From Saccharicrinis aurantiacus (GTDB taxonomy: Bacteria; Bacteroidota; Bacteroidia; Bacteroidales; Marinilabiliaceae), in assembly GCF_001660705.2 (NCBI RefSeq), contig NZ_LYBV02000036.1, forward strand, positions 62,001 to 126,000: a DNA stretch of 64,000 nt, given 5' to 3'. The notes beneath the pieces are model-generated. The model saw only the letters and a program-made list of their open reading frames with translations, was not told where the DNA came from and searched no databases. The translations under genes were made by a program, and so were the position numbers. This document shows positions 1 through 64,000 of this stretch, in pieces; the first letter of the stretch is position 1; every line of letters begins with the position of its first letter.

Positions 1-1
1 T

Positions 2-1261
2 TTTGGTAATGTATTTTTAGATGCTGCAGCTACTTTATATACGGGGGCGTTAATAATTAAACTAATTTTCCCCGAGGTAGATTTATTTGTGATAATTGTA
101 ATTATGGCAATTGTTGCGGGTAGTTATACAATTGTAGGAGGTTTGTCATCGGCTATTAATGCAGATATGATTCAGGCCATTATCTTAATTATAGGTTCTG
201 GTATTCTTTATTTCTTTGCCTTACACGAAATTGGTGGATGGGAAGAGTTGTATAATCGATTTGGCGACGGTGTTTGGTTAAAACTTACGCGTCCGCTCGA
301 TGATCCAACAGTTCCTTGGCTAGGTATGTGGGTAGGTATTCCTATTTTAGGATTTTATTTCTGGGCCAATAACCAAGTTATGGTACAGCGTGTGCTTTCA
401 GCAAAAAATATCGATCACGGTAGAAAAGGGGTTTTGTTTGTAGGATTCCTATATCTATTTACATTATTTATTTTTATCCTACCGGGATTAATTAGTAGAG
501 GTATTAATTTGTTTGGAGTTGAAAATTTACCAATGGATATTATTCCAGGTGGTGAACTTAAATCTCAATTCGGAATTAATACTGATCAGGTTTATCCTCG
601 AATGATTGTGAAATTATTGCCAGTGGGACTGATCGGTGTTATTTTAGCAGCTATGATTTCTGCTTTAACATCCACATTAAGTGCTACTTTAAGTTCGGTT
701 TCTACCTTATTTACAATGGACTTTTATCAACGTTTTGATAAAAATGCAGATAGCAAAAAGTTGGTTAAAGTAGGGCGAATCACTTCAATGGTAGTATTGG
801 TGATTGCAATATTCTGGGCGCCTTTTATTCAGCGTTTCGATTCTTTGGTGTCTTATTATCAAGAGGTAGTTTCGTATTTAGCGCCGCCAATTGTAGGAAC
901 CTTTTTCTTGGGTTTATTTTGGCAGCGTTCAAATGCCAAAGGTGCACTTTGGGGCTTAATATCAGGTTTATTTATAGCCGCATCCATAATGATTGCTAAA
1001 TATGTATTTGACATGCCAATTGGGCTACATTTCTTATTGTTAGCTCCAATTGTATTGGTTATTAGTGTACTTGTAAATGTGGTAGTAAGTTTGATGACGC
1101 CTCCTCCAAACCCAGTACAAGTAGCTGCAAATACATGGACTAAACAAGTTTGGATTGACGAAACCAAAGAACTAAAAGGTGTAGTTTGGTATAAAAATTT
1201 CCGTATTATTTCATTAGGGCTTGTAATCGCTTGTTTTGTGATGTACGCTATCTTCTTTTAA
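2..1261 (+). CDS. Sodium/solute symporter (SSS family), 5' end cut by window
   Basis: The reading frame is open from base 2, so the true start lies outside the window; about 420 residues remain. It is a polytopic inner-membrane protein with many hydrophobic segments and the SSS-family stretch GSYTIVGGLSSAINAD near its visible start. Such carriers import sugars or other organic solutes with sodium. It is nearly identical to the complete 544-residue symporter at 12440-14074 along its whole visible length, differing mainly in the loop after the GRGINLF-like segment and near the C-terminus. It ends just before a strong terminator, so it closes the preceding transcription unit. Finding the same transporter at both ends of the SusC-to-GH block suggests a duplicated PUL. 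The substrate is inferred only from the neighbours. Confidence 0.9.
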   Translation, partial: FGNVFLDAAATLYTGALIIKLIFPEVDLFVIIVIMAIVAGSYTIVGGLSSAINADMIQAIILIIGSGILYFFALHEIGGWEELYNRFGDGVWLKLTRPLDDPTVPWLGMWVGIPILGFYFWANNQVMVQRVLSAKNIDHGRKGVLFVGFLYLFTLFIFILPGLISRGINLFGVENLPMDIIPGGELKSQFGINTDQVYPRMIVKLLPVGLIGVILAAMISALTSTLSATLSSVSTLFTMDFYQRFDKNADSKKLVKVGRITSMVVLVIAIFWAPFIQRFDSLVSYYQEVVSYLAPPIVGTFFLGLFWQRSNAKGALWGLISGLFIAASIMIAKYVFDMPIGLHFLLLAPIVLVISVLVNVVVSLMTPPPNPVQVAANTWTKQVWIDETKELKGVVWYKNFRIISLGLVIACFVMYAIFF

Positions 1262-1293
1262 AAAAAACTAACAATTTATATATTGTTGTGTAG

Positions 1294-1322
1294 GGCTGCC
1301 TCAATAGAGGCAGCCTTTTTTT
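1294..1322 (+). terminator. Intrinsic terminator after the symporter
   Basis: A 9-bp GC-rich perfect stem (GGCTGCCTC / GAGGCAGCC) with loop AATA is followed by a run of seven T. It lies 32 bases after the symporter stop codon. Confidence 0.9.
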
Positions 1323-1706
1323 GTTTATACCAGTAATAACTTCTTTATGAAGGTTTGTTTTGTGAGTTAAATTACTCCTTAAATGAAAAAAACCTTTTTA
1401 TGATTATTTGTTATTTATGTTAATAAATGTTCATAAACTTGTTAAGTAATAATCAATTATACCCATCGTCGTTATTGTCAATATCTCAATTTAGTCCTGT
1501 AAGTATTGCTGTGTGTTAAAATAGTTGTGGTTAATTGTTCTTTATAGTATAACTTGGCATAGTAATTGCAAAGTCAAGTATATCAAGCATTGAGTGTGTT
1601 TGTGTTCCTAAATACCTAAGTGAAAAATTCATTATATCATTATAAATTAGTCTTATTTGTAGTGTTTGTTATTTTAAAAAGTTGGAGTTAATTTTTTCTT
1701 AAATAG
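1323..1706. other. Intergenic region upstream of the SusC gene
   Basis: AT-rich leader of about 380 bases with no credible ORF. The promoter of the PUL should be here, but I found no convincing TTG-N19-TAnnTTTG match and do not assign one. Confidence 0.5.
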
Positions 1707-4700
1707 ATGTTAATGTCTGTGAAGGCATTTCATAATTTTTATAATAATATGAATAAAAAAAATTGGGTATTGAATGTTGCTTTTCTCGCAATGTTATTTT
1801 GCGGCTTCTCTTCCGTAGGGGTGGCGCAGAGTGTGCGAGTAACAGGAACCGTGAGGGATTTTTCTGGGGAATTACTACCTGGAGTTAATATTGTGGAGAA
1901 AGGTACTTTTGGAGGTACTATTACCGATTTTGATGGTAATTATTCGATAGAGGTTTCTTCTCAGGAAGCTGTTTTGATGTTTTCTTCAATTGGACTTCTT
2001 GATTCGGAAGTTCTAGTAGGAGGGCAAACAACCATTGATGTTATCTTAAAGGATGAAGTGTTAGATATTGATGAGGTTGTGGTTGTTGGTTATGGTTCTA
2101 TGAAAAAAAGTGATGTTACAGGATCTGTAACTTCAGTAAAAACAGAACAATTGTCTTCTATACCTGCCAATTCGGTTGAGGGTACTTTACAAGGACGTGT
2201 AACTGGTTTGCAGGTAATTAATTCATCACAAGAGCCTGGTGGTGGATCTGATGTACGTATTCGTGGAGGTAGCTCAATTAATGGTAGTAATGCTCCTTTG
2301 GTTGTTGTTGATGGTTTTCCATTGGGCGAGGCTGGTAATTTATCGCAAATTAACCCTAACGACATTGAGTCGATGGAGGTATTAAAAGATGCATCGGCAT
2401 CTGCTATTTACGGTTCTCGTGGAGCTAATGGGGTAATCATGATTACTACTAAAAAAGCAAAAGAGGGTGTTATGAAGGTTGAAGTGCACCAACAAACAAC
2501 CATTAACCAGTTTAGCTCTACTCTTTTAACTTGGGAAGATCCAGCTTTAATGGCACGCTTAAGTAATGAAGAAATGACAAATGCAGGTTTGGCACCTTTA
2601 TATATAGGAGCGCCAAATGCAAATGGTGTATATTACCCGTCTATTTCTGAAATTGAGTCAGGGGCATGGAATCATAATACGGATTGGGCTGATTTAGTAT
2701 TTAGAAATGCACCTGTGTCAAATAACACATCGGTTTCTTTACGTAGTGCTAACGAAACTACATCGTTTAGTTTATCAACAAACTATGTGAAAGAAACAGG
2801 TATGCAAGTTGGCGACGATTACGAAAAAGTAAATATAGCGGCAAACATACAGCATAAGTTTAGCGATAGGTTAACGGTTTCTACCTCTCAAATCTTTTCA
2901 AAGGATGCCAGAGACAGAAATGAAGGTTTGGCCTATTGGAGAAATCCACTTTGGCCAGTCTATGGACCTGATGGCGATTATTTTAAAAGTTTCGAGCAGG
3001 ATTTTGAGCATCCATTGGCTCGTTTAAACTTAGTAGATAATAAAACAGAAGGCGTTGATTATATCTCTAATTACGGTTTAAATTATAATATTACTTCTGA
3101 TATTACTATAAGTAGCCAGTTAAATTACAGATATCAATCTTCAATCAATAATGCATATAATCACAGTCAGCATACCGAAGATGGATTCTTTAATAATGGT
3201 GCAGGTTATGTAAATAATAGTGAGCGCCACGAGTTACTTTCAGAAACCTATATTACTTACGATAAATGGTTCGATGATAAAAACCATTTTACTGCAATGG
3301 CGGGTCATTCGTATCGCGATGTTACACGCAATACTTCCGATTTAAGTGCTTTTGATTTTGTAAACGAATCATTAGGAAACGGAAATATGGGAACAGGTAA
3401 TCCTTCAATGAATAGGATTGGTAATTATTACGAGAATGAAAGAATGTTATCTTTTTATGGTAGAGTAAATTATATTTACGACGATCGTTTCTTAGTAACC
3501 GGTACAATTCGTTCAGATGCATCATCTAAATTTGGTGCTAATAATAGAACAGGTTATTTCCCATCTGGAGCTGCAAGTTGGAAAATGCATAATGAAGAGT
3601 GGATTCAAGACTTAAATGTTTTTGATGAATTAAAGCCACGCGTGAGTTATGGTGTTTCTGGTAACCAAGATATTAATCCATATAGTGGAATTGGTAGATA
3701 CGGAAGTGAAAGATATTATTCAAACGGATCGTGGAACACAGGAATTGGTCCTGGATATGAAGGTGGACGTTACGGTGATTATTGGCAGTATGTGGAGTGG
3801 CATGGTTTGTCAAATCCTGACTTAAAGTGGGAAACTACAAAGCAATTAGATATTGGTCTTGATTTTGCCTTCTTCAACAGACGTTTACGTGGTCACTTCG
3901 ATTACTATCATAAAAAAACAGAGGATTTATTAGATCTAGTAAACCTTCCACTTTCATCAGGTTACGATAAAGTGTTGATGAATAATGGTGTTATTCAAAA
4001 TCAAGGTATTGAGTTAGGTTTAGATGCTAACGTAGTAAATACTAAAGATTTCTCGTTAAACGCTAATTTTGTTTTCTCGCGCAACCGTACAGAGGTTCTT
4101 GATTTTGGATCAGCTGAAGAGTCAGGTTTACAAACCGATCCGAATACCGGAATGTTATTCAGATTTAGAGGAGATGGTTATATCGATCAATTTCGTCAAG
4201 GTGCAACATTGTTAGCTATTGGTCAGCCACTAAATGTTTTTTATGGTTATAAAACGGATGGTATTATACAATCTGTTGAAGAGGGACATGCAGCAGGTCT
4301 TACTGGTCAGCAAGCGCAACCTGGTGAGTTTAAATATGTAGATTTAAACGGAGACGGAATGCTTAGTCCTGATGACAGAACAATCATCGGAGATCCTAAT
4401 CCTGATTTTATGGCAAGTTTAACACTTGATTTAAATTATAAGAATTGGGATTTATCTATGTTCTTTAATGGTGTGTTTGGTAACGATGTAATATATGTTG
4501 ATCGTTTCAATCAGCCAGATGCTAAACCACTACGTTGGACTCCTGATAATCAAACCAATTTATACCCTAGTTTAAATGCAACACGTCAGTACTTATTTAG
4601 TGATGCATTTATCCAAGATGGTTCGTTTGTTCGTCTGCAAAACATCGTGTTAGGATATACTTTTGATGTTAATAAGGTTGATTTTATTTCATCGGCAAGA

Positions 4701-4838
4701 GTGTATGTAAATGCATCCAATTTATTTACATGGAGTAAGTTCGAAGGTTACGACCCTGAAGTAGGCTTAAATGGTATCTACAATGGTGGCTATCCACTCT
4801 TAAGAGGATTCACTTTCGGACTAAATGTATCATTCTAA
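1707..4838 (+). CDS. SusC/RagA-type TonB-dependent outer-membrane transporter
   Basis: This 1043-residue protein is the outer-membrane pore of a SusCD glycan importer. After a signal peptide ending near VGVAQ it has a carboxypeptidase-regulatory-like domain (about residues 45-115, from VRVTGTVRD), a TonB box-like DEVVVVGYG near residue 120, a plug domain with the SusC signature DVRIRGGSSINGS, and a long beta-barrel ending in GLNVSF with a terminal aromatic residue. Length and order are normal for the family. The ATG at 1707 is the longest start; the ATG at 1749 (MNKKNWVL) would give a shorter signal peptide and is equally plausible. The SusD gene follows 12 bases downstream, so the two are co-transcribed. 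It needs TonB-ExbBD energy from elsewhere in the genome. Confidence 0.96.
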   Translation: MLMSVKAFHNFYNNMNKKNWVLNVAFLAMLFCGFSSVGVAQSVRVTGTVRDFSGELLPGVNIVEKGTFGGTITDFDGNYSIEVSSQEAVLMFSSIGLLDSEVLVGGQTTIDVILKDEVLDIDEVVVVGYGSMKKSDVTGSVTSVKTEQLSSIPANSVEGTLQGRVTGLQVINSSQEPGGGSDVRIRGGSSINGSNAPLVVVDGFPLGEAGNLSQINPNDIESMEVLKDASASAIYGSRGANGVIMITTKKAKEGVMKVEVHQQTTINQFSSTLLTWEDPALMARLSNEEMTNAGLAPLYIGAPNANGVYYPSISEIESGAWNHNTDWADLVFRNAPVSNNTSVSLRSANETTSFSLSTNYVKETGMQVGDDYEKVNIAANIQHKFSDRLTVSTSQIFSKDARDRNEGLAYWRNPLWPVYGPDGDYFKSFEQDFEHPLARLNLVDNKTEGVDYISNYGLNYNITSDITISSQLNYRYQSSINNAYNHSQHTEDGFFNNGAGYVNNSERHELLSETYITYDKWFDDKNHFTAMAGHSYRDVTRNTSDLSAFDFVNESLGNGNMGTGNPSMNRIGNYYENERMLSFYGRVNYIYDDRFLVTGTIRSDASSKFGANNRTGYFPSGAASWKMHNEEWIQDLNVFDELKPRVSYGVSGNQDINPYSGIGRYGSERYYSNGSWNTGIGPGYEGGRYGDYWQYVEWHGLSNPDLKWETTKQLDIGLDFAFFNRRLRGHFDYYHKKTEDLLDLVNLPLSSGYDKVLMNNGVIQNQGIELGLDANVVNTKDFSLNANFVFSRNRTEVLDFGSAEESGLQTDPNTGMLFRFRGDGYIDQFRQGATLLAIGQPLNVFYGYKTDGIIQSVEEGHAAGLTGQQAQPGEFKYVDLNGDGMLSPDDRTIIGDPNPDFMASLTLDLNYKNWDLSMFFNGVFGNDVIYVDRFNQPDAKPLRWTPDNQTNLYPSLNATRQYLFSDAFIQDGSFVRLQNIVLGYTFDVNKVDFISSARVYVNASNLFTWSKFEGYDPEVGLNGIYNGGYPLLRGFTFGLNVSF

Positions 4839-4850
4839 TAAACAGTTATC

Positions 4851-6356
4851 ATGAATAAATTATATATACAAATAGTACTAGCCCTAACGGTATTGTTTTC
4901 GTCATGTAATCTTGACGAGAACCCAAGGGGAATTTATCACGACGATAATTTTTACAAATCGGTATCAGATGCTGAAGCAGCTATTTATTATGCTTACAAT
5001 ACCTTCAATTTTATTGAGTATCACCGTGGTATTTTCAGTATTGGAGAATTACCGGCTGATCTTGTAGATCTTAAAAATGACGAGTCAGTAGATTGGCATA
5101 ATTTAAATAATTGGAATACAGAGTCGCATGGTATTAACCTTGACCTCGAAAACTTTTATAAATATTGCTACATCGGTATAAACAGAGCCAATGCAATCAT
5201 CTCAAAGGTGCCTAATAGTGATTTTTCTGATGAATATAAGGAAGCTTTTATTGCCGAAGCAAAGGTAATTAGAGCATGGAGTTATTTTAGCTTAGTGCGA
5301 GTTTTTGGTTTAACTCCTCTATCTAAGTCAATAGTTGAGTCAATTGACCAGGCTATACTACCAATGCCAGAGGATTTTGATGAGTTATACGATTTTATTA
5401 TCGAGGATTTAACGGCTGCCACGGAGGTTCTTAAGGAAAATAAAATTGAAGGTCGTTTTGATTTAGTTGGTACTCAAGCTATACTAGCAAAGGTTTACAT
5501 AACCATAGCATCAGGTAAAGCAAATAATGCTGCAGGATACCGCACAATGGCTAAGGATGCTAACGATATGTATGCTCAGGCAGCTACGTGGGCAGGTAAA
5601 GTAATGTCATCAGGCTCTTATGGTTTTGAAGAGGATTTAGGAACTATTTACGATGTGAATAAGAAAAATGGTCAGGAGCATATTTGGCTATTAAGCATGG
5701 ATAAATCTGGTGTTGATGAAGGTGAGTACTCTAAAATACCAATGTTATTTTTACCCAATGGAGCTGGTAGTGCGTATCATTTAAAAGTTCCTAATTCAGA
5801 GGAGTTTATAAAAACGGCAAATGGTTTTGGTTCTTTTGAGATAGAGGAATCGTTTTACAATTCTTTTGAAGAGGGTGATTTGAGAAAATCATTTATTCAA
5901 GGCGATATATACGATGAGAATGGTGTTATTACAGGAAGTGTAACTCCAGAGAGTGATACAATCACTACTATTTTAAGCCGTTTCTCAGTGAAGTATGTTG
6001 ATCACACTTCTGATAATCAAAAAACAAGTGTAACACCTTTTATGATCCGTTTCACAGATATCGCATTGGTATATGCAGAGGCTGTGGGGCCAGGTGAAGG
6101 TTTATCGTGGTTAAACAGAGTAAGGGGTAGAGCTGGACTTAACCCACTTTCAGGAATGAGTTTAGAACAATTCAGACAAGCGGTTATTGAAGAGCGTAAG
6201 TATGAATTCGCATTTGAAGCGCAACGTTTATATGATCTTCGTCGTACGGCATCGGTTACAGCCAATGTTCCTAATGCTACACTAAGCGAAGATGATGCTG
6301 CCTTTTTTGAGATTCCACAAAAAGAGAAGGATCTAAATCCAAATATTCCTAATTAA
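4851..6356 (+). CDS. SusD/RagB-type glycan-binding lipoprotein
   Basis: A 501-residue surface lipoprotein that caps the SusC barrel and captures oligosaccharide. The signal peptide ends in a lipobox (LFSSC, Cys at residue 19). The N-terminal SusD region includes the usual helical repeats (EAFIAEAKVIRAWSYFSLVRVFG), and the C-terminal RagB/SusD region carries the diagnostic ERKYEFAFEAQRLYDLRR stretch. It lies 12 bases after susC and 23 bases before the next lipoprotein, as in a standard PUL operon. Length is normal. The glycan bound cannot be read from the sequence. Confidence 0.95.
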   Translation: MNKLYIQIVLALTVLFSSCNLDENPRGIYHDDNFYKSVSDAEAAIYYAYNTFNFIEYHRGIFSIGELPADLVDLKNDESVDWHNLNNWNTESHGINLDLENFYKYCYIGINRANAIISKVPNSDFSDEYKEAFIAEAKVIRAWSYFSLVRVFGLTPLSKSIVESIDQAILPMPEDFDELYDFIIEDLTAATEVLKENKIEGRFDLVGTQAILAKVYITIASGKANNAAGYRTMAKDANDMYAQAATWAGKVMSSGSYGFEEDLGTIYDVNKKNGQEHIWLLSMDKSGVDEGEYSKIPMLFLPNGAGSAYHLKVPNSEEFIKTANGFGSFEIEESFYNSFEEGDLRKSFIQGDIYDENGVITGSVTPESDTITTILSRFSVKYVDHTSDNQKTSVTPFMIRFTDIALVYAEAVGPGEGLSWLNRVRGRAGLNPLSGMSLEQFRQAVIEERKYEFAFEAQRLYDLRRTASVTANVPNATLSEDDAAFFEIPQKEKDLNPNIPN

Positions 6357-6379
6357 TCAATCTTCTTATTAAAACAGAT

Positions 6380-8092
6380 ATGAATAAAATACTTAGCATA
6401 TTAGCTCTAGCACTACTTGTAGTGCTAGGAGCTTGTAAACAAGATCTCCTTAAAGATATCAATGATGGAGGTTGGAGTAAAGAGTGTAACATTGAGGTAC
6501 TACAATTAGAAGGTCAATTAGGTACAGCAGTGATAACACGCGATTTTGACGACGCTAAAATTAAGGTGTACACTATTAAAGAGGATATTGAAGATATATC
6601 AAATGTTGAAATTAAAAATATCCAGTTAGCCTATAAAGCAACTTCGTCCGCCACAATCGGAAGTGGGCTCGATTTTACAACAGGTTCTACTACAATAACA
6701 GTGGTATCTGATGAAGGAAAAGACCTAGAGTGGATTGTTGAAATGCACGATTTTTCATCTGATATTGAAGGTACTTGGTATATTGGAGAAATAGGAATGT
6801 ACTGTGATTTATTTACCTGGGAAGACTGGGGATGGGATAAAACAGTACCAATTGCTGATTATTTACCAGCTGTATCGCCTGAATTTGATAACACCATAAC
6901 CTTTGTTTTAATGGGTTCTGACGAAGATGGAAATACCTTAGGTACTTATATTCACGATGCTGGTCCGAATGGTGAGTTTGGTGATTTTGCTGACGCTTCA
7001 AAAGGATGGGATTTTAACGAACGTTTCAGAAAAATTCCGGCAGGTGAAGGTACTTGGTTACGCGATTTTACTCGCAATCAAATCATCATTACAAGTGAAG
7101 ATGGAGCAGAGTATACAATCGATCTTGAAATTTTAGAAGAGACAGAAGAGCTTAAATTTAATGCAGCCATCCCTTATACACCTGAATATTTTGATTGGGA
7201 TAACACAGATTATACTTACGAAGAGTTGGCACATATGTCAAACCCAATGTGGTATGTTTTAACTAAAAACTATGAGCCTCAAACGGGTAATAGCATTAGT
7301 TACATTTTATTAGAAGAGCAAGAGGGAGATCAGTATATCAACGAAGAGGAAAAATATGTAAGTCTTACAGTTGATATGAATGAAATTAGCGATTTATCAA
7401 GTGTTGAGGTATTAGATTATAGAATTTCTTACGCAGCTACTTCAAATATTGAGATAGGTTCAAAACTTGATTTTTCTAATGATTTTAAGGCTAAAGTAAA
7501 CGTTACTTCTGAAAGTGGTGAAACTGCTGAATGGACTATTGAAATAACACCATCGTATATTTCTTTAGAGGGAACTTGGAATATCTCAGGAATTGAAACT
7601 TCATACGATTTCTTCTCATGGGACGATTGGGGATATTGGGGTTCGCTTAATTTATTAGGTGAAAATGCCTTACCTGGTTTACAAGCTGAGATGGATAACC
7701 AGTTTGTATTTGCAGTAACTAACAAAAACAACAATGGTTTTGCCGAAGGTACTTTTGAACATCAGGCAGGTAATGATGGCGCTTTTGGTGAGTTTACAAA
7801 TACTGCACAAGGTTGGGATTTTAACGAGCGTATGCGCCAATTCCCAACAGGTTCTGGTACTTGGAAACAAGATAGAGAAACCAATCAATTAATTCTTACA
7901 GTTGGTGGAGAGTCTGTTACTATGGATTTAGATTATAGCAATAGTGGAGTTACTATAAAAGCTGCGTTGGAAGATGAGTTTGATGGCTTCAGTTGGGACG
8001 AATGGAATTCGGAAGATGAAATCCGTCAGAATTACCAAATAATTGCGCACTTAAGTAAATACATAAACTATAGCATAGTAAAAGCAAACTAA
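6380..8092 (+). CDS. PUL surface lipoprotein with a duplicated two-domain unit
   Basis: A 570-residue lipoprotein (signal peptide ending LLVVLGAC) placed right after SusD, where surface glycan-binding proteins (SusE/F-like or SGBP) are normally encoded. The mature part consists of two copies of one unit of roughly 260 residues. Each copy starts with a short beta-sandwich-like domain (IQLAYKATSSATIGSGLDF, matched later by ISYAATSNIEIGSKLDF) and continues with a domain beginning EGTWYI/EGTWNI. That second domain has a conserved FTWEDWGW/FSWDDWGY segment and the shared KGWDFNER/QGWDFNER motif. The aromatic-rich WDDW segments would suit carbohydrate stacking, but this is inference. I recognise no catalytic motif. 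Function: probable glycan binding, family unnamed. Confidence 0.8.
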   Translation: MNKILSILALALLVVLGACKQDLLKDINDGGWSKECNIEVLQLEGQLGTAVITRDFDDAKIKVYTIKEDIEDISNVEIKNIQLAYKATSSATIGSGLDFTTGSTTITVVSDEGKDLEWIVEMHDFSSDIEGTWYIGEIGMYCDLFTWEDWGWDKTVPIADYLPAVSPEFDNTITFVLMGSDEDGNTLGTYIHDAGPNGEFGDFADASKGWDFNERFRKIPAGEGTWLRDFTRNQIIITSEDGAEYTIDLEILEETEELKFNAAIPYTPEYFDWDNTDYTYEELAHMSNPMWYVLTKNYEPQTGNSISYILLEEQEGDQYINEEEKYVSLTVDMNEISDLSSVEVLDYRISYAATSNIEIGSKLDFSNDFKAKVNVTSESGETAEWTIEITPSYISLEGTWNISGIETSYDFFSWDDWGYWGSLNLLGENALPGLQAEMDNQFVFAVTNKNNNGFAEGTFEHQAGNDGAFGEFTNTAQGWDFNERMRQFPTGSGTWKQDRETNQLILTVGGESVTMDLDYSNSGVTIKAALEDEFDGFSWDEWNSEDEIRQNYQIIAHLSKYINYSIVKAN

Positions 8093-8105
8093 TAATTATC
8101 CAGAT

Positions 8106-8137
8106 AAACCATTTGCAATACGTATTGCAAATGGTTT
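8106..8137. repeat. 32-bp perfect palindrome between PUL genes
   Basis: The left arm AAACCATTTGCAATAC is followed directly by its exact reverse complement. It sits 13 bases after the surface lipoprotein stop and 29 bases before the next start. In RNA it would form a long hairpin without a U-tract, so it may protect or process the operon mRNA rather than terminate it. Confidence 0.75.
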
Positions 8138-8166
8138 TAAATCACGAATAAAAAAACGAGAGTAAT

Positions 8167-9690
8167 ATGAGGAAGTTATTAATATTAGTTAGTATTTGCA
8201 TTGCTGTAGGCACCCTGTGGGCATGTAAAGATGACGCTTCAAGCGGTATGCCCGATAATAATGCTGCGGCTTTCGTTATCAAAAATACCACTCCAATTTC
8301 TACCAATTTTATTGGTAATGGAGCACAATGGGGCGGTTACGATATTATCGAAGAGTGGACCGGCTCAAATGACTTTAACGATGCAGATTGGGCAAAAATG
8401 AAGAAGCGCATTGATTTTATGCGTCCTCCTTTTATCCGAATCATGATTGATGCCAATTGGAATTATACTACCAATGGTGAGTATACACCAGAAAAGTCTA
8501 CTGCAGCCTTCCATAATATGCTGCAATATTGTACCGATAATAACATAACAGTGATGTTTGGCGAGTGGGGCCACCAGTTTATCGATGGAGATAGAAATAA
8601 CATTGATGAGCAATGGTTAGATCGTTCTATTCAGTTTTTAGACATGCTTATTAATGAGCGTGGTTATACTTGTATCAAGCACTACAATATGGTTAATGAG
8701 CCAAACGGAGATTGGTCATCAACCAATTCTGATTATAACTTGTGGAAAACGGTAGCGCAGAAATATCATGCAAAGCTAGTAGAAAGCGGACTGATAAATA
8801 AAGTGCAGTTAGCAGGGCCTGATATTGCTGTGTTTAGCGATGCCAATGCTACAAATTGGATTACCAGAACAGCAGCCGATTTTGGCGATGATATGGGCAT
8901 GTACGAAATTCATACTTATCCAACCAAAAGTGTGGTTAATGGAAGCGGGTATATGAGTGTTCTTGAAGCATACCGAAAAGCAGCACCGGCCGAAAAGCAA
9001 ATTGTAATGGGCGAAATTGGCCTAAAGTACTACGATGCTGATGCAGATTTACAAGATGAGAATCAAAGCAGAATTGATGCAGATAAATACGCTTCAGATG
9101 ATAGTAATATGTTTATCTACGATGGTTTTTATGGAGTAGATGTATCGGATGCAATTATTCAAACCATGATGGCTGGTTTTTCAGGCGCATTGGTGTGGGA
9201 TATGGATGATGCCATGTACAATCAGCCAGAAGGAAATAATTCAAAGAAATTAAAAAGATGGGGATTCTGGAATATTCTTGGCGAAGAGGCCTTTGAAAGT
9301 GCTGAAGACGAAGAGTTACGTCCTTTCTATTTCCCAGTTTCTTTATTGTGTCGTTATTTCCCTGCTGAATCAAATATCTACGAAGTTGAATTACCAAACC
9401 GTAAAGGGGTACGTGCCGTAGTTGCCGAAAAAGGTGGTGAATATACCATGGCCATTGTTAATTCGCACGTGGTATCTTATCCAGATATTAATATTGAAGC
9501 TGAAGTAAGTTTCGATTTCTCAGGCGTAAACAAATTCGAATATATATCTAAAAGTGATGGCTCATTCGAAGGCGAGACTGATGCTGAAGGATTTCCAATT
9601 CCTTGTGAAGAGAATATAAATATCGATTTCAGCAACTACAATATCAACGTAGCAGCACAATCAGTTATAATCTTAACAAATATGCAGTAG
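8167..9690 (+). CDS. Clan GH-A (GH5-like) glycoside hydrolase lipoprotein
   Basis: A 507-residue lipoprotein (GTLWAC lipobox, Cys at residue 20) that probably cuts the polysaccharide at the cell surface. The body has the clan GH-A barrel layout: a NEP motif with the likely acid/base Glu178 in YNMVNEPNGDW, EIHTYP in the second half, and a probable nucleophile Glu283 in VMGEIGLK. The C-terminal ~120 residues form a small beta-domain. It is paralogous to the protein at 10888-12411, with which it shares GNG-Q near the mature start, the VNEPNGDWS block and the RWGFWN segment. I place it in clan GH-A but not securely in GH5 or GH39. Its GH130 neighbour hints at a beta-mannose or beta-glucose linkage; that is inference. 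Confidence 0.8.
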   Translation: MRKLLILVSICIAVGTLWACKDDASSGMPDNNAAAFVIKNTTPISTNFIGNGAQWGGYDIIEEWTGSNDFNDADWAKMKKRIDFMRPPFIRIMIDANWNYTTNGEYTPEKSTAAFHNMLQYCTDNNITVMFGEWGHQFIDGDRNNIDEQWLDRSIQFLDMLINERGYTCIKHYNMVNEPNGDWSSTNSDYNLWKTVAQKYHAKLVESGLINKVQLAGPDIAVFSDANATNWITRTAADFGDDMGMYEIHTYPTKSVVNGSGYMSVLEAYRKAAPAEKQIVMGEIGLKYYDADADLQDENQSRIDADKYASDDSNMFIYDGFYGVDVSDAIIQTMMAGFSGALVWDMDDAMYNQPEGNNSKKLKRWGFWNILGEEAFESAEDEELRPFYFPVSLLCRYFPAESNIYEVELPNRKGVRAVVAEKGGEYTMAIVNSHVVSYPDINIEAEVSFDFSGVNKFEYISKSDGSFEGETDAEGFPIPCEENINIDFSNYNINVAAQSVIILTNMQ

Positions 9691-9706
9691 CATATAAAAT
9701 ACAATT

Positions 9707-9740
9707 GCTCCTTAGTTTTTACATTAAAAAACAAAGGAGC
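9707..9740 (+). other. Intercistronic hairpin before the GH130 gene
   Basis: Stem GCTCCTT / AAGGAGC extended inward by GTTTTT / AAAAAC. It lies 17 bases after the glycosidase stop and lacks a downstream T-run, so it is more likely an mRNA-processing or attenuation hairpin than a full terminator. Confidence 0.55.
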
Positions 9741-9786
9741 TCTTAAATATCAAACTAAGAAATATTAAAATTAATAATACGAAAAG

Positions 9787-10809
9787 ATGAAATTAACGAA
9801 ACATCAAAACAACCCAATCTTAAAACCTCACGCAACAAATCCATGGGAAAACCTTGTGGTATGTAACCCAGGTGTGTGGTACGAAAACGGAAAATTTACT
9901 ATGCTTTATCGCGCCGCAGGTGACGATGAAGAACATTATATTCGCATGGGTACTGCTGTAAGTACTGATGGTGTAAACTTCGAAAGAGTTTCTGATGAGC
10001 CTACTTTTGGTCCTTCTGTTGACGGTCCTGATCAAGGTGGCGTTGAAGATCCTCGTATTGTTAAATTTGGCGATGACTTTTATGTAACTTATGCATATCG
10101 TCCACATCACCCAGGTCAGTATTGGAAATTTGCTCACGATGTTATTCTTTTACCAGAAACTAACGAGCACTCACCTGCAGTGATGAAAGACAATATTGCT
10201 AACTCAGCTTTAGCAGTAACTAAAGATTTTAAAAACTGGCGTCGTTTGGGTCGTGTAACCGATACTAATTTAGATGACCGTGATGTAATTCTTTTCCCAG
10301 AGAAAATTAACGGCAAATACGCCATGCTTCACCGCCCTAAACAATGGATTGGCGAAGGTTATGGCGTGGAGAAACCAGCTATTTGGATTCGTTTTTCTGA
10401 TGACTTAATGGTGTGGAACGAGCCTTCTACAATGCTTATTGGTGGTATCAATGGTACCTGGGAAGAAAAAGTGGGTGGATCAACTCCTCCGTTAAGAACT
10501 GAAGAAGGATGGTTAGTAATCTATCATGGTGTTGAAAACGGCGGAGAAGGTTATTATCGTGTTGGAGTTGCTTTATTAGATCTTGAAGATCCTACAAAAG
10601 TAATTGCACGTGCTGAGGACTGGATTATGGAGCCGGAGCACGATTACGAAAAAGAAGGTTTCTATAAAGGATGTGTTTTCCCAACAGGAAATGTAATTAT
10701 CGACGATACACTTTACGTGTACTATGGTGGTGCTGATAAATATATTGGTTTAGCAACATGTAGCGTAAAAGAAATTTTAGCATTCGTTAAGTCGAATTCT
10801 AAAAAATAA
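9787..10809 (+). CDS. GH130 family glycoside phosphorylase/hydrolase
   Basis: A 340-residue protein without a signal peptide, so it should act in the cytoplasm on imported oligosaccharides. The start (NPILKP...NPWENLVVCNPGVWYENGKFTMLYRAAG) and the GGVEDPRIV motif are typical of GH130, a five-bladed propeller family that contains beta-mannosyl phosphorylases and beta-1,2-mannosidases. Length matches the family. Phosphorolysis would yield mannose-1-phosphate; which activity applies cannot be decided by eye. It sits between two paralogous surface glycosidases, giving a simple scheme: outside cleavage, SusCD import, cytoplasmic phosphorolysis. It is followed by a terminator-like hairpin. Confidence 0.9.
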   Translation: MKLTKHQNNPILKPHATNPWENLVVCNPGVWYENGKFTMLYRAAGDDEEHYIRMGTAVSTDGVNFERVSDEPTFGPSVDGPDQGGVEDPRIVKFGDDFYVTYAYRPHHPGQYWKFAHDVILLPETNEHSPAVMKDNIANSALAVTKDFKNWRRLGRVTDTNLDDRDVILFPEKINGKYAMLHRPKQWIGEGYGVEKPAIWIRFSDDLMVWNEPSTMLIGGINGTWEEKVGGSTPPLRTEEGWLVIYHGVENGGEGYYRVGVALLDLEDPTKVIARAEDWIMEPEHDYEKEGFYKGCVFPTGNVIIDDTLYVYYGGADKYIGLATCSVKEILAFVKSNSKK

Positions 10810-10816
10810 TTTTTTT

Positions 10817-10869
10817 AGCCACCACTTATACTTGATTTATTTATTGGTATAGGGGTGGCTTTTTGTTTT
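10817..10869 (+). terminator. Terminator-like hairpin after the GH130 gene
   Basis: AGCCACC (10817) pairs with GGTGGCT (10854-10860), extended by an imperfect inner stem, and is followed by TTTTGTTTT. The long loop makes it a partial terminator. It overlaps the longest possible start of the next gene, which argues for the later start at 10888. Confidence 0.7.
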
Positions 10870-10887
10870 ATAATTAAAATTTGTCAC

Positions 10888-12411
10888 ATGAGATTATTTT
10901 CGGCAATATTAATTGCATTAACCATCATGTCTTGTACGCCTAAAAATCAGGTTACTGTAAATATAAATACTACAGATATAGTAACAGAAAATTTTATTGG
11001 AAACGGTGTGCAGCTCGATCCTTATCCGCATGCAGACACTAAAGATGCTGATTGGGGTTTGTTAATGACACCTGAAAAATGGGCCCGTGTGTATCACCGT
11101 TTAGATTATATGCAGCCGCATTTTATGCGTATTGTTGATCAGGCAAACTGGCGATATCTAAAAGGGTTTGATAAAAACAATAATCCAATAATTGATTTTG
11201 ATACTGATGAGGAAAAAGTGTTAGAGCAATTATTAGATTACTGTGAAAAAAACAATATTACCGTTCTTCTTGGCGAGTGGGGAGTACCTTATGAGGTGCA
11301 TGATGTGGATGCTGGCTTTTCAGGAATATTAAAGGGAGCGAACGATCCTGTATGGATTTCGATGATTGTGGATCATTTAGATTATTTAATTAATACTAAA
11401 GGGTATACTTGCATCCGTTATTTCAACCTAGTAAACGAGCCTAATGGCGATTGGTCTACCGTTGATGGCGATTACGATCAATGGAGAGAAGGAGCGAGCA
11501 TGTTGGCCCAAGCTTTACGCGATAAAGGTTTAGATAAAACCGTTACCATTGCCGGACCAGATGCCGTTGCGCATTGCGATAATCATAAATCAGATTATAC
11601 GGGTATGGAGTGGATTCACCAAGCCGCTGATGATTTAAAAGACGATATGGGCGCACTCGAAATTCATGCGTATCTCGAGGCTCATATTATTAGAGAAGGA
11701 AGAATTGAGATTGACTATGCGAATTTAGCAGAGAAAGCACGTGAAGTAAATTTACCTATCCTTTTTGGTGAGTTAGGTACAGATAGAAATAGTGCCGAAA
11801 ACCAAGCTCGTGTAGCGAAAGATCCATATGCTTGTGAAGATTCGCAAATGGATGTTTACGATTTTTCTTACGGAATTGATATGGCAAATGCTACCATTCA
11901 GGTTATGAACACTGGTTTTCATGGTTCTGCTGCCTGGGCTGCTGATGATGCCATGCATACCTTAAACGACCTTGGTAATAAAAATGAGATTAAGCGATGG
12001 GGCTTTTGGAATTCATTAGGAACGGAGCTATGTAACAACCCTGCCGATGAAGCTATTCGTCCGTGGTTCTATACATGGTCTTTAACTTGTAGATATATAC
12101 AGCCGGGTAGTTCAATTGTTAAAACCGAGGTGCTTAATTGCGAAGGTTTGCGCGTTGTAACAGCAGTTAATGGTAAGCAAGTAACAATTGGTATTGTAAA
12201 CACAACAGAGGCTGATCATAACCTGACTTTAAATGCTGATGTTGCATCAAATGCCTTATTTCAGGAATTTGTTTACGAAGAAAATGCCTATAAAGTTGAT
12301 GCTGAAGAATTCCCTGTTGCTGAGCAAAACAAGCTTAGCTTTAAGCAAAATCAATTAGATATTTCGGTTGCCGCTAATAGTTTTAGGTTATTAACAACCT
12401 ATAGCTTTTAG
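10888..12411 (+). CDS. Second clan GH-A (GH5-like) glycoside hydrolase lipoprotein
   Basis: 507 residues from the ATG at 10888. I chose this start because it gives a clean lipoprotein signal (MRLFSAILIALTIMSC), whereas the upstream ATG at 10855 lies inside the preceding terminator stem. It is a paralog of the protein at 8167-9690: GNGVQ at the mature start, acid/base Glu184 in FNLVNEPNGDWS, EIHAY, probable nucleophile Glu295 in LFGELGTD, and the shared RWGFWN segment. The two copies have diverged widely, which suggests different chain-length or linkage preferences on the same glycan. Exact family is not assigned. The symporter follows 28 bases downstream. Confidence 0.8.
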   Translation: MRLFSAILIALTIMSCTPKNQVTVNINTTDIVTENFIGNGVQLDPYPHADTKDADWGLLMTPEKWARVYHRLDYMQPHFMRIVDQANWRYLKGFDKNNNPIIDFDTDEEKVLEQLLDYCEKNNITVLLGEWGVPYEVHDVDAGFSGILKGANDPVWISMIVDHLDYLINTKGYTCIRYFNLVNEPNGDWSTVDGDYDQWREGASMLAQALRDKGLDKTVTIAGPDAVAHCDNHKSDYTGMEWIHQAADDLKDDMGALEIHAYLEAHIIREGRIEIDYANLAEKAREVNLPILFGELGTDRNSAENQARVAKDPYACEDSQMDVYDFSYGIDMANATIQVMNTGFHGSAAWAADDAMHTLNDLGNKNEIKRWGFWNSLGTELCNNPADEAIRPWFYTWSLTCRYIQPGSSIVKTEVLNCEGLRVVTAVNGKQVTIGIVNTTEADHNLTLNADVASNALFQEFVYEENAYKVDAEEFPVAEQNKLSFKQNQLDISVAANSFRLLTTYSF

Positions 12412-12439
12412 TTCTATTTTAATCTGTAAAATAATATAA

Positions 12440-14074
12440 ATGAGTATTAGTACAATTGATATCACAATCTTAGTAGTGTTCTTGGTGGGCATCATTTGGT
12501 GGGCACTCCGCAATGGACAAAGCGAAGATTCTGATTCATATTTTTTAGCAGGGCGAAGTATGAAATGGCCAATAATTGGTCTTTCTTTATTTGCCGCTAG
12601 TGTATCCAGTTCAACCCTTATGGGGCACTCAGGCGAAGGGTTTATTTCTGGTATAGCTGTTTTTAATTACAATTGGATTTCGGTATTGGTAATGGTGTTT
12701 TTCGCACTTTTCTTTTTACCATTCTATATTAAATCGGGTATTTTCACAATGCCTGAGTTTTTAGAGCGCAGATTCGATAAAAAGTCGAGATACTACTTTT
12801 CATTCATCACCATTTTTGGTAATGTATTCTTAGATGCTGCAGCTACCTTATACACGGGTTCATTAATTATTAAACTAATTTTTCCTGAGGTTGATTTATT
12901 CCTGATAATTGTAATAATGGCAATTATTGCAGGTAGTTACACCATTGTTGGTGGATTATCATCGGCCATTAATGCCGATGTTATTCAAGCTACCATCCTC
13001 ATTATAGGATCAGGTATTTTATACTTTTTTGCCATTCATGAGATTGGCGGTTGGGAAGAATTGGCAATGCGTTTTAACGATGGCGTTTGGCTTAAGTTAA
13101 CACGTCCGCTCGATGATCCTACTGTGCCATGGTTAGGCATGTGGTTGGGTATTCCAATTTTAGGCTTTTACTTTTGGGCCAATAACCAAGTTATGGTGCA
13201 GCGTGTTTTATCGGCAAAATCGATAGATCACGGTCGTAAAGGTGTTTTATTTGTAGGCTTCCTTTACTTATTCACATTGTTTATTTTTATCCTTCCAGGA
13301 TTAATCGGAAGAGGCATCAACTTATTCGATGTTGAGGGCCTACCACAACATATGGTTGATGGGAGTACTTTAAAATCGGCATTCGGTATCAATACCGATC
13401 AAGTATACCCTCGTATGATTGTGAAGTTGTTACCAGTAGGGCTTATCGGGATTATTTTGGCAGCTATGATTTCGGCCTTAACTTCGACCTTAAGTGCTAC
13501 CTTAAGTTCAGTATCTACCCTATTTACAATGGATTTTTATCAACGATTTGATAAAAATGCCGATAGTAAAAAGTTGGTTCGTGTAGGTCGTATCACATCA
13601 ATAGTAGTATTGGTATTTGCTATTTTTTGGGCGCCTGTAATACAGCAGTTCGATTCGTTGGTATCGTATTATCAAGAGGTAATGTCGTATTTAGCACCTC
13701 CAATTGTAGGAACCTTCTTTTTAGGTTTATTTTGGCAACGATCAAATGCAAAAGGCGCCATGTCTGGTTTGTTATCAGGTTTATTTGTTGCCGCAGCCAT
13801 AATGATTGCAAAATATGTGTTAGGCGTAGAAATAACACTTCACTTTTTATTGTTAGCGCCAATTGTGTTAATATTTAGTGTGGCAGTTAATGTGGTAGTT
13901 AGTTTATTAACTCCTGCGCCAAATCCGGTACAAGTGGCGCAAAACACTTGGACGAGAAAAATATGGCACGAAGAAAGCAAAGAACTAGAAGGTGTAGTTT
14001 GGTATAAAAACTTTAGAGTTTTAGCCTTAGCCTTGGTTATTGCTTGTTTTACCATGTACGCTATTTTCTTTTAA
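12440..14074 (+). CDS. Sodium/solute symporter (SSS family)
   Basis: A complete 544-residue inner-membrane carrier of 13 or so transmembrane segments, beginning with a membrane helix (IDITILVVFLVGIIWWAL) and carrying the SSS motif GSYTIVGGLSSAINAD. It probably imports the monosaccharide or disaccharide released by the PUL enzymes. Being last in the operon, it lies 28 bases after the second glycosidase and is closed by a strong terminator. It is nearly identical to the partial symporter at the start of the window, so recent duplication or gene conversion is likely. Confidence 0.93.
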   Translation: MSISTIDITILVVFLVGIIWWALRNGQSEDSDSYFLAGRSMKWPIIGLSLFAASVSSSTLMGHSGEGFISGIAVFNYNWISVLVMVFFALFFLPFYIKSGIFTMPEFLERRFDKKSRYYFSFITIFGNVFLDAAATLYTGSLIIKLIFPEVDLFLIIVIMAIIAGSYTIVGGLSSAINADVIQATILIIGSGILYFFAIHEIGGWEELAMRFNDGVWLKLTRPLDDPTVPWLGMWLGIPILGFYFWANNQVMVQRVLSAKSIDHGRKGVLFVGFLYLFTLFIFILPGLIGRGINLFDVEGLPQHMVDGSTLKSAFGINTDQVYPRMIVKLLPVGLIGIILAAMISALTSTLSATLSSVSTLFTMDFYQRFDKNADSKKLVRVGRITSIVVLVFAIFWAPVIQQFDSLVSYYQEVMSYLAPPIVGTFFLGLFWQRSNAKGAMSGLLSGLFVAAAIMIAKYVLGVEITLHFLLLAPIVLIFSVAVNVVVSLLTPAPNPVQVAQNTWTRKIWHEESKELEGVVWYKNFRVLALALVIACFTMYAIFF

Positions 14075-14100
14075 GCAGAAAGAATAATGTAATATTATTA

Positions 14101-14135
14101 GGGCTATCTCGGCAGAGATAGCCCTATTTTTATTT
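14101..14135 (+). terminator. Intrinsic terminator closing the PUL
   Basis: A 10-bp perfect stem GGGCTATCTC / GAGATAGCCC with loop GGCA is followed by TATTTTTATTT. It separates the PUL from the converging minus-strand cluster. Confidence 0.9.
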
Positions 14136-14188
14136 CTATTTATAGCATCATATTTTCCTATATCTAATGCTTTTTTTATAAATAGGGT

Positions 14189-14809
14189 TTATTTCTGATT
14201 ATCAATTTTAAAGGAATAGCCATCTTCTGCATTTCCATTTAAGGATATATTAACCTCAGTTACGCCTTCTAAATCTTGCTCAAAGAAATGATCGGTATTT
14301 AATACTGCAGAGTTAAGTAATGCTCCCTCTTGAATCTCTGAAGCAATTCCCCAGTACAATTTGGGCTTAAGAACAAAAGTGGCTTTTTGGCCATAACCAA
14401 CAATGTTTTTGGTCATCATCAATTTACCATCTTTGTATAAAGATGCACTTACACCATCAGGTATGTTTGCATCATTATTAATATCGATTGATTTAGTATC
14501 AGAAGCATTTCCGTTTTGAGCAAGCACAATACCAGTATCGTTTTTGCTCACTGTATATCGTTTTCCAATATCCGATGATAAAACCTGAGTCTTATTCATT
14601 CCGCCTTTCCATGTGGCTCCTACTTCTGTAATAATAGGAAATACAAAACTACTAGAAGAACCTCGTCCTATATCAGGAATAGTTCGCCATGCCACGCCTT
14701 CCTTTAGTACATCGAAGGTTGGGATTTCGTTTTTTGTAAATACAAAAACCGTAGGTAAGTCCTTATTCATGGACTTATTAGTGTAGGTAATTTTAATTTC
14801 TGTTGACAT
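14189..14809 (-). CDS. Unrecognised 206-residue protein, paralog family member 1
   Basis: I do not recognise this family. The protein is 206 residues, has no signal peptide or membrane segment, and looks beta-rich. Features shared by all four members are ITYxNxSxNxDxPxxFVFxxNE at the start, GVAW, IGRGSxSxF near residue 50, IGKRYTV-like, a TGIVLxxxGNA block near residue 95, a KxYxGIASxI segment and SLNGNAxxGYxFxI at the end. It differs from the next upstream copy at only about 16 of 206 positions, so that pair is a recent duplication. It is the last gene of a tight five-gene minus-strand operon (19-base gap to the neighbour). The lack of export signals suggests a cytoplasmic role or release by a non-Sec route. 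Confidence 0.85.
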   Translation of the reverse strand: MSTEIKITYTNKSMNKDLPTVFVFTKNEIPTFDVLKEGVAWRTIPDIGRGSSSSFVFPIITEVGATWKGGMNKTQVLSSDIGKRYTVSKNDTGIVLAQNGNASDTKSIDINNDANIPDGVSASLYKDGKLMMTKNIVGYGQKATFVLKPKLYWGIASEIQEGALLNSAVLNTDHFFEQDLEGVTEVNISLNGNAEDGYSFKIDNQK

Positions 14810-14828
14810 AATAATATTAATTTAGAGT

Positions 14829-15449
14829 TTATTTTTGACTATCAATTTTAAAGGAATAACCATCTTCTGCATTTCCATTTAAGGATATGTTAACTTCGCT
14901 TACGCCTTCTAAATCTTGCTCAAAAAAATGATCGGTATTTAACACTGCTGAGTTGATTAATTCACCCTCTTGAATCTCCGATGCAATACCCCAATACAAT
15001 TTGGGTTTAAGAACAAACGTGGCTTTTTGACCATAACCAACAATTTTTTTTGTCATCATTAATTTGTTGTCTTTGTATAATGAGGCACTCACACCATCAG
15101 GTATATTAGCATCATTATTTACTTCTATCGATTTAGTGTCAGAAGCATTTCCATTTTGAGCAAGTACAATACCAGTATCGTTTTTGCTCACTGTATATCG
15201 TTTTCCAATATCCGAAAGCAAAATTTGGGTTTTATTTACTCCTTCTTGCCAAGTAGCACCGACTTCGGTACTTATTGGGAATACAAAACTACTAGAAGAG
15301 CCTCGTCCTATATCAGGAATAATTCGCCACGCCACGCCTTCTTTTAATGCATCGAAGGTAGGAATCTCGTTTTTTGTAAATACAAAAACCGTTGGTAAGT
15401 CTTTATTCATAGACTTATTAGTGTAGGTAATTTTAATTTCTGTTGACAT
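14829..15449 (-). CDS. Unrecognised 206-residue protein, paralog family member 2
   Basis: Nearly identical to the downstream copy (about 92% by eye); most changes are conservative, such as D/E and V/I. All family landmarks listed for member 1 are present: FVFTKNE, IGRGSSSSF, TGIVLAQNGNAS, LYWGIASEI and SLNGNAEDGYSF. There is no signal peptide. It lies 31 bases downstream of the 254-residue gene in the same operon. Retention of two intact near-copies in tandem suggests selection for dose or very recent amplification. Function unknown. Confidence 0.85.
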   Translation of the reverse strand: MSTEIKITYTNKSMNKDLPTVFVFTKNEIPTFDALKEGVAWRIIPDIGRGSSSSFVFPISTEVGATWQEGVNKTQILLSDIGKRYTVSKNDTGIVLAQNGNASDTKSIEVNNDANIPDGVSASLYKDNKLMMTKKIVGYGQKATFVLKPKLYWGIASEIQEGELINSAVLNTDHFFEQDLEGVSEVNISLNGNAEDGYSFKIDSQK

Positions 15450-15480
15450 GTTTTTATTTATTAGTGTTTATTAAAAATAA

Positions 15481-16245
15481 TTATTCTTTAGGCTTAAAAG
15501 TTTCAACTGAAGTTGTTAACCCTTTAAGAAATGTTCTTCCTGCAGAAAATTCTGTTAGTGCATGTATTATATCCTGTGAAGAAAATTTATTACCAGAAAC
15601 TGGATAACTCTTTGAAGACAGGCATTTAACATCAGCAATAGTTGTTTCTATCGATATTTTTAAGCTTCCAGAAACGTAGTCTTCATCTTTAATAGTAATT
15701 TTTGTATCTCCTATTTCAGGATTGCAGGTAGGTAGAGTAATTGTTGCCCCTGTAATATTTCCTGACTTTAAATTACTTTTTATTTGTTCTAACTTTGATT
15801 TTATTCTTGTCCGAATTTCATCGTTCATTTTACTTCCCAGAAAGCTCATCAAATCTTTTTGGAAACCACTAGAGGGTGTAGGGATTTTATTATTTGATGT
15901 TAGAACAATTGATACATAAGTATTTTCAACTTGTTGTTCACTACCCTCTTCTAAATAACTTTCAATTCCTTTTTCAATATCAATCAACTCTTCGGTTGGT
16001 GTATTTGCTGTTTCACTCATTTTTATTTGTTTTATGTTTGTGATACCATTGTTACATTCTAATTTGCCTCCGTTTTCTATTATTTTTCTATTATATTCTT
16101 CGTGTGAAAAAATATCAGTATCAGAAGGACTTCCATGAATTAAGATGTTTCCGTTATCTAAAAAACGGTAGTTCCAATTACCATTGTTCGGTAAGATTTT
16201 ATTAACATTCAGAATACCAGATATTTTAAATGCATAATCTTTCAT
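15481..16245 (-). CDS. Unrecognised 254-residue protein inside the paralog operon
   Basis: This gene interrupts the run of ~206-residue paralogs and does not belong to their family. The first ~75 residues contain a short beta-like segment (NWNYRFLDNGNILIHGS). A polar, acidic linker around residues 80-110 is followed by a mixed region with the repeated-charge helix MNDEIRTRIKSKLEQIKSNLKSG and a C-terminal beta-rich part. There is no signal peptide, membrane segment or catalytic motif that I recognise. Gaps of 31 and 12 bases to its neighbours place it firmly in the same operon. It could be a partner or a carrier of the paralogous proteins; that is a guess. Confidence 0.75.
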   Translation of the reverse strand: MKDYAFKISGILNVNKILPNNGNWNYRFLDNGNILIHGSPSDTDIFSHEEYNRKIIENGGKLECNNGITNIKQIKMSETANTPTEELIDIEKGIESYLEEGSEQQVENTYVSIVLTSNNKIPTPSSGFQKDLMSFLGSKMNDEIRTRIKSKLEQIKSNLKSGNITGATITLPTCNPEIGDTKITIKDEDYVSGSLKISIETTIADVKCLSSKSYPVSGNKFSSQDIIHALTEFSAGRTFLKGLTTSVETFKPKE

Positions 16246-16257
16246 TTTACATATGTT

Positions 16258-16887
16258 TTAGCTTCCTCTTTCTATTTGAAACTGATAGCCTTTTTGCGCA
16301 TTCCCATTTAAAGAAATCTCTACATAAGTAAATCCTGTAAGATCTAATTCGAAAAATTTAGTACTACTAAGCACAGCCGATTTTAAACTACTACCTCTAG
16401 TTATGTCAGATGCTAATCCAAAATAAATTTTATTGGTAGGCTTAAATATTGCAGATTGTCCATATCCTACCTGATTCTTTGCTAATAGTATTTTACCACT
16501 ATTGCAAAATTGAGCTGATATTCCATCAATAACTTCTATAGTATTTTCTATTTCAATGGTCTTTTCATCCGAAGCTTCACCATCAGGCTTTAATACAATA
16601 CCAGTTGTATCTTGCATAACCTGATATTTACTTCCTATTTTAGCAGTAATTTGTGCTGTTTTATTAGAAAAGTTATCCCAATAAGCTTGCACACTAAATT
16701 GATCATTGTAATAAAAGGTAGAACGGGATCCCCTGCCTATATTTTTAATTACACTCCACGCAACACCTTCTTCCAAACAATCAAAATTAGGCGTTTCATT
16801 TTGAGCAAAAACAAACACTTGGGGCAAGGATTTATTCACCGAGTTATTAATGTAGCAAATCTTGGTTCCTCTTTTTAAATTATCCAT
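16258..16887 (-). CDS. Unrecognised 209-residue protein, paralog family member 3
   Basis: A diverged member of the same family: KICYINNSVNKSLPQVFVFAQNE at the start, GVAW, IGRGSRSTF, TGIVLKPDGEAS, KIYFGLASDI and ISLNGNAQKGYQFQI at the end. There is no signal peptide. Its start codon shares one base with the stop codon of the upstream member (TAATG), which indicates translational coupling. The family core is kept while loop regions vary, as expected of an old duplication. Function unknown. Confidence 0.82.
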   Translation of the reverse strand: MDNLKRGTKICYINNSVNKSLPQVFVFAQNETPNFDCLEEGVAWSVIKNIGRGSRSTFYYNDQFSVQAYWDNFSNKTAQITAKIGSKYQVMQDTTGIVLKPDGEASDEKTIEIENTIEVIDGISAQFCNSGKILLAKNQVGYGQSAIFKPTNKIYFGLASDITRGSSLKSAVLSSTKFFELDLTGFTYVEISLNGNAQKGYQFQIERGS

Positions 16888-17510
16888 TATTCTTGATGAT
16901 CTATTTTAAAGTGATAACCAATTTCTGCATTCCCATTTAAAGAAACTGTTGCAGCACTAACATTTGCTAAATCCTGTTCAAAAAATTGAACACTATCTAA
17001 CACAGCAGAAGAAATAGATTGGGAAACCTTAATTTCAGAGGCAATACCCCAATAAATTTTAGGTGCTAATTGAAAGGAAGCTTTTTGCTCATAAGCTACA
17101 ATGTTTTTTTTCACAATCACATTGCCACCTTTAAGGAGTTGTGCGCTTATACCTTTCTTTACTTGGATATTATTCATTAATTCAATATCCTTGGGGCTAA
17201 TCGCATTTCCATCTTCCATCAATAAAATTCCAGTAGCATTTTTCTTTACTGTATACCGCTTGCCAATTTCACATGTCAATTGATTGGTTTCATTCGCTCC
17301 TGCTTCCCACGTTGCTAGGATGCTAGTTTTTGAGGGAAATAAAAAAGTACTACGCGAACCTCTTCCAATATTCTTAATTACTTTCCATGCTACACCATCG
17401 CGTATAGCATCAAAAGATGGCAACTCATTTTGGGTGAAAACAAATATGCTAGGCCTATCCTCATTTAAGGAATTATTGACATAGGTTATCTTTACGTCGC
17501 TATGGTGCAT
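16887..17510 (-). CDS. Unrecognised 207-residue protein, paralog family member 4 (operon head)
   Basis: First gene of the five-gene operon. It shares the family landmarks: ITYVNNSLNEDRPSIFVFTQNE, GVAWKVI, IGRGSRSTF, TGILLMEDGNA, KIYWGIASEI and SLNGNAEIGYHFKI. The start is supported by a good Shine-Dalgarno sequence (AAAGGAG, six bases before ATG), which is unusual in Bacteroidota, where translation generally does not rely on one. No signal peptide. Its stop overlaps the start of member 3. The promoter should lie in the 570-base gap upstream. Function unknown. Confidence 0.83.
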   Translation of the reverse strand: MHHSDVKITYVNNSLNEDRPSIFVFTQNELPSFDAIRDGVAWKVIKNIGRGSRSTFLFPSKTSILATWEAGANETNQLTCEIGKRYTVKKNATGILLMEDGNAISPKDIELMNNIQVKKGISAQLLKGGNVIVKKNIVAYEQKASFQLAPKIYWGIASEIKVSQSISSAVLDSVQFFEQDLANVSAATVSLNGNAEIGYHFKIDHQE

Positions 17511-18080
17511 AACAAGCTCCTTTCATTTTTTCTTTTTCCATGGTTGTATTTTATTATTAATACTCGCTTCCGTTGTTTAACGATCGCTCTGGGTTTAAAT
17601 TATGGATAGTTTAATACGCATACTTAAGCAATAAAACTGTGCTTGTCTTTCTGTTTAAGATAAATATCTTATGCACACTGTTGGGTAACTTAGCGTATTT
17701 AAACTATTCATAGTAAGCGCATGTTCTGATCTGCAGTACCAGCTCATGGGTTTCATAAATTCTATTTGTACAGTTATTGAATTTCAGTATGTTAAAGTTA
17801 CTGCACTGTCACGTGGTATCTTTGTACTTACCATGCAACTTTTTAGCAATTTGACTCATTATAAGCGTTTAGTCATTCTGCATATGAAGCGAATGTTTAA
17901 CTATTACTAAGGCATGTTAATTGAGCAGTAAAAAGTAAGTATGAGAGAGCGTGAAAATCTTATACTTTTCAAATAACAAAACAATTTGTACATTACTAAT
18001 ATCATCAATTAGTTTTTGGTAGTTTAAACTACTGTTGCTACCATTAATTAAAGAAAATAAAAAACGATCTCACAAAACTA
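17511..18080. other. Intergenic region between the paralog operon and the Stv-like gene
   Basis: 570 bases without a credible ORF. Around 17759-17859 it carries a diverged copy of the sequence that flanks and includes the 3' end of the AraC-type regulator gene: TCTATTTGTACAGTTATTGAAT, then CAACTTTTTAGCAATTTGACTCAT. The promoter of the operon at 14189-17510 should be here. Confidence 0.7.
17759..17859. repeat. Diverged repeat copy A (regulator 3' end)
   Basis: Matches copies at 18963-19073 (the intact regulator) and 19907-20020 (a decayed regulator). The clearest blocks are TTGTACAGTTATTGAAT and TTTTAGCAATTTGACTCAT. I could not follow homology into the coding part of the regulator here. Confidence 0.65.
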
Positions 18081-18569
18081 TTAATTCAGGTCAGCATAGT
18101 TACCTGATACCTGATTAACACAAGCAGACCAGTATAATTTAAGTTTTTCTCCATCCCCTAATTTTCTTAATGCATCTTGGATTTTGCTATCTGTTTTTAT
18201 TAAATCAGATAGCAAAGTAGGATTATCAACCGTAACAACATTCTCTTTTTCTCCTATAACAACCTCACCCCAGCTACTAAGATCTCCTAAGTTATATAGT
18301 GTAAAATCAGGTGAATATGACCCACCTGTATAAATCACAAAGGGAGGCTCTATAATTGTATTTCCACTACCATTATCATGATGCAATGTTAGCGTCTTAA
18401 TTTCAATTTGATCAATTAAGGTTTCTGCTACCGAGGTTGTTAAAGCATATCCAACAGGTGACAAAATATAAAGATCAATATTTTTTGGAAGCAGCATATT
18501 AAACTGTCCGCCTGGATAACTACCATGTCCTAAAAGGACTAAATCATTGTTATTAACAAGTACACTCAT
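18081..18569 (-). CDS. Putative Stv-domain-like protein (162 residues)
   Basis: A small protein with no signal peptide. Its layout resembles what I remember of the putative adhesin Stv domain: an early LVLLGHGSYPGGQF (HG-G), a LLPKNIDLYILSPVGYAL stretch, a mid SPDFTLYNL segment, and a C-terminal LKLYWSACVNQ motif. The resemblance rests on memory of the pattern, not a search, so the name is tentative. It is co-oriented with the paralog operon but separated from it by 570 bases, and lies downstream of the AraC-type regulator gene on the same strand. A TTTA tetranucleotide run and a 7-bp inverted repeat (CTACTAG / CTAGTAG) precede its start. Confidence 0.65.
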   Translation of the reverse strand: MSVLVNNNDLVLLGHGSYPGGQFNMLLPKNIDLYILSPVGYALTTSVAETLIDQIEIKTLTLHHDNGSGNTIIEPPFVIYTGGSYSPDFTLYNLGDLSSWGEVVIGEKENVVTVDNPTLLSDLIKTDSKIQDALRKLGDGEKLKLYWSACVNQVSGNYADLN

Positions 18570-19044
18570 AATTTTATTTATTTATTTATTTATTTCGCTA
18601 CTAGTGCTTCTAGTAGTCGTTATTTACACTTTATCTATTAAAACTAAATAGAGTAAATATTCCATTAAGTATCAGAAAATCAATGCAATATACGGATAGG
18701 TCTTTTTTGAGACTGTAATGGTTTATTTCAGTTATTACTTTTATTTGCGCTTGATTTAAGGTTTTTTATACGTCTATTTTTACCATTTAGCACACCTATA
18801 AGTAAGTTTTGTTAATGAATCTCAAATAGGATTTGCTACAACCATAGTGTATGCTTATAAAACTTGGCATATTGTATGCCTGGTACATTTGTTGGATCAT
18901 TTCCTGTTTAAATTTCATTTTTTATCAGCTCCAAACCTGCAGTGTAAGTTTCTGATTTTCATTTATTCTAATTGTACAATTACTGAATTATTATAAATCT
19001 AAGTTATCGTAATGTTTTTTATTCAAATTGTATAAAACGGACAA
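18570..19044. other. Intergenic region between the Stv-like gene and the regulator
   Basis: 475 bases without a credible ORF. It contains a short TTTA tandem run (18573-18595), an inverted repeat CTACTAG-N5-CTAGTAG (18598-18616), and from 18963 the 3' flank of the regulator that is repeated at two other places. Confidence 0.6.
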
Positions 19045-19073
19045 TTATTTAGCAATTTGACTCAGCAACTCAT
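18963..19073. repeat. Repeat copy B (3' end and flank of the intact regulator)
   Basis: Reference copy for the three-copy repeat. It shares GAATTATTATAAATCTAAGT and TTGTATAAAACG with copy C (19907-20020) and GCAATTTGACTCA with both other copies. Confidence 0.75.
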
Positions 19074-19835
19074 GTTTTAATTCTGATACATAGCAATAGA
19101 TTTCATCATTGAACTCACCGGCTGTGCAGTCAAAGGCTTTGGTAAAGTGCCTTGAAAGATGTGAAGCGTCAAAAAATCCAGAGAGAAATGCTGCATCTGA
19201 AATTGATTTGTTCTGTATCGCAATTAATTCGGCTGCATATTGTAATCGTAAATTTCGGACTAACGTCATGGTTGTAATACCAAGTGATGTCACTAACTTT
19301 CTATTTAGCTTTGAAGAGCTCATAAAAATATTTTGAGCCAAGTATTCTGCGTAAAGAGATTCACTGCCTAGTTTCTCAACTACGATAGTTAGCAGTTTGG
19401 TTAGCCATAAATTTTTATTAGCAAGTTGAATTAATTGCTTAAAATGAACTTCATTCAAGGGGAATTCCCAATTCAGTAATTTAGGATTACTTCTTAATGC
19501 TTTTTTGCGATATGCAAACGGACTAATACCAAGCTCTACTTTGAACTTCCGGCTAAACACAGTTAAACTACTGAAGCCAGATTTAAGAGCTATTTCCTCT
19601 ATCGATAATGTGTTTATTCTTAATATTTGTTGTGCATATTCCATCCTATACTTCAAAATTAGTTTCCCAGCAGAATTACCGGTTTGATTTTTTAGGTCTC
19701 TATTAAGTCGTGTTTTGCTAATTTTTAATAATTCGGATAATTGTTGTACTCCGAATGTTGAGTCCGTTTTTTTTCCTGTATAATAAGATGGATTTTATCC
19801 ATTAATTTGGAACAGTGGGTGTTGGCTTCTTTCAT
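19045..19835 (-). CDS. Double AraC-type DNA-binding regulator, interrupted by a frameshift in an A8 run
   Basis: The open frame of 203 residues starts at 19656, but clear AraC-type coding sequence continues upstream in the same frame (FGVQQLSELLKISKTRLNR, then KLILKYRMEYAQQIL). A good start (MKEANTHCSKLMDKIHL) at 19835 is out of phase by one base. The switch falls in a run of eight A (19767-19774 on this strand); nine A would restore one protein of about 264 residues. That protein would be two AraC-type helix-turn-helix domains in tandem (about residues 15-110 and 150-250) with no sensor domain. It is either a pseudogene, a product of polymerase slippage on the A-run, or a one-base sequencing error. 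It probably regulates the genes downstream of it. Confidence 0.72.
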
Positions 19836-19906
19836 TATTTTTTGTTTAATTAAATGTATTTTTCTTTTAGAGTAGCAGGAATCCTTAAAGAGTCTTAATC
19901 TTGGTA

Positions 19907-20020
19907 GATTCTAGTTTTACAATTATTGAATTATTATAAATCTAAGTTATTGTGAGATGTCTTAATTAAATTGTATAAAACGAGCAACTTTTTGGCAATT
20001 TGACTCATCAACTCATATTT
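19907..20020. repeat. Repeat copy C (flank of the decayed regulator)
   Basis: Shares GAATTATTATAAATCTAAGT, AAATTGTATAAAACG and GCAATTTGACTCAtCAACTCAT with the flank and 3' end of the intact regulator at 18963-19073. Confidence 0.75.
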
Positions 20021-20367
20021 AATTACCAGCTGTGTATTTATAGGATTGTTGAAGAGACTTGAAAGGTGTGAAGTTTAGACAAAGCCTGAAAATGATGCTA
20101 TATCTATTGAACGCATGAACTCTACATTAATTTTAGGCTTGTAGTACCAAATAATTCTGCTAATCATCAATTTTTATTAGCGAGTAGAATTATAATGGAC
20201 TTTATTTAACCGTAATTGCCAATTCAGTATTAAATTAACCTGTGTTCTAGTATTTAAAGTACTTAAGATAATTTTAGCGGCTTAAATGTTGTGTTAGAAT
20301 TTTTTCTTGTATAATAATGTGAATTATTATAGATAAGCTTAAAGTTGGTGTTATTAGGTTCAATCAT
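19986..20367 (-). pseudogene. Decayed, internally deleted copy of the AraC-type regulator
   Basis: About 380 bases align in order with the 791-base regulator next door. The 3' end matches at TTTGGCAATTTGACTCATCAACTCAT, the interior at GACTTGAAAGGTGTGAAG and CATCAATTTTTATTAGCGAGTAGAATTA, and the 5' end at TTCTTGTATAATAATGTGAATTATTATAGATAAG. The upstream flank TTTAATTAAATGTATTTTT matches as well. Large internal deletions and many stops rule out function. An ancestral start codon would be at 20367. This shows the regulator locus was duplicated and one copy is being lost. Confidence 0.8.
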
Positions 20368-20639
20368 TATTTAATATTTAATTAAATGTATTTTTTGTTT
20401 AACTATCGAATGTAAATAAAATTGAAATGCTTAACAAATTATATATTTGATAAATTGGTCTGTATATGAAAGGATTAAGCCATGCTTTGTGTAGGATATA
20501 AAAATGTTGATGCGCTACTGATACTTCAGTTTGTAACTAATTAATTCGGGTAGGATGAATCAGGTAATTGTTTTGTCTTGCAACATTCTTGGATGATCGA
20601 TTGATATCAAGTTTGCAATATGCTCTATTAACGGAAAGG

Positions 20640-20658
20640 GCTCCTTATGATAAGGAGC
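20640..20658. other. Short strong hairpin
   Basis: GCTCCTTA / TAAGGAGC around a 3-base loop (TGA), in the noncoding stretch between the decayed regulator and the orphan T9SS tail. No T-run follows, so its role is unclear. Confidence 0.5.
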
Positions 20659-20708
20659 TTGGAGAGTTGTAAAATGTAATTGAATCAAAGGATACGGAAT
20701 TGTATTAG

Positions 20709-20885
20709 CTTACAGAAAGCGGTGCTTTAATTGAAATATGTAGCGTAACAGGAGCGGTAATAAAAACTCAAATTTCAAGCTCGGAGCTACAATATATTTC
20801 AATTTCTGATTTAGATAGAGGAATGTATATAATTAAGGTTAAGGGGGATGATTCGTCATTTACAAGTAAGTTATTGGTAAAATAG
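20709..20885 (+). pseudogene. Orphan T9SS C-terminal sorting domain fragment
   Basis: The 58 codons before the TAG at 20883 read as the end of a T9SS type A sorting domain: LTESGALIEICSVTGAVIK, then ISISDLDRGMYIIKV and a final SKLLVK. It closely resembles the tail of the secreted protein at 23729-24796 (VEICNVAGSVVKS, DLAKGMYVLKV, KLLVK). A TAG at 20706 interrupts the frame directly upstream and no start or cargo domain remains, so this is the relic of a lost secreted protein, possibly a former copy of that gene. A terminator follows 24 bases downstream. Confidence 0.8.
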
Positions 20886-20909
20886 CATACTATTTAATAC
20901 AATATCATG

Positions 20910-20941
20910 GGCCAGCTAATTTAATTAGTTGGCCTTTTTTA
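20910..20941 (+). terminator. Intrinsic terminator after the T9SS relic
   Basis: GGCCAGCTAATT pairs with AATTAGTTGGCC (one G-T wobble) and is followed by TTTTTT. It still marks the end of the lost gene's transcription unit. Confidence 0.85.
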
Positions 20942-21140
20942 TGCCCGCAATTTTCTCCTCTTAGTGAGTAATTTATGGCAATACTTCATTGTAATCTTGG
21001 TTAACATTTATAGAGGTGTAAGAAATGTTTTTATATTTGACGTAATGGCGTATGTGAAATATATGCTTAGATAAAGATGTTAGGGCCATATTCGTAAGAA
21101 TCTTATAGAATTTGTATAATTAATCCCAATATATTAGTTA

Positions 21141-21170
21141 TTGTGATTCTAAGTTATAATTTTACATTTC
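21141..21170 (+). promoter_or_regulatory. Bacteroidota-type promoter for the RT-associated RNA
   Basis: TTG at 21141-21143, a spacer of exactly 19 bases, then TACATTTC at 21163-21170. This fits the Bacteroidota -33/-7 consensus TTG-N19-TAnnTTTG with only the last base different. Transcription should begin near 21176, just before the structured region. Confidence 0.65.
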
Positions 21171-21175
21171 TTTAA

Positions 21176-21356
21176 AAAATATTTAACTAAATAATGAAGA
21201 TATGTCCTAAGGGGACAAACGGAAGTTACAACTCCTGATTGAAATGTTAGGAACAGGTTCAGGTTAGTTTTTCAAATAAACTTGATAAATGAAAACTTAT
21301 TTTTATTTGTAGTTTCCGTGTGAATCTCCTCCTCTCTAAAAGAGGTGGAGATTTTT
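21176..21356 (+). ncRNA. Structured noncoding RNA upstream of the reverse transcriptase
   Basis: About 180 bases between a promoter and an intrinsic terminator, with no ORF. A small hairpin TGTCC/GGACA (21203-21217) comes first. Then ACGGAAGTTACAA (21219-21231) pairs with TTGTAGTTTCCGT (21307-21319) as 13 continuous base pairs including two G-U wobbles, enclosing a 75-base loop. Inside, CCTGA (21234-21238) can pair with TCAGG (21259-21263), and two U5 runs lie at 21268-21272 and 21300-21304. The terminator hairpin ends the RNA 14-18 bases before the RT start codon. A dedicated RNA next to a stand-alone RT is the layout of retrons and of single-gene defence RTs (DRT2 and DRT9 types). The assignment is inference from structure and position. 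Confidence 0.65.
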
Positions 21357-21360
21357 GTTT
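21323..21360 (+). terminator. Intrinsic terminator between the ncRNA and the RT gene
   Basis: AATCTCCTCCTCT pairs with AGAGGTGGAGATT (one T-T mismatch in 13 positions) around loop CTAAA and is followed by TTTTGTTTTT. The RT ATG is at 21374, so RT mRNA must come from read-through. Confidence 0.85.
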
Positions 21361-21373
21361 TTAAGTTTGAGAT

Positions 21374-22873
21374 ATGAAAAAAACAATCTTACATGAGATA
21401 AAAAAAGAAGCTGAGGAAAAGGCAATCGCTCACCAAACTTATCACAATTATTTACATCTCAATTATCTTAGAAACTGTAGAAGAGTTAAGGATGCTCCTC
21501 CAAAAGAAATAAAAGTACCTGAGGAATGGTCTGTTGATAAGAAATTTAACCCTTTTTATGTGTTAAAGCATAAAGATAAAATTGCAAAATCAATTGCTTT
21601 AAAGTTGCTCAATAAAACATATGAACCTAACAAACCATTTGTAAAAGAGATTCCTAAAAAGGGGGGTGGTAAAAGAACAATAAATATTTATCAAATTCCA
21701 GACTCTGCAGTGTCTGATAGATTTTATTATAATTTATTAAGTAAAAATAAACACCGTTTTAGTTCTTTATCATATGCATATCGTAACGATAGAAATATCC
21801 ATTTTGGGATACAAGATATAGCGCACGAATTGACAAGTACTCCTCGCATATATGTTGCGGAGTTTGATTTTAGTGATTTTTTTGGTTCAATTAATCATGA
21901 ATATTTATTTAAACAATTAGAGCAAAATTCCTTTTTGGTAAGTGATCTGGAGATGCATGTTATTCAATCTTTTTTAAAACCATTTGACAAAGGAATTCCG
22001 TTAGGTACTTCAATCTCCTTATTTCTAGCAAATGTAGCATGTTGGAATTTAGATAGAAAATTCGAAGACGCAGGAATTCGATTTGCTAGGTATGCAGATG
22101 ATACTATTATTTGGTCTCGTCATTATTCAAAAATATCAGCAGCATTTGATATAATAGTGGACTTCTCGAAACAAACGGGTATTAAAGTGAACTATAATAA
22201 GTCTGATGGGATAAGTTTATTGCAACAGTCTGGTTTAAGATCTGAATTGCATAATTCTAAGAGCTTTGTTGAATTTCTTGGTTATAGGATTTCGTGCGAA
22301 AATGTTGGAATTAAAGAAGATGCTGTACATAAGATTAAAAAGCAGGTCTCTTATCTATTATACAGGAATTTAATTCAACCAATACAGGCACGTCCATTCA
22401 AAGCAATGAATATACCAGCTAATGGATTAGATAAAGATTTTATTACAGCTTTAATGCAAGTAAGAAGATATTTGTATGGAAATATGACTGAAATAACTTT
22501 AAAAAAGTATCTTAATGGAACATATAAGAGACTTTCCTTTAAAGGAATAATGAGTTTTTACCCTCTCATTACGGATGAAAAACAGATGGTTGAATTAGAC
22601 AAATGGTTTTTAAGCACTGTACTGAATACTTTGAATAAGCGTAAGAAGATACTGATTACTCACAACTCGAATTTTAACGTTAATCAATTTCCTTTTGACT
22701 GCGATAAGAATGACTTGATAGAAAAGTGTAGAACTACACCAATATATGGTAAAAAAGGTCTCATCGAATTACCTTCCTTTATGAGAATTTATAAAGCATT
22801 AAAAATGGGAGTTACAAATGAAGGTATTGAAAAAGTTATGCATCCTAAATCAAGTATTTATTATGACGAATAA
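21374..22873 (+). CDS. Stand-alone reverse transcriptase (retron/DRT-like, class unassigned)
   Basis: A 499-residue RNA-directed DNA polymerase. RT motifs are in order: KRTINIYQIPDSAVSDRF (about 100-117), SYAYR (133), AEFDFSDFFGSI with the first catalytic Asp165, GIPLGTSISLFLAN (207-220), RYADDTIIW with Asp242 and Asp243, NYNKSDGISL (273-282) and FVEFLGYRIS (298-307). About 190 mostly helical residues follow. Catalytic residues are intact. It lacks the retron VTG motif (FLGYRIS occupies that place) and a clear NAxxH, has no maturase or endonuclease domain, and no group II intron or variable repeat is nearby. A structured RNA with its own promoter and terminator precedes it, as in single-gene antiphage RTs (DRT2/UG2 and DRT9/UG28 types). 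Defence is inference; subgroup needs a phylogeny. Confidence 0.9.
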   Translation: MKKTILHEIKKEAEEKAIAHQTYHNYLHLNYLRNCRRVKDAPPKEIKVPEEWSVDKKFNPFYVLKHKDKIAKSIALKLLNKTYEPNKPFVKEIPKKGGGKRTINIYQIPDSAVSDRFYYNLLSKNKHRFSSLSYAYRNDRNIHFGIQDIAHELTSTPRIYVAEFDFSDFFGSINHEYLFKQLEQNSFLVSDLEMHVIQSFLKPFDKGIPLGTSISLFLANVACWNLDRKFEDAGIRFARYADDTIIWSRHYSKISAAFDIIVDFSKQTGIKVNYNKSDGISLLQQSGLRSELHNSKSFVEFLGYRISCENVGIKEDAVHKIKKQVSYLLYRNLIQPIQARPFKAMNIPANGLDKDFITALMQVRRYLYGNMTEITLKKYLNGTYKRLSFKGIMSFYPLITDEKQMVELDKWFLSTVLNTLNKRKKILITHNSNFNVNQFPFDCDKNDLIEKCRTTPIYGKKGLIELPSFMRIYKALKMGVTNEGIEKVMHPKSSIYYDE

Positions 22874-23075
22874 AGCATGATACCTTAATAAAACTAAAGG
22901 ATATTGGCTGTTGGTACAAACTTCTTAGTTTAACTCCTAAAATAAACTCGCCAAACAATAAATTATAGTCTAAACTGAATTCGGTTCATAGTATTATCCA
23001 CATGTCATACTACTTTATCGCTAACTGATCATTGAATTTTACCCTATCCCAAATGGGCGAAAGCCCAAATTGTTG

Positions 23076-23215
23076 CCGGAAGGCATAATCTAAATAGATT
23101 ATTGGCCAAAAACCCGCCGGAAGCGCTTTGCGTATATAGATTATTGCCTAAATTCTTTCCGGAAGTGCTTTGCGTATATACGATAATGCTAAAATTCTTG
23201 TCGGTAGGCAATATC
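23076..23215. repeat. Imperfect 41-42-bp tandem direct repeat (3-4 units)
   Basis: CCGGAAG-type unit starts fall at 23076, 23117, 23159 and 23201, spaced 41, 42 and 42 bases. The two central units share GCGTATATA and a GATTATTGCCTAAATT / GATAATGCTAAAATT core. Confidence 0.75.
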
Positions 23216-23268
23216 CCATATGGGCGAAGGCTGTTTGCTTCGCCGGTTGCTAAAATCTATATGGGATA
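23212..23268. repeat. Nested inverted repeat
   Basis: TATCCCATAT (23212-23221) pairs with ATATGGGATA (23259-23268), enclosing GGCGAAG (23223-23229) and CTTCGCC (23238-23244). In single-stranded form it would be a two-tier stem-loop. Confidence 0.75.
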
Positions 23269-23728
23269 AGCCTCAAAATTTAAAAGTCTCTTGCGTATTT
23301 AGGAGTTGGTTGATTATTAATGAGTTATCGTATGGGCTTGTTTTTTGCAAAGTCACTCTTTCTCAAAAAGAGGCATTTGCTAAGTGATATTACTCTTAAA
23401 ACTATAAAATACTAACCGACTTTTCATCGTTCACGCAATCCCATTCATAATAAAGCAAATACCCCGTATTATACCTAGCACAAAGTAGGTGCAAAGCAAG
23501 CGGTAAAAGTATGAGAAGATGTAATTATTTCGTTCATTTTGATGATAGAATATCCTAATATCTTAGTGGAAAATAAAAATATTTATAATTGTAAGGTGTA
23601 GTTATTCAGGGGTTTGTGTTTGTTTGTATTTGTATGTATAAATGTTAATACGGTTTGGACTTATGTGTATATGCATAGGCCGAAGTGTGTATAGTTTTAC
23701 AGTAATGTTAAATCAAAAAAATCATATT

Positions 23729-24796
23729 ATGAAAAAACAGTTACTTAAAATTAGCTTATTATTAATGTGTTTAGTTGGTGGTATTGCCAATGCACAAACA
23801 TGCGACGAAATTAAATTATTCTACAAAAACAGCGATGGCTCAAAAGGTGCTGAAATAGCAGATGATGGTGATGTTCAGTTAGGGTCTACAATAAAAGTTG
23901 AGTTGACCACAAGTTCTGATGTGGAAGGTAAAATTATATTTATGCAATTGGCAGGAACTGCCACATGGGTAAAAACGTACTCTCAGAATAGTGAGCCTAC
24001 TATACCTCAAGGAAACAGTCAGCAAACAGCCTTTGATTTTGATGTTAAAGCAGATGGGAATGCCGAGGTAGGAGCTAGTTTTTTTAAAGTAGTTTTTAAA
24101 GATGTAAATAATGATAATATTGGAACAGGAGGACAAAAGCCTGTTACCTTTACTGAGGCTGCACCAACTCCAGATGGTCCAACTATCACCTCAGGATCTT
24201 ATGTTGGGCAACCCTATGTGCAGTTTGGTACACCACTTAGTTATACTGTTGAATTTTCTTATCCAGATGATGGGAACGAGTATAAACTAGGTATACTGCA
24301 AACTAATTGGCTAGAAGGTGAAGCAAGTGCCAAGTGGGTTCAAACCAATAAAGTTGTATTAACAGGAGAAACAAGCCCATATTCAGGAACTTATAATGTT
24401 GTTACGCAAAATAATAGTGGAGTTAATTGTGTTGATGGTGTAGGTAATATAAGTTTTGTACTTTTTGTTAACGATGGAAATGGTGGTAATGATGCTATTT
24501 TAAATGATACAAAAATACAGATTCAGACTACATTCTCAACTACCCCAACTTCAATAGGCAGACCAGAAACATCAGCATTCAAAGTATATCCAAATCCTGC
24601 ATCAAGCCATGTTTTTGTTGAGGCAGCAGAGGGCAGTTTGGTTGAAATATGCAATGTAGCAGGTTCTGTTGTTAAGTCTTTAACTACTACATCAAGTAAA
24701 CAAAATATCTCAGTAGTTGATTTAGCAAAAGGAATGTATGTGCTTAAAGTTACAACAGATGGTAAAGCACAAACCACAAAATTATTAGTAAAGTAA
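23729..24796 (+). CDS. Secreted T9SS cargo protein of unknown function
   Basis: 355 residues from the ATG at 23729, chosen because it gives a normal signal peptide (MKKQLLKISLLLMCLVGGIANAQ); the longer frame to 23642 adds 29 residues with no such signal. The mature protein has two beta-sandwich-like domains (about 25-150 and 155-270) and then a T9SS type A sorting domain from FKVYPNPASSHVFVEA to the final KLLVK, which is removed at the cell surface. There are no catalytic motifs that I recognise. The adjacent sulfatase and GH16 genes suggest a glycan-related or adhesive role, but a repeat and a terminator separate them. Its tail matches the orphan fragment at 20709-20885. Confidence 0.85.
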   Translation: MKKQLLKISLLLMCLVGGIANAQTCDEIKLFYKNSDGSKGAEIADDGDVQLGSTIKVELTTSSDVEGKIIFMQLAGTATWVKTYSQNSEPTIPQGNSQQTAFDFDVKADGNAEVGASFFKVVFKDVNNDNIGTGGQKPVTFTEAAPTPDGPTITSGSYVGQPYVQFGTPLSYTVEFSYPDDGNEYKLGILQTNWLEGEASAKWVQTNKVVLTGETSPYSGTYNVVTQNNSGVNCVDGVGNISFVLFVNDGNGGNDAILNDTKIQIQTTFSTTPTSIGRPETSAFKVYPNPASSHVFVEAAEGSLVEICNVAGSVVKSLTTTSSKQNISVVDLAKGMYVLKVTTDGKAQTTKLLVK

Positions 24797-24900
24797 TCCA
24801 GGTTTAAAAGTAGTTGAGTTCTAAATGTTCCTAGAAATTGATTGCATGTTATTAGTAATACAAATTCTATTGGGTTTTGTGATGTTAAGCGGTATGATAA

Positions 24901-25105
24901 GTGGCCTCTTTACAAAAAGCTTTTGTTTTAAATTAAGCTATAGTAAGACCAGGAAGTTGAGAGCTTCGCTCGAAAATCACCTGGCCGCACTTAAGCTTAA
25001 TTTAAATAAGAAAGGTGTTTGGAAAGCAGACTTGAACTTCTTTGCTTCTGTTTCTTGCTTCAAGGCAAGAAATGAAGTCGGGTTTGGGTTGACAACCCAA
25101 TACGT
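24901..25105 (+). repeat. Intergenic repeat R1, copy 1
   Basis: Begins GTGGCCTCTTTAC and contains AGTAAGACCAGGAAGTTGAG, CGAAAATCACCTGGCCGCAC and a TTTGCTTCTG...AATGAAGTC inverted repeat. The same blocks recur near 44916, 51250 and, inverted, 50860 and 54873. An apparent 102-codon ORF across it is an accident of the repeat. Confidence 0.85.
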
Positions 25106-25155
25106 ATTATTATTCAGACAACATAGAATTTAAAAGTAAATATAGTTTGTAAGCT

Positions 25156-25195
25156 AAAGAGGCTAGCTATTCCTTATAATAGATAGTCTCTTTTT
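25156..25195 (+). terminator. Probable intrinsic terminator
   Basis: AAAGAG...CTATT pairs imperfectly with AATAG...CTCTTT, followed by TTTTT. It probably ends transcription from the T9SS cargo gene. Confidence 0.6.
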
Positions 25196-25334
25196 ATAAA
25201 AATAGTTCGTCGGTTTTGAAATATTTTGCTGTTCTAAAAAGTGTAAGTATTTAGTTATTAAATCAACTACTTACATCAGCCATCAAACTAACGAACTATA
25301 ATCTAAAGCATCGTTAAATTATTATTGTAATATT

Positions 25335-26807
25335 ATGAGACTTTCATCCATTTTCCAGATCAGTTTATTTTCTGCCTTCACATTAGCATTAATGTCGTGC
25401 AGCAATACCAAATCAAATGATAAAAACACAACAGAGCAAGCACCCAAGCCCAATATTCTTGTTGTGTTATGCGACGATTTAGGCTATTCTGATGTGGGTT
25501 TTAATGGCTCAAAAGATATTACAACTCCTGCCTTAGATGCACTTGCGAATGAAGGAACCGTATTTTCATCAGCCTATGTGGTGCATCCTTTTTGCGGCCC
25601 AAGTAGAGCTGGTTTAATGACAGGGCGTTACCCGCACAAATTAGGAGCACAATTTAATTTACCACCCAATAGCGAAACCATTGGTAAAGGCATTCCTACC
25701 TCCGAAACTTTCATAAGTAAGGTGCTTCAAGATGCTGGGTATTATACCGGAGCAATTGGTAAATGGCATTTAGGCTCAGTGGCTCAATATCATCCTAACG
25801 TACGCGGATACGATGATTTTTATGGTTTTCTAGGAGGAGGACATAACTACTTTCCTGAGCAATATCAAAAAGCTTATCAGAAACAAAAGGCCGCTGGTAA
25901 AGAAGTCATTTTCGAGTATTTACATCCGCTCGAACACAATGGTGAAGAAGTAAAAGAAACAGAATATATTACCGATGCGCTTTCGCGCGAAGCCGTTCGT
26001 TTTGTAAACGATGCATCTAAAAAAGAAGATCCATTCTTTTTGTATTTGGCATACAATGCACCGCATACGCCCTTAGAGGCGAAAGATGAAGATTTAGCCA
26101 TGTTCCCGAACATAGAAGATAAATCTCGTAAAACATACGCAGCAATGGTTTATGCTGTTGATAGAGGCGTTCAAAAAATAGTGAATGCCTTAAAAGAAAC
26201 CAATCAGTTAGATAATACTTTAATTGTTTTTTTTAGCGATAATGGCGGTAAAACAAGTAAAGGAGCCACTAATTTCCCGCTAAGAGAAGGAAAAGGAAGC
26301 ACCTGCGAGGGAGGCTATAGAGTGCCTATGTTTTGGTATTGGCCAAACCAAATTAAGGGCGGTCAGAAATACGATTTCAATATCTCAGCACTCGATTTTT
26401 ATCCAACCTTTGCCCGTTTAGCTGGGGCCGATATTCCCGAAAACAAAAAGTTAGATGGTAAAGATGTTTGGGATGATGTGCTTGCAGGTAAAGATGCGCG
26501 CAAAGGCGAATATATTTATGCCTTAAGGCACAGAGAGCATTGGAGTGATGTGGGCCTTAGACGCGATAACTGGAAGGCGTTAAAAGTTTATAATCAACCT
26601 TGGGCTTTATATAATGTGAGCGAAGATTTAGGGGAAACTAAGAATCTAAGTAACGAACATCCTGAAGTTTTAAAGCAGATGGTATTAGAAGCGCAAAGAT
26701 GGAGCCAAACACATCAGCAACCGCAGTGGTGGCACGATGAAGCAACTGGTATTGCATGGTACGAAGAAAAGATGCCGCATTGGGATGAGACATTTAATTT
26801 TAATTAG
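25335..26807 (+). CDS. Formylglycine-dependent sulfatase (lipoprotein)
   Basis: A 490-residue type I sulfatase of the alkaline phosphatase superfamily. A lipobox at LMSC (Cys22) anchors it in a membrane. The catalytic signature is CGPSRAGLMTGR, where Cys87 is converted to formylglycine; an early metal-site motif LCDDLGYSDVGF (46-57) and the FFSDNGG motif complete the active site. It removes sulfate esters from a glycan. It leads a four-gene set (sulfatase, GH16, sulfatase, hybrid regulator) with 24- and 18-base gaps in the first three. It needs a formylglycine-generating enzyme or anSME from elsewhere in the genome. The sulfatase subfamily is not assigned. Confidence 0.93.
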   Translation: MRLSSIFQISLFSAFTLALMSCSNTKSNDKNTTEQAPKPNILVVLCDDLGYSDVGFNGSKDITTPALDALANEGTVFSSAYVVHPFCGPSRAGLMTGRYPHKLGAQFNLPPNSETIGKGIPTSETFISKVLQDAGYYTGAIGKWHLGSVAQYHPNVRGYDDFYGFLGGGHNYFPEQYQKAYQKQKAAGKEVIFEYLHPLEHNGEEVKETEYITDALSREAVRFVNDASKKEDPFFLYLAYNAPHTPLEAKDEDLAMFPNIEDKSRKTYAAMVYAVDRGVQKIVNALKETNQLDNTLIVFFSDNGGKTSKGATNFPLREGKGSTCEGGYRVPMFWYWPNQIKGGQKYDFNISALDFYPTFARLAGADIPENKKLDGKDVWDDVLAGKDARKGEYIYALRHREHWSDVGLRRDNWKALKVYNQPWALYNVSEDLGETKNLSNEHPEVLKQMVLEAQRWSQTHQQPQWWHDEATGIAWYEEKMPHWDETFNFN

Positions 26808-26831
26808 AATTTAATTTTTAAAGCAAAGATA

Positions 26832-28331
26832 ATGGGAAGATATTTGGTAGGATTATTATGTACACTATGTTTTTCAGGTAGCTTATTCGCTCAGGAATTA
26901 CCACTTTCGCATCCTGATATGAAATGGGAGTTTTTATCGCATTTTTCAGATGAGTTTGATGGCGCTACTTTGGATCAAAAGTGGACTACCGATGTGAGAG
27001 ATTGGGGTACTTGGGCTTGGGAAAGTGAAAATACGTATGTGAATAATGGATCTTTGGCCATACGCATGCGTCAAAAAGAAAAGAGAAGCGATATTGGTAA
27101 AGATGTTTACTTTACTTCGGGCATTGCGCAAATTGATGAAACCATTACCTATGGATATTTTGAGGCGCGAATGAAAGGCTCATCAAAGGGGCAAGGTACC
27201 TGTCCGGCTTTTTGGTTGTATAGTCGTAGCATCCCTGAAGTTGAGGAAGAGGGCTACGTTCAATATTCAGAGATTGATGTGATTGAAATATTTCAGATTC
27301 CAAATAAAGAGCAGACTCTTGAAATGAATTTGCATACTCGCATATACGAGGATGGTGCCTTTGTTTGGAAACGCCCCGGTCAGGGTAATACCGAATTGTG
27401 TCACAATAGTTGGGATGCACCTTGGCACCCTAGCGATGAATACCACACTTATGGAGTAATGAATAGGGTAGATTCTATCTTTTGGTATGTTGATGGCGTG
27501 CAACGCGGCGCTAAGAAAAATCATTATTGGCATTTACCAATGCGTATAACGGTTTCAATGGGCTTGCGAACGCCTTACGAGAAGTATATTGATGGCGTAA
27601 GAACCATAATGCCTTATCCTGAGGAAACACCAGAACCGGGTTTTCCAACAGAAATGTATTGCGATTATGTTAGGGTTTGGGAAGCGCAACCTCAAATAAT
27701 AGTGGATTACGAAAAATACGAAAATGATGAATTTCCTATTAATTTACCATTGGTATTTCAGTGTTATTTTGATGCCGGAAGTGGACATGAAGTAATTGCC
27801 GATAGCTATAATGGTATAGAGGCCATATTGCTTGAGAAGAATGCCCAAGGAGATATTATAAGTGAAGATAAAATAGAGAACCCATCGGTTATTGGCCAAC
27901 AGGGTGGCAATGTTACTTTTAGTTTTGATATTAGTTCTTACGATCTTACTGAGGATTTGCCCGAAGGTAATTATTATGAGATCATACCTAAGTTTACATC
28001 ATCGATAAACGAAGGAACTGATATTGTTTTAGACAAGCCCCTTAAGGGAATTAAGTTGGTTGAAGAATATGTGGGTATTAAAGAGGATGTTTTATCTGAA
28101 CTATCTGTATTTCCCAATCCGGCTTCCAATAGGATAACAGTAAAAGGATTGCCTAATCAAGAAACAGAATTATCGCTTTATAATATTTTTGGAGGACATG
28201 TGTTAACAAAAACTACGGTCGGAGAGGTGAGTCAAACTTTATCTATTGGCTCATTAAATGATGGGGTTTACTTGTTAAAGGTGGCGACTTCAAATGTTAA
28301 TAAGGTGATTAAATTTACCAAGGGGAATTAA
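26832..28331 (+). CDS. GH16 family endo-glycanase with T9SS sorting domain
   Basis: 499 residues. The signal peptide ends SGSLFAQ. The GH16 domain (about 30-290) starts FSDEFDGATLDQKW and carries the catalytic ExDxxE motif in YSEIDVIEIF (Glu147, Asp149, Glu152). Within GH16 such sulfatase-linked enzymes include agarases, porphyranases and kappa-carrageenases. A second beta-domain (about 300-415) precedes a T9SS type A tail (FPNPASNRITVKG to the end), so it is secreted to the surface or medium. Flanked by two sulfatases, it most likely cuts a sulfated galactan. The exact substrate is inference. Confidence 0.92.
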   Translation: MGRYLVGLLCTLCFSGSLFAQELPLSHPDMKWEFLSHFSDEFDGATLDQKWTTDVRDWGTWAWESENTYVNNGSLAIRMRQKEKRSDIGKDVYFTSGIAQIDETITYGYFEARMKGSSKGQGTCPAFWLYSRSIPEVEEEGYVQYSEIDVIEIFQIPNKEQTLEMNLHTRIYEDGAFVWKRPGQGNTELCHNSWDAPWHPSDEYHTYGVMNRVDSIFWYVDGVQRGAKKNHYWHLPMRITVSMGLRTPYEKYIDGVRTIMPYPEETPEPGFPTEMYCDYVRVWEAQPQIIVDYEKYENDEFPINLPLVFQCYFDAGSGHEVIADSYNGIEAILLEKNAQGDIISEDKIENPSVIGQQGGNVTFSFDISSYDLTEDLPEGNYYEIIPKFTSSINEGTDIVLDKPLKGIKLVEEYVGIKEDVLSELSVFPNPASNRITVKGLPNQETELSLYNIFGGHVLTKTTVGEVSQTLSIGSLNDGVYLLKVATSNVNKVIKFTKGN

Positions 28332-28349
28332 AAGATTAATCTAAAAAAT

Positions 28350-29984
28350 ATGAATAACAGACTAATTATTTTGGCAATAGCATTAGTTACTTTTGTGAGT
28401 TGTGCTACCAAAGAAGAACCAAAGAAGAAACCAAACATTCTTTTTATTGCATTTGATGATTTACGTCCTGAACTCGGATGCTATGGCGTTAATGAGGTGC
28501 AAAGTCCTAATCTTGATGCTATCGGAAACGATGGTTTAATATTTGACAATGCCTATTGTCAGCAGGCCATTTGTAGTCCATCAAGAGCAAGTTTAATGAC
28601 GGGTGCTCGCCCCGAAACCATTGGCGTAGTTGAAAACTATACATATTTCCGCGATAAAAATCCAGATATCATAACCCTTCCGCAGTTCTTTAAACAAAAT
28701 GGTTATGAAACCACTTACGCTGGAAAAATTTATCATGGTAAGTATAACGACCCTGACTTATCCTGGTCGCGTAAGGCGGTGCACCCTAAGCTAGATCGCA
28801 TACAAACCAAAGGAGGATTTGCACTCAAAGAAAATCAAGAGTTCTGGGAAGAAGATCGTGCTAAGATGGAAGCCAAATATGGTAAAAATGCATTGAGAAA
28901 CGGATTGGCTCAAGGTCCTGTTTGCGAATCGGCTGATGTGCCTGATTATACTTACGAAGATGGCTATAACACAGAATGTGCCATAGCAACTTTAAAAGAG
29001 ATGGTAAGTACAAACCCGGATAAGCCCTTCTTTTTGGGTTTAGGATTTAAAAAGCCGCACCTGAATTTTATTGCGCCTAAAAAATATTGGGATTTGTATA
29101 ACGAAGACGAAATTCCGTTGGCAAAGTTTAAGGATGCACCCGTAAATGGAGCAGCAATGGGTTTACATCCATCCTTTGAGATGCGTGCCAGAGCGGGTGT
29201 TCCAAAGCAGGGTGATTTTGATGATGATTTGGCAAGATATTTATTACACGGTTACTTAGCTTGCGTGAGCTATGTTGATGCGCAATTGGGCAAAATGGTT
29301 GATGCATTAGACGAGGCCGGTGTAAGAGACAATACCATAATAATTGTTTGGGGCGATCATGGGTGGCATCTTGGTGATATGGGCATTTGGGGTAAAGCAA
29401 CCAATTACGAAATATCAACGCGTGTGCCACTAATGATTTGGACTCCCGATATGAAAGCAGACTTAAGAGGTTCGCATAGTAAAGCATTAGTTGAGTTGGT
29501 AGATATGTATCCAACCTTAGCTGATTTGGCTGGTCTCGAAGCTCCTTCTCACCTTGAAGGGCATAGCTTTTCTGCATTAATTGATAATCCTAATCAAGAA
29601 TGGAAGAAGGCAGTTTTTAGTCAGTTTCCTAATCCTGCCCTAAGAGAGTGGGCAGCAAATCCCCTGTCAAAGGGAATGCGCGAAACATATTTTGGCCCTC
29701 TCATTGAAGAGGTTGAAGAGAAAATAAAAGAACAAATGGGCGACAAATGGGATAGAGACCTATTTGAAAACCGATTGATGGGTTACGGTATGCGCACCGA
29801 GCAATATCGTTTTGTGGTTTGGAAAGATTACACCATACCAAGCGCCGAACCTATATTCTATGAGTTGTATGATCATACTAATGACCCATATGAAACCGTA
29901 AATGTTGCTGATGATAATCCTGAAAAAGTGAAAGCATTATATGCGCAGTTTAAAAAAGGTTGGAAAGGTAATTTGCCTAATTAA
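28350..29984 (+). CDS. Formylglycine-dependent sulfatase (iduronate-2-sulfatase-like, lipoprotein)
   Basis: 544 residues with a lipobox (FVSC, Cys18). The N-terminal NILFIAFDDLRPELGCYG and ICSPSRASLMTG (formylglycine at Cys75) are typical of the iduronate-2-sulfatase-like subgroup; later come WGDHGWHLGDMG (metal/substrate site) and the C-terminal ELYDHTNDPYE. Its sequence differs clearly from the first sulfatase, so the two probably remove sulfate from different positions of the same polymer. It sits 18 bases after the GH16 gene and is followed by a terminator. Confidence 0.93.
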   Translation: MNNRLIILAIALVTFVSCATKEEPKKKPNILFIAFDDLRPELGCYGVNEVQSPNLDAIGNDGLIFDNAYCQQAICSPSRASLMTGARPETIGVVENYTYFRDKNPDIITLPQFFKQNGYETTYAGKIYHGKYNDPDLSWSRKAVHPKLDRIQTKGGFALKENQEFWEEDRAKMEAKYGKNALRNGLAQGPVCESADVPDYTYEDGYNTECAIATLKEMVSTNPDKPFFLGLGFKKPHLNFIAPKKYWDLYNEDEIPLAKFKDAPVNGAAMGLHPSFEMRARAGVPKQGDFDDDLARYLLHGYLACVSYVDAQLGKMVDALDEAGVRDNTIIIVWGDHGWHLGDMGIWGKATNYEISTRVPLMIWTPDMKADLRGSHSKALVELVDMYPTLADLAGLEAPSHLEGHSFSALIDNPNQEWKKAVFSQFPNPALREWAANPLSKGMRETYFGPLIEEVEEKIKEQMGDKWDRDLFENRLMGYGMRTEQYRFVVWKDYTIPSAEPIFYELYDHTNDPYETVNVADDNPEKVKALYAQFKKGWKGNLPN

Positions 29985-30005
29985 TAGGGCAATAAAATAA
30001 GGTTA

Positions 30006-30034
30006 AAAGGGGTGCTTTATTGAGTACCCCTTTC
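30006..30034 (+). terminator. Terminator after the sulfatase operon
   Basis: AAAGGGGT pairs with ACCCCTTT around a 12-base loop. The T-run is short (TTT), so efficiency is uncertain. Confidence 0.6.
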
Positions 30035-30150
30035 TGCGTTTAACCCGTAGAGGGTTTAATGAAATTCATGAGTTCTTATAACAAGCGTTTAGGTCTTATT
30101 TAGTAGATTTAAACTTTCGTATGTTTTTTTAATTATTAGCTATTAAAATT

Positions 30151-33100
30151 ATGCCAATCAGAAATTACTTTTTAATTATAGCTATTCTGATATCCGGTCA
30201 GATACTTTCACAAAATCAATCGCTTAGATATTCAAATCACTTTACCATTGATGATGGATTGTCGCATACCGGTATCTCATGTATTCTTGAAGATTCACAT
30301 GGTTATGTTTGGGTAGGTACTTTTGATGGCTTAAATCGTTACGATGGCTACGAATTTGTTGCTTATAAAAACACGCGCGATAAACATTTATTTATCAGTA
30401 ACAGAATATATGCATTATTCGAAGATTCAAACGGAAATATATGGATAAGTACTGAAGGAGGAATATCTATTTATGATTATAAAACCCAACGCTTTATTGA
30501 GGTATATTCTCACTCAAAAATATTAAGAGGCGCAACCGGACCAAGAGTATTTAGCATTACCGAGGATAAGGAAAGTAATACCATTATTTGTGCATCAGAA
30601 CAATCGGGTTTATTACAGTTCAGTCACAATTTTGAGTTGCTAAATAAGTTCTACCCCAATGCTATAATTCCGCGTAATACAACCAAGATTAGTATTTACG
30701 ATATTAAGGTATTACCCAAATCGAACTATATTCTTTCTACTTCTTTCGGAATTTTAAACTTCAACTTAAAGAATACCCATTTTAGCATTGTTAAAGAAAC
30801 ACCTCGTAAATATAGTGGCTACGTTACTGTAGTAGGAAATTCAATATTAACCGACACCGATGAGGGGATTTTGGTTTTTGATTACCATCAAAGTGCAGAT
30901 TCTATAACTTACTCAAAAGGGCTTAATAAGTTAACTGATTATAGAGTTACCAATGCTATTTTAGGTACAAAGGGAAGTCTTTGGGTAGCTACTAGAAATA
31001 ACGGAGTACAAAAAATAAGTAGTGCCAATCAGTTCTTATCAGGAGGTAATTATACCATTAAAAGTTTTAATAATAGCGGTGGTAATTTAAATATCAACTG
31101 CATGGCATCCACTGTTCGTAGTGGGTTTTGGCTAGGTACTATATTTAATAATGGATTGTATCAGTTTAAGGAGCAAGAGGTGCATTTTAACCATTATAGT
31201 ATCAAGCAAAATTTGCCCTACGATATGGGGTCTGATAATATAATGAGTGTTGCAGAACTCGATAGTAATAGAGTGTTTATATGCACGCTCAATAAAGGAA
31301 TATCTTTATTCAACACAAAAACCAAAGCGTTTGAACCAATACCAATTGAGTTTGGGCGCAGAGACAAAGAAAAAGTGAAGTCTGTTTATGTTGATAGAGA
31401 TAAAAATATATGGCTTCAGGTTGGGTTTCAGGGTTTATTCATAGTAAAAAACGGAAAAAAACGGCTTGAGAAAGTACTGTCAAATGGTACCTATAAGTTC
31501 TTAGATTATATTGTTCGTTCTTATTCTGAAGATAATGAAGGGAACCTTTGGATTGGCGGTAAGCTAGGGGTTTTCAGGTTAACAATGAGCGACAATGCTA
31601 CCCTAATTAAAATGCAAGACTTAAGTGAAAATCCATTTTTTAAGGATAAATCATTGGTTGATATTCGCAGTGTTTATGCCGATCCATACCACTCTTTGTT
31701 ATGGATAGCCTCAGAAACTCGTGGCTTGTACAGAGTTCGAATTTATAACAATACGCGTGTTGACCAATTTGATGTTACGCAGTATTTAAAAGATGATACC
31801 AATCCAAAATCTATTTCAAGTAATTTTATCTCAGGTATCACACGCCTGCCTAATAAGGAGTTGTGGTTAAGTACCAACCATGGTGGTGTTTGTCAGCTTA
31901 TTAATGCCAATACCGATGCTGAGTTTATTACTTATTCAGAGAAGGATGGCTTATCCAATCACGTGGTTACCGGTTTGTCTTTCGATTCTGAGAGTAACCT
32001 GTGGTTGAGTACCAATCACGGTATCAATAAATTTGTTTCTGCCGACAGACGATTTCGAATTTTCAGTAAGGATGATGGAGTGCCCTTTGAAACCTATAAG
32101 TACGGATCAGCTCAGCTAAAGAACGGGACCATTGTTTTTTATGGCTACGAAGGAATTTGTTATTTCAAGCCCAAACACATTAGAGATACTGAGAAATTAC
32201 CCAATCTTGAGTTTGGGAGTTTACGCATTTATAATAAAGAAGTTCTTCCCTTAGATACCGTAAACAATAGGGTAATATTAGCTCAAAATATCAACAACAC
32301 CGAAGAAGTTACCTTGGAGCATTTCGAAAACTCCATTGCCATTGAGCTGAAATCCATTCACTATTCTAATCCACGTAATCATTTTATCGAATATAAAATG
32401 TTACCCGTTAATACAGAGTGGATCAAGGTTCCATCCAATCAAAATGTGGTTCAATATAGTGGTTTGCGTTCGGGTAATTACACCTTTAAAGTGCGTGCTT
32501 CAAACTCAATAAATAATTGGACTCCAGTAAAAGAGCTTAAAATTAATGTGAAACCGCCTTTCTGGCGAACGCCAGCAGCATTTATACTATACTTAGCCTT
32601 GCTGAGCATTATTGTGTATATTATTATAGCATTTCGCTTGCGTATTCAAGGCCTGAATCATAGTCTAGAAATTGAGCAACTCGAGATTGATAATGTAAAA
32701 GAAGTGAATGCCGCCAAACTGCGCTTCTTTTCAAATATTTCTCACGAAATTAAAACACCATTAACCTTAATTGCCGGACCAGTAGAAACCTTGGTTGAGA
32801 AGTATAAAAAACATGGTGAAATAAGTGAGAAGTTAGCCATTGTGCAGCGCCAATCAAAAAAGATTACGCAGCTCATTGATCAGGTTCATGATTTTCAACG
32901 TTCCGATGCCAATCAGCTAAAAATGAATAACAGTACTTTTTCATTTAATAATTTTATTGATGATTTGTGTGCCGATTTTGAGCACTTGGCACAAAGTACC
33001 AATAAGCTATTTCAGGTAAATAAGCCCGATGAGGAAATATATGTTTTGGCAGATAAGGATAAGTTGGAAAAGATATATAACAACCTTCTGAATAATGCCT

Positions 33101-34290
33101 TTAAATACACCAAAGAGAACGACACAATTACCGTAGGGTATAAACAAGATGCGCGTTCTTTACAACTGTGGGTTGAGGATACAGGAAAGGGAATTGATAG
33201 CGAAGATTTACCATTTATTTTTGAGCGTTTTTATCAATCTAAAAAGGCGCATAGTGCCTATACCGGTGGTTCAGGAATTGGCTTGGCATTTTCAAAACGT
33301 TTGGCCGAATTGCATTTAGGTAAAATAGTTGCGCAAAGTACTTTTGGTGAGGGAACCATTCTTACGGTTGATTTACCAATTATAGTGGAGCAACCAAGTG
33401 AATTAATCCTTAAAAAAGAAAAGGAAGTTTTAGAAGCTGGTAAACTTGAATTAGCGGAGATTAAAATGGAGCAAAAAGTAGAATTAAAGCTGAATCACGA
33501 TTATTCTAAAACCATAGTTTATTTAGTGGAGGATAATAATGATATGCGCATGTTTGTTTCAAAAGCCCTGTCGGAATTCTTTAATGTTAAAACCTTTGCC
33601 AACGGACAAGAGTGCATTGATGAAATGCAAGAAGCATGGCCCGACCTTATTGTTAGTGATGTGTTAATGCCCGAGGTAAATGGCTTTGAATTGTGCCGAA
33701 GGGTAAAAACGGATATTAAAACAAGTCATATTCCGGTAGTATTATTAACCGCGTGTACTTCAATTGATGAACAAATACAAGGGATTAACGAAGGAGCTGA
33801 TGCGTATATCAAAAAACCATTTAATATGCAGCATTTGGTAAGTAGTATCGAGTCCTTATTGCAAAGCAGACAGCAGCTTCGTGAGCGCTTTCAGATGAGT
33901 ATGCCACTTAGGTTAGAGCGCGAACAAGAACAAAGTCAAAGTGATCATATTTTCTTAGAAAAGCTTTATGAAGTGATAAACGAGAATTTGGATAACCAAG
34001 ATTTAGATGTGGACCAATTGGCCCGAGCTTTATATTTTAATAGAACCAATTTTTATCAGAAAGTTAAAGCCATCACAAACTGTACGCCATTTGAATTTTT
34101 AAAGGAATATAGATTAACCAAAGCTGCTGAAATGCTAGTTCAGAATAAAGCTTCTGTTGGTGATGTAATTATAATGACAGGCTTTAAAAGCCGAACCCAT
34201 TTTAATAAGGTGTTTAAAGAGCGTTATCAGGTTACACCAAGTAAATATGCAGCCGATCAAATACAAAAACTCAATGATACAAATATATAA
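30151..34290 (+). CDS. Hybrid two-component system regulator (HTCS)
   Basis: A 1379-residue one-protein sensor-regulator. After a signal peptide come periplasmic two-component propeller repeats (about 25-720, with recurring GLWVGTxxG-like units such as NLWLSTNHGINKF) and a Y_Y_Y domain (about 745-805). A transmembrane helix (about 815-835) is followed by a HisKA domain with His865 in FFSNISHEIKTPL, a HATPase (NNLLNNAFKYT, DTGKGI, GGSGIGLAFSKR), a receiver with Asp1170 in LIVSDVLMPEVNG, and a C-terminal AraC-type DNA-binding domain. HTCSs bind a glycan fragment in the periplasm and switch on the neighbouring operon. The target is probably the sulfatase/GH16 set just upstream; no operator was identified. 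Confidence 0.96.
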   Translation: MPIRNYFLIIAILISGQILSQNQSLRYSNHFTIDDGLSHTGISCILEDSHGYVWVGTFDGLNRYDGYEFVAYKNTRDKHLFISNRIYALFEDSNGNIWISTEGGISIYDYKTQRFIEVYSHSKILRGATGPRVFSITEDKESNTIICASEQSGLLQFSHNFELLNKFYPNAIIPRNTTKISIYDIKVLPKSNYILSTSFGILNFNLKNTHFSIVKETPRKYSGYVTVVGNSILTDTDEGILVFDYHQSADSITYSKGLNKLTDYRVTNAILGTKGSLWVATRNNGVQKISSANQFLSGGNYTIKSFNNSGGNLNINCMASTVRSGFWLGTIFNNGLYQFKEQEVHFNHYSIKQNLPYDMGSDNIMSVAELDSNRVFICTLNKGISLFNTKTKAFEPIPIEFGRRDKEKVKSVYVDRDKNIWLQVGFQGLFIVKNGKKRLEKVLSNGTYKFLDYIVRSYSEDNEGNLWIGGKLGVFRLTMSDNATLIKMQDLSENPFFKDKSLVDIRSVYADPYHSLLWIASETRGLYRVRIYNNTRVDQFDVTQYLKDDTNPKSISSNFISGITRLPNKELWLSTNHGGVCQLINANTDAEFITYSEKDGLSNHVVTGLSFDSESNLWLSTNHGINKFVSADRRFRIFSKDDGVPFETYKYGSAQLKNGTIVFYGYEGICYFKPKHIRDTEKLPNLEFGSLRIYNKEVLPLDTVNNRVILAQNINNTEEVTLEHFENSIAIELKSIHYSNPRNHFIEYKMLPVNTEWIKVPSNQNVVQYSGLRSGNYTFKVRASNSINNWTPVKELKINVKPPFWRTPAAFILYLALLSIIVYIIIAFRLRIQGLNHSLEIEQLEIDNVKEVNAAKLRFFSNISHEIKTPLTLIAGPVETLVEKYKKHGEISEKLAIVQRQSKKITQLIDQVHDFQRSDANQLKMNNSTFSFNNFIDDLCADFEHLAQSTNKLFQVNKPDEEIYVLADKDKLEKIYNNLLNNAFKYTKENDTITVGYKQDARSLQLWVEDTGKGIDSEDLPFIFERFYQSKKAHSAYTGGSGIGLAFSKRLAELHLGKIVAQSTFGEGTILTVDLPIIVEQPSELILKKEKEVLEAGKLELAEIKMEQKVELKLNHDYSKTIVYLVEDNNDMRMFVSKALSEFFNVKTFANGQECIDEMQEAWPDLIVSDVLMPEVNGFELCRRVKTDIKTSHIPVVLLTACTSIDEQIQGINEGADAYIKKPFNMQHLVSSIESLLQSRQQLRERFQMSMPLRLEREQEQSQSDHIFLEKLYEVINENLDNQDLDVDQLARALYFNRTNFYQKVKAITNCTPFEFLKEYRLTKAAEMLVQNKASVGDVIIMTGFKSRTHFNKVFKERYQVTPSKYAADQIQKLNDTNI

Positions 34291-34392
34291 TTGGTGTTGC
34301 TTGGTTTAATAATAGAACATTCTTAATCATCAATGTAAATTAAAGAAAGGTTATATTTTAACAGTTTTATAACTCATTATGCATTTTCGATA

Positions 34393-34425
34393 ACTTACTT
34401 TTGTAATCCGACAAAATAAGTAAGT
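34393..34425 (+). promoter_or_regulatory. Inverted repeat overlapping a promoter -7 element
   Basis: ACTTACTT (34393-34400) and AAGTAAGT (34418-34425) form an inverted repeat with a 17-base spacer. TACTTTTG at 34396-34403 fits the Bacteroidota -7 element TAnnTTTG; no TTG stands 19 bases upstream. The ATG is at 34432, so a regulator bound here could block initiation. Confidence 0.45.
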
Positions 34426-34431
34426 GATATA

Positions 34432-35577
34432 ATGCGTAAAACAACTTTATCTAAAAAGATACTTCAAAGCATAACAATTGTATTGATACTATTGGCTATT
34501 GCTTTGCGCTTAGGAGGAGCGCGTGAATGGTTTGCTCCTAGCAAAGAGCGGCAGCTCGAAATTACAGATATTCAAAATGTATTTCCAAATGCATCTAGTT
34601 ATCGATTAAAATCGGATAAAAGTATTGAGGTTCGCTCCGATAAATCAGAGCGGATAGGTACAATACTTTCATCTGTGATTTATGAAACTTCCCAACTTGG
34701 GTACAACGATGTATTGCCCATTTTAATTGGGCTTGATCTTGATCACAAAGTAAAAGCCATTGCGGTTCTGGATAATAGTGAGACCGGAGAATTTATGTCG
34801 CATGTATATGATAGCAATTTACTATCAAAATGGGATGGGAAGCAGGTTGATACTACATTAATTCAACGCAAAGTGGATGCCATAAGTGGGGCAACCTATA
34901 GTAGCGAAGCTATTATAAAAGGCGTAAATGCTACTTTATCAACTTATTTATCCATTGAACAAAGTCATCAATTAAATTGGCTTAGAATAACACAATTGGT
35001 GCTTGTATTCATATTAATGCTGTGCTCATTGATAATGGTTTTTACCAAGCGTTTTAAGAACTATTATTTCTACTATTTACTGGCAGTTCTACTGGTATTT
35101 GGGTTTTTTACAAACAAAATGTTATCCCTAAGCATCTTTGAAACTTGGCTACAAAACGGCTTACCATGGTACACCAATGTTGAGTTAATACTTATTCTTG
35201 TAGCCTCAATTATAATGACTTTTATAGGGAAGCATAAATATTATTGTAACTACCTATGTCCAATGGGAGCATTACAAATGATCGTATCTAAACTATCTCC
35301 TTTTAAGAAACGAAAGTTTGTGAAGAAGGTATTCAATATTGATCTGCGTCTCATTTATTTATGTTTTATATGGGCTTCCATTTTAATGGGAATAAGCTTG
35401 CCCTTATCATCAATGGAACCATTTTTAGCCTTTGCCTATTCTGTTTCCGGATGGCTTATGATTGGGGCAGGTATGCTAATTATAATAGTATCCTTATTTT
35501 TTAACCGTCCTTGGTGTGCGCTTTGTCCAACAGGATGTGCCTTAGATTCGATCCCATCTTTTAAACAAAAAAAATAG
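34432..35577 (+). CDS. FMN-binding membrane protein with NosR/NapH-like 4Fe-4S domain
   Basis: 381 residues. An N-terminal membrane helix (about 10-25) leads into a periplasmic FMN-binding domain (about 60-170) ending in DAISGATYSS, the SGAT motif at which flavin is attached covalently to threonine in RnfG/NqrC/NosR relatives. Four or five transmembrane segments follow, with the cysteine motifs CNYLCPMGALQ and CALCPTGCALD, typical of the polyferredoxin domain of NosR/NapH. It would move electrons across the membrane through FMN and iron-sulfur centres. The next gene, 9 bases downstream, encodes a flavin-dependent reductase fusion, so the two probably form one electron-transfer unit. Confidence 0.88.
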   Translation: MRKTTLSKKILQSITIVLILLAIALRLGGAREWFAPSKERQLEITDIQNVFPNASSYRLKSDKSIEVRSDKSERIGTILSSVIYETSQLGYNDVLPILIGLDLDHKVKAIAVLDNSETGEFMSHVYDSNLLSKWDGKQVDTTLIQRKVDAISGATYSSEAIIKGVNATLSTYLSIEQSHQLNWLRITQLVLVFILMLCSLIMVFTKRFKNYYFYYLLAVLLVFGFFTNKMLSLSIFETWLQNGLPWYTNVELILILVASIIMTFIGKHKYYCNYLCPMGALQMIVSKLSPFKKRKFVKKVFNIDLRLIYLCFIWASILMGISLPLSSMEPFLAFAYSVSGWLMIGAGMLIIIVSLFFNRPWCALCPTGCALDSIPSFKQKK

Positions 35578-35586
35578 AAATACATC

Positions 35587-36858
35587 ATGAAGAATAAATC
35601 CAATATATTAAACGTATTATTCATAATTATAATAGTTGTGCTTGTTTATCAATTAACAAAACAAAGCGATGAAGAACAGCCATCAGTCAAGCAAGAAGAA
35701 AGCCCGGTTAATCAATCAATTGCTTCTAATTTAGGTGAACAAACTAAAATATCGGTGGGCGTTAAAGGACACGTTATGCCTAAGCCAGCTTTGGTTATTG
35801 GTTCGTATGGTGCTGATGGAAATCCGAATATTATGACTGCAGCTTGGGCAGGTATTTGCAATTCAAATCCATTGAGCATAGCAGTGTCTATTCGCGAATC
35901 GCGCTTGAGTTATGAAAATATTATGGCAACTAAATCATTTACTGTAAATGTGCCATCAACAGCTCTAGTTGCGGAAATGGATTACGTAGGAAATATCTCG
36001 GGACACGATGTTGATAAGTTTAAAGAATTAGGCTTAACGCCGATGAAGGGAGAGTATGTAAATGCACCATATATTAAAGAGTTTCCTATTGCCATAGAGT
36101 GTGAAGTTACTCAGGTAATAAACCTAGGTTCGCACACTCAATTTATAGGTAAGGTTATAGATACAAAGGTAGATGCACATCTTATTAAAGAAAATGGAGC
36201 TGTTGATATTGAAGCCTTGCAGCCTGTTTTTTACGAAGATGAGTATTATTATTCGTACGGAATACCAGTTGCCAAACCTTGGGATGCGTATAAACTATTT
36301 GTAGAAGGGGAGAACCCAAGCTTTAAACCAAAGCAATATACAAATGCTACTATTGCAACCATTCATGAGCGAAAAAGCGTGCGCCACTTTACCAATCAGA
36401 AAGTAACTAACACTCAACTAGAAGTATTACTTAAGGCAGGAATGGCCGCACCAACTGCGGTTAATAAACAACCTTGGGCATTTGTTGCAATCACCGATAA
36501 AGCTGTTTTAAATGAGCTTGAACAAGATTTACCTTATGCTAAAATGTTATCTCAAGCTTCGGCAGCTATTGTGGTTTGTGGCGATTTAAACAAGGCCATT
36601 AAGGTGGATGACTATTGGATTCAGGATTGTTCTGCAGCAACCCAAAACATACTATTAGCGGCTGAATCTATTGGTTTAGGTGCAGTATGGACTGGGGTTT
36701 TTCCTCGGCAGGAACGTATTGAAACTGTAAAAACAGTCTTAGGACTTCCTGAGCATATGGTACCGCTTAATGTTATTCCAATTGGTTATCCAACAGGAGA
36801 GGATCAGCCAAAAGATAAATGGAAGCCAGAGAATGTTTATTGGCAAAATATGAAATAA
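35587..36858 (+). CDS. Flavin reductase-nitroreductase fusion protein
   Basis: 423 residues combining two flavin enzymes. An N-terminal hydrophobic segment (about 7-22) could anchor the protein. Residues about 60-220 form a flavin reductase-like split-barrel domain (KPALVIGSYGADGNPNIMTAAW, FTVNVPS, YVGNISGHDVDKF). Residues about 250-420 form a nitroreductase domain (HERKSVRHFTNQ, GMAAPTAVNKQPW, NILLAAESIGLGAVWTG, IPIGYP). The fusion and the membrane anchor are unusual compared with the stand-alone families. With the preceding FMN/4Fe-4S membrane protein it suggests a membrane-bound reductase; the acceptor is unknown. Confidence 0.88.
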   Translation: MKNKSNILNVLFIIIIVVLVYQLTKQSDEEQPSVKQEESPVNQSIASNLGEQTKISVGVKGHVMPKPALVIGSYGADGNPNIMTAAWAGICNSNPLSIAVSIRESRLSYENIMATKSFTVNVPSTALVAEMDYVGNISGHDVDKFKELGLTPMKGEYVNAPYIKEFPIAIECEVTQVINLGSHTQFIGKVIDTKVDAHLIKENGAVDIEALQPVFYEDEYYYSYGIPVAKPWDAYKLFVEGENPSFKPKQYTNATIATIHERKSVRHFTNQKVTNTQLEVLLKAGMAAPTAVNKQPWAFVAITDKAVLNELEQDLPYAKMLSQASAAIVVCGDLNKAIKVDDYWIQDCSAATQNILLAAESIGLGAVWTGVFPRQERIETVKTVLGLPEHMVPLNVIPIGYPTGEDQPKDKWKPENVYWQNMK

Positions 36859-36937
36859 CCAATCTAAAAGTTAGACATTTAAATTATGTTAAATATAAAA
36901 TTTTAAATTGAAATTCTTATTCATTAAACCTTAACTC

Positions 36938-37651
36938 ATGATTAATAAACATAATGCTCTTTTGCTCCTTCTTATAACAATTGCAGGTACGCTTGTAGCA
37001 CAAGAAAATAGTGGTACTAAAACCGATTCGTTAAATATAGATTCAGAAATAGAAACAGAAAACACAGGAGTTAGTAGAAATTATCAAAATATAATGTTGA
37101 ACAGTGTTAATTCTGAAGAAATAGAATTAAACACAGTTGAAGTGGATGCTGAGGTAGATCCTAATATTGCGAATACAATTAGTGGAGTACGAGGCGATTT
37201 TTATGATATAGACGGAACTTACAAGCTACACAATGACCTTTATGTTTATAATCGAAATAAAAAAGATCAGGTTTTAGGAATAGGAGAGTATTACTTTTTG
37301 ACGCTAGGAATTAGATGGATTTCTAACGATAAACTAACCTTTTTTGCAAATGGTTTATTTATTACGGAGGTTGATGCTTTGGATGGTAAAGTTTATTATC
37401 GTTTTGGGGGGCATGCTGGTTTTGATTATTCTATCACAGAGCGATTAACATTTAAAGCCGAAGGTCAGTATTTGGCAGGACCTAAGGGTAATCCATTTGT
37501 GGGTAATCATCTTTTTGAACAATCAAATGTAGGAGCTTCGTTAATGTATAAAGTGAGCCCCAAGGTTAAAGTGGGTGTGAATAGTAGGCATGTTTTTGAT
37601 AATCCAGGGGCTAAAAATATCACAGGAGGTTCTGTAAAAGTAGGCTTCTAA
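36938..37651 (+). CDS. Predicted outer-membrane beta-barrel protein, unknown function
   Basis: 237 residues with a signal peptide (LLLLLITIAGTLVAQ). Residues about 22-75 are acidic and poorly structured. The rest shows alternating polar/hydrophobic strands (ITERLTFKAEGQYLAG, SLMYKVSPKVKVGVNSRHVF) ending in VKVGF with a terminal Phe, as in small outer-membrane barrels. I recognise no family. It follows the reductase fusion by 79 bases and may be in the same unit. A hairpin separates it from the converging export operon. Confidence 0.65.
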   Translation: MINKHNALLLLLITIAGTLVAQENSGTKTDSLNIDSEIETENTGVSRNYQNIMLNSVNSEEIELNTVEVDAEVDPNIANTISGVRGDFYDIDGTYKLHNDLYVYNRNKKDQVLGIGEYYFLTLGIRWISNDKLTFFANGLFITEVDALDGKVYYRFGGHAGFDYSITERLTFKAEGQYLAGPKGNPFVGNHLFEQSNVGASLMYKVSPKVKVGVNSRHVFDNPGAKNITGGSVKVGF

Positions 37652-37672
37652 ATTAGATAGCTTCTAAAAAGA

Positions 37673-37699
37673 AGAGCTTGCCTTTAACAGACAAGCTCT
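37673..37699. terminator. Hairpin between converging genes
   Basis: AGAGCTTG pairs with CAAGCTCT around an 11-base loop. On the minus strand it is followed by TTCTTTTTAG, so it may terminate the export operon. Confidence 0.6.
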
Positions 37700-37728
37700 A
37701 CAATTATTGTTATTTAAATCGGAATGAA

Positions 37729-38880
37729 TTAGGCTTTTTGTTTGCGGGCTTTTATTTTAAATATGATGTAGCAAACTATGGCAAAAAACAATGTTATATA
37801 TAGCAAGCCTTTTAGTTCGGGCAACACATCGTTAAAGTTGGCATCGTAAAGCATTACCTTTCTTAATCCTTCAAGAAAGTGCGTAAGCGGAATGGTTTTG
37901 GCTAGCATCACAATGCTTTCGGGCATTTGCGATAGAGGCCAAGTAAATCCACTTAATATAAAGCTAGGCGTGGCTACTACCATAAGTATTTCCGTAGCTT
38001 TTAGCTGACTTGGAATGGCCAAACTAACTGCTATTCCCATAAAACTCACTGATACTATTAAAGCCAATAATAGACTAACTAGTGCTAATGGACTAGCATG
38101 CAGTGGCACTTTAAATAGTGGGAACATGCTCCATAGTAATAGGATGATGACTGCTCCCATAATCCAGAACAGTACAGATTTGATGAACATAGCCATCCAT
38201 GGGTTTTGTACCTTGCTATAAAATTCGCTGAAGAATGTTTTTTCTTCAAACTCACGAGCAAAACTCAAGGCCAAAGCCAACATAAACACCTGTTGAATAA
38301 TTACACCCAAAACACCCGGCCAAAGGAACATCATGTAATTGGCCGATTTATTAAAGAAGCGTGCGTAGTTTACACCAAAGGCTTCGTATTGCTCTTTGGC
38401 AGTTACAGCAGGCACTCCTTTTTTAGTAAGACTAGAAATTTCGATACCCGCATTTAAGGTACCCAAAGCCACTTGAATACCTTTGGCGGCATAGTTGGCA
38501 GGTAGTATATTGGCGGTATTTACCTCTACTTGTATTTCTGGATGACGCTTTTGAATGATATCTGCCTCGAAACGATTTGGGATCGTAATAATAGCATCGT
38601 ATCCATTGCTGATCACCAAATTTTTAACATCAGCCGTATTAAAGGCCACATCTACGGTGAGTACTTCAGTATCATCAAGCATCTCAATGGCTTTGTGGCT
38701 CATGGGTGTATCGTCCATATCAACCACAAGAACCGGCAAATTATCTACTTTACCTTTGCTGTATACTGCACCCAGTAATAAACCATACAAGAGCGGAGCA
38801 CCCAAAAATATGGCTACAACAACGGAGTTGCTGGTAAAGAGCTTCCACTCTCTTTTAATTAACGAAAAGAAATTATTCAT
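37729..38880 (-). CDS. ABC-2 type transporter permease
   Basis: 383 residues with one N-terminal transmembrane helix, a large extracytoplasmic domain (about 45-175, with VVDMDDTPMSHKAIEML), then five helices, typical of the YhiP/YbhR-like ABC-2 permeases that work with an HlyD-type adaptor and TolC-type outer-membrane protein. The conserved SGFTWPLSQMP segment is present. Only one permease is encoded here and no ATPase gene is in the operon, so either the ATPase is elsewhere or the protein works differently. Probably exports drugs or envelope components. It follows the adaptor gene by 12 bases. Confidence 0.9.
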   Translation of the reverse strand: MNNFFSLIKREWKLFTSNSVVVAIFLGAPLLYGLLLGAVYSKGKVDNLPVLVVDMDDTPMSHKAIEMLDDTEVLTVDVAFNTADVKNLVISNGYDAIITIPNRFEADIIQKRHPEIQVEVNTANILPANYAAKGIQVALGTLNAGIEISSLTKKGVPAVTAKEQYEAFGVNYARFFNKSANYMMFLWPGVLGVIIQQVFMLALALSFAREFEEKTFFSEFYSKVQNPWMAMFIKSVLFWIMGAVIILLLWSMFPLFKVPLHASPLALVSLLLALIVSVSFMGIAVSLAIPSQLKATEILMVVATPSFILSGFTWPLSQMPESIVMLAKTIPLTHFLEGLRKVMLYDANFNDVLPELKGLLYITLFFAIVCYIIFKIKARKQKA

Positions 38881-38892
38881 GCTAAGGCTTTA

Positions 38893-39846
38893 TTATTTCA
38901 GTAAAACAGTAATGTTGGTAATCATGTTATTTACGTTTGTGCCTGCAGCAGGTACTGCTTTCACTTCGTAAATAGACTCGCCTAACTCGTACTCAGGGAA
39001 GGCTGAAGTAATATTGGCATAGCGTGTTAATTGCTTTACAGATACAATTTTTGCTTTATAGCTTTCGTTGGTGAACGGCGATTCTATATCTACCTTATCC
39101 CCAACTTTATATTTAGCAATATTGTGTTCTGTAACTGTAAAACGGAAGTATGCTTTTGATAGTTCGTAACCATTGGCCACACCATAACCTGGTAACACCA
39201 ACTCGCCTGGGTGTAAGGCAATGGTTTCGATAGTCATGGCTTGTGGAGCCACTAAAAAACGCTCGCTATAGGCCACGTTAGCTTCTTCTAAAGCACCTTT
39301 GGCACGTTCAAGAGTTCCTAATGCCATTTGTATTTTCTCATCGCGCACGCCATTTTTCACTTCTTCGTATTTGGCTTTTACACCTACATATTGTGCTTTT
39401 GCACCTTGGTATTTCATGTAAACCTCGTCGTGCTTTTGCACAGATACCATGCTATCCTTAAACATATTGTTGATACGGTTGTACGATTTCTCGGCAAACT
39501 TATATTGCTCAGTAACCGCATCTAACTTGGCCATAATTTGCTCTAACTGCTCGTTAGTAGCCCCTTTTAGTGCCATTTTATACTGACCCTCGGCAGCGTT
39601 AACTGCACCTTGTGCTTGGTTCATTTTGGCTTCAACCTCAGGCATATCTAATAAAAATAAAGTATCCCCTTTGTTTACTTTGTCACCCTCGTTGGCATAT
39701 ATCTCAATAATGCGACCTGGGTATTTAGAAACTACCATTAAGGCATCGCGTTTAATTTTTCCTTGTTCGCCTTCGATGGTTTTTGGTGCACAAGAGCTTA
39801 ATAGGGCTAGTACACTTAATATTTGAATTTTTATTATTGTTTTCAT
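38893..39846 (-). CDS. HlyD-family periplasmic adaptor lipoprotein
   Basis: 317 residues. The lipobox LLSSC (Cys19) anchors it in a membrane. A biotinyl/lipoyl-like segment (KYPGRIIEIYANEGDKVNKGDTLFLLD) is followed by a long coiled-coil hairpin (about 70-185) and a beta-barrel part (AYFRFTVTEHNIAKYKVGDKVDIES). It bridges the ABC-2 permease and the TolC-like protein encoded on either side. Length is normal for the family. Confidence 0.92.
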   Translation of the reverse strand: MKTIIKIQILSVLALLSSCAPKTIEGEQGKIKRDALMVVSKYPGRIIEIYANEGDKVNKGDTLFLLDMPEVEAKMNQAQGAVNAAEGQYKMALKGATNEQLEQIMAKLDAVTEQYKFAEKSYNRINNMFKDSMVSVQKHDEVYMKYQGAKAQYVGVKAKYEEVKNGVRDEKIQMALGTLERAKGALEEANVAYSERFLVAPQAMTIETIALHPGELVLPGYGVANGYELSKAYFRFTVTEHNIAKYKVGDKVDIESPFTNESYKAKIVSVKQLTRYANITSAFPEYELGESIYEVKAVPAAGTNVNNMITNITVLLK

Positions 39847-39873
39847 AGCTATATTGTATTGATAAAATCTGTT

Positions 39874-41307
39874 CTAGTTTTGTAATGAAGTACTGTTTAA
39901 TTCGCCCGTTGCATTTAATAACTGAATAGTGCTTTGGCGTTGATCATAAATGGTTTGGTAATAATTTAGTACCATTTTTTCGTAATCGGCCTGAGCCTCA
40001 AGGAACTCACTGATCTTAATTAAACCGTTTTGGTATTCTTTGTACGAAATCTCTAAACTCTTTTTAGCAGACTCTTGCTGTAACTTTTGCAAGTTTAATT
40101 TGGCATTGTTAACCTGCAACTGATTTAAGCTATTGTTATAATTCAACATTAATAATTCAGCAGCTTCCTCTTTCTTATTTTGAGTTTGCAGCAATTCTAT
40201 TTTTGCTTTCTGACGTTGCTCGTGCGTATGTAAACCATCAAACAATTCCCACTTAAAACCAACACCAACGGCATTAATAGGGTAGGCACTAATTTCATTA
40301 AATCCTAGTGGACCTAGTGCACCATTTTTTACGCCCGCATACGAGTGAGTTGCAAAAGCTTGCACCTTTGGTAAGTAACCACTAGTTTCACTTTTTAGCT
40401 TGTATTCTGATGCAATTATAGCTTCGTCTAAGGCTATTAGCTCAGCTCGGTTAAGGTAGCTACCGTTGCCTACTTTTGGGTTAAACGGATCTAAGTTCAC
40501 ATCCAAAGCTTCTACAATTGATAGGGATAAACCAGTTAATTGCTGTAGTTTTAAATGTAAGAGGCTTTTGCTACCAGCGTATTCAATTTGCTTTGAAGCC
40601 AGTTCAAGTTTGGCAATGGCAATTTTCTGAAAATCGTGTTGTGTAATTAGGCCTTCTTGTAAGGCTCTTTTGGCAACTTCCTCTTCGCGAACCAATCTTT
40701 TCTCACTTTCCGATAAAATAGTATTGGCCTGTGTTAAAAGGGCAATTTTATCGTAGTAGCTTGATACTTCAGCAATAATTTCGGCTTCGCTTTGCGCAAG
40801 CATGGCTTCTTCCGCAGCAATTTTATGTTTCATGGCCTTGCTTAAATAAGGCACTTTTAGGCCCGTAAATAAAGTCCACTTGGCAGTTAAACCACCCATC
40901 CATAAACTTCCGTTATAATCTAGCGACTCGTTAATGCCCGGAATGGCTGAATTAATGGGCGGAGTAGTTACCGGTAAAGTTCCAATTGGAGGAGGTAGGG
41001 GCACCGGTAAAGTCATGCTAGGGATGCTAAATGGAATAGGATCGGTATCCATATTCACTTCGCCGCTCGAATAAGCATACGTTCCGCTTGCTTCAATAGT
41101 TGGGATGTAAGTATGTCTTATTTGTTTTCTAATAATGTCAGACTTCTCAACGTTGAGGCGTTGATTTTTAAGCTGCTTATTGTGATCTAATGCCGCCTGA
41201 ATAAAATATTGCAGGTTTAATACACTGTCTGGAACCTCAGTTTGCGCCTTACTCCCAAAAGTAAAGAAGCCGTAAAGGCATACCAGCAATAGAGTTTTTT
41301 TCTTCAT
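39874..41307 (-). CDS. TolC-family outer-membrane efflux protein
   Basis: 477 residues with a signal peptide ending TFGSKAQ. Two repeats of long amphipathic helices separated by short strands, as in outer-membrane factors. Recognisable pieces are YFIQAALDHNKQLKNQRLNVE at the start, WTLFTGLK in the first strand region and the GFKWELFDGLHTHEQ strand of the second repeat. A proline-rich loop lies around residues 90-125. It provides the exit duct for the adaptor/permease pair encoded just downstream and is the first structural gene after the regulator. Confidence 0.92.
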   Translation of the reverse strand: MKKKTLLLVCLYGFFTFGSKAQTEVPDSVLNLQYFIQAALDHNKQLKNQRLNVEKSDIIRKQIRHTYIPTIEASGTYAYSSGEVNMDTDPIPFSIPSMTLPVPLPPPIGTLPVTTPPINSAIPGINESLDYNGSLWMGGLTAKWTLFTGLKVPYLSKAMKHKIAAEEAMLAQSEAEIIAEVSSYYDKIALLTQANTILSESEKRLVREEEVAKRALQEGLITQHDFQKIAIAKLELASKQIEYAGSKSLLHLKLQQLTGLSLSIVEALDVNLDPFNPKVGNGSYLNRAELIALDEAIIASEYKLKSETSGYLPKVQAFATHSYAGVKNGALGPLGFNEISAYPINAVGVGFKWELFDGLHTHEQRQKAKIELLQTQNKKEEAAELLMLNYNNSLNQLQVNNAKLNLQKLQQESAKKSLEISYKEYQNGLIKISEFLEAQADYEKMVLNYYQTIYDQRQSTIQLLNATGELNSTSLQN

Positions 41308-41338
41308 TATATTATTCGTTTAAAATATACGTACTTAC

Positions 41339-41905
41339 TTATTTTTTAATGCCATCCCAGCAGGCTTCTGCATAGGTTTCAATGTCTATGTCTTCAATCT
41401 CAAGGTTGGTTCTGCGCACCATTCTTATGAGCGAAGTAATGGGACCATGAGCCAATGCCAATAAAGCAGGTATTGGAATTTCTTTTACAATCCCCTCGTG
41501 TTGTGCACGTTCTAGTAACTTATAAATAGGAGCCAAAAGTTGTATGGTGTCTGATTCTGCATTATTGGCCGAGAAAGAGTACTGTGTTACAAAATCAGGA
41601 ATACGTTGGTCTGTGATATACACATCCAAAATAATGGACCATAAGGTTTTAAAGTTCTCCTTAAAAGTGAGTGCCTCATTAAAGTTGTTTTCAACAATAT
41701 CATTGATCTTCTGTGTTAAAATATTGTTGAGAGAAGCCAACATTTCTTCCTTATTCTTAAAATGCACGTAAATAGTACCAGCGGCAACCTTGGCCTCGGT
41801 AGCTATCATTTTCATGCTTACTGCATGTAAACCAAATTTGGTAATTAGCGTAAGTGCAGCATCAAGTATGGCTTCTTTTTTGTCAATCTTTTTATTCTCA
41901 ATCAT
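41339..41905 (-). CDS. TetR-family repressor of the export operon
   Basis: 188 residues. The N-terminal helix-turn-helix (about 10-55: ILDAALTLITKFGLHAVSMKMIATEAKVAAGTIYVHF) is classic TetR; the rest is an all-helical ligand-binding domain ending in AEACWDGIKK. It is the first gene of the operon, and two perfect 14-bp palindromes lie 56-106 bases upstream of its start, so it very probably represses its own operon until an export substrate binds. A similar site precedes the chemoreceptor gene at 55269. Confidence 0.92.
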   Translation of the reverse strand: MIENKKIDKKEAILDAALTLITKFGLHAVSMKMIATEAKVAAGTIYVHFKNKEEMLASLNNILTQKINDIVENNFNEALTFKENFKTLWSIILDVYITDQRIPDFVTQYSFSANNAESDTIQLLAPIYKLLERAQHEGIVKEIPIPALLALAHGPITSLIRMVRRTNLEIEDIDIETYAEACWDGIKK

Positions 41906-41961
41906 TTCTATCTCCTAAACTTGTCGTTTAACGTGGGCAAATATACGCTTTTATTCAAAGA

Positions 41962-42011
41962 AATGAACGTTCATTCATTTGTGTTATGCTCATAATGAAT
42001 GAACGTTCATT
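41962..42011. promoter_or_regulatory. Paired TetR-type operators
   Basis: AATGAACGTTCATT occurs at 41962-41975 and again at 41998-42011, each a perfect palindrome, with centres 36 bp apart. Each is extended by a further CATT or AATG half-site so that the two 18-bp elements (41962-41979 and 41994-42011) are exact reverse complements of each other. Position upstream of tetR marks them as its likely binding sites. Confidence 0.82.
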
Positions 42012-42251
42012 GTTTAATGAGATATTGGAAAGACAATGAGTAAGTTATCTAAAGTGTTAAAAAATGCTAAAGTGGTTTGTAATGATACTAGCAATTTAGT
42101 AAGCAGAATTCGATTTAAATTGAGTAATTAATTTTTTTAATGATTGCATATTAACAACTAATTAACAGGTGTATAGATAGGAATAATGTAATTAAGTTAA
42201 GATATTGGAGTGTCGAATTACCCTATTGTAATAAATTCTAATAAAGAAAAT
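42012..42251. other. Intergenic region before the molybdenum hydroxylase genes
   Basis: AT-rich, no ORF. Together with the operators it forms the 346-base divergent regulatory region. The GTG-started extension from 42210 is treated as leader. Confidence 0.5.
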
Positions 42252-42719
42252 ATGTCCATGTATACCTTATTGGTTAATAATAACCATTACGAAGTAGATG
42301 TTGAACCAGATACGCCTCTGTTATGGGTTTTGCGCGATCATATTAAATTAAAAGGCACCAAATATGGTTGTGGTATTGCCATGTGCGGTGCGTGTACGGT
42401 TCATATTGATGGTGAAGCAGCTCGCAGTTGTAGTTTGCCTGTTTCTAGTTTGGCACGTAAGCGAATAACAACAATAGAGGGGCTTTCGCCCGATGGAGAT
42501 CATCCCGTTCAGCAGGCTTGGGTTGAAGAAGATGTGGCGCAATGCGGTTATTGTCAGGGCGGACAGATTATGAGTGCGGCATCGTTTCTTAAAACTAATC
42601 CCATGCCATCGGTAGACGAAATAAGAATGGCCATGAGTGGTAACATCTGTCGTTGTGCTTCTTATAATAGAATTGAAAAGGCAGTTGTTTTGGCAGCTCA
42701 AAAATTAAAACAACAATAA
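42252..42719 (+). CDS. 2Fe-2S subunit of a molybdenum hydroxylase
   Basis: 155 residues from the ATG at 42252; an upstream GTG at 42210 would add 14 residues but the family begins near MYTLLVNN. Two 2Fe-2S centres are visible: a plant-ferredoxin-type set in YGCGIAMCGACTVHIDG plus the distal RSC, and the second set in CGYCQGGQ and GNICRCASY. It is the small subunit of the xanthine dehydrogenase superfamily, closest in layout to isoquinoline 1-oxidoreductase and aldehyde oxidoreductase alpha subunits. The molybdopterin subunit follows 25 bases downstream. No FAD subunit gene is present, so electrons must leave through another carrier. Confidence 0.92.
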   Translation: MSMYTLLVNNNHYEVDVEPDTPLLWVLRDHIKLKGTKYGCGIAMCGACTVHIDGEAARSCSLPVSSLARKRITTIEGLSPDGDHPVQQAWVEEDVAQCGYCQGGQIMSAASFLKTNPMPSVDEIRMAMSGNICRCASYNRIEKAVVLAAQKLKQQ

Positions 42720-42744
42720 GTGCTCCTCTCAAAACTAAATAATC

Positions 42745-44871
42745 ATGAAAAAGAAGATAGATAGAAGAGGCTTTTTAAAGGTATCAGCCTTATCAGCTGG
42801 AGGAATGCTCATTGGATTTAACCTTTTCTCAAGTTGCAAGAATTCAGCCAAGTTGCCCGATGATATTTCAAAACTCAATTATAAAGACTTTAATGCTTAT
42901 ATACAGATTGCACCAAGTGGAGCTGTGACCATTTACGCGCCCAATCCGGAAATAGGGCAAGGTGTAAAAACATCCTTACCCATGCTAATTGCCGAAGAAC
43001 TTTGTGTTTCTTGGGATTCGGTTTTAGTGAAGCAAGCCAACTTAGATGAGGCATACTATCGTCAAATGTCGGTGGGGAGTACCTCCATATTAATGGGATG
43101 GTTGCCTTTGCGCGAGGTGGGTGCTACTGCCCGTCAGATGTTAGTGAATGCCGCAGCTCAGCAGGCAGGTGTTGCGCCTAGTAAATGCACCATAAAAGAA
43201 GGGATAATTACCTGCGATGGTAATATAAGCATTGGCATAGGCGAAGTGGTAGAAGAAGCGGCCAAGCTTGAAATACCTACTGACGTAAAGCTTAAGGATG
43301 CTAAGGATTTTACAATTATCGGACGAAATATTAAGAATGTTGATGCTAATAATATAGTCACAGGTAAGCCGCTGTTTGGTTTAGATTATGAGTACGATGG
43401 CAAAAAGATTGCTTGCATGATGCGTGCTCCCTTCGGTTATAAACTTAAATCGTTTGATGCTACAGAGGCGCTTGCTCTGCAAGGTGTAGTGGATGCGTTT
43501 AGTTTTATGCAAAATAGTATTGCTGTTGTGGCAGAAGACACATTCACTGCAATGAAAGCCATAAAACTGATAAAGCCCGTTTGGGAAGCCACCAAAAGAG
43601 CAGCCGATTCAGAAAAGGAAAATGTGAAAATAAAAAGCTTGTTACAGGATTCTAAATACGATTTAATTCAGAGTACCGGTAATGTAGATAAAGCATTTGC
43701 TAGTGCTGAGGCCACAATAGAGCAGGTGTACGAAACGCCTTATTTGCCGCACAGCTGTATGGAGCCAATGAACTTTTTTGCCCATGTTACCGACGATTGG
43801 ATTAAGTTAGCAGGTCCCATTCAAACCCCACAGAATGCTTTAAACAGAGTAGCCAATGCGCTAAAGCGCGATAAAAAAGATATTACGCTAGAACTTACGA
43901 GAATTGGGGGAGGTTTCGGTCGTCGATTATTTGGTAATTATGCACCGGAGGCTGCTATTATTTCTCACAAATCTAAGTATCCCATTCAATTGGTATACTC
44001 GCGTGAGGAGGATATGATGGGGGGGATCTATCGTCCTGCTATTTCTTACAAAGTTAGTGGAGCCATTAAAAGTAACCAGGTCAGTGCTTATAAGTTAAGG
44101 CAAGTTGGAAGTACTTCTTTAAAAGGAAGGTTTGCCAATCGCTTTCCAACTGGGGCAATACCGAATGTGCGCTTAGAGAGTATTAGAAATAAATCTTCAA
44201 TCACAACCGGAGCTTGGCGCGCACCCATTTCTAATGTTTATGCTTTTGCAGAACAATGCTTCTTGGATGAGGTGGCTTTTAAGCTTAAAAAAGATCCCAT
44301 TGCCTTTCATTTAGAATTGATTGAAAAGGCAAAGAAATCCGATAATGAGCACCTGGTATATGAGCCAGAAAGAATGGAAGGCGTAATAAAACTGCTGGCT
44401 AAAAAAGCCAATTGGGGCAATCAGTCCGAAGGAGTGTATCAAGGCTTTTCTCAATATTTTAGTCATGAAACCTATGCGGCCGAAGTGGCTGAAGTGGAAC
44501 TAAGAAATGGCATACCTGTGATTACCCGTGTTATTTGTGCCATTGATTGTGGCTTAGTGGTGAATCCCTTGGGTGCTAAAAACCAAGTGGTCGGTGGGAT
44601 TATTGATGGTATTGGACATGCCATGTATAGTGATTTTTGCATAAAGGATGGCCGACCAACAGTTACAAACTTTGATAGGTATAGACTGATACGGATGAAT
44701 GAAACCCCGCAGGTTGAATGCCACTTTGTACAAAGCAATTTGGCACCGAGTGGTTTGGGAGAACCTTCTCTTCCTCCTGCCGGAGCAGCAGTTGCCAATG
44801 CCATATTTGCCGCCACAGGAGTGAGAATTACCAAGCAACCATTTATTAAAAATAAAGAAGTGTTTGGGTAA
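42745..44871 (+). CDS. Molybdopterin-binding subunit of a periplasmic molybdenum hydroxylase
   Basis: 708 residues beginning with a Tat signal (DRRGFLKVSALSAGG); FSSC at residues 28-31 could also be a lipobox, so the enzyme may be exported folded and lipid-anchored. The body is the aldehyde oxidase/xanthine dehydrogenase large subunit of the isoquinoline 1-oxidoreductase beta type, with the GGGFGRRLFGNY motif, GAWRAP, and the C-terminal GLGEPSLPPAG stretch that carries the active-site glutamate. Together with the 2Fe-2S subunit it hydroxylates an aldehyde or N-heterocycle. The substrate is not deducible. Maturation genes follow after an R1 repeat. Confidence 0.92.
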   Translation: MKKKIDRRGFLKVSALSAGGMLIGFNLFSSCKNSAKLPDDISKLNYKDFNAYIQIAPSGAVTIYAPNPEIGQGVKTSLPMLIAEELCVSWDSVLVKQANLDEAYYRQMSVGSTSILMGWLPLREVGATARQMLVNAAAQQAGVAPSKCTIKEGIITCDGNISIGIGEVVEEAAKLEIPTDVKLKDAKDFTIIGRNIKNVDANNIVTGKPLFGLDYEYDGKKIACMMRAPFGYKLKSFDATEALALQGVVDAFSFMQNSIAVVAEDTFTAMKAIKLIKPVWEATKRAADSEKENVKIKSLLQDSKYDLIQSTGNVDKAFASAEATIEQVYETPYLPHSCMEPMNFFAHVTDDWIKLAGPIQTPQNALNRVANALKRDKKDITLELTRIGGGFGRRLFGNYAPEAAIISHKSKYPIQLVYSREEDMMGGIYRPAISYKVSGAIKSNQVSAYKLRQVGSTSLKGRFANRFPTGAIPNVRLESIRNKSSITTGAWRAPISNVYAFAEQCFLDEVAFKLKKDPIAFHLELIEKAKKSDNEHLVYEPERMEGVIKLLAKKANWGNQSEGVYQGFSQYFSHETYAAEVAEVELRNGIPVITRVICAIDCGLVVNPLGAKNQVVGGIIDGIGHAMYSDFCIKDGRPTVTNFDRYRLIRMNETPQVECHFVQSNLAPSGLGEPSLPPAGAAVANAIFAATGVRITKQPFIKNKEVFG

Positions 44872-45165
44872 ATCATTTTTTAATAGGCTTATTTGATATA
44901 AGCGCCACGGAGAAAGGCCTCTTTACATAACGCTTTTGTTTTAGCTAAAGCTTTAGTAAGACCAAGAAGTTGAGAGCTTTGCTCGAAAATCACTTGGCCG
45001 CACTTAAGATTTAGATAAATAAGAAAGTGATTTGTAAAGCAGCCTTGACTTTCTTTTGCTTCTGTTTTCTTGTGTCAAGACAAGAAAATGAAGTCAGGGT
45101 TTGGGATGAAATCCCAAGACAATATTTATCATCAAGAATAAAGAAATCTACAACAGGAAAAATAA
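44872..45165. other. Intergenic region filled by an R1 repeat
   Basis: About 290 bases between the large subunit and its maturation genes; nearly all of it is repeat R1 copy 2. A possible 61-codon ORF here is repeat-derived. Confidence 0.7.
44916..45130 (+). repeat. Intergenic repeat R1, copy 2
   Basis: GGCCTCTTTAC, TAGTAAGACCAAGAAGTTGAG, CGAAAATCACTTGGCCGCAC and the inverted pair GCTTCTGTTTTCTTG / CAAGAAAATGAAG line up with copies 1 and 3. It interrupts an otherwise co-oriented molybdenum enzyme gene set. Confidence 0.85.
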
Positions 45166-46191
45166 ATGACTCACGAGTTTCAAAAAATACTAAAAGCCTA
45201 TCAGCTGTTTAAATCTCAAAACATAAAATGTGTTTTAGCCACCGTGGTTGCCCTCGACGGCTCATCGTACCGCAAACCAGGGGTGAGTATGCTTATTGCA
45301 CAAAATGATTGCATGGTAGGTGCAGTAAGTGGAGGTTGTGTTGAGAAAGAGGTTTTAAGAGAAGCACAAGAGGTGTTCAAAACTTCAGAACCTAAAATGA
45401 TGACCTACGATGGGCGTTACCGCTTGGGCTGCGAAGGAACTTTATATCTATTGATTGAGCCTTTTACTATTCAGGATGAGGTGTTGCTCTCCATTGAAGC
45501 TCTTATCGTAAATCGAAAACCCTTTGTTATAAAACACTTTTATCAGCGCGAGCTGGCTTCAGTAAATGGATTGAGATCTTTTATTCAAATAGAAGATAGC
45601 CTGCATTGTTTTGATGCAAACTACAATTTTGAGCTTGATGAATATGGCAGTAGTTTGGTGTTAGAGCAAGTTAAAAGTGCCAAGTTTCAGCTCATTATTT
45701 TTGGTTCAGAATATGATGCTGTGGTATTATCAGAGATGGCCAGTAAGTTAGGTTGGGATGTGCTGATAGTGAGCACGCCATTTGATGCCTACTCCCGCAA
45801 TAATTTTCCCGAAGCTACGGATGTGATTCAGGCAACGGGCGAGCAATTTAATGCCGAAATAATAGATGCCAATACCGCGCTTATTCTGATGACGCATAAC
45901 TACGCAAAAGATTTAAGTTACCTGATGGCCATTCAGCACACCAAAGCCTGTTATATTGGTTTATTGGGCTCTGTAGGCCGAAGAGAAAAACTCATCAACG
46001 ATTTTCTGATTCAAACCAATTCCTTGGATGAGGCATTTTTAGATTTATTACATGGCCCTGCCGGATTAAATATTGGTGCAGAAACTCCCGAAGAAATTGC
46101 CTTATCCATCTGTTCAGAAATAGTAGCTGTACAACGAAATAAAAATGCCCATCCCTTAAAAGAATTGATGGGCAATATACATTCAGTTTAG
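45166..46191 (+). CDS. XdhC/CoxF-family molybdenum cofactor maturation protein
   Basis: 341 residues, cytoplasmic. It has the XdhC N-terminal domain (VLATVVALDGSSYRKPGVSMLI and GAVSGGCVEKEVL) and a C-terminal Rossmann-like XdhC domain (LIIFGSEYDAVVLSEMA, LILMTHNYAKDL, YIGLLGSVGRREKL, HGPAGLNIGAETPEEIALSI). XdhC proteins hold and help sulfurate the molybdenum cofactor before insertion into hydroxylases, which fits the enzyme encoded upstream. It ends two bases before the start of the MobA-like gene, so they are co-translated. Confidence 0.93.
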   Translation: MTHEFQKILKAYQLFKSQNIKCVLATVVALDGSSYRKPGVSMLIAQNDCMVGAVSGGCVEKEVLREAQEVFKTSEPKMMTYDGRYRLGCEGTLYLLIEPFTIQDEVLLSIEALIVNRKPFVIKHFYQRELASVNGLRSFIQIEDSLHCFDANYNFELDEYGSSLVLEQVKSAKFQLIIFGSEYDAVVLSEMASKLGWDVLIVSTPFDAYSRNNFPEATDVIQATGEQFNAEIIDANTALILMTHNYAKDLSYLMAIQHTKACYIGLLGSVGRREKLINDFLIQTNSLDEAFLDLLHGPAGLNIGAETPEEIALSICSEIVAVQRNKNAHPLKELMGNIHSV

Positions 46192-46193
46192 CG

Positions 46194-46796
46194 ATGATAA
46201 AGCCCACACAAAATATAGCTTTGATAATATTAGCAGCAGGAAAAGCCCAGAGGATGGGCGAAGCCAAGCAATTGATGCGCTATAAAAACAAAGCACTCAT
46301 TAACCATCAGGTGGATAAAGCCCTTGAGCTAGGGGCTAAGGACGTGTACCTTGTTGTGGGTGCGCATAAAGAGCGTATTGAAAATGCCCTGACAGAACCA
46401 TCGGTTCATATGATTTATAACGAGAATTGGGAGAAGGGAATTGGTGCGTCAATAGCTAAGGCAACGCAGGTAATTTCAGAAATGGATACCTATGATGCTG
46501 TGCTCATTAGCTTGGCCGATCAACCCCTTATTCCCTTGGCACATTATCGAAAGCTATTAATGCAGTTCCAGAGTAATGTTACATCAATAATAGCCACCAA
46601 AGCCGAAGAAAGCATTGGTGTACCTGCTGTGTTTGGTAAAAGGTATTTTTCAGCCTTAATGGATTTACAAGATAATAAAGGGGCAAAAAGCATTATTAGC
46701 TCCAACAAGGATGCTGTTACGCTGGTATATTTAGATAAGGGGTATTTAGATATTGATACTCCTGAGGATTATCGGAACTTATTGCAAAATCAATAG
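46194..46796 (+). CDS. MobA-like molybdopterin nucleotidyltransferase
   Basis: 200 residues with the nucleotidyltransferase signature LAAGKAQRMGEAKQLMRYKNKALI at the N-terminus and LISLADQPLIP in the middle, as in the MobA-like/MocA group that adds CMP (or GMP) to molybdopterin. CMP addition is usual for xanthine dehydrogenase-superfamily hydroxylases, so a MocA-type role is likely here. The C-terminal LDKGYLDIDTPEDYRNL is also typical of the group. It follows the XdhC-like gene with a two-base gap. Confidence 0.9.
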   Translation: MIKPTQNIALIILAAGKAQRMGEAKQLMRYKNKALINHQVDKALELGAKDVYLVVGAHKERIENALTEPSVHMIYNENWEKGIGASIAKATQVISEMDTYDAVLISLADQPLIPLAHYRKLLMQFQSNVTSIIATKAEESIGVPAVFGKRYFSALMDLQDNKGAKSIISSNKDAVTLVYLDKGYLDIDTPEDYRNLLQNQ

Positions 46797-46878
46797 CTTG
46801 TGCAGGTTGCATCATATAAGTACTCATAATTTTAAAATGCTATAACTAATTAATCAGTGTCTTTGTCTATCGGAAACA

Positions 46879-47094
46879 TTGAGTATAATTAACGGGCATG
46901 CTTATGTTGAAGAGCACCGAAAAGAAATGCGTGATAAGGCATTTACCTTACTTAAAGAAGTGGTTGATGAGGTTTATGAATATGGTCGATTTGTTTTCAG
47001 AAACGATGCTGATCATGTGAAAGTTTATGGCAGTAAATACAAAAGAGATAGAGCTGCTGCTTATCAACGTTCAAAAAAAGAAAAACAGGAATAA
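46879..47094 (+). CDS. Small basic protein of 71 residues, unknown
   Basis: Begins at TTG (46879) and is followed closely by a terminator, which supports it as an independent small gene. The protein is helical and charged (EEHRKEMRDKAFTLLKEVVDEVYEYGRF) with a lysine/arginine-rich tail (SKYKRDRAAAYQRSKKEKQE) that could bind nucleic acid. An internal ATG at 46927 would give 55 residues. I recognise no family. Confidence 0.5.
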   Translation: MSIINGHAYVEEHRKEMRDKAFTLLKEVVDEVYEYGRFVFRNDADHVKVYGSKYKRDRAAAYQRSKKEKQE

Positions 47095-47121
47095 ATGAGT
47101 ACTTGTTTTTATAAAGGCATA

Positions 47122-47152
47122 AAGGGTTTCGCACTAGCGGAACCCTTTTTTT
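47122..47152 (+). terminator. Intrinsic terminator after the small basic gene
   Basis: AAGGGTTTCGC pairs with GCGGAACCCTT (one wobble) with loop ACTA, followed by TTTTTTTG. Confidence 0.85.
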
Positions 47153-47300
47153 GTGATTTGTATTTTTACCTTAGAATTTACATCATTATAAAAATGCAGA
47201 ATTTTAATCTCAATCTCTATATTTTTTAAGGTATAAGTTAAGCGTGTAAGAAGTATGCTTGTTACCTCAGAATAGTCAGACATTGGCTTTAGTTCGTTTT

Positions 47301-47708
47301 TTACTCGTTTAATAATTTCTGACCAACTGCGCCAACAATAAAGAAAGTAAAACAGCTAGTAAAGAATAGAATTATTTGAGTAATATGCAATCCTAAAGAA
47401 GTGGAGTCACTTGTTAAGTTAAGAACCAGTACAATTGAAGATGGTACAAGTCCAAAAATAATAATTATTGAGATTGTTAATGCAACTAACTGCCATCTTG
47501 TTTTTGAATTTGAATTTGATATCCCAGATGAGAATTTTACTACAGATTGTCCAAAAAGGATAAGTGAAATTATAGACCACTCGGTGTTAAAAAAGAGAGA
47601 TTTAAAGTTGCCTTCATAGCTCCTGACGATGAGTAATATAATAATCGGCAAGAGTGTGAATAAAAATTCAGAAGTAAGAATATATTTTACTGTTTTATCA
47701 AGTTTCAT
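47301..47708 (-). CDS. Four-helix membrane protein, unknown
   Basis: 135 residues with four hydrophobic segments: about 10-30 (YILTSEFLFTLLPIIILLIV), 45-60, 72-98 (rich in Ile/Val) and 108-130. No motif is recognised. Its start overlaps the stop of the upstream gene by four bases (ATGA), so the pair is translationally coupled and the products probably work together. The 150-odd bases downstream hold no clear terminator. Confidence 0.65.
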   Translation of the reverse strand: MKLDKTVKYILTSEFLFTLLPIIILLIVRSYEGNFKSLFFNTEWSIISLILFGQSVVKFSSGISNSNSKTRWQLVALTISIIIIFGLVPSSIVLVLNLTSDSTSLGLHITQIILFFTSCFTFFIVGAVGQKLLNE

Positions 47709-48574
47709 AATTTACTATTGTGAATGACATCCAACACTTCCAAAATTTCTAGTTTTTCCGAAATTAAATAACGGTTTCTGTTATACTTTGAGGTTTGCCG
47801 AACTAATACTTTTAATGAATCACCAGGCACTACAACAATTTGTCCTGCATGAAATTTTTTTATCCATTTTTCATCAAGTATTTTAACGGATATTGCTTTT
47901 TTTCCAAGTTTAAATCCCCATGCCGAGTCCCCAAGAAAATCAGGCTTTTTTATTAAGTAAAATAAGGTAGAGTCATTAATGATTTTATCCTCAGTTAAGG
48001 AGTCTTCAACGGCTTCAATATCAATTTTTGGTGTGCCTGTTTTTATTCCCTTAACTTCGTTTCTGTTGCTTTTAAGTTCATATGATTCATGTTGACTTAG
48101 CTTTTCGGTTGAGTCATTTATGTTGTTTATTACTTTTGCTAGTTTTAAAATATCAGGCTTTGAATAATTAAATGTTTTTGCTATTTCTGTTTCTTCAGCT
48201 ATTTCTTCAATTCTAGTTTTAAGGATATCTAAATCTTCAACACTAGATTTTTCATCTGCAAGAAATTTTAATGATTCAGCACGAGAATTTTCAACAAATT
48301 CTTCTATTTTTTCTTCATTATGAGCATCATCAATAGCACCCTCTTCACTAACTATTAGTCTATCATAGAATTTACCTATTAAAGACCCTTTTTCTATATC
48401 ATCTAGTATAATATTAGATTTTATTTTCGAATTTACACTCTCAGAAATTAGATGATCTAAACCCTTAAGACCTTCTATAATCTCTGCAAATGAAATAAAT
48501 AACCGGCTTGGGTCGACTGTTTCTCTTTTGAAGTCCAACCTTATTTCGAACTTACTCTCAATTGTTTTTTTCAT
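47705..48574 (-). CDS. Cytoplasmic protein of 289 residues, unknown
   Basis: No signal peptide or membrane segment. The N-terminal ~50 residues look mixed alpha/beta (FEIRLDFKRETVDPSRLF). Residues 60-170 are acidic and helical, possibly coiled coil (EEKIEEFVENSRAESLKFLADE). The C-terminal ~90 residues are beta-like (WGFKLGKKAISVKILDEKW, AGQIVVVPGDSLKVLVRQTS). It is coupled by ATGA overlap to the four-helix membrane protein. I do not recognise the family. The 21-bp tandem array lies just upstream of its start. Confidence 0.65.
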   Translation of the reverse strand: MKKTIESKFEIRLDFKRETVDPSRLFISFAEIIEGLKGLDHLISESVNSKIKSNIILDDIEKGSLIGKFYDRLIVSEEGAIDDAHNEEKIEEFVENSRAESLKFLADEKSSVEDLDILKTRIEEIAEETEIAKTFNYSKPDILKLAKVINNINDSTEKLSQHESYELKSNRNEVKGIKTGTPKIDIEAVEDSLTEDKIINDSTLFYLIKKPDFLGDSAWGFKLGKKAISVKILDEKWIKKFHAGQIVVVPGDSLKVLVRQTSKYNRNRYLISEKLEILEVLDVIHNSKL

Positions 48575-48926
48575 TGGTAGATTTTTAGGTTTTGTGAAAA
48601 ATGAGCAAACAAATATAAATCTTTTCAGGACTATGTACTCATTTTTAATGAGTCTAGTCTTTTTAGTACATGATTTTCTGATATGAAAATGTTTTACTCA
48701 TCGATAAAAATCACGAAAACCATCATCTTATTATGAATCTCGCTAGCGAGATTGGGTATCCTTGATGCGAGATTCACCTTCGGAGGTGCGAGATCGCCTT
48801 ACCTGCATGCGAGATTCATGAAGTACCCATGCGAGATTGGCTTCCCCCTATGCGAGATTCACTTCCCTTAGTGCGAGATTGACTTTTTGGGCGTGAGATC
48901 GCCAGCCCATAAGGGCTGTAGCACAC
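48575..48926. other. Intergenic region with a 21-bp tandem array
   Basis: 352 bases between the 5' end of the unknown gene pair and the 3' end of oxyR. The oxyR-proximal half is the tandem array described separately; the rest is AT-rich leader. Confidence 0.6.
48746..48900. repeat. Tandem array, period 21 bp, eight units
   Basis: The core GCGAGATT (or GCGAGATC) starts at 48746, 48767, 48788, 48809, 48831, 48852 and 48873, with a degenerate last unit near 48893. Spacing is 20-22 bases, nearly always 21. The 13 bases between cores vary but often contain CTTCCC or CCTT. It lies directly after the oxyR stop codon (minus strand). Confidence 0.85.
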
Positions 48927-49850
48927 CTACAATTTAATCGAAAACTTCTTCAAGCGTTCATCTAACATGTGGTGCGGTATAATATCTTTAACGCTATCGG
49001 CCACAGCATTAATTAATCGTTCTTTAATAAAGTCTTTTTTAATTACGATGGAAACTTCGCGTATGGCCGGAGGATTTGATATTTCGCGCACGTTTTCCCA
49101 TTGTTTTTCGTTTAACGAATCGAGGTGTAGCTCGGGTATTACCGTATATCCGCCATTATTATCAACAATGCGGATGAGAGTATCTATGCTTCCGGCCTCA
49201 AAGGTTTGGTTATAGGGCATGGTTTTTAGGCAGAAATTAAAAATTTGATCGCGCAGGCAATGCCCTTCGCCCAATACCCAAAGGTTTTCTTGGGGCATAT
49301 TATCTGCCGTTAAAGTTTGATTTCGCAATGGATGATCCTTGGCAAAATAAGCCACAAATGGCTCGTAATATAAAGGTATCTCAAAAAAATCGGATTCATC
49401 TAATGGGGTGGCGGCAATAAAAAAATCAATCTCATCGCGCTTTAACGCAGCAATAGAACTGGCCGTGGTAAGTTCTGATATGGATAATTGCACATCCTTG
49501 TAATTGGTATTAAACTCGCCAATAAGGTGTGGCACAAGGTAAGGCGCAAGCGTTGGTATTACACCAATATGCAAGGGGCCCGATAATAATTGCGTTTCGT
49601 CGCTCACAATATTTTTCACTTTTCGCATCTCACGCAAAGTGTTTTCGGCCTGCAGAATTATGCGTTCGCCCATTTTGGTGGGCTCCACCGGATGTTTCGA
49701 TCGGTCGAAGATGGCCACATCCAATTCTTCCTCCAATTTCTTTATCATCATGCTTAAAGTAGGCTGCGTAACGCCACATTCTTTAGAGGCAGTTACAAAA
49801 TGACGAAATTTATTTACGGCTACAATGTATTCTAATTGCTGTATAGTCAT
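48927..49850 (-). CDS. oxyR: Hydrogen peroxide-sensing LysR-type regulator OxyR
   Basis: 307 residues. The N-terminal LysR helix-turn-helix (about 1-60: QQLEYIVAVNKFRHFVTASKECGVTQPTLSMMIKKLE) is followed by a substrate-binding-like domain with the redox pair Cys198 and Cys207 in GHCLRDQIFNFC, which matches the peroxide-sensing cysteines of E. coli OxyR. On oxidation it activates peroxide-defence genes. It is divergent from ahpC, 297 bases away, and a near-palindrome lies just upstream of its start. The assignment is strong because of both the cysteines and the neighbours. Confidence 0.94.
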   Translation of the reverse strand: MTIQQLEYIVAVNKFRHFVTASKECGVTQPTLSMMIKKLEEELDVAIFDRSKHPVEPTKMGERIILQAENTLREMRKVKNIVSDETQLLSGPLHIGVIPTLAPYLVPHLIGEFNTNYKDVQLSISELTTASSIAALKRDEIDFFIAATPLDESDFFEIPLYYEPFVAYFAKDHPLRNQTLTADNMPQENLWVLGEGHCLRDQIFNFCLKTMPYNQTFEAGSIDTLIRIVDNNGGYTVIPELHLDSLNEKQWENVREISNPPAIREVSIVIKKDFIKERLINAVADSVKDIIPHHMLDERLKKFSIKL

Positions 49851-49872
49851 GATAATGTGGAGTTATAAATTA

Positions 49873-49892
49873 TATCTATGCAAATATAGATA
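49873..49892. promoter_or_regulatory. Candidate OxyR operator
   Basis: TATCTAT-N6-ATAGATA, a perfect 7-bp inverted repeat centred about 33 bases upstream of the oxyR start in the oxyR-ahpC divergent region. LysR-type sites are commonly T-N11-A dyads; ATAG/CTAT half-sites also occur in known OxyR sites. Not tested. Confidence 0.4.
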
Positions 49893-50147
49893 ATATCTGT
49901 TTGATTGATACTTGAAAGAGCAATATGTTTGTATCAGAAATTTAGAAACAGCTTAAGATTTGTTTTTAGGAATTATTGAAGTCTATTTCTTAATCAAATT
50001 AAGGCATTTTTGAGGTGCATAGCCTTAGCTACGTACCGATAAAATAACAATAATTTGATAAGAAAGAGGACCAATAAAACTGAAAGATAAATATTAAGAA
50101 GTTTCTCAAACAAGAACAAATAATATAAATACTTAAAACATAAAATT

Positions 50148-50711
50148 ATGTCACAAATTGGTAATCAAGTAGTAGATTTTGAAGTACAAGCATTCGTAAA
50201 CAATCAATTCGAAACAGTAAAAAAAGAAGACGTATTAGGAAAATGGTCAGTGTTTTTCTTTTACCCAGCCGATTTTACTTTTGTTTGTCCAACTGAGTTA
50301 GAAGATTTAGCGAACTCATACGATGAGTTTAAAGCAACAGGTGCTGAAATTTACTCTGTATCAACCGATACACATTTTGTACACAAGGCATGGCACGATA
50401 CTTCGGAGACTATCAAAAAAATTAATTACCCAATGCTTGCCGATCCAACAGGCGTTTTATCACGAGGATTTGATGTGATGATTGAAGAAGCTGGTTTAGC
50501 TGAGCGTGGTACTTTTATTGTGAACCCTGAGGGCGAAATAGTATCGTACGAAGTAGTAGCTGGTAACGTGGGTCGTAATGCCGATGAGTTATTACGTAAG
50601 CTAAAAGCTTTACAATTTGTAGCGGCTAACCCAGCTGAGGTTTGTCCTGCTAAATGGAAAGAAGGAAACGAAACCTTAAAGCCAAGTATTGATTTAGTTG
50701 GTGTGATTTAA
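50148..50711 (+). CDS. ahpC: Alkyl hydroperoxide reductase peroxiredoxin subunit AhpC
   Basis: 187 residues, a typical 2-Cys peroxiredoxin. The peroxidatic Cys47 is in FYPADFTFVCPTE and the resolving Cys166 in EVCPAKW; GTFIVNPEGEI and the C-terminal arm complete the AhpC/Prx1 fold. It reduces hydrogen peroxide and organic peroxides, recycled by AhpF encoded about 930 bases downstream. It is divergent from oxyR and most likely under its control. Confidence 0.97.
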   Translation: MSQIGNQVVDFEVQAFVNNQFETVKKEDVLGKWSVFFFYPADFTFVCPTELEDLANSYDEFKATGAEIYSVSTDTHFVHKAWHDTSETIKKINYPMLADPTGVLSRGFDVMIEEAGLAERGTFIVNPEGEIVSYEVVAGNVGRNADELLRKLKALQFVAANPAEVCPAKWKEGNETLKPSIDLVGVI

Positions 50712-50737
50712 TCAACTAGAGAGAAGATTTTAGCTAA

Positions 50738-50815
50738 GCGCCTTGAGATCGCCGCGTTCTTCTCGATGACGCAATGCCGTAAGCGACACGTCATTCCGAG
50801 GAACGAAGGAATCTC
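50738..50815. repeat. CCTTGAGATCGCC/GATGACGCAAT element
   Basis: GCGCCTTGAGATCGCC followed by CTCGATGACGCAAT and ACGTCATTCCGAGGAACGAAG. Shorter copies lie at 51171-51205 and 51507-51545. Confidence 0.65.
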
Positions 50816-50859
50816 AAGTAGAGCTGTAAAGCACATTATTAATTGATAATTATAAATTG

Positions 50860-51050
50860 CTCAAGCCGCAGGGCTTCTACTTTTTGCTACAGCCCAAAAA
50901 GTAGACAAAAAGCCCGTCGGCTGCTTTTTAAAAAGTCTGCTTAATTTAAAACGCTTTAAGTGCGGCTGGGTGATCTTCGGGTCAAGCCCTCAGCTTCCCA
51001 GTCTTACTAAAAGGCGTATTAAAATAAGCATCCATTTAAAAAGAGGCCAC
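50860..51050 (-). repeat. Intergenic repeat R1, copy 4 (inverted)
   Basis: Read on the minus strand it begins GTGGCCTCTTT and contains TAGTAAGACTGGGAAGCTGAG and GATCACCCAGCCGCACTTAA, then a CTACTTTTT-GGGCTGTAGC-AAAAAGTAG hairpin in place of the CTTCTG...GAAG one. Confidence 0.75.
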
Positions 51051-51115
51051 TCAACCATGGCGAAAAAGGTAGATGCAAAAAGATAACAGTACCTGAATTG
51101 TAAATTGTCGGTTTT

Positions 51116-51205
51116 GAGCAGACAGCCCAATACAAAATGAATAAAGAATACAGATAATAGGCTAACAAAAGGTGCCTTGAGATGGCCACGTCCCTCGCCA
51201 TGACG
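51116..51205. repeat. 90-bp direct repeat, first copy
   Basis: From GAGCAGACAGCCCAATACAA to CATGACG; matches 51453-51541 almost base for base. R1 copy 3 lies between the two copies. Confidence 0.8.
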
Positions 51206-51249
51206 AGGCGCACAATGAGAAATCTTAAGAATAAGCGCCTCGGATAGGC

Positions 51250-51480
51250 GGCCTCTTTACAAAGAGCTTTTGTTTTATTGAAAGCTTTAGTAAGACCAGG
51301 AAGTTGAGAGCTTTGCTCGAAAATCACCTGGCCGCACTTAAGCTTTCCATAAATAAGAAAGTTTTTTGGAAAGCAGCCTTGATGTTTTTTGCTTCCGTTT
51401 TTTATATCAAGATAAAAAATGAAGTCAGGCCTACCTGCCGGTAGGCAGGTTTGGGCAGACAGCCCAATACAAAACGAATA
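51250..51480 (+). repeat. Intergenic repeat R1, copy 3
   Basis: GGCCTCTTTAC, AGTAAGACCAGGAAGTTGAG and CGAAAATCACCTGGCCGCAC as in copy 1, with an extra palindromic insert (CCTACCTGCCGGTAGG) near 51430-51446. Confidence 0.85.
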
Positions 51481-51541
51481 AAGAATCCAGATAATAGGCC
51501 AATAAAGGCGCCTTGAGATCGCCACGTGCCTCGCGATGACG
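51453..51541. repeat. 90-bp direct repeat, second copy
   Basis: From GGGCAGACAGCCCAATACAA to GATGACG, 337 bases after the first copy at 51116. Confidence 0.8.
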
Positions 51542-51643
51542 CAATATTCTAAGAAATATAGCGTGAAAATATACGAGATAGTGACTATGCTAATCAGTCT
51601 AAGATCTATTATCTAACATCTAATAATAAAAAAATAAAAGATC

Positions 51644-53206
51644 ATGTTGGAACAAGCAATGAAAGACCAAGTTATAAGCGTATTCTCTAATTTAGAACAA
51701 CACTATACGCTTAAGGTAGAAGTATCAGAATCGCATAAAAGTAAAACTGAATTGCTGCAGTTATTAGAAGATGTAGCATCGTGTTCTGATAAAATTACAC
51801 TTGAAGTAGAAGCCGGTTCTGCCTTAGAATTTACCATTCTTAAAAATAACGAGGACACAAACATTGCTTTTAGAGCCGTTCCAACAGGTCATGAGTTTAC
51901 CACATTATTGCTGGCTATTTTAAATTTAGATGGCAAGGGAAAAAATATTCCGGATACCGCTATTATTGATAAAATAAAGCAGATTAATGTTCCCGTTCAG
52001 CTTAAAAGTTATATTTCGCTTACCTGTACCAATTGTCCTGAGGTAGTGCAAGCCTTAAATTTAATTACGCTTTTTAACCCCAATGTACAACATCAAATTA
52101 TTGATGGCGCCATTAATAAGGATGAGGTTGATGCCTTAAATATTCAGGCGGTACCTAGTGTTTATGCCAATGGCGAGGCGCTTCATGTGGGGCGTGCTTC
52201 TTTGGGCGAATTGTTATCAAAACTTGAAAAACAGTTGGGTGTAAGTGGTAATGTAACAGCTCAGGGAGCTACTAAAAACTACGATGTAGTGGTGGTTGGC
52301 GGAGGTCCTGCCGGAGTTTCTTCGGCGGTTTACTCGGCGCGTAAGGGCTTTAAAGTGGCTATTGTTGCTGAGAAAGTGGGCGGACAAGTAACTGAAACTG
52401 TTTCTATTGAGAATATGATTTCGGTGCCCAAAACAACGGGAGCAGAGTTATCGGCCAATTTAATGAAGCATTTACAAGATTATCCCATCGATGTACTAGA
52501 AAACAGAATGGTGGAATCAGTAAAGCTAGAGAATGGTATTAAGAAATTAAGCACTTCGTTGGGCGAAAAAATTGAAACGCCGGCATTAATTATTGCCACT
52601 GGTGCGAGCTGGAGAAAGTTAGGCGTTCCGGGCGAATCGGAATACATTGGCGCTGGAGTAGCCTTTTGTACCCATTGCGATGGTCCTTTTTATAAGGATA
52701 AAAAAGTAGTGGTTGTGGGTGGAGGCAACTCAGGATTGGAGGCCGCCATTGATTTATCGGCCATAGCCAAAGAAGTTACCGTGCTCGAATTTATGGATAC
52801 CCTAAAGGGCGATCAGGTGCTACAAGATAAATTAAGCACCCTGCCGAATGTAAAAATTATTACCAATGCCCAAACACTTGCCGTTGATGGCGATGGCGCT
52901 AAGGTAACGGGTATTAAATATAAAGATAGAGTGAGCGAGCAAGAGCACGAAATAATTACCGATGGTATTTTTGTGCAAATAGGTTTAAAAGCCAATAGTG
53001 GCGCCTTTGCCGATGTGGTGGAGACCAACAGAATGGGCGAAATATTGATTGATGCCACTTGTCGAACTAATGTTGCAGGGGTATATGCTGCTGGCGATGT
53101 TTCGGTGGTGCCTTACAAACAAATTGTAATTGCCATGGGCGAGGGCTCAAAGGCGGCATTATCGGCCTTCGAAGATCAGATAAAAGGTTTGCAGTTGGCA
53201 GGCTAA
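51644..53206 (+). CDS. ahpF: Alkyl hydroperoxide reductase flavoprotein subunit AhpF
   Basis: 520 residues. The N-terminal glutaredoxin-like double domain (about 1-200) carries the CTNC pair Cys128/Cys131. The thioredoxin reductase-like part binds FAD ([18 protein letters not shown]) and NADH ([17 protein letters not shown]), with the active-site CTHC pair Cys342/Cys345 and the C-terminal [15 protein letters not shown]. It passes electrons from NADH to AhpC. Length and domain order are standard. A terminator follows the gene. Confidence 0.97.
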
Positions 53207-53229
53207 ATTATTATAAGATAAATAACAGA

Positions 53230-53261
53230 AGTCAGTATTATTCGGTAGTACTGACTTTTTT
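53230..53261 (+). terminator. Intrinsic terminator after ahpF
   Basis: GTCAGTA pairs with TACTGAC around an 11-base loop, followed by TTTTTT. Confidence 0.8.
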
Positions 53262-53312
53262 GGTTTTGAACATATTGTAGTACTTTCGCATCTTAATACA
53301 AAGGAATTATAG

Positions 53313-54254
53313 ATGTTAGAAGGCTTAGAGGGATTAGATGCATTAAAACTAAATTTTAACCAGGGCGGTTTACACGCCTTAAATTTCACCTTATTTTTTG
53401 TGATGTTTGGTGTGGCGCTCGATATAAAACCAGCGCAGTTAAAGTTAGTTTTCACCAAGCCCAAAGCTACCTTAGTAGGATTAACAGCTCAGTTTTTAGT
53501 GTTGCCAGCAATTACTTTTTTACTGGTATGGTTATTCAATGCCTATTTATCAACAGGGATTGCGTTGGGCATGATATTGGTTTCGGCCTGCCCTGGCGGA
53601 AATATCTCTAATTTTGTATCGAGCTTAGCCAAAGGAAATGCTGCCTTATCAGTTAGCCTAACTGCCATTGCTACCATATTAGCTACTTTTTTAACGCCCC
53701 TAAATTTTGAGATTTGGGGCAGCATGTATAGCAATGCCAACCCATTGCTTGTGCCCATCGAGATTGATTCTTTTGATATGTTTAAAACCTTATTACTACT
53801 ATCGGGATTACCCATTATTTTAGGCATACTGTTCAATCACAGATTCAAAAACATTACTGAAAAAATCAAGAAACCCATAAAGATCATCTCCATTGTAATA
53901 TTTGCATTTTATGTGATTATTGCCTTTTCTGCCAATTTTGAACATTTCATTAAGGCCATTAAATATGTCTTTATTTTGGTTTTAATTCACAATATTATTG
54001 CCTTATCTATAGGGTATTATATGGCTTCTCTATTTAAAGTAGGCCGAAAAAACAGAAGAACCATCACCATTGAAACGGGCATACAAAATAGTGGGTTGGC
54101 CTTGGTATTGATTTTTAACCCGAAGATATTTTCGCCCGAACTAGGCACTGGTGGTATGGCTATTATTGCCGGATGGTGGGGGATATGGCATATCTTGTCG
54201 GGTCTGTTATTAGCCAATAGATGGTCGAAAAGAATATTACCAGAAGATAACTAA
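53313..54254 (+). CDS. Bile acid:sodium symporter (BASS/SBF) family transporter
   Basis: 313 residues with about nine or ten transmembrane segments. The family core VSACPGGNISNFVSSLAKGNAALSVSLTAIAT (sodium-site region) and the later IETGIQNSGLALVL motif are typical of the BASS family, which carries organic anions with sodium. The substrate is unknown; bacterial members move pantoate, glycolate, pyruvate and similar acids. A weak promoter (TTG-N18-TACTTTCG) ends at 53288. The acetyltransferase gene begins three bases after its stop. Confidence 0.92.
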   Translation: MLEGLEGLDALKLNFNQGGLHALNFTLFFVMFGVALDIKPAQLKLVFTKPKATLVGLTAQFLVLPAITFLLVWLFNAYLSTGIALGMILVSACPGGNISNFVSSLAKGNAALSVSLTAIATILATFLTPLNFEIWGSMYSNANPLLVPIEIDSFDMFKTLLLLSGLPIILGILFNHRFKNITEKIKKPIKIISIVIFAFYVIIAFSANFEHFIKAIKYVFILVLIHNIIALSIGYYMASLFKVGRKNRRTITIETGIQNSGLALVLIFNPKIFSPELGTGGMAIIAGWWGIWHILSGLLLANRWSKRILPEDN

Positions 54255-54257
54255 GTT

Positions 54258-54773
54258 ATGGAGCCTATATTAACCCAACGTTTGTGTATCAGAGAAGCTT
54301 GTGATGCCGACTATCCGCAATTACTACAGATTTACAATAAGCAGATAAATATGCGCTATGTGTCCGATGGAAAATGTAATTGGACTCTTGATGAATTAAA
54401 GCAAAAGTACCATCGCTTTAATGCCGATAAATCTTTTGGTATTGGTTTGTGGCTTGTTGTTTTATTAGATACAGATGAGATTATAGGCGAGGTGGGTTTA
54501 TTCAATTCTTTTGATACCTATAAAAAGCTTGAGCTAGGTTATATAGTGGATGAAGCCTTTTGGCGAAGGGGTTATGCCTATGAAATATGCGAAGCTCTCA
54601 TTCACTATTCTTTTAGCAAGCTAAATATTGAAAGCCTAGCTGCACGAATGTATGCCGATAATGTGGCCTCAGTAAAACTAGCCGAAAAATGCGGCATGAA
54701 GAGGGTAGATGCCGGCTTAGCGCCCAATGGTAAGGCGTTTTTGCATTATGAACTGACAGGATTAGCTTATTAG
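54258..54773 (+). CDS. GNAT-family N-acetyltransferase
   Basis: 171 residues of the RimJ/RimL-like group: LTQRLCIREACDADYPQLLQIY at the start, IIGEVGLF in the central strand, the acetyl-CoA binding turn YIVDEAFWRRGYAYEICEALIHY, and LAEKCGMKRVDAG near the end. It transfers an acetyl group to an amine; the acceptor is unknown. It is co-transcribed with the upstream transporter (three-base gap). Confidence 0.9.
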   Translation: MEPILTQRLCIREACDADYPQLLQIYNKQINMRYVSDGKCNWTLDELKQKYHRFNADKSFGIGLWLVVLLDTDEIIGEVGLFNSFDTYKKLELGYIVDEAFWRRGYAYEICEALIHYSFSKLNIESLAARMYADNVASVKLAEKCGMKRVDAGLAPNGKAFLHYELTGLAY

Positions 54774-54872
54774 TTGAACGGTGTTTAGTATTTGTTTTTA
54801 TTTCTTTAAAAGTGTTTTAGTTAGTTGGTGATATTTTTTGAAGCTTAAATCAATATTGTCCTAGTTAAATTT

Positions 54873-55080
54873 TCACTCAAGCCGTGAAGGCTTCTACTTT
54901 TTTCTACAGTCAAAAAAGTAGACAAAAAAACCGTCGACTGCACCCATTTCACTCAAAAAACTAGGTTTCATGACTGAAATTGTTTTAAACTCGCACTTTT
55001 TCGTGCCTCAAAGTGCTCAAACAGAAAACAATTTTTAACCGTCATTTCAATCCTGTTTTTTGGTTCACTGGCTGAGGCCG
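54873..55080 (-). repeat. Intergenic repeat R1, copy 5 (inverted, degenerate)
   Basis: CACTCAAGCCGTGAAGGCTTC and CTACTTTTTTCTACAG / AAAAAGTAGACAAAAA correspond to the end of copy 4; the middle has diverged and the far end keeps only CTGAGGCC-type remnants. Confidence 0.55.
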
Positions 55081-55208
55081 ATACTAAACAAGGTGTGCAG
55101 CACATTATATAAATACTTCTAGTACGCGATTGAGCTCAAATAAATACATTTTAACTTCGATCGCTTTTTTATGGAATAGAATTTGTAATAATCGAAACCA
55201 CTTTTAAA

Positions 55209-55225
55209 AATGAACATTCATTCAT
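55209..55225. promoter_or_regulatory. TetR-operator-like site upstream of the chemoreceptor
   Basis: AATGAACATTCATTCAT differs at one base from the first 17 bases of the operator upstream of the TetR gene (AATGAACGTTCATTCAT). It lies 43 bases before the chosen start of the chemoreceptor gene. Confidence 0.5.
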
Positions 55226-55268
55226 ATTAATGAGTGTCTGTATTCGAAAAAACTATAATTTTATTCTA

Positions 55269-56396
55269 ATGTTAAGTCAACAAATTCAAGAAATTATCAT
55301 TGTCCAATTATTACAACTTTTAATATCAATTCCCATTTGCTACTACTTATTACGTGTTTTTTTAAAGAATTCTATCCTGCGTAAACTGGGTATAACTTTC
55401 ATTATTTCAGCTATGGTAATGACCATAGAAACTACATGGAAATCGCATGGTTATATTAACCCAATTGTGTCTTTCGTAATTTTATTATTAGTAGCTGCAG
55501 TAAATATATGGTTAATGAGTGTTTGGGTTAAACAGCCTCTAGAGAAAGTAAATGAGAACGTTAAACTACTAGCTGAAGGTAATTTGAATATTGAATTTAA
55601 TCTTGGTGCGAACTCAAATGAAATTGAAAGGTTAAATAGTTCAACACATACTTTATCTCAGAATCTTAAGGGTGTTATTAGTAAAATAAAGAATCATGCC
55701 AACCATTTGGCTATGGCTAGCAAGGAATTTAGTGTTACATCTGAATCGATATCAGAAAGAGCTGCTGAACAAGCTTCATCAATAGAGGAGATTTCGTCAA
55801 CAATGGAGGAAATTACTAGTAACATCGATCAAACAAATACCAATTCGTTGGAGACTTCAAAAATAGCCTTGGCTCTATATGATGGCATAAAAGAGGTGGA
55901 AGATTCAACTAAGAATAGTTTTATGTCTGTGAATACTATTATCGAAAAAATCAAGGTAATTAATGATATAGCTAATCAAACTAATATTTTATCATTGAAT
56001 GCAGCCGTAGAAGCTGCCAGGGCCGGTGAGTATGGCCGTGGTTTTGCTGTTGTAGCAGGCGAAGTAAGAAAGTTAGCTGAAACAAGTAAAATAGCAGCTA
56101 ATGAAATTAAGGCTTCATCTAACAATACACAAAATGAGTTTCATAAATCTAGATTGCTGATGGACGAGATTTCTCCCAAGATTACTAAAACCAATCATTT
56201 GATGAAAGAAATTACAGCAGCAGGTTCAGAGCAGACGTCAGGTGTATCACAGGTGAACTTTGCAATTCAGGAAATGAATACAGTTACACAACAAAATGTG
56301 TCATTCGCCGAAGAATTAACAGCCAGTGCCAGTGAGTTGGATAGCCAAGCTCAAGATTTAAAAGAAATGATTGATTACTTTAGTTTAGAGAGGTAG
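55269..56396 (+). CDS. Methyl-accepting chemotaxis protein-like signal transducer
   Basis: 375 residues from the ATG at 55269; the ATG at 55230 would add 13 residues before the first membrane helix. Two or three N-terminal hydrophobic segments (about 10-90) have no extracytoplasmic sensor domain between them. A HAMP-like segment ([21 protein letters not shown]) follows, then a long coiled-coil signalling domain whose hairpin tip is [36 protein letters not shown]. That tip binds CheA/CheW in known receptors. No chemotaxis genes are nearby. It probably senses a membrane or cytoplasmic signal. Confidence 0.9.
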
Positions 56397-56451
56397 TCGT
56401 CAATTACTTTTATGAATAATTACTATTAAAAGGGATTAAATAATAAATAAA

Positions 56452-56486
56452 AAAACAGCGAAGTATAAAATATACTTCACTGTTTT
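56452..56486. terminator. Bidirectional terminator
   Basis: AAAACAG-C-GAAGTATA pairs with TATACTTC-A-CTGTTTT around AAA. It lies between the chemoreceptor gene and the converging unknown gene. Confidence 0.8.
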
Positions 56487-56505
56487 CATATCAAAGATTC
56501 TTAAA

Positions 56506-56979
56506 TTATTCAATACTAATTTCGTTAAAACCTAGGTAATACATTACAACCCTTACCACCACTATAACTGCTAGCTTTTCTTTGGAGAATTCAATCCCTA
56601 ATAAATGAGCAGGCTCACCGGTTGAGCAATCTACATATTTATTAAAAACTTCTTCAACATAGTTACGATCAACTTTTGTTTTGCCCGCTTCTTTTAATAA
56701 TTCTTTTAAAATAGGGTTTTCACACTTTAACGTTTCGTTGTTATTCATTAAAGTTTTGTCGGCTGTTAGCTCGTATTCTATGTAGTTTAAGGCTTTGGTA
56801 ATATCTTTTTCGGTAGGGTATTCATCCATAAAATAGGTGCTTAAAATATACTCTTTACCACCTTTAATAGATTTTGTGTCCTGCAACATTCCGTTGCTTA
56901 TATACTCAAAGTCGAGTGAGTCAGTTGCAACTTTGAGGGTTCTAATTTGTCCTTGATTTGGATTGCTAGCATTTTCCAT
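56506..56979 (-). CDS. Small protein of 157 residues, unknown
   Basis: No signal peptide. The N-terminal half is beta-like (QIRTLKVATDSLDFEYI), the second half helical (NPILKELLKEAGKTKVDRNYVEEVFNKYV), and the end is a hydrophobic stretch (LAVIVVVRVVMYYLGF) that could be a buried helix or membrane segment. I recognise no family. It is an isolated gene between two terminators. Confidence 0.65.
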   Translation of the reverse strand: MENASNPNQGQIRTLKVATDSLDFEYISNGMLQDTKSIKGGKEYILSTYFMDEYPTEKDITKALNYIEYELTADKTLMNNNETLKCENPILKELLKEAGKTKVDRNYVEEVFNKYVDCSTGEPAHLLGIEFSKEKLAVIVVVRVVMYYLGFNEISIE

Positions 56980-57077
56980 AATTGATGAATATTTAAGTTA
57001 ATCTTTAGATTATGTATGATGGCTTTGTGTGCCAAACACTTAAATATAAGAAATAGTTTACACAATTGCAGAACTAA

Positions 57078-57114
57078 AAAACGCAAGTCTTTATGGAAAG
57101 TAGACTTGCGTTTT
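57078..57114. terminator. Strong bidirectional terminator
   Basis: AAAACGCAAGTCT pairs exactly with AGACTTGCGTTTT (13 bp) around an 11-base loop. It lies 9 bases beyond the sulfatase stop on the minus strand. Confidence 0.88.
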
Positions 57115-57122
57115 AAATTGGT

Positions 57123-58523
57123 TTATTTTAAATGGTATTTATCCATCCGGTTTATGTCATTAACCTCAAACTCTCGTCGTAATAACCATTTGGGTTGTGG
57201 CATTTGTTGTTCCCATTCCCAAATCTTCTTATACATGCGTTTTACCTTATCAGGATATTGGCTCGCTAAATCATTGGTTTCTGAAATATCATCTTTAATA
57301 TTATAAAGTTGTGCGGGTCTATCTGGGAAGCGTAGTAATTTCCAATCACCCTCTCTAAAAGTAGCTCTACACGATTTTTTCCAATATAGTTCATCGTGCG
57401 GATCATGTGAAGGCATTGAATGATTAGTGTTTAAATAAGGAATTAGATCAACGCCCTCAAGTTCAGGATGCTTTTTTATATCGATACCAGCTGCCTTCAT
57501 AAAGGTTGAGGCAAAATCCATTGTGGATACCGCCGAGGTATAGGTAGTATTGGCCGGAATTGAAGCTGGCCAACGCATGATAAACGGAATGCGAATACCT
57601 CCTTCAAGTTGGTTTGATTTGGTACCGCTTAAGGGTAGATTGCTTGAAGCGTTTTTATCTGTAGGGCCGCCGTTATCACTTACAAATGCAATAATAGTAT
57701 TGTTAGATAATCCGAGTTCTTCCAGCTTATTGAAAATGGTTCCGCAAGCTCTGTCGAGTGCCAATGTCATTCCGGCCAAAACTTTTCGTTTTCCTATTAA
57801 ATCAGGGAATTGAGCAGTATCCTGTGGAAGAAATTCTAAAGGAGTATGCACCGCATTAAAGCCTACCACCTGAAAGAAAGGTTCTTTTTGATGCTTCTCA
57901 ATAAACTTAGCCGCTTCATCACCTAACAAATCGGTTAAATAATAATCAGGTTCTTTATAATTATCGAAGCCCCATTCTAATCTCTTTCTGTGTAAACTAG
58001 GATTGTTCTTCAACGCTTTTTCAGGGTAAGCAAAATAGCTTCTTGATCCATCTCTGAAACCAATAAACTCATCAAATCCTCTTTTCGTGGGATGGAATTG
58101 ATCGCCATCGCCCAAATGCCATTTCCCAAAATACCCCGTTGCATAGCCTTGTTTTTTTAGGTGATCAGCAACAGTTACCTCTTCAATAGGTAAGCCCATG
58201 GCATCGCCGTCTAGGGCCGAGTTTTCAGACATAAACCCAACCACGTTAATGTGTTCGTAGCCAAATCGCTGTTGGTATCTTCCGGTCATTATACCAGCTC
58301 TTGATGGAGCACAGACTGATGAGGTTACATAGCCTTCGGTAAAACGTGCACCTTCACGTGCTACCTTATCTAAATGAGGTGTTTTCATTTCAGTGCTGCC
58401 CTGGAAACCAAAATCAGCATAACCCGCATCGTCACATATGATTAAAACAATGTTGGGTTTCTTTTTTGCATAGCTTGGTACAGAAAGTAATAAGCAGAAT
58501 AGTATAAGTTTTATTGAACGCAT
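57123..58523 (-). CDS. Formylglycine-dependent sulfatase, secreted
   Basis: 466 residues with a signal peptide ending VPSYA (no lipobox). Metal-site motif [13 protein letters not shown] (28-40), catalytic [14 protein letters not shown] with the formylglycine Cys71, [12 protein letters not shown] and the C-terminal [15 protein letters not shown] are typical of type I sulfatases. It is a third, distinct sulfatase in the window. The GH16 gene immediately upstream on the same strand suggests both act on the same sulfated glycan, though a terminator-like hairpin lies between them. Confidence 0.93.
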
Positions 58524-58641
58524 AGTGTTGTGTAATATTGATGATTAAAAATGCTAATTTCAGAATTATCTAAGGATTTGTATTCATCAATTTTACCTTA
58601 TAATAAGACTATTTTACCCAATAGTGATTGTTTATCTGAAA

Positions 58642-58678
58642 CCAAAAAGCCACCATTATATTGATACAATGGTGGCTT
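58642..58678 (-). terminator. Intrinsic terminator after the GH16 gene
   Basis: On the minus strand AAGCCACCATT pairs with AATGGTGGCTT (11 bp) and is followed by TTTTT. Confidence 0.85.
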
Positions 58679-58699
58679 GATATTAAAATAACGAAGGGA

Positions 58700-60142
58700 T
58701 TATTTTATAACTAGTTTTTTATTAAAAAGAGAACCGCATTTTACGTAATACATACCAGAGCTTAGATCGCTAATGTTAATTTGGAAACTACTGTTTGTTT
58801 TGAATACTTGTTTTTTACATAGCTTTCCGCTTATTGAGTAAATTGATAAGGGTAATTCATCTTCTTCAATACCATTGGTTTCAATGGTAAAATAATTATT
58901 AGCCGGATTTGGGTAAATCTTGATTTCAGCTTGTTTATCTTCATTTATGGCAGAAGTTGTTATTGATGCAGATTTAAGCCCCCATGTGAATAAAAACTGA
59001 TCAGAATTGGAACCCCCATTGCTATTACACCACATATTAGAAGATATATATTTTCCGTTATTACCCTTAAGTTCATAAACCTGATCTCCCTTATGTTCAA
59101 GTGTAAACTGCTCCCATGCACCAATATCCGTTCTTGTACAGGTCATGGCTTTATCACCATTTTCTGAACTTACATATAAGCCATTATTGCCTTTGAGGGC
59201 AAATACACTATTGCCTAAGTCAATAAATTCAAATTTTTCCCAATCGCCCACAGAGCTTCTGTTGCATGTCATCTCCTGTAAACCGTTTTCTGAACATACA
59301 TATAAATTGTTGTTTTGGTTTTTTAGAGAAACTTTTTGAGTTGTACTTGTTGCATCCTCAACCAGTTCATAAGTTCTCACATAATCATAGAAAGCAGTAC
59401 TCTTAGTCCAATTTTCAAGATCTTCATTAGATGGTAAGCCAGGGCCCCATGTAAAGGTTTCCATATCGAAGAACATATACATATCCTCTTCAAAAGCACC
59501 TCCTGGAGTTGCAGTACCAACATAACTACCATCTCTGTAAAAATTAATGGTCCAAGCATCTTCCCACCAAACACCAAATACATGGTAGTTTTCAGAATTC
59601 ATTGAATTATCAGGGTTAGTAAAGTGTTTAGGAGTAGTTATGTCATTATCCCACCCATCTTTATAGTAATGTGTATTACTCATCATAGTATAATCTAAAT
59701 ACCAATTTGATTCTTTAACCTCTCCCCAGTTCTCAATTACATCAATTTCGCTATAGCTACCTTGCATCCAAAACGAAGATACAATTGCTAAATCTGCGGC
59801 TTTCATTCTAACTTCGGCATACATGCCCTTTTTAAAGGCTTTGGTTTGAGAGGTTAAACATCCTGTCCATACCCAGTCATCTGTTCTATCAGCATTTTTT
59901 AGTGTGGCAGTAATACACATATTGCCCGATCCGAAACTTATGTTATCGTCGTTAAATTGGCTTGGGCTCCTTCCTGACCAATAAGGATGTCCTTTTTGCC
60001 ATTTACTACTATCAAACGAATCAAATTCGTCTGATAAAATATTTACTTTTTGCCACTTCTTACCAGAAGGAGCAGTGGGTTGTGCTACAGCGCCTAAGCA
60101 GATCGCAAATAGGAACAGAGCAAGTAGGTTTCTTTTTTTCAT
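58700..60142 (-). CDS. GH16 endo-glycanase with fascin-like trefoil and T9SS tail
   Basis: 480 residues. The signal peptide ends LGAVAQ. The GH16 domain (about 25-262) starts ILSDEFDSFDSSKW and has the catalytic ExDxxE in YSEIDVIENW (Glu132, Asp134, Glu137); the layout resembles beta-agarases and porphyranases. Residues about 270-390 contain two clear repeats with alternating segments (LKNQNNNLYVCSENG, LKGNNGLYVSSENG, then LKGNNGKYISS) and WEKFEF/WEQFTL, like a fascin-type beta-trefoil, here probably a carbohydrate-binding module. A T9SS type A tail (IYPNPANNYFTIETNG to the end) follows. It is secreted. The substrate is likely a galactan. Confidence 0.91.
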   Translation of the reverse strand: MKKRNLLALFLFAICLGAVAQPTAPSGKKWQKVNILSDEFDSFDSSKWQKGHPYWSGRSPSQFNDDNISFGSGNMCITATLKNADRTDDWVWTGCLTSQTKAFKKGMYAEVRMKAADLAIVSSFWMQGSYSEIDVIENWGEVKESNWYLDYTMMSNTHYYKDGWDNDITTPKHFTNPDNSMNSENYHVFGVWWEDAWTINFYRDGSYVGTATPGGAFEEDMYMFFDMETFTWGPGLPSNEDLENWTKSTAFYDYVRTYELVEDATSTTQKVSLKNQNNNLYVCSENGLQEMTCNRSSVGDWEKFEFIDLGNSVFALKGNNGLYVSSENGDKAMTCTRTDIGAWEQFTLEHKGDQVYELKGNNGKYISSNMWCNSNGGSNSDQFLFTWGLKSASITTSAINEDKQAEIKIYPNPANNYFTIETNGIEEDELPLSIYSISGKLCKKQVFKTNSSFQINISDLSSGMYYVKCGSLFNKKLVIK

Positions 60143-60449
60143 AATAAATTAAATTTTAAGTTAACTAGTTAAAGTTATAATATAAGGTAGACAATAAATT
60201 TTAATATTGAAATAAATTACGGGGGTATACTACATGGTTCAATTATAGCATTTAGCCATGAAATAGAGTCATTTTATTTTCCAAAGACTAATAAGAATAA
60301 GGCTTTTGTTATAGGTTAAACGAAGGTTAAATTGAATATTCAAAGAACATTAATCGTCATCTGTTGTTTATACAATTCAATCAGATGTTTAGGATTAACA
60401 GATTGTTAAGTCTTTTTTTTAATCCAAGTGTCACAAAATAAACAAATTA
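60143..60449. other. Divergent intergenic region
   Basis: 307 AT-rich bases between the divergent GH16 and acyl-CoA dehydrogenase genes. It must hold both promoters; I see no repeat, RNA or confident promoter match. Confidence 0.5.
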
Positions 60450-61985
60450 ATGCTTACAGACGAATTGATACAAGAGGACACCCTGACTCCTTTAAATACC
60501 CGTTTTTCAGAACTATTATCTGGATTAAAGCAGAAACTTAAAAGCGTATATCACGAACGCGGCGATATTAATAAACTTGCAATTACCCGAGGTATGCCTC
60601 CATTTGTAATGCGTGAGATCATGTCAGTAAATCCATTTTCCGCAGTAATTCCTAAAGAATATGGTGGATTAGGTGGCGATGTAACTCAGAGTATTGCTTT
60701 AATGAGTGCTGCTTCATATGAATCTTTAGCGCTATCCTTAACTTTTGGAATAAATATGGCCTTATTTCTTCAGCCCGTTTTAAAAGCAGGCCAAGAAGAT
60801 ACTAAGCGAGAGGTAACCAATCGTTTTATCACACAACAAAATATGGGCGGATTAATGATTACAGAGCCCGATTTTGGTAGTGATGCATTAAATATGCAAA
60901 CCTCATATTCTGATCATGGTTCATATAATCATTTAAAAGGAACAAAGCATTGGGCTGGTTTAACAGGTTGGGCTGATTTTTGGTTGCTAACAGCTCGTAA
61001 AGATACCGGTGAAGGTCGTTTAGCGAGAGATTTAGATTTCTTTGTTTGTGATGTTACTAAACCCAATCAAGGAATTGAAGTGGAGGAGTTTTTTGAGAAC
61101 TTAGGTTTATATCAAATTCCTTATGGTAGAAATAAAATTGATGTTCAGATCCCATCAGTCCATAAATTAGTACCTGAAAAGTCAGGTGTTAAATTAATGC
61201 TCGATTTACTACACAGAAGCCGAATGTCTTTCCCTGGAATGGCAATGGGTTTTATACAGCGTATGCTTGACGAAGCCATAACGCATTGTCAGCAGCGTTT
61301 TGTTGGAGGAAAGAGCTTATTAGGTTACGATCAAGTTCAACAGCGATTGGCACAATTACAGGCGTATTATACAACAGTATCTGCATTTTGTGTGAATAGT
61401 AGTAAAAAAGCAGGTTTGAAATATGATTTATCGGGAATTGGCATTGAAGCTAATGCGGTAAAAAGTATTGCTACTGATATGATGCAGTCAGCTTCGCAAA
61501 CTTTGTTACAATTGGTAGGAGCAAAAGGATATCGATTAAATCATATTGCGGGTAGATCAACAACAGATAGTAGACCATTTCAGATTTTTGAAGGATCGAA
61601 TGATATGCTTTATTCTCAAATATCAGAGAGTGTTGTTAAGTTAATGCGTAAGCAAAAGGAAACGAATTTATTTGATTTTATTAAAAACTTTGATCTTACA
61701 AGTAAGGCTAGTTCAATGTTAAAAGAGCAGTTTAACTTTAATATTGATTTAGGAATGCCACAACGTAAGTTGGTTGATTTAGGTCAGGTTATAGCCAGAG
61801 TAATTTCAATTAATCAAGTTCTTGATTTAAGTAACGAAGGTTTTGCACCTAAACTAATTGATGGAGCAACTGCATGTTTACGACAAGAGATTGATCAATT
61901 AATGGCATCTTTTAACGGTTCTAATAAAACGAATGTAATAGAAGATTATAGAGAAAACTCAAATTGGTTAAACTTTGTAGTTTAA
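60450..61985 (+). CDS. Acyl-CoA dehydrogenase family protein
   Basis: 511 residues. FAD- and substrate-binding elements are in order: FSAVIPKEYGGLGGD, MITEPDFGSDALNMQT, a C-terminal helical domain, and FQIFEGSNDMLYSQI, which carries the flavin-proximal Glu typical of the family. It would oxidise an acyl-CoA at the alpha-beta position in the cytoplasm. The extra ~100 C-terminal residues make it longer than short/medium-chain enzymes (about 380-400). No electron-transfer flavoprotein or thiolase is near, so the substrate is open. Confidence 0.88.
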   Translation: MLTDELIQEDTLTPLNTRFSELLSGLKQKLKSVYHERGDINKLAITRGMPPFVMREIMSVNPFSAVIPKEYGGLGGDVTQSIALMSAASYESLALSLTFGINMALFLQPVLKAGQEDTKREVTNRFITQQNMGGLMITEPDFGSDALNMQTSYSDHGSYNHLKGTKHWAGLTGWADFWLLTARKDTGEGRLARDLDFFVCDVTKPNQGIEVEEFFENLGLYQIPYGRNKIDVQIPSVHKLVPEKSGVKLMLDLLHRSRMSFPGMAMGFIQRMLDEAITHCQQRFVGGKSLLGYDQVQQRLAQLQAYYTTVSAFCVNSSKKAGLKYDLSGIGIEANAVKSIATDMMQSASQTLLQLVGAKGYRLNHIAGRSTTDSRPFQIFEGSNDMLYSQISESVVKLMRKQKETNLFDFIKNFDLTSKASSMLKEQFNFNIDLGMPQRKLVDLGQVIARVISINQVLDLSNEGFAPKLIDGATACLRQEIDQLMASFNGSNKTNVIEDYRENSNWLNFVV

Positions 61986-62015
61986 AGAATAATCATTTTC
62001 GATAGTATAAAAATA

Positions 62016-62047
62016 AAATGGGCACTTGATTTTTCAAGTGCCCATTT
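62016..62047. terminator. Bidirectional terminator between converging genes
   Basis: AAATGGGCACTTGA pairs exactly with TCAAGTGCCCATTT (14 bp) around TTTT, with a T-rich tail on both strands. Confidence 0.9.
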
Positions 62048-62068
62048 CTTATTTTGTATGTATTATAA

Positions 62069-63211
62069 TTAATACTTGTTCGGATCTTTATAAAAGGAAT
62101 ATCCAATAGTCCACTCAAAGAAATCTGCAGCCCCACCGTGTGCTTTAATAGTGACTCCGGCATTTAAATGATCCGTAATTCGGTATCTTAAACCTACACG
62201 TTCATAATAAGGAGCTTTCTCTCCATTAGCTTCGTTTCTGTTTAGGTAAACAGCTAAGCCAATAGGAACGTATAAACGACGGGTAAGTGCCCATTCCCAT
62301 GAACCTACAATTGCTGTGGATACAGAATTACCTTCTGCTCCTCTTTCTTCCATGTGTGGAGAATAGAAAACATCAACCCCTAAACCAATACGATACTTGT
62401 AATTAATTTGGCGTAAATAGTTAATACCAATACCGGTTTTGTAATAGTTTTGTTCTTCGCCTTGCGTATAGTTCTTACTTCCGTTATACCATGCAACATT
62501 TATTAAATCGTGTTGCATATATTTTGCTATAGTACCTGGCGATAATTGCATTTCAGGTTCTTTATTCATTTTATAGCTAACACCCAAAGTAAAAGGAAGT
62601 AAGTTTAAACCTAAGTTAGGTAGTTTTGAAGAACCATTGCTAAAATGTTTAAATCCAATTGTTGCATTAGCCGACCATCTTTCACTGAAATTATAGTTAG
62701 CTAAAAATCCTAGATGCACATAGCAATTGTTTCGCGATCCAAGGAAAATATTCTCAGGATTTGTTTCTTCATCGAAGGCATTAAAGTTATAAGATAAACC
62801 AAATGCGGCCGTATATGAAAAGGTAAGACGCTTGTCAAACTCAAATGCAAATGGTATTGTTAAAAAGAAGTATAATGCATTCGGATTTCCGATACTCTCG
62901 TTGTGGAAGGTTGATGCATACCAACCTACACCTAAATAGGGACGACGGTATACATTGCTATAAACATTATCTTTATCCGACTTTCTAAAACCTAACCTAA
63001 CATCCATACCGTTGTAGTATGAACTCTCAATTAACTGGTCACCAATTGTATTTCCATTACCCATCATAGCACCATTTTCAAACCTAAGATCTAAATACTT
63101 TATATAGGTTTTTGTAGGTTTTACATAAGTGCTATCCTCATTTATTTGGGCATTTAAAGAGATACCTGCAAAAATAAGAAGCGTAATGATATATATATGT
63201 TTAATTCTCAT
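62069..63211 (-). CDS. PagL-like acyloxyacyl hydrolase (lipid A deacylase family), outer membrane
   Basis: 380 residues with a signal peptide ending ISLNAQ. A beta-barrel of alternating strands contains FKHFSNGSSKLPNLGLN, which matches the PagL active-site motif; His189 and Ser191 would be the catalytic pair. PagL removes an ester-linked acyl chain from lipid A in the outer membrane. The protein is about twice as long as Gram-negative PagL (about 170-190 residues), with a second barrel-like half (about 230-380). The activity is inferred from the motif alone. It follows a small barrel-protein gene on the same strand. Confidence 0.72.
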   Translation of the reverse strand: MRIKHIYIITLLIFAGISLNAQINEDSTYVKPTKTYIKYLDLRFENGAMMGNGNTIGDQLIESSYYNGMDVRLGFRKSDKDNVYSNVYRRPYLGVGWYASTFHNESIGNPNALYFFLTIPFAFEFDKRLTFSYTAAFGLSYNFNAFDEETNPENIFLGSRNNCYVHLGFLANYNFSERWSANATIGFKHFSNGSSKLPNLGLNLLPFTLGVSYKMNKEPEMQLSPGTIAKYMQHDLINVAWYNGSKNYTQGEEQNYYKTGIGINYLRQINYKYRIGLGVDVFYSPHMEERGAEGNSVSTAIVGSWEWALTRRLYVPIGLAVYLNRNEANGEKAPYYERVGLRYRITDHLNAGVTIKAHGGAADFFEWTIGYSFYKDPNKY

Positions 63212-63240
63212 ATTGATTTGTTTTGAAGGATTGATTCAGC

Positions 63241-63843
63241 TTATATTCCGAGGATTTTAAAACCAACCGTGAAAGTAAATACATCTGTTTTTTGGCCGAT
63301 ATCAAAATCTGGAATATCAGAAATATCTTTTAATCCCCATTCATATCTAAAATCTGCTGTCAAGCGCCAAAATTCTACTCCAGCACCAGCCTGAAATGTC
63401 CAGTTTGTATTCTCGTAACTATCTTCAGTAATAAATTCAAGTTCTTTGAAATCTGCTTTCGAAATAAAGGAGGCAACAGGTCCAGCAATTCCATATATTT
63501 TAAGAACCTTTAAATCTACTAATTGTAGGTTCACTAATAAAGGTATATCCCAGGTTTTAAAAGAACCTTCGCTAGAAATATCTCCATCATATAAAGTAGT
63601 GTTCTTTTTTGCATAATATAATTCGGGTTGTACAGATAAGGCTCCAATTAAACGAAGTTTAGCATAGGCACCGAAAAGTCCACCGGTTTTTGCTTCGTTT
63701 TTAATTTGCTTTGTACTAGGAATCTCTGATAGTTTTAGTTTTGTACTATTTATTCCAGCTTTTAGTCCAATAGCAATTCTATCTTGAGCATTTATTTGTG
63801 TAAAAGACACAAGTATAATTGACAGTATTAAAAGTTTTTTCAT
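63241..63843 (-). CDS. Small outer-membrane beta-barrel protein (PorT-like)
   Basis: 200 residues with a signal peptide ending FTQINAQ. IGLKAGINSTKLK and LFGAYAKLRLIGALSVQPELYYAKKNT are typical of the Bacteroidota outer-membrane beta-barrel/PorT-like family; the protein ends in FTVGFKILGI. Eight strands fit the length. The role is unknown: members include T9SS PorT and many uncharacterised proteins, and I would not call this PorT itself. The PagL-like gene starts 30 bases downstream, so they are probably co-transcribed. Confidence 0.8.
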   Translation of the reverse strand: MKKLLILSIILVSFTQINAQDRIAIGLKAGINSTKLKLSEIPSTKQIKNEAKTGGLFGAYAKLRLIGALSVQPELYYAKKNTTLYDGDISSEGSFKTWDIPLLVNLQLVDLKVLKIYGIAGPVASFISKADFKELEFITEDSYENTNWTFQAGAGVEFWRLTADFRYEWGLKDISDIPDFDIGQKTDVFTFTVGFKILGI

Positions 63844-63915
63844 GATTAGTTTAATAAATGTTTAGAATTTATAACCATTAATCTGATTAATAGTTCTTTA
63901 TTTTTAGAGAATAAG

Positions 63916-63944
63916 CCCCAAAAATAGCAAATATTTTTGGGGCC
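63916..63944. terminator. Hairpin after the truncated gene
   Basis: GCCCCAAAAAT pairs exactly with ATTTTTGGGGC around a 7-base loop, just after the stop of the minus-strand gene that runs off the window. Confidence 0.75.
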
Positions 63945-63950
63945 TATTAA

Positions 63951-64000
63951 TTATTCTTCTATTAACTCTTCGGGTATTTTCCACCCTCCACCTAATGATT
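63951..64000 (-). CDS. C-terminal end of a probable RND efflux outer-membrane protein, cut by window
   Basis: Only 15 codons and the stop are inside the window: SLGGGWKIPEELIEE. The LGGGW tail is a common ending of the NodT-type outer-membrane factors of RND efflux pumps. The identification rests on that motif alone. Confidence 0.45.
   Translation of the reverse strand, partial: SLGGGWKIPEELIEE

Follow-up and report, generated by a model that had tools for sequence, protein, structure and literature searches.

A stand-alone reverse transcriptase (RT) gene preceded by a structured RNA region, found in the genome of Saccharicrinis aurantiacus, raises the question of whether the pair constitutes a new class of RT system or belongs to a family that has already been named. 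We examined it within a 64,000-nucleotide stretch of this genome (contig NZ_LYBV02000036.1, positions 62,001–126,000; hereafter the window, from the first base of which all coordinates are counted). A preliminary description had called the locus a candidate new DRT/retron-like system, while naming DRT9 among the systems that share its layout of a noncoding RNA (ncRNA) followed by an RT. The DRT-type ncRNA–RT part of that proposal stands; its newness does not, given that profiles, solved structures, a tree and a covariance model all place the locus in DRT9. The system is intact and of this known kind, and we are highly confident in reading it as a complete DRT9 (UG28) anti-phage system of Bacteroidota that comprises the RT gene and an upstream ncRNA (Table 1), its function being read across from the studied systems SenDRT9 and PsaDRT9 (that is, the DRT9 of Photobacterium sanctipauli). 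An intact DRT9 is thereby placed in Bacteroidota, far from the mechanistically studied Salmonella/Escherichia coli and Photobacterium systems. We found no account of this locus in the open literature on DRT9 as far as its text was accessible, and the string 'Bacteroid' is absent from the main text of PMC12483538 and PMC12489045; the window protein may nevertheless be among the 438 unique RT homologues given in the accessible text of PMC12483538.

Table 1. Features of the DRT9 locus, in window coordinates
Feature	Position	Strand	Basis and remarks
Candidate promoter (weak)	21141–21164	+	TTG 21141–21143; TAATTTTA 21157–21164; also TATAAT 21155–21160
DRT9 noncoding RNA, predicted extent	21198–21362	+	Covariance model; 3′ end from sequence and fold
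5′ stem-loop (UGUCCU/GGGACA)	21203–21217	+	Fold; covarying pairs
13-bp closing helix, 5′ strand	21219–21231	+	Pairing check; covariation at helix base
U5 tract, equivalent of SenDRT9 U4 template	21300–21304	+	Alignment with other DRT9 RNAs
13-bp closing helix, 3′ strand	21307–21319	+	End belongs to conserved CCGTG block (to 21320)
Terminator-like hairpin and T-rich tail	21324–21362	+	Sequence and fold; hairpin 21324–21352; between ncRNA and RT
DRT9 reverse transcriptase	21374–22873	+	499 aa; profile, structure matches, alignment

Placement of the reverse transcriptase

The RT was described at the outset as an intact YADD enzyme, and its reading frame is indeed uninterrupted over 499 codons, with the YxDD catalytic motif of DRT9 present as YADD at residues 240–243. 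Its predicted structure (mean pLDDT 83.1, pTM 0.72) has an N-terminal helix (residues 2–37) with a conserved YHN motif, the tyrosine of which (Y23) shares an alignment column, invariant in 15 of 15 rows, with the Y25 of E. coli DRT9 that contacts the ncRNA (PMC12489045, accessible text). Two tyrosines, Y496 and Y497, lie near the C terminus, and the first of them is likewise invariant (15/15 rows).

The PADLOC Drt9 profile matched residues 1–496 at 694.2 bits, and the second-best PADLOC profile, a general RT, reached 100.7 bits. Among solved structures, the best phmmer match was the DRT9 chain (E = 8.5e-165; 51% identity), deposited as 9IOA, 9IOB, 9NLV, 9NLX, 9VKU and 9VMA (PMC12483538, PMC12489045), to which the window model aligned with TM scores of 0.86–0.91; the best TM score outside DRT9 was 0.58, to a group II intron RT. 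SenDRT9 and E. coli DRT9 (UG28) share with the window the single 499-residue RT with its N-terminal helix, YADD and C-terminal tyrosines. As E. coli locus L064 encodes a protein that agrees with the solved chain at all 499 residues, the upstream DNA of that locus is a good reference for the studied ncRNA.

In the tree, the 24 DRT9 rows (including the window) formed one clade apart from 43 other RTs (support 100/100), these being taken, without class names, from genomes of the relatives and phylum of the host; the phylogenetic check suggested in the preliminary description was in this way borne out as far as such rows allow. The 43 came from 48 non-DRT9 RT loci, 5 of which gave no protein within the length range of the tree, and the frame-shifted RT of locus L004 was left out of both the tree and the tyrosine count, its RNA being kept. 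The window RT is sister to that of L002 (100/100), a contig of an uncultured Sulfurovum metagenome-assembled genome (MAG) and the nearest relative found (69% identity). This pair groups at lower support (94/95) with L003, L104 and L109, which are loci from a Bacillus and from the search of its order. The RT of a Hymenobacter plasmid (L063, NZ_CP053906; 47% identical to the window RT), which also has a Bacteroidota host and carries the same RNA blocks, forms the earliest branch of the DRT9 clade, at modest support (90/87). Judged from its sequence, the window RT is thus a full-length DRT9 homologue; a further division of UG28, into UG28 and UG28b, is made in the accessible text of PMC8934634.

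Other named RT families were scored against the same protein. Retrons, group II introns and diversity-generating retroelements (DGRs) share the RT core fold with it, and their named proteins matched far more weakly than DRT9, in agreement with the earlier statement that the RT is of none of these types: retron profiles gave 65.6, 41.1 and 23.2 bits against cut-offs of 235, 600 and 450, a group II intron RT/maturase profile gave 126.8 bits against a cut-off of 300, and the DGR reading failed on both its profile scores and its fold matches. The Drt3a profile reached 88 bits in one scan and 80.6 bits, against a cut-off of 200, in another. DRT2 (UG2), which shares the ncRNA–RT layout and assembles a de novo gene (PMC12483538, accessible text), was rejected, its profile giving 58.9 bits in one scan and 56 bits against a cut-off of 390 in another, with a TM score of 0.46 to 9c0i.

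The upstream RNA and its homologues

The region upstream of the RT gene (21170–21366) folds at −54.2 kcal/mol, compared with a mean of −35.6 kcal/mol (s.d. 3.8) for 200 shuffled sequences, none of which reached so low an energy (z = −4.9). The two strands of the closing helix (ACGGAAGTTACAA and TTGTAGTTTCCGT) can pair along their whole length (13 of 13 positions, including two G–U pairs), and the minimum-energy fold contains 12 of the 13 pairs, so that the structured region closed by a 13-bp helix in the preliminary description is upheld. The intrinsic terminator named there is likewise recognizable as a terminator-like hairpin followed by a T-rich stretch, the hairpin being absent from the list of a terminator pattern scan. 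The predicted ncRNA would start between about 21170 and 21203 and end in the T-rich stretch 3′ of the hairpin, which gives a length of roughly 160–195 nucleotides.

The claim of a Bacteroidota promoter fares less well. The near-motif TAATTTTA is present, one base off TAnnTTTG, which we take to be the consensus of the Bacteroidota −7 element, and the upstream TTG lies nearer to it than what is presumably the usual promoter spacing; the promoter is therefore only a candidate. Exact TAnnTTTG motifs occur in the 70 bases that precede the RNA core at 5 of 24 DRT9 loci (L002, L012, L063, L070 and L101) and not within the same distance at the window locus.

To look for the RNA independently of the window, we used a covariance model (R1) built from the upstream regions of 23 other DRT9 RTs, with the window excluded. 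R1 matched 21198–21321 at 65.1 bits (E = 8.8e-14; next match in the window, E = 0.18), and in the 5.88-Mb genome this was the sole match at E ≤ 0.001 (E = 8.0e-12, with 150 of 5,194 first-look candidates scored); these E-values are rough by the calibration of the model. In the 48 loci of other RTs the best E-value was 0.77, and members of the model themselves scored 90.4 (L064), 89.9 (L007), 74.1 (L002) and 71.1 (L063) bits. Four elements recur in the aligned DRT9 upstream regions: a stem-loop at the 5′ end, a block of the ACGG type, a template block in which four or five Us precede an A, and a block of the CCGUG type. The window RNA resembles those of SenDRT9 and E. coli DRT9 in having the 5′ stem-loop, the closing helix with CGG/CCG and the block with the U-tract; its core is shorter (124 bases compared with 150 in L064). 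The RNA alignment was a crop anchored on these blocks, given that longer upstream stretches mis-registered the gammaproteobacterial RNAs; the set of 24 RNAs leaves out L069 (110 upstream bases) and the duplicates L065, L066–L068, L071–L074, L100, L102 and L105.

Conservation of the upstream structure, which had been named as a check, was examined as covariation in 14 RNAs including the window, leaving out the ten with an inner part of differing length (L007–L010, L012, L013, L064, L070, L079 and L101). Standard pairs made up 92.9% of the cells in a 12-pair structure, and 8 of the 12 pairs had changes on both sides (5 of 6 in the 5′ stem-loop and 3 of 6 at the base of the closing helix). Sliding the partners by 1–3 columns lowered the paired share to 39–51% and the covariation score from 0.53 to 0.06–0.14, a comparison in which the 12-pair structure is somewhat favoured because it was derived from the consensus of the same sequences, although the gap in score is large all the same. 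RNAalifold on the 23 RNAs without the window gave 9 pairs, 5 of them with changes on both sides. Because DRT9 homologues retain this region and its pairs covary, it is more than a chance structure, and on this comparative evidence the window RNA is a homologue of the regions that precede the other DRT9 RT genes.

These results bear directly on whether the locus is an ncRNA–RT class outside the named DRT families, to which we give almost no credence. Such a reading could draw on the stand-alone RT with its structured upstream RNA and on the silence of Rfam, which gave zero matches in the window at gathering score and at a relaxed threshold a best E-value of 0.08, all matches lying far below the family cut-offs. 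The DNA that precedes the E. coli DRT9 RT gene likewise had no Rfam match, so the silence on the window says little. Set against a new class are the full-length Drt9 profile match, the DRT9 structures as best matches, the position inside the DRT9 clade and the recovery of the RNA by a model built without it, which together refute this reading as far as sequence can. As DNA, the upstream region gave one match of about 40 bases, to a Leptospira plasmid, which we take as chance.

Proposed mechanism and variant residues

In the accessible text of the reports on SenDRT9, the ncRNA is both scaffold and template, with residues 123–126 (U4) templating poly-dA, and deletion of one uridine abolishes defence (PMC12483538); the C-terminal tyrosines probably serve as primers in a hexameric complex, which is triggered by T5 gp58 and silenced by exonuclease I (ExoI) (PMC12483538, PMC12489045). 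PsaDRT9 defends in E. coli (PMC12483538); L007, a locus of the same species, has an RT that is 52% identical to that of the window. The window retains the features tied to this mechanism, that is, the U-tract (as U5), Y23, YADD and two C-terminal tyrosines, albeit at another spacing. By analogy with SenDRT9 and PsaDRT9, the RT and RNA of the window would form a hexameric complex in which the looped U-tract would act as a short template that is repeatedly copied into poly-dA, with synthesis starting on a C-terminal tyrosine (Y496 and/or Y497) and the DNA staying attached to the enzyme. In healthy cells, a host 3′–5′ exonuclease would clear the poly-dA; on infection, higher dNTP pools together with a DNA-end-binding protein of the phage would allow it to accumulate, and the infected cell would stop growing or die before the phage could spread. 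The RT and its RNA most likely act as a two-part system of the DRT9 (UG28) kind, producing poly-dA primed on protein and aborting infection. A further primary report is said to describe poly(A)-rich cDNA made by a DRT9. Poly(A)-rich cDNA products are listed for DRT9 in the accessible text of PMC13213688.

The window differs from SenDRT9 and E. coli DRT9 in its template (U5 rather than U4), its C terminus (YY rather than YxY) and its host, which lacks a match to the ExoI-specific domain. The window has the four Us and the following A that show no variation across the other DRT9 RNAs (23 of 23), and a run of at least four Us (four or five) forms the template block in 24 of 24; the extra U, which precedes the U4, occurs in four RNAs of the 24 (the window, L003, L004 and L109). 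The adjacent C-terminal tyrosines are found in 2 of 24 proteins (the window and L002), compared with YxY in the remaining 22, the second tyrosine of the window lying at 497, beside Y496, rather than at the SenDRT9-type position (Y498). As L002 combines YY with U4, and L003 and L109 combine U5 with YxY, the two traits vary independently of each other and may reflect drift. Defence by SenDRT9 against T5 is abolished by a change to either tyrosine, and its loss against T2 requires changes to both (PMC12483538), so the spacing of the tyrosines may matter; the number of uridines needed in the template is still open according to the same authors. When the RNA is folded alone, its minimum-energy structure pairs every U of the U5 tract with 21291–21295, in contrast to the looped U-tract described for the solved DRT9 complex; either the protein would have to open this tract or the predicted fold is incorrect at this point.

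No match to the ExoI C-terminal domain (PF08411) was found in the host genome (recorded as 100% complete) at E-values up to 1, whereas E. coli in the control set was matched; a search with this single domain model would miss a 3′–5′ exonuclease that is divergent or unrelated. The host thus seems to be without the enzyme that keeps such systems in check in E. coli. ExoI is required in E. coli to tolerate SenDRT9, and no transformants could be obtained with active SenDRT9 in an sbcB deletion strain (PMC12483538, accessible text), which, together with the lack of a PF08411 match, leads us to expect a brake other than ExoI in this host. It is conceivable, if rather doubtful, that DRT9 systems in hosts lacking ExoI, that of the window among them, are checked by another host exonuclease or by none, the ExoI switch being one of several brakes; the YY/U5 variant would in that case be a DRT9 lineage with its own priming geometry and trigger.

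The reading that the locus is derived from DRT9 and functionally shifted (that is, YY and U5 alter priming or the product, or poly-dA synthesis has been lost in favour of another mode), is, in our judgement, unlikely. The rarity of both variants and the host without the ExoI-specific domain would accord with a shift, but YADD and the RNA blocks are retained, and the separate occurrence of YY and U5 in relatives is compatible with drift within the family. For the preferred reading of a DRT9 that works as its studied relatives do, the adjacent tyrosines, the missing ExoI domain, the U-tract paired in the lone fold and the lack of a defence match among neighbouring proteins are the points that count against it. 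The value of the locus lies in its being a natural variant in a host without the ExoI domain, which can help with questions left by PMC12483538 in its accessible text (the number of template uridines, the priming tyrosine and the restraint of poly-dA without ExoI); YY, U5 and the lack of a detectable ExoI-specific domain may each deserve a test.

Distribution and genomic surroundings

DRT9 is rare in the sample of relatives and phylum genomes. Full-length-scale matches to the Drt9 profile occurred only in the host, both among 61 genomes (the host and 60 relatives) and among 395 (the host and 394 of its phylum), the remaining matches (scores up to 143.5 bits, covering a portion of the profile) being read as other RTs. 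At a limit of E = 1e-100, and with the centre genome counted, DRT9 was found in 3 of 394 genomes in the order of Photobacterium sanctipauli, 1 of 390 in that of Marinobacter sediminum, 2 of 348 in that of the Sulfurovum MAG and 6 of 387 in that of Bacillus sp. FJAT-29937. Most of a Photobacterium DRT9 query was present in 2 of 5,426 E. coli genomes and part of it in a third. Horizontal transfer is indicated by this patchy spread and by a nearest relative assigned to another phylum. Possible misbinning of the L002 contig is a caveat here, since a contig of only 4,984 bases is placed in Sulfurovum with some uncertainty. L002 carries an exact TAnnTTTG 51 bases upstream of its RNA core, although binned as Sulfurovum. 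In a Bacillota MAG (L004, 3998–5491), the DRT9 RT frame is broken and the RNA blocks and U5 tract are present.

Among plasmid records, one (the Hymenobacter plasmid, typed as mobilizable) covered at least 80% of the window protein in one place; among phage records, none did. Viral contigs gave no match with the window protein as the query and two with alignment A1 (L100, which is the contig of L079, and L101). The pattern CTTAYTTTTA-GTT-CCGTG occurred in 24 stretches of viral contigs, all in the database examined for DRT9 RTs, and one of them (L079) had a DRT9 RT; the other 23 look like chance. The same pattern had 0 matches in the window, the GTT–CCGTG gap of which is shorter than the pattern allows. 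On the viral contig of L101 (677–5102), the DRT9 lies between ORFs that by eye encode a lysozyme-like protein and an XRE/ImmA-type regulator, an arrangement that suggests phage-borne spread of DRT9.

The window further carries a TonB-dependent receptor with a SusD-like neighbour, a sulfatase and a type IX secretion system (T9SS) sorting tail, a gene content that by itself suggests a Bacteroidota host. PADLOC defence models matched none of the nine neighbouring proteins. A SLATT_5 search of the host genome gave nothing over the cut-off; its two weak matches, at E = 0.014 and E = 0.047, fall on contigs other than that of the window, and 9 of 14 control genomes likewise gave weak signals.

At 18965–20401, an AraC-type regulator stretch is repeated in degenerate form next to the AraC-type ORF 19045–19656; the copies of direct repeats D1, D3, D5, D6 and D7 lie 531–943 bases apart, and from the sequence we regard this spot as one of gene decay. 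A lone open stretch of 58 codons (20709–20885) is, as judged by eye, similar to the T9SS sorting tail that the protein 23642–24796 carries, and looks like a gene remnant. The DRT9 locus sits beside the degenerate repeat and this T9SS-tail-like fragment, a setting that might suit a domesticated or decaying remnant without defence function; we consider this very unlikely, as the RT is open throughout, YADD is kept and the RNA blocks are whole.

Further upstream, five small proteins (206–254 aa) lie in a row on the minus strand (14189–17510), of which at least the two at 16258–17510 are paralogues by eye; four of them compared with Pfam, and all five compared with PADLOC, gave no match. A protein with an Stv domain (18081–18569) adjoins this row. 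Downstream of the RT gene, a 42-base repeat is present in two tandem copies that are 79% alike (23091–23174).
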